DNA of 5,267 bases from Betaproteobacteria bacterium (GTDB lineage Bacteria > Pseudomonadota > Gammaproteobacteria > Burkholderiales > SG8-41). Positions 1 to 5,267 of this stretch are shown one piece after another (within the stretch, counting starts at the first letter, position 1; each line of letters starts with the position of its first letter). The stretch lies in the NCBI GenBank assembly GCA_021300125.1, contig JAJTHX010000185.1, forward strand, positions 1 to 5,267, given 5' to 3'. Below the pieces are notes generated by a model. It was not told the DNA's origin and did no database searches. It saw only the letters and a list, made by a program, of their open reading frames with translations. The position numbers were made by a program, and so were the translations under genes.

Positions 1-58
1 CGAGAGCGGGACCGTTGCGGAAAATCTTGTTGTTGTGGGCGCTGCAACCGCGTGCAGA
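1..58. other. Window end downstream of the Rieske gene, nothing identified
   Basis: After the TAG stop there is only a weak 5-bp inverted repeat (42-57, CTGCA/TGCAG) without a following T-run. No gene start or convincing terminator is visible before the window ends. Confidence 0.5.
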
Positions 59-775
59 CTAACACTTCACCTGCTGCTTGCAAAATTGCGCCAGCGGACT
101 CACCGTGGCGCGATTGCCGACCCGCTGCCGTGCCTTGCTGCCGCCGTGTTCCAGGGCAAGGCGCATCTCGAACTTGCTGAAGAACTGGTTGAACATTTCG
201 CCGCCGAGCGTGCCGGTGGCATGGAGCTGGCCGGTGGCCGCGTCGTAGTCGAGCAGGATCGCCGACAGCGGTTGTGGCGCCGGGCCGCCCATCACCATTG
301 CGCCGGCCGCAGGATCGTATTCGCTGTGTTCGGAGCAGCAGTGGATCATGTTGAGGCGGCCACCCTGCGGCGCAGTCGATCGCTCGCGGTAACTGATGAA
401 ACTGATCTGCCGCGTCGGATAGGTCAGCTGGTGCGAGCAGATCGCGGAGTAGGCGACGATCGCGCGCTGCGGTCCGACGCCGCCCGGCCACTGGTAGGTG
501 CCGCCATCGCGGGTCTTCAGCGCCACGTTCTGCGGCGTCGGCTTGCCCAGGTTGAGCAGGAAGCAGGGTGTGGCTTCGAAGGGGTAATGGAAAACGTAGT
601 TCTCGCCGACCGCGAGTTGTTTGGCCAGCAGCGGGCGGCCGGTGCTGTCGGTGAGCAGCGTGCGCTCATAGGCGCGCGGACGCACTTCGGCGCTGGCCAG
701 TGCTTCCACGCTGAAGCCGAGGCCCGAGGCGGCGCAGCTTGAAGCGCATAAACCGATGAAGTCGCGGCGTTCCAT
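59..775 (-). CDS. Exported Rieske [2Fe-2S] protein
   Basis: This 238-residue protein begins MERRDFIGLCASSC, a twin-arginine-like signal (Arg-Arg-Asp-Phe-Ile-Gly) followed by a hydrophobic stretch that may be cleaved or act as an anchor. The cluster ligands are visible as CSH (Cys113, His115) and CSEH (Cys147, His150), followed by SEYDPAAG and the Pro loop GGPAPQPL (163-170), as in bc1-type Rieske proteins. The second Cys of each box, which forms the disulfide in bc1 proteins (CTHLGC, CPCHGS), is absent: box I reads CSHQLTY, and Glu149 fills the box II position. An extra Cys146 precedes the ligand Cys147. The 31 residues between boxes are longer than in many small Rieske proteins. Two Cys lie near the C-terminus (FCKQQVKC). 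It probably transfers electrons in the periplasm or at the membrane; the partner is unknown. Its promoter-like upstream gap suggests separate expression, and a role with copper is not shown. Confidence 0.88.
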   Translation of the reverse strand: MERRDFIGLCASSCAASGLGFSVEALASAEVRPRAYERTLLTDSTGRPLLAKQLAVGENYVFHYPFEATPCFLLNLGKPTPQNVALKTRDGGTYQWPGGVGPQRAIVAYSAICSHQLTYPTRQISFISYRERSTAPQGGRLNMIHCCSEHSEYDPAAGAMVMGGPAPQPLSAILLDYDAATGQLHATGTLGGEMFNQFFSKFEMRLALEHGGSKARQRVGNRATVSPLAQFCKQQVKC

Positions 776-877
776 GTGGAAACCATTCTTGTGGGCGCCG
801 CTGGCCCTGTCAATGCGCCGGCTTCGGTCCGGTGTTGGGGTGAATAAATAATTAATTAAATCAGATACTTACGAGGA
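776..877 (-). promoter_or_regulatory. Intergenic gap with promoter-like sequence before the Rieske gene
   Basis: This 102-base gap is the longest non-coding stretch between genes here. It starts with an AT-rich island (about 842-866, including TTAATTAA) that contrasts with the GC-rich surroundings. A perfect -35 hexamer TTGACA (813-808) is followed after exactly 17 bases by AAGAAT (790-785), a 4-of-6 match to the -10 consensus. The implied transcript would begin only a few bases before the ATG at 775, so it would be almost leaderless, consistent with no clear Shine-Dalgarno there. I see no strong terminator for the copper operon and no obvious regulator dyad. Confidence 0.35.
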
Positions 878-1219
878 TCACGGTGCGGTTTCGATACGGG
901 TGACGATATAGGCGCCGCGATCGTGTATCGCGGAGAACTTCACCTTGTCGCCGGGCTTGACGCGATCGAGCAGCGCCGGGTCGGCGGTCTGGAAGACCAT
1001 GGTCATCGGCGGCATTTTCAGGCTCGGGATCGGGCCGTGGCGGATGGTGATCTTTTTCGCATCGCGATCGACACGGCGGATTTCGCCGTCGGCCAGCTCG
1101 CCGGCCGCGGTTGCCTGGGACGGGTGATGCGCGGCGTGTTCGTCCGCGGGTTTTTGCGCGACCGCGGGCGCGGCTGCGCCCAGGGCTGTCAGCATCATCA
1201 GCAGCAGTGCAGGTTTCAT
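878..1219 (-). CDS. CusF-like periplasmic copper-binding chaperone
   Basis: This 113-residue protein has a signal peptide (1-21, cleavage after Ala-Val-Ala), a His-containing linker (EHAAHHPS, 27-34) and a small OB-fold domain (about 43-111). CusF proteins bind Cu(I)/Ag(I) and hand it to the CusCBA pump. The E. coli ligands His36, Trp44, Met47 and Met49 correspond by spacing to His61, Met69, Met72 and Met74 in RHGPIPSLKMPPMTMVF. His and both Met ligands are kept, while the Trp that caps the metal is replaced by Met. The rest (DRVKPGDKVKFSA) is typical of the family. The start overlaps the DUF411 stop (ATGA) and has AGGAGA 5 nt upstream, so it is translationally coupled to the putative selenoprotein. 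It appears to be the last gene of this transcription unit in the window, since a 102-base gap follows. Confidence 0.92.
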   Translation of the reverse strand: MKPALLLMMLTALGAAAPAVAQKPADEHAAHHPSQATAAGELADGEIRRVDRDAKKITIRHGPIPSLKMPPMTMVFQTADPALLDRVKPGDKVKFSAIHDRGAYIVTRIETAP

Positions 1220-1692
1220 CGTGGTCTCCTGGAGTCAGAGGGATTGCCGGTTGACGGGGAGCGTGCATATACCGAGGGCGGCCGGTCGCGCTGCAACAGC
1301 AGCACCTCGTAGGCCTCGCGCCGTTCGCCCTGTTCCATGCCCGGTGAACCGACAGGCATGCCGGGTACTGACAAACCGAGCGCACGTGGACGTTCGGCGA
1401 GCAGGCGGCGGATTTCACGGGCCGGCACATGCCCCTCGACGACGTAGCCCTCGACGATGGCGGTATGGCAGCTCGCAAGTTCATCCGCAATGCCGTAGCG
1501 CCGGCGTACGGCCGCGTAGTTGCGGTCCTGCACCGGCTTCACCCGGAAGCCGTTGGCGCGCAGATGGTCCATCCACGCGCCGCAGCAGCCTCATCCGGGG
1601 TCGTAATGGACTTCGATCTGGACCGCGGTCGCGGCGTGCAGGGGGGCTCCAAAAGCCGCGCAGATCGCAGCCATGAACAGCCTGCGGTTCAT
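1216..1692 (-). CDS. DUF411 metal-binding protein, putative selenoprotein (in-frame UGA = Sec34)
   Basis: Read from the ATG at 1692 this gives 158 residues with one internal TGA at codon 34. Residues 1-20 (MNRRLFMAAICAAFGAPLHA) are a signal peptide. The mature start runs VQIEVHYDPG-[TGA]-GCCGAWMDHLRANGF; DUF411 proteins normally read Asp/Ser-Pro-x-Cys-Gly-Cys-Cys-Gly-x-Trp here, so the TGA aligns with the first conserved Cys. Downstream family features are intact: SCHTAIVEGYVVEGHVP (Cys75, His76, His88), GMPVGSPGM (111-119) and the ending Val-Tyr-Ala-Arg. The frame is undamaged on both sides, and the neighbouring genes here use TGA as stop, so the code is standard. A hairpin suited to be a SECIS follows the TGA. 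The U-x-C-C arrangement places Sec at the nucleophile position of a UxxC redox or metal site (inference). The start is 4 nt after the copI stop, with AAAGGA about 10 nt upstream; the stop overlaps the CusF start. The alternative is a nonsense mutation or sequencing error; restart at Met41 would lose both signal peptide and Cys motif. Confidence 0.8.
1225..1230 (-). promoter_or_regulatory. Ribosome binding site of the CusF-like gene
   Basis: AGGAGA lies 5 nt before the ATG at 1219, within the last codons of the DUF411 gene. Its strength means the chaperone can be made even when UGA decoding in the upstream gene fails. Confidence 0.8.
1555..1581 (-). promoter_or_regulatory. SECIS-like hairpin downstream of the UGA
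   Basis: In the mRNA, GGCGCGUGGAUG pairs with CAUCUGCGCGCC around the loop GAC: 12 consecutive pairs, of which two (U-G and G-U) are wobbles. The hairpin begins 10 nt after the UGA and its loop is 22-24 nt downstream, close to the roughly 19-22 nt of the E. coli fdhF element. Opening the closing G-C pair gives GGACC, with G in the first two loop positions as bacterial SECIS elements usually have. It lies within codons for Gly38-Ala46. It is suggestive only: GC-rich DNA forms such stems by chance, and I see no bulged U of the E. coli type. Confidence 0.6.
1591..1593 (-). other. In-frame UGA, candidate selenocysteine codon
   Basis: TGA sits between GGA (Gly33) and GGC (Gly35) in the DUF411 frame, at the place of the first Cys of the family's CGCC motif. 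Cys codons TGC and TGT differ from TGA by one base, so mutation is possible. However, the otherwise intact gene and the hairpin just downstream favour recoding. Confidence 0.75.
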
Positions 1693-1696
1693 GGTT

Positions 1697-2200
1697 TCAT
1701 TTTCCTTTGATGCTCAGACGGCCCACCATGCCGGCCTCGAAATGTCCGGGCAGCAGGCAGCCGAAATGGAATTCACCCGCCTTGGTGAACTGCCAGACGA
1801 TGGTTTCGGTCTTGCCCGGCGGGACATGGGCCATGTAGGGCTCGTCGTGCTCCATGTTCGGGAACTTTTTCATCAGCTCGGCGTGTTCCTTCAGCTCCGC
1901 CATCGTGCCGAGCACGAATTCGTGCATGGCCTTGCCCGAGTTGCGGACCACGAAGCGCACTGTTTCGCCCTGGCTGACGCTGATCGAGTCCGGCGTGAAG
2001 CGCATCCGGTCGCTCATGTCGACATTGATGGTGCGGGTGGCGCGTTTCGGGTCGCCTTGGCGACCGAAGGTTTTTTCCTCGGTGCTGATTGCCGCCGGCT
2101 TGGCGCCGGCGGGTTTGCGGTGCGCTTCATGGGCATGGGCGGTGAAGCCCGTGGCCGTGGCGAAGATCGCCGCGACCAGTGCTGCGTATTGCGTGTTCAT
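1697..2200 (-). CDS. copI: Periplasmic cupredoxin, CopI-like copper-resistance protein
   Basis: This 167-residue protein is a single-domain blue-copper protein. Residues 1-23 form a signal peptide with likely cleavage after Ala-His-Ala, leaving a His-rich mature N-terminus (HEAHRKP). The cupredoxin fold spans about 55-165. Type 1 copper ligands are visible: His93 in MHEF, then Cys148, His153 and Met158 in the C-terminal loop CLLPGHFEAGM. The segment at 104-127, rich in His, Met and Glu, sits between the two ligand regions. The pattern fits the copper-inducible cuproprotein CopI known from Rubrivivax and relatives, which protects the periplasm against Cu(I); the symbol rests on that resemblance alone. 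The ribosome binding site GGAGAA (2213-2208) is 7 nt from the ATG. The gene follows the oxidase by 21 bases, and its TGA lies 4 bases before the DUF411 start, so they are probably co-transcribed. It could donate or accept electrons for the oxidase or simply sequester copper. Confidence 0.9.
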   Translation of the reverse strand: MNTQYAALVAAIFATATGFTAHAHEAHRKPAGAKPAAISTEEKTFGRQGDPKRATRTINVDMSDRMRFTPDSISVSQGETVRFVVRNSGKAMHEFVLGTMAELKEHAELMKKFPNMEHDEPYMAHVPPGKTETIVWQFTKAGEFHFGCLLPGHFEAGMVGRLSIKGK

Positions 2201-2221
2201 GTGGAGGTTCTCCGGATGGGG

Positions 2222-3613
2222 TCAGTGTTTGTGGCCGGGGGCGGGCTTCACCGCACGCAGCTCGCGTTCGGGGGTTGATGCGGCGCGGGGGCGCTGCGCA
2301 GCTGGCGCGGCGGGAGCGGGCGGCAGTGGGCCGTTCCATTCCCGCGACACGGTGCCGGGCGGATGCTGGAACCAGCCCGGATCCTTGTAGTCGTTGCGTG
2401 CGAGTCCGTCGCGCACCTTGACCACGCTGAACATGCCGCCCATTTCCAGCGGACCGAAGGGGCCGCGTCCGGTCATCATCGGCAGGGTGTTATCCGGCAG
2501 CGGCATTTCCATCTCACCCATGTCGGCCATGCCGCGCTCGCCCATCACCATGTAGTCGGGCACCAGCTTCATGATTTTTTCGGCCACACCGCGATGGTCC
2601 ACGCCGATCATGGTCGGCACGCCGTGGCCCATCGGGTTCATGGTGTGGTGCGACTTGTGGCAGTGGATCGCCCAGTCGCCGGGATAGATCGCATCGAACT
2701 CGAAGGCGCGCATCTGGCCAACCGCGACATCCACCGACACTTCGGGCCAGCGTGCCGACTTCGGCACCCAGCCGCCGTCGGTACCGGTGACTTCGAAGTC
2801 GTAGCCGTGCATGTGTATCGGGTGGTTGGTCATGGTCAGGTTGCCGAAGCGGATGCGCACGCGGTCCCTGGTGCGCACGACGAAGGGATCAATGCCCGGG
2901 AAGGCGCGCGAGTTCCAGCACCACAGGTTGAAGTCGAGCATGGTGTTCACGGTGGGCGTGGCCGCCCCCGGCTTGATGTCGAAGGCGTTGATCAGGAACA
3001 CGAAATCGCGGTCTACTTTCATGAAGTTCGGATTTTTCGGGTGCACCACAAAAAAGCCCATCATGCCCATCGCCATCTGCACCATCTCGTCGGCGTGCGG
3101 GTGATACATGAAGGTGCCCGACTTCTTCATCTCGAATTCGTAGACGAAGGTCTTGCCCACCGGGATCTGCGGCTGGGTCAGGCCGCCGACGCCGTCCATG
3201 CCGTTGGGCAGCAGGATGCCGTGCCAGTGGATGGTGGTGTGTTCGGGCAGCTTGTTGGTGACGAAAATCCTGACCTTGTCGCCCTCGACGCATTCGATGG
3301 TCGGCCCTGGCGACTGCCCGTTGTAGCCCCACAGGTGGGCGGTCATGCCCGGGGCGATCTGGCGGCGTACCGGCTCGGCGACCAGGTGGAACTCCTTCCA
3401 GCCGTTGTTCATGCGCCAGGGCAGGGTCCAGCCGTTGATGGTCACCACCGGGTTGTAGGGCCTGCCGCTGGGCGGTGCCAGCGGTCCCTGGGTTTCGGGT
3501 TTGGTCTGCAGCGGCGCCTCGGGCACCGCACCCTGCGCGGCGCGGCTGACCGCCGCGGCGCCGAGCAATGCGGCGCCGGAGGCGGCGCGCAGGAACTGAC
3601 GTCGATTGTTCAT
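2222..3613 (-). CDS. Tat-exported two-domain multicopper oxidase
   Basis: This is a 463-residue periplasmic copper oxidase, probably oxidising Cu(I) to Cu(II). The N-terminus MNNRRQFLRAASG is a twin-arginine signal, as expected for a folded copper enzyme. All blue-oxidase copper motifs are present: HWHG (129-132) and HPH (171-173) in the first cupredoxin domain, and HPIHMHG (264-270) and HCHxxxHxxxxM (317-328) in the second. Type 1 ligands would be His264, Cys318, His323 and Met328; the eight His of 129/131, 171/173, 267/269 and 317/319 would bind the trinuclear cluster. Only the second domain has the Cys, the layout of two-domain (small laccase-type) enzymes and unlike the longer three-domain CopA/CueO. 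A Met-rich stretch (about 355-394) follows, then a Pro/Ala-rich tail ending HKH. The frame is open to an ATG at 3661, but that start lies inside the preceding gene; the ATG at 3613 has a good ribosome binding site and begins the Tat signal. Confidence 0.94.
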   Translation of the reverse strand: MNNRRQFLRAASGAALLGAAAVSRAAQGAVPEAPLQTKPETQGPLAPPSGRPYNPVVTINGWTLPWRMNNGWKEFHLVAEPVRRQIAPGMTAHLWGYNGQSPGPTIECVEGDKVRIFVTNKLPEHTTIHWHGILLPNGMDGVGGLTQPQIPVGKTFVYEFEMKKSGTFMYHPHADEMVQMAMGMMGFFVVHPKNPNFMKVDRDFVFLINAFDIKPGAATPTVNTMLDFNLWCWNSRAFPGIDPFVVRTRDRVRIRFGNLTMTNHPIHMHGYDFEVTGTDGGWVPKSARWPEVSVDVAVGQMRAFEFDAIYPGDWAIHCHKSHHTMNPMGHGVPTMIGVDHRGVAEKIMKLVPDYMVMGERGMADMGEMEMPLPDNTLPMMTGRGPFGPLEMGGMFSVVKVRDGLARNDYKDPGWFQHPPGTVSREWNGPLPPAPAAPAAQRPRAASTPERELRAVKPAPGHKH

Positions 3614-3620
3614 GATGATG

Positions 3621-3625
3621 TCCTC
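3621..3625 (-). promoter_or_regulatory. Ribosome binding site of the multicopper oxidase gene
   Basis: GAGGA lies 7 nt before the ATG at 3613 and overlaps the TGA stop (3626-3624) of the TolC-family gene. It selects the ATG that begins the Tat signal peptide over the in-frame ATG 48 bases upstream. Confidence 0.85.
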
Positions 3626-5045
3626 AATGTCCGGGCCGGGCCGCCACGGCGGCCGGCGCATGGGGTACGGCCGCGGGGGCGATGGTGCCCGGGGAGCGGC
3701 CGGTGATGGCGAACTGCAGGCTGGCGTCGGCGAGCCAGAAATCGCGCTGGGCGTTGATGGCTTCCACCACGGCGCCGACCTGCTGACGTGATTCCGCGAG
3801 CAGCTCGAACACGCTCATCAGCATGCCGTTGTAGCGCAGCAGGGTTTCCTCGCTGATGCGGGCGCGCAGCGGCACCACTTCGTCGCGGTAGTGGCGGGCG
3901 AGGTCGTACTGCGTGCGCCAGGCTTGCCAGGCCTCGCGTACTTCCGAGCGCGCCCGTACCGCGAGGTCGGCGGCACGGTTCACCGCCTGCCGGTGCAGGT
4001 GTTCGGCACGGGCGATGCGGGCGGAGCCGGAATCGAAGACGGGTATGCGCAGCTCGACTTCCCATCCGGTCTGGCGCGGTTCGCCGCTTTCGCTGTTGCG
4101 CATGTACTTGCCCTCGAGCACGCTGAACCAGCCGGTTGCGCGGGTGAGTCCGAGTTTGCGCGCCAGCGATTCCGACTCGCGCACCGCCGCCTGCAGGTCA
4201 AGGCGCTGCTGCATGGCGAGACGCTCGATATCGGTGATCTCGCGCAGCTGCGGCGGCAGCTCTTTGGGCAAATCCGGCAGGCGCTCGGGCAGGCGGAAGG
4301 TGATAGCTTCACCCCACAGGCCGAGCAGCCGGGTCAGCGCCTCGCGCTCGGTCGCGGCGGTCTGGCGCGCGCGTGCGAGCTGCGCGGTGGCTTCGGCGTA
4401 GAACGCCTGTTCGCGTGCACGGTCGAGCGCACTGAAATTGCCGACACCGGCCATGCGCCGCGCCAGCTCCGCTGCGGCCTCGGCCGCTGTCCTGACCTGC
4501 TCGGCGTAGGCAGCGGCCTGCTGTGCGGCCACCGCGCGCACCCAGGCGCGGCGGGTGTCTGCCGCCACCTGCAGGATTTCGGCTGCCACCCGGTTTTGCG
4601 CGGCGGCGAAACGCCCGCGCTCGATCTCGGTGCGCAGCGGCATCGTCAGCAGGCCCATCAGGTCGAACAGGAAGGCACGCTCATATTCGATGATGTCGGC
4701 ACGGTGCAGCCGGCCGAAGGAAAAGCCGGGATTGACCAGCCGTCCGGCCTGCACCAGATCGGCTTCGGCGATGCCGAGTTCGGCGTACCGTGCCTGCAGC
4801 CCGTGGTTATTGAGCAGGGCGATACGCACCGCGGTATCGGCCGACAGCGGCTGCGCCAGCAAGCGGTTGACTTCACCCGCGGCGCGCTCGGCTTCGGTTT
4901 CGCTGCGGATCCACGGCGCCGGCTGCTGCAGTCCGCGGCTCTGCAGCGATGCGTTGACTGCGGTGGTGCCGCCGTCGCCGGAAAATGTCGCGCAGCCACC
5001 GAGCAGGGCCAGCGCCAGCAACCCCATCAATGACCGGGCGTTCAT
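3624..5045 (-). CDS. TolC-family outer-membrane efflux lipoprotein (CusC-like)
   Basis: This 473-residue protein is the likely outer-membrane channel of a tripartite metal efflux system. Residues 1-17 form a lipoprotein signal ending in the lipobox Leu-Gly-Gly-Cys, with Cys18 the acylation site. The mature part shows the two-fold repeat of the outer membrane efflux family: long Ala/Arg/Gln-rich coiled-coil helices at about 140-240 and 345-445, and strand-like segments near 100-125 (LVNPGFSF) and 325-340 (WEVELRIPVFDSG). The motif RYNGMLMSVFELL at 404-416 matches the family's second repeat. Length is normal for the family. The start is fixed by the ATGA overlap with the upstream gene; the upstream GGGGGGCGG is only a loose Shine-Dalgarno. 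The C-terminal about 25 residues are Ala/Pro-rich. No adaptor or RND pump gene is in the window, so specificity for Cu(I)/Ag(I) is inferred from the copper genes that follow. Confidence 0.93.
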   Translation of the reverse strand: MNARSLMGLLALALLGGCATFSGDGGTTAVNASLQSRGLQQPAPWIRSETEAERAAGEVNRLLAQPLSADTAVRIALLNNHGLQARYAELGIAEADLVQAGRLVNPGFSFGRLHRADIIEYERAFLFDLMGLLTMPLRTEIERGRFAAAQNRVAAEILQVAADTRRAWVRAVAAQQAAAYAEQVRTAAEAAAELARRMAGVGNFSALDRAREQAFYAEATAQLARARQTAATEREALTRLLGLWGEAITFRLPERLPDLPKELPPQLREITDIERLAMQQRLDLQAAVRESESLARKLGLTRATGWFSVLEGKYMRNSESGEPRQTGWEVELRIPVFDSGSARIARAEHLHRQAVNRAADLAVRARSEVREAWQAWRTQYDLARHYRDEVVPLRARISEETLLRYNGMLMSVFELLAESRQQVGAVVEAINAQRDFWLADASLQFAITGRSPGTIAPAAVPHAPAAVAARPGH

Positions 5046-5267
5046 CGCCGCCCCCCGTGATGATGATGCGGCGTCACCGCCTGCGGTTTGACTGTGCTGC
5101 CAGGCGCGGCGGTCGGCGGCGTCGCGGCTGCTGCGCCGCCGAACATGCCGAGATGACCACCGATGCGTGCGACTTCCTCGTTGGCGCCGCGCCAGGGCGA
5201 AGGCGCCTCGTCACGAAAAGGCCGGTAGCCTTCAAAGGCCGAGCGGTAGGCCGGCGCCGGCGCGGCG
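5042..5267 (-). CDS. 3' end of a conserved small protein of copper-efflux operons (partial)
   Basis: Only the last 74 codons are inside the window; the 5' end lies beyond base 5267. The visible protein reads AAPAPAYRSAFEGYRPF, then WRGANEEVARIGGHLGM, then an Ala/Thr/Pro-rich linker and a tail ending PHHHHGGRR before TGA. The Tyr-Arg-Ser-Ala-Phe-Glu-Gly-Tyr and Asn-(Glu/Asp)-Glu-Val-x-Arg-Ile-Gly-Gly-His pattern resembles uncharacterised short proteins I associate with TolC/RND metal-efflux operons of betaproteobacteria; this is recognition from memory, not a search. The four consecutive His could bind metal. Its stop codon overlaps the start of the TolC-family gene (ATGA), which implies translational coupling and one transcript. 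No function is assigned. Confidence 0.75.
   Translation of the reverse strand, partial: AAPAPAYRSAFEGYRPFRDEAPSPWRGANEEVARIGGHLGMFGGAAAATPPTAAPGSTVKPQAVTPHHHHGGRR

What the first reader, a model, noticed from the sequence alone, without database searches (positions are those of the whole stretch)
1216..1692. Candidate selenocysteine-containing DUF411 protein in a copper-resistance operon
An in-frame TGA replaces precisely the first Cys of the family's CGCC motif (DPG-[TGA]-GCCGAW). A complete signal peptide lies upstream and a full, intact DUF411 domain downstream. A Sec/Cys swap at a functional Cys in an otherwise undamaged frame is the classic signature of a selenoprotein. I do not recall with certainty whether Sec-DUF411 proteins have been described, so novelty is unverified. 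Sec at the first position of U-x-C-C would give a selenol/thiol pair beside a second Cys, changing redox potential and Cu(I) affinity.
Basis: partly seen in the sequence, partly recalled or inferred. Interest (0 to 1): 0.95.

Follow-up and report, generated by a model that had tools for sequence, protein, structure and literature searches.

The report
Selenocysteine version of copper protein CopG
A bacterial copper-resistance gene of the CopG (DUF411) family has a UGA codon exactly where its relatives have a key cysteine; this UGA is likely read as selenocysteine, which would make the product a selenium-containing copper protein of a kind missing from the two selenoprotein catalogues read here.

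Summary
On the minus strand (1692-1216) a 158-codon CopG/DUF411 gene has one in-frame TGA (1593-1591) at the first Cys of the invariant CGCC motif; the frame then runs intact to a TGA overlapping the ATG of cusF.

The same codon is TGA in 68 of 175 distinct DUF411 genes compared (window included), from one betaproteobacterial family, Rokubacteria and Acidobacteria; the other 107 have TGC or TGT. Of 50 genomes searched, selA is present in 20 of 21 with the TGA form and 5 of 29 with the Cys form.

A hairpin right after the TGA fits the published bacterial SECIS rule in 43 of 68 TGA genes (9.0 expected from synonymous shuffles) and 6 of 107 Cys genes (5.3 expected). One stem pair covaries clearly. 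The modelled read-through protein matches CopG (6WIS), placing the predicted Sec first in the CxCC copper/thioredoxin motif.

DUF411 is absent from the 119-entry 2026 selenoprotein catalogue. I conclude: very probably a new selenoprotein family. Untested: Sec incorporation itself, the copper chemistry, and sel genes in the window's own host (no genome held).

The parts
1216..1692 (-). copG/DUF411 gene, 158 codons with one internal TGA; predicted selenoprotein
   Evidence: recurrence of the TGA codon in 68 of 175 genes
1591..1593 (-). internal TGA, codon 34, predicted Sec codon at the first Cys of CGCC
1555..1581 (-). SECIS-like hairpin: 12-bp stem, loop GAC at 1569-1567, 21 nt after the UGA, -19.4 kcal/mol
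   Evidence: covariation
1633..1692 (-). signal-peptide-like N-terminus with NRRxF (Tat-like by eye)
   Evidence: read; no signal-peptide predictor was run
1700..1708 (-). ribosome-binding-like AAAGGAAAA upstream of the ATG
   Evidence: read
878..1219 (-). cusF-like periplasmic copper-binding protein; its ATG overlaps the terminal TGA of copG
   Evidence: PF11604, E 7.9e-28; overlap read
1697..2200 (-). cupredoxin (CopI-like), upstream neighbour
   Evidence: PF13473, PF00127; CopI models below their cut-offs
2222..3661 (-). multicopper oxidase
   Evidence: PF07732, PF07731
3624..5045 (-). outer membrane efflux protein
   Evidence: PF02321

Best explanation
This is a copper-resistance gene of the CopG/DUF411 family whose in-frame UGA, standing exactly at the first Cys of the invariant CGCC motif, is predicted to be read as selenocysteine through SelB, tRNA-Sec and the SECIS-like hairpin just downstream, giving a likely periplasmic UGCC protein that would use its selenol as copper ligand and redox group. 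Shown here: the codon, the intact frame, the recurrence of TGA at this codon in three groups of bacteria, the hairpin and its covariation, the link with sel genes in relatives, and the CopG fold of the model. Inferred from the known bacterial Sec pathway: SelB binds the hairpin and inserts Sec (I put this step alone at about 0.93). Inferred from published CopG work, read through two other papers: CopG binds a copper cluster through CxCC and two Met and is proposed to turn Cu(I) into Cu(II). The first and last Cys of CGCC also make a thioredoxin-type CxxC, so the Sec would take the usual nucleophile position (UxxC). From general selenium chemistry (recalled), a selenolate there should bind Cu(I) and exchange electrons more readily than a thiolate.
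For: Same codon TGA in 68 of 175 distinct genes, TGC/TGT in 107; 44 of 47 genes in one betaproteobacterial family and 10 of 10 full matches in the Rokubacteria class. selA 20 of 21 v 5 of 29, selB 19 v 5, tRNA-Sec above 60 bits 18 v 6 (tests). SECIS rule 43 of 68 v 9.0 expected, Cys genes 6 of 107 v 5.3 expected; covariation. Frames intact with median dN/dS 0.15 over 111 pairs. Other metal-site residues kept in 68 of 68. CopG fold. Four other genes of the operon also end in TGA, so TGA is an ordinary stop here (read).
Against: No genome for the window's host. 25 of 68 TGA genes fail the strict SECIS rule and 9 have no qualifying contiguous hairpin; the all-clade RNAalifold consensus is weak (-2.0 kcal/mol); two of the five covariation measures do not stand out from shuffles (46/500 and 77/500). 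G018 has no selA, selB or strong tRNA-Sec; G021 lacks selB; G016 and G019 lack a strong tRNA-Sec; G244, G529, G544 and G553 lack selA over cut-off. The stem is partly dictated by the protein motif. In Rhodobacter capsulatus, mutating the Cys or Met motifs of the CopG homolog CutG left oxidase maturation intact (PMC8456105, passages), so the importance of the site is not proven.
Confidence: 0.76

Rival explanations
1. Sec is inserted, but serves thiol/selenol-disulfide exchange of a thioredoxin-like oxidoreductase (UxxC) and not copper coordination.
For: Thioredoxin-like fold; after CopG the next structural matches are thioredoxins and glutaredoxins; UxxC is the usual motif of Trx-fold selenoproteins (PMC13188914).
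Against: All other metal-site residues are kept in 68 of 68; the gene sits in a copper operon; the only solved relative by sequence is a copper-cluster protein.
Confidence: 0.14
2. The TGA is a plain nonsense mutation or sequencing error in a decaying gene.
For: Formally a stop codon in a metal-resistance gene; broken DUF411 fragments do occur in relatives (G234, G235, G254).
Against: TGA at the same codon in 68 distinct genes from separate assemblies; no other stop in their frames and dN/dS mostly far below 1 (one pair reaches 1.5).
Confidence: 0.02
3. UGA is decoded as another amino acid by a changed genetic code or suppressor tRNA.
For: Some gene calls give Trp at the site (P0042).
Against: Four neighbouring genes and copG itself end in TGA; 45 of 68 TGA genes also end in TGA; the UGA replaces Cys, never Trp, in the 107 other genes; SECIS and sel genes go with it.
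Confidence: 0.02
4. The UGA is mainly a selenium-dependent switch: without selenium only a short, inactive piece is made, and the chemistry of Sec is secondary.
For: Any Sec codon responds to selenium supply (general knowledge).
Against: No regulatory evidence; the UGA replaces exactly an invariant functional Cys.
Confidence: 0.03

Closest known systems
CopG of Pseudomonas aeruginosa (DUF411, PF04214; PDB 6WIS and 6WJE)
   Same: Sequence match over residues 25-146 (E 7.2e-36); the model fits with TM 0.93 by target length (0.73 by query length), rmsd 1.4; CGCC, CH and the two Met are kept; copper operon.
   Different: UGA, predicted Sec, at the first Cys of CGCC; a SECIS-like hairpin follows it.
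CutG of Rhodobacter capsulatus
   Same: CopG homolog beside a multicopper oxidase gene (PMC8456105, passages).
   Different: A Cys protein according to that paper's text; not a selenoprotein.
Bacterial UxxC selenoproteins with thioredoxin fold (thioredoxin, glutaredoxin, DsbG-like and others in Table 1 of PMC13188914)
   Same: Sec at the first position of a CxxC-type motif in a Trx-like fold, UGA plus bSECIS, Cys homologs.
   Different: Different family; here the motif is UGCC in a copper-cluster protein.
Metal-related selenoproteins: CopZ-like 2Fe-2S proteins, MerT, E1-E2 cation ATPase, SO_0444 Cu/Zn efflux transporter
   Same: Predicted selenoproteins tied to copper or other metal handling.
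   Different: Unrelated families; none is DUF411.

Membership tests
CopG / DUF411 (PF04214) | Profile match above the curated cut-off | tested here: met
   97.4 bits against a cut-off of 27
CopG / DUF411 (PF04214) | CxCC motif, CH motif and two conserved Met | tested here: met
   C36, C37, C75, H76, M112, M119 present; first position is UGA, predicted Sec. Strictly Cys at position 34: not met.
CopG / DUF411 (PF04214) | CopG fold | tested here: met
   model v 6WIS TM 0.93 by target length, rmsd 1.4
CopG / DUF411 (PF04214) | Binds a tetranuclear copper cluster | not testable with these tools
   needs the purified protein
Bacterial selenoproteins | In-frame UGA where homologs have Cys, and further UGA homologs | tested here: met
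   68 TGA and 107 Cys of 175
Bacterial selenoproteins | bSECIS element 16-37 nt after the UGA | tested here: met
   window: 21 nt, loop GAC, 12 bp, -19.4 kcal/mol (rule); 43 of 68 TGA genes pass
Bacterial selenoproteins | selA, selB, selC and selD in the host | not testable with these tools
   no genome of the window's host; in relatives selA 20 of 21, selB 19 of 21, tRNA-Sec 18 of 21; selD was not searched
Bacterial selenoproteins | Selenium found in the protein | not testable with these tools
   75Se labelling or mass spectrometry needed
Decaying gene | Further disabling changes or relaxed selection | tested here: not met
   no other stop in 68 frames; median dN/dS 0.15 over 111 pairs, one pair as high as 1.5

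The most novel reading that the evidence does not exclude
In these bacteria the copper cluster of CopG is bridged by a genetically encoded selenolate: Sec replaces the first Cys of the cluster-binding CxCC, making a natural selenium-copper cluster in a periplasmic Cu(I) oxidoreductase that has switched between Sec and Cys several times at one codon.
Probability: 0.4. Interest if true: 0.92.

Novelty: new variant of a known kind. Interest (0 to 1): 0.83.

Why it matters
It would add a family to the 119 families and subfamilies of the 2026 selenoprotein catalogue, and a widespread one: nearly fixed in one betaproteobacterial family (44 of 47 genes) and seen in 42 of the 91 DUF411-bearing genomes of an Acidobacteria class draw. 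Its Cys form has a solved structure with a copper cluster, so the old question of why Sec rather than Cys is used can be tested directly at a Cu(I) site with Sec/Cys pairs. It also means that such copG genes enter databases as 118-residue pieces without signal peptide or metal motif.

Tried and rejected
Rejected: pseudogene or sequencing error (recurrence; purifying selection). Genome-wide recoding of TGA (TGA ends neighbouring genes). A hairpin that is only a by-product of the protein motif: tested with synonymous-codon shuffles and Cys genes as controls. This is partly true, since pairs 17-29 and 20-26 of alignment A2 follow largely from the W-x-x-H-L codons.

Led nowhere or only limited: whole genome of the window's host (none held). 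Class draw around G002: 46 of 185 genomes have a match; of 30 loci fetched, 29 have Cys and one, G002 itself, has TGA. Order draw: 143 of 399 genomes have a match; the eight listed rows with a TGA all belong to the family of G009, and further rows were not listed. Plasmids: 3454 records match; ten were listed and the Sec site was not checked. Foldseek beyond CopG gives generic thioredoxin folds.

Papers: PMC13188914 sections 5 and 7 read whole and outline; PMC9312934 passages and its table section; PMC12013277 passages; PMC7558416 and PMC8456105 passages. The CopG structure paper (Hausrath 2020) is not held, so what I say of it comes through the last two. Searches bearing on novelty were judged from their listings, and three of them returned none; two searches looked for DUF411/CopG with copper. 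The library holds open-licence papers only, so a report elsewhere cannot be excluded. NCBIfam has no model that hits the protein at E 0.001.

Choices and dropped rows: L168 does not cover the codon. Repeats of one gene were collapsed by a 285-nt key. Only 29 of the 59 Cys loci went into the sel searches. For tRNA-Sec I set 60 bits after seeing the scores; at Rfam's own cut-off of 47 bits 38 of 50 genomes pass, many with matches scoring only 47-52 bits. In the Acidobacteria count the codon was checked for 12 of 42 TGA genomes and 18 of 49 others; the rest go by one TGA or no stop in the match, and one of the 49 (G442) is a partial match. The 41-of-42 selA tally in the betaproteobacterial family is my own cross-reading. 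The codon pools of the synonymous shuffles come from the gene itself, which is short.

Full report
Observation. On the minus strand of the window, 1692..1216 codes for a 158-residue CopG/DUF411 protein with one in-frame TGA at codon 34 (1593-1591), inside DPG-[TGA]-GCCGAW. The gene lies in a copper operon read from 5045 down to 878: outer membrane efflux protein, multicopper oxidase, cupredoxin, copG, cusF. Its terminal TGA overlaps the ATG of cusF. The efflux, oxidase, cupredoxin and cusF genes also end in TGA (read), so TGA is a normal stop in this DNA and only the internal one needs a special reading.

Recurrence. A scan of one genome per species gave 80 loci, the best of 107 relatives. At the codon aligned with residue 34, 21 have TGA and 59 have TGC or TGT. 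I then searched the GTDB family of G009 (73 genomes), the class of G017, whose kin are titled Rokubacteria (95 genomes), the class of G021, titled Acidobacteria (193 genomes), and a class draw around G002 (185 genomes), and fetched 17 more regions. The set then held 175 distinct genes: 68 TGA, 88 TGC, 19 TGT, window included. In the betaproteobacterial family 44 of 47 genes covering the site have TGA; Cys is in L118, L145 and L148. In the Rokubacteria class all 10 full matches do (an eleventh, E 4.5e-4, is spurious). In the Acidobacteria class 42 genomes show one TGA in the match and 49 none; the 12 and 18 checked at the codon all agree. In the order draw the TGA form was listed only in members of the family of G009.

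Tree. A maximum-likelihood tree of the 175 rows needs 8 changes between Sec and Cys, 4 of them forced by well-supported branches; shuffled labels need 54 on average. It puts the window in a supported clade of 40 TGA and 3 Cys rows (few columns, and many forks are unresolved). One Cys gene, L118 (the same gene as L010), sits deep inside the Sec clade and still has the hairpin (-17.5 kcal/mol), as expected of a recent Sec-to-Cys exchange. Its genome, G023, has tRNA-Sec but no selA or selB over cut-off.

Sec machinery. In 50 genomes (21 TGA; 29 of the 59 Cys): selB over cut-off 19 v 5, selA 20 v 5, tRNA-Sec above 60 bits 18 v 6 (Fisher p 2.9e-7, 4.0e-8 and 8.2e-6). At low score the selB and tRNA-Sec models match something in every genome, so only strong matches were counted. 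In the betaproteobacterial family 66 of 73 genomes have selA, and by my cross-reading 41 of the 42 with a TGA copG do. In the Acidobacteria class selA is in 39 of 42 TGA genomes and 32 of 49 others (p 0.0019). The association is one-way, as it should be: Sec needs the machinery and Cys does not. Exceptions are G018 (none of the three), G021 (no selB), G016 and G019 (no strong tRNA-Sec), and G244, G529, G544 and G553 (no selA over cut-off). Completeness of these genomes was not given, so missing contigs are only a guess. The window's host could not be tested. Its operon order is matched in eight of the 21 TGA loci (L004, L007, L008, L009, L011, L012, L014, L017), with the oxidase 66-87% and the efflux protein 42-75% identical, so a host in or near that family is likely.

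SECIS. The published bacterial rule (PMC13188914, section 5) asks for a 3-9 nt loop with a G in its first two positions, 16-37 nt from the UGA, a stem of 4-16 bp and -7.5 kcal/mol or lower. The window has loop GAC, 21 nt, 12 bp and -19.4 kcal/mol. Its 60-nt segment folds better than all 200 dinucleotide shuffles (z -3.8), but for an 81-nt segment 8 of 200 do as well. Because the motif W-x-x-H-L itself favours part of the stem, the control that counts is synonymous-codon shuffling: 43 of 68 TGA genes pass against 9.0 expected, and 6 of 107 Cys genes against 5.3. For overall folding energy the mean z is -2.37 in 22 TGA genes and -0.41 in 59 Cys genes. On 56 distinct segments 75.9% of cells pair, against 68.2% in column shuffles and at most 49.1% when slid; the covariation score is 0.171 against 0.089 (0 of 500). 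The number of pairs with double changes (46 of 500 shuffles as high) and of pair types (77 of 500) do not stand out. The clearest pair, columns 19-27, joins the first base of codon 41 (Met, Val or Ile) to the third base of codon 43, silent where that is His: G-C in 24, A-U in 23, G-U in 6, broken in 3. Among His codons the association is strong in TGA genes (p 2.5e-5) and absent in Cys genes (p 0.25). Against: 25 of 68 fail the strict rule, 9 have no qualifying contiguous hairpin, and the RNAalifold consensus over all clades is weak (-2.0 kcal/mol). These p values ignore kinship.

The frame is functional. All 68 TGA genes run 111-125 codons, counting the UGA, to the next stop. Median dN/dS is 0.15 downstream (111 pairs; highest 1.5) and 0.20 in the 14 codons upstream (84 of those pairs gave a value). 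Residues C36, C37, C75, H76, H88, M112 and M119 are kept in 68 of 68. Among the 120 best of 8000 protein hits, the nearest to the window is a 118-residue piece that begins at Met 41 (P0003, 98% identical); P0005, P0006, P0009 and P0018 are alike. P0042 has Trp at the site and runs on into a CusF domain, as a gene caller reading TGA as Trp would give (the cause is inferred).

Function. At E 0.001 the only PDB relative by sequence is CopG (6WIS, 6WJE). The predicted model, with Cys in place of Sec (pLDDT 85.4), matches it best (TM 0.93 by target and 0.73 by query length, rmsd 1.4), followed by thioredoxins and glutaredoxins. According to a review (PMC7558416, passages), CopG binds a tetranuclear copper cluster through CxCC and two Met, adds to copper resistance without oxygen, and is proposed to oxidise Cu(I) and hand copper to oxidases. 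The predicted Sec is the first residue of that motif and also the first of a CxxC-like pair (34 and 37). I commit to: Sec inserted by SelB, protein exported, selenolate used as copper ligand and redox group. Sec insertion is strongly supported; the copper role is inferred from Cys relatives, and in R. capsulatus the motifs of the homolog were dispensable for oxidase maturation (PMC8456105, passages).

Novelty. The May 2026 catalogue of 119 prokaryotic selenoprotein families and subfamilies (Table 1 of PMC13188914, read whole) and the 2022 list (PMC9312934) contain no DUF411, PF04214 or CopG. The passages of deep-Sep (PMC12013277) do not mention it. NCBIfam has no model for it. Six paper searches listed no report of it. 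The kind (bacterial UxxC selenoprotein, metal-related) is known; the family is new as far as these sources go.

Noticed in passing
L118 (same gene as L010), genome G023: A Cys codon nested deep in the Sec clade with the SECIS-like hairpin kept (-17.5 kcal/mol); the genome has tRNA-Sec but no selA or selB over cut-off. Looks like a fresh Sec-to-Cys exchange.
   Followed up: partly
G272 (L148, L149), G239 (L135, L146), G240 (L151, L155): Genomes with two DUF411 genes: one Cys and one TGA copy about 10 kb apart in G272, two TGA copies of different clades in G239 and G240.
   Followed up: partly
G234, G235 (C15), G254 (C213): Broken or frame-split DUF411 fragments in the same betaproteobacterial family.
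   Followed up: no
L145 (genome G276): A Cys copy whose motif reads CGCG: the last Cys of CGCC is Gly, in a genome that has selA.
   Followed up: no
P0042 (database protein): Trp at the Sec site and fusion into a CusF domain, as if the TGA codons were read as Trp by the gene caller; likely a misannotation.
   Followed up: no
P0004 (database protein): A 279-residue protein with two DUF411 domains in tandem.
   Followed up: no
window 59-775, minus strand: Rieske-type protein next to the operon; weak, below-cut-off matches to SoxL2 and the arsenite oxidase small subunit. Homologs, 70-73% identical, lie further away in L011, L012 and L019.
   Followed up: no
N-termini of DUF411 proteins: A Tat-like RR-x-[FLMI] pattern before the site in 34 of 68 TGA and 20 of 107 Cys genes by a crude regular expression; might mean export of a folded protein.
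   Followed up: partly
L008, L037: Metagenome bins titled Bordetella parapertussis; the genome of L008 groups with uncultured Betaproteobacteria of the Sec family, so the title looks mislabelled.
   Followed up: no
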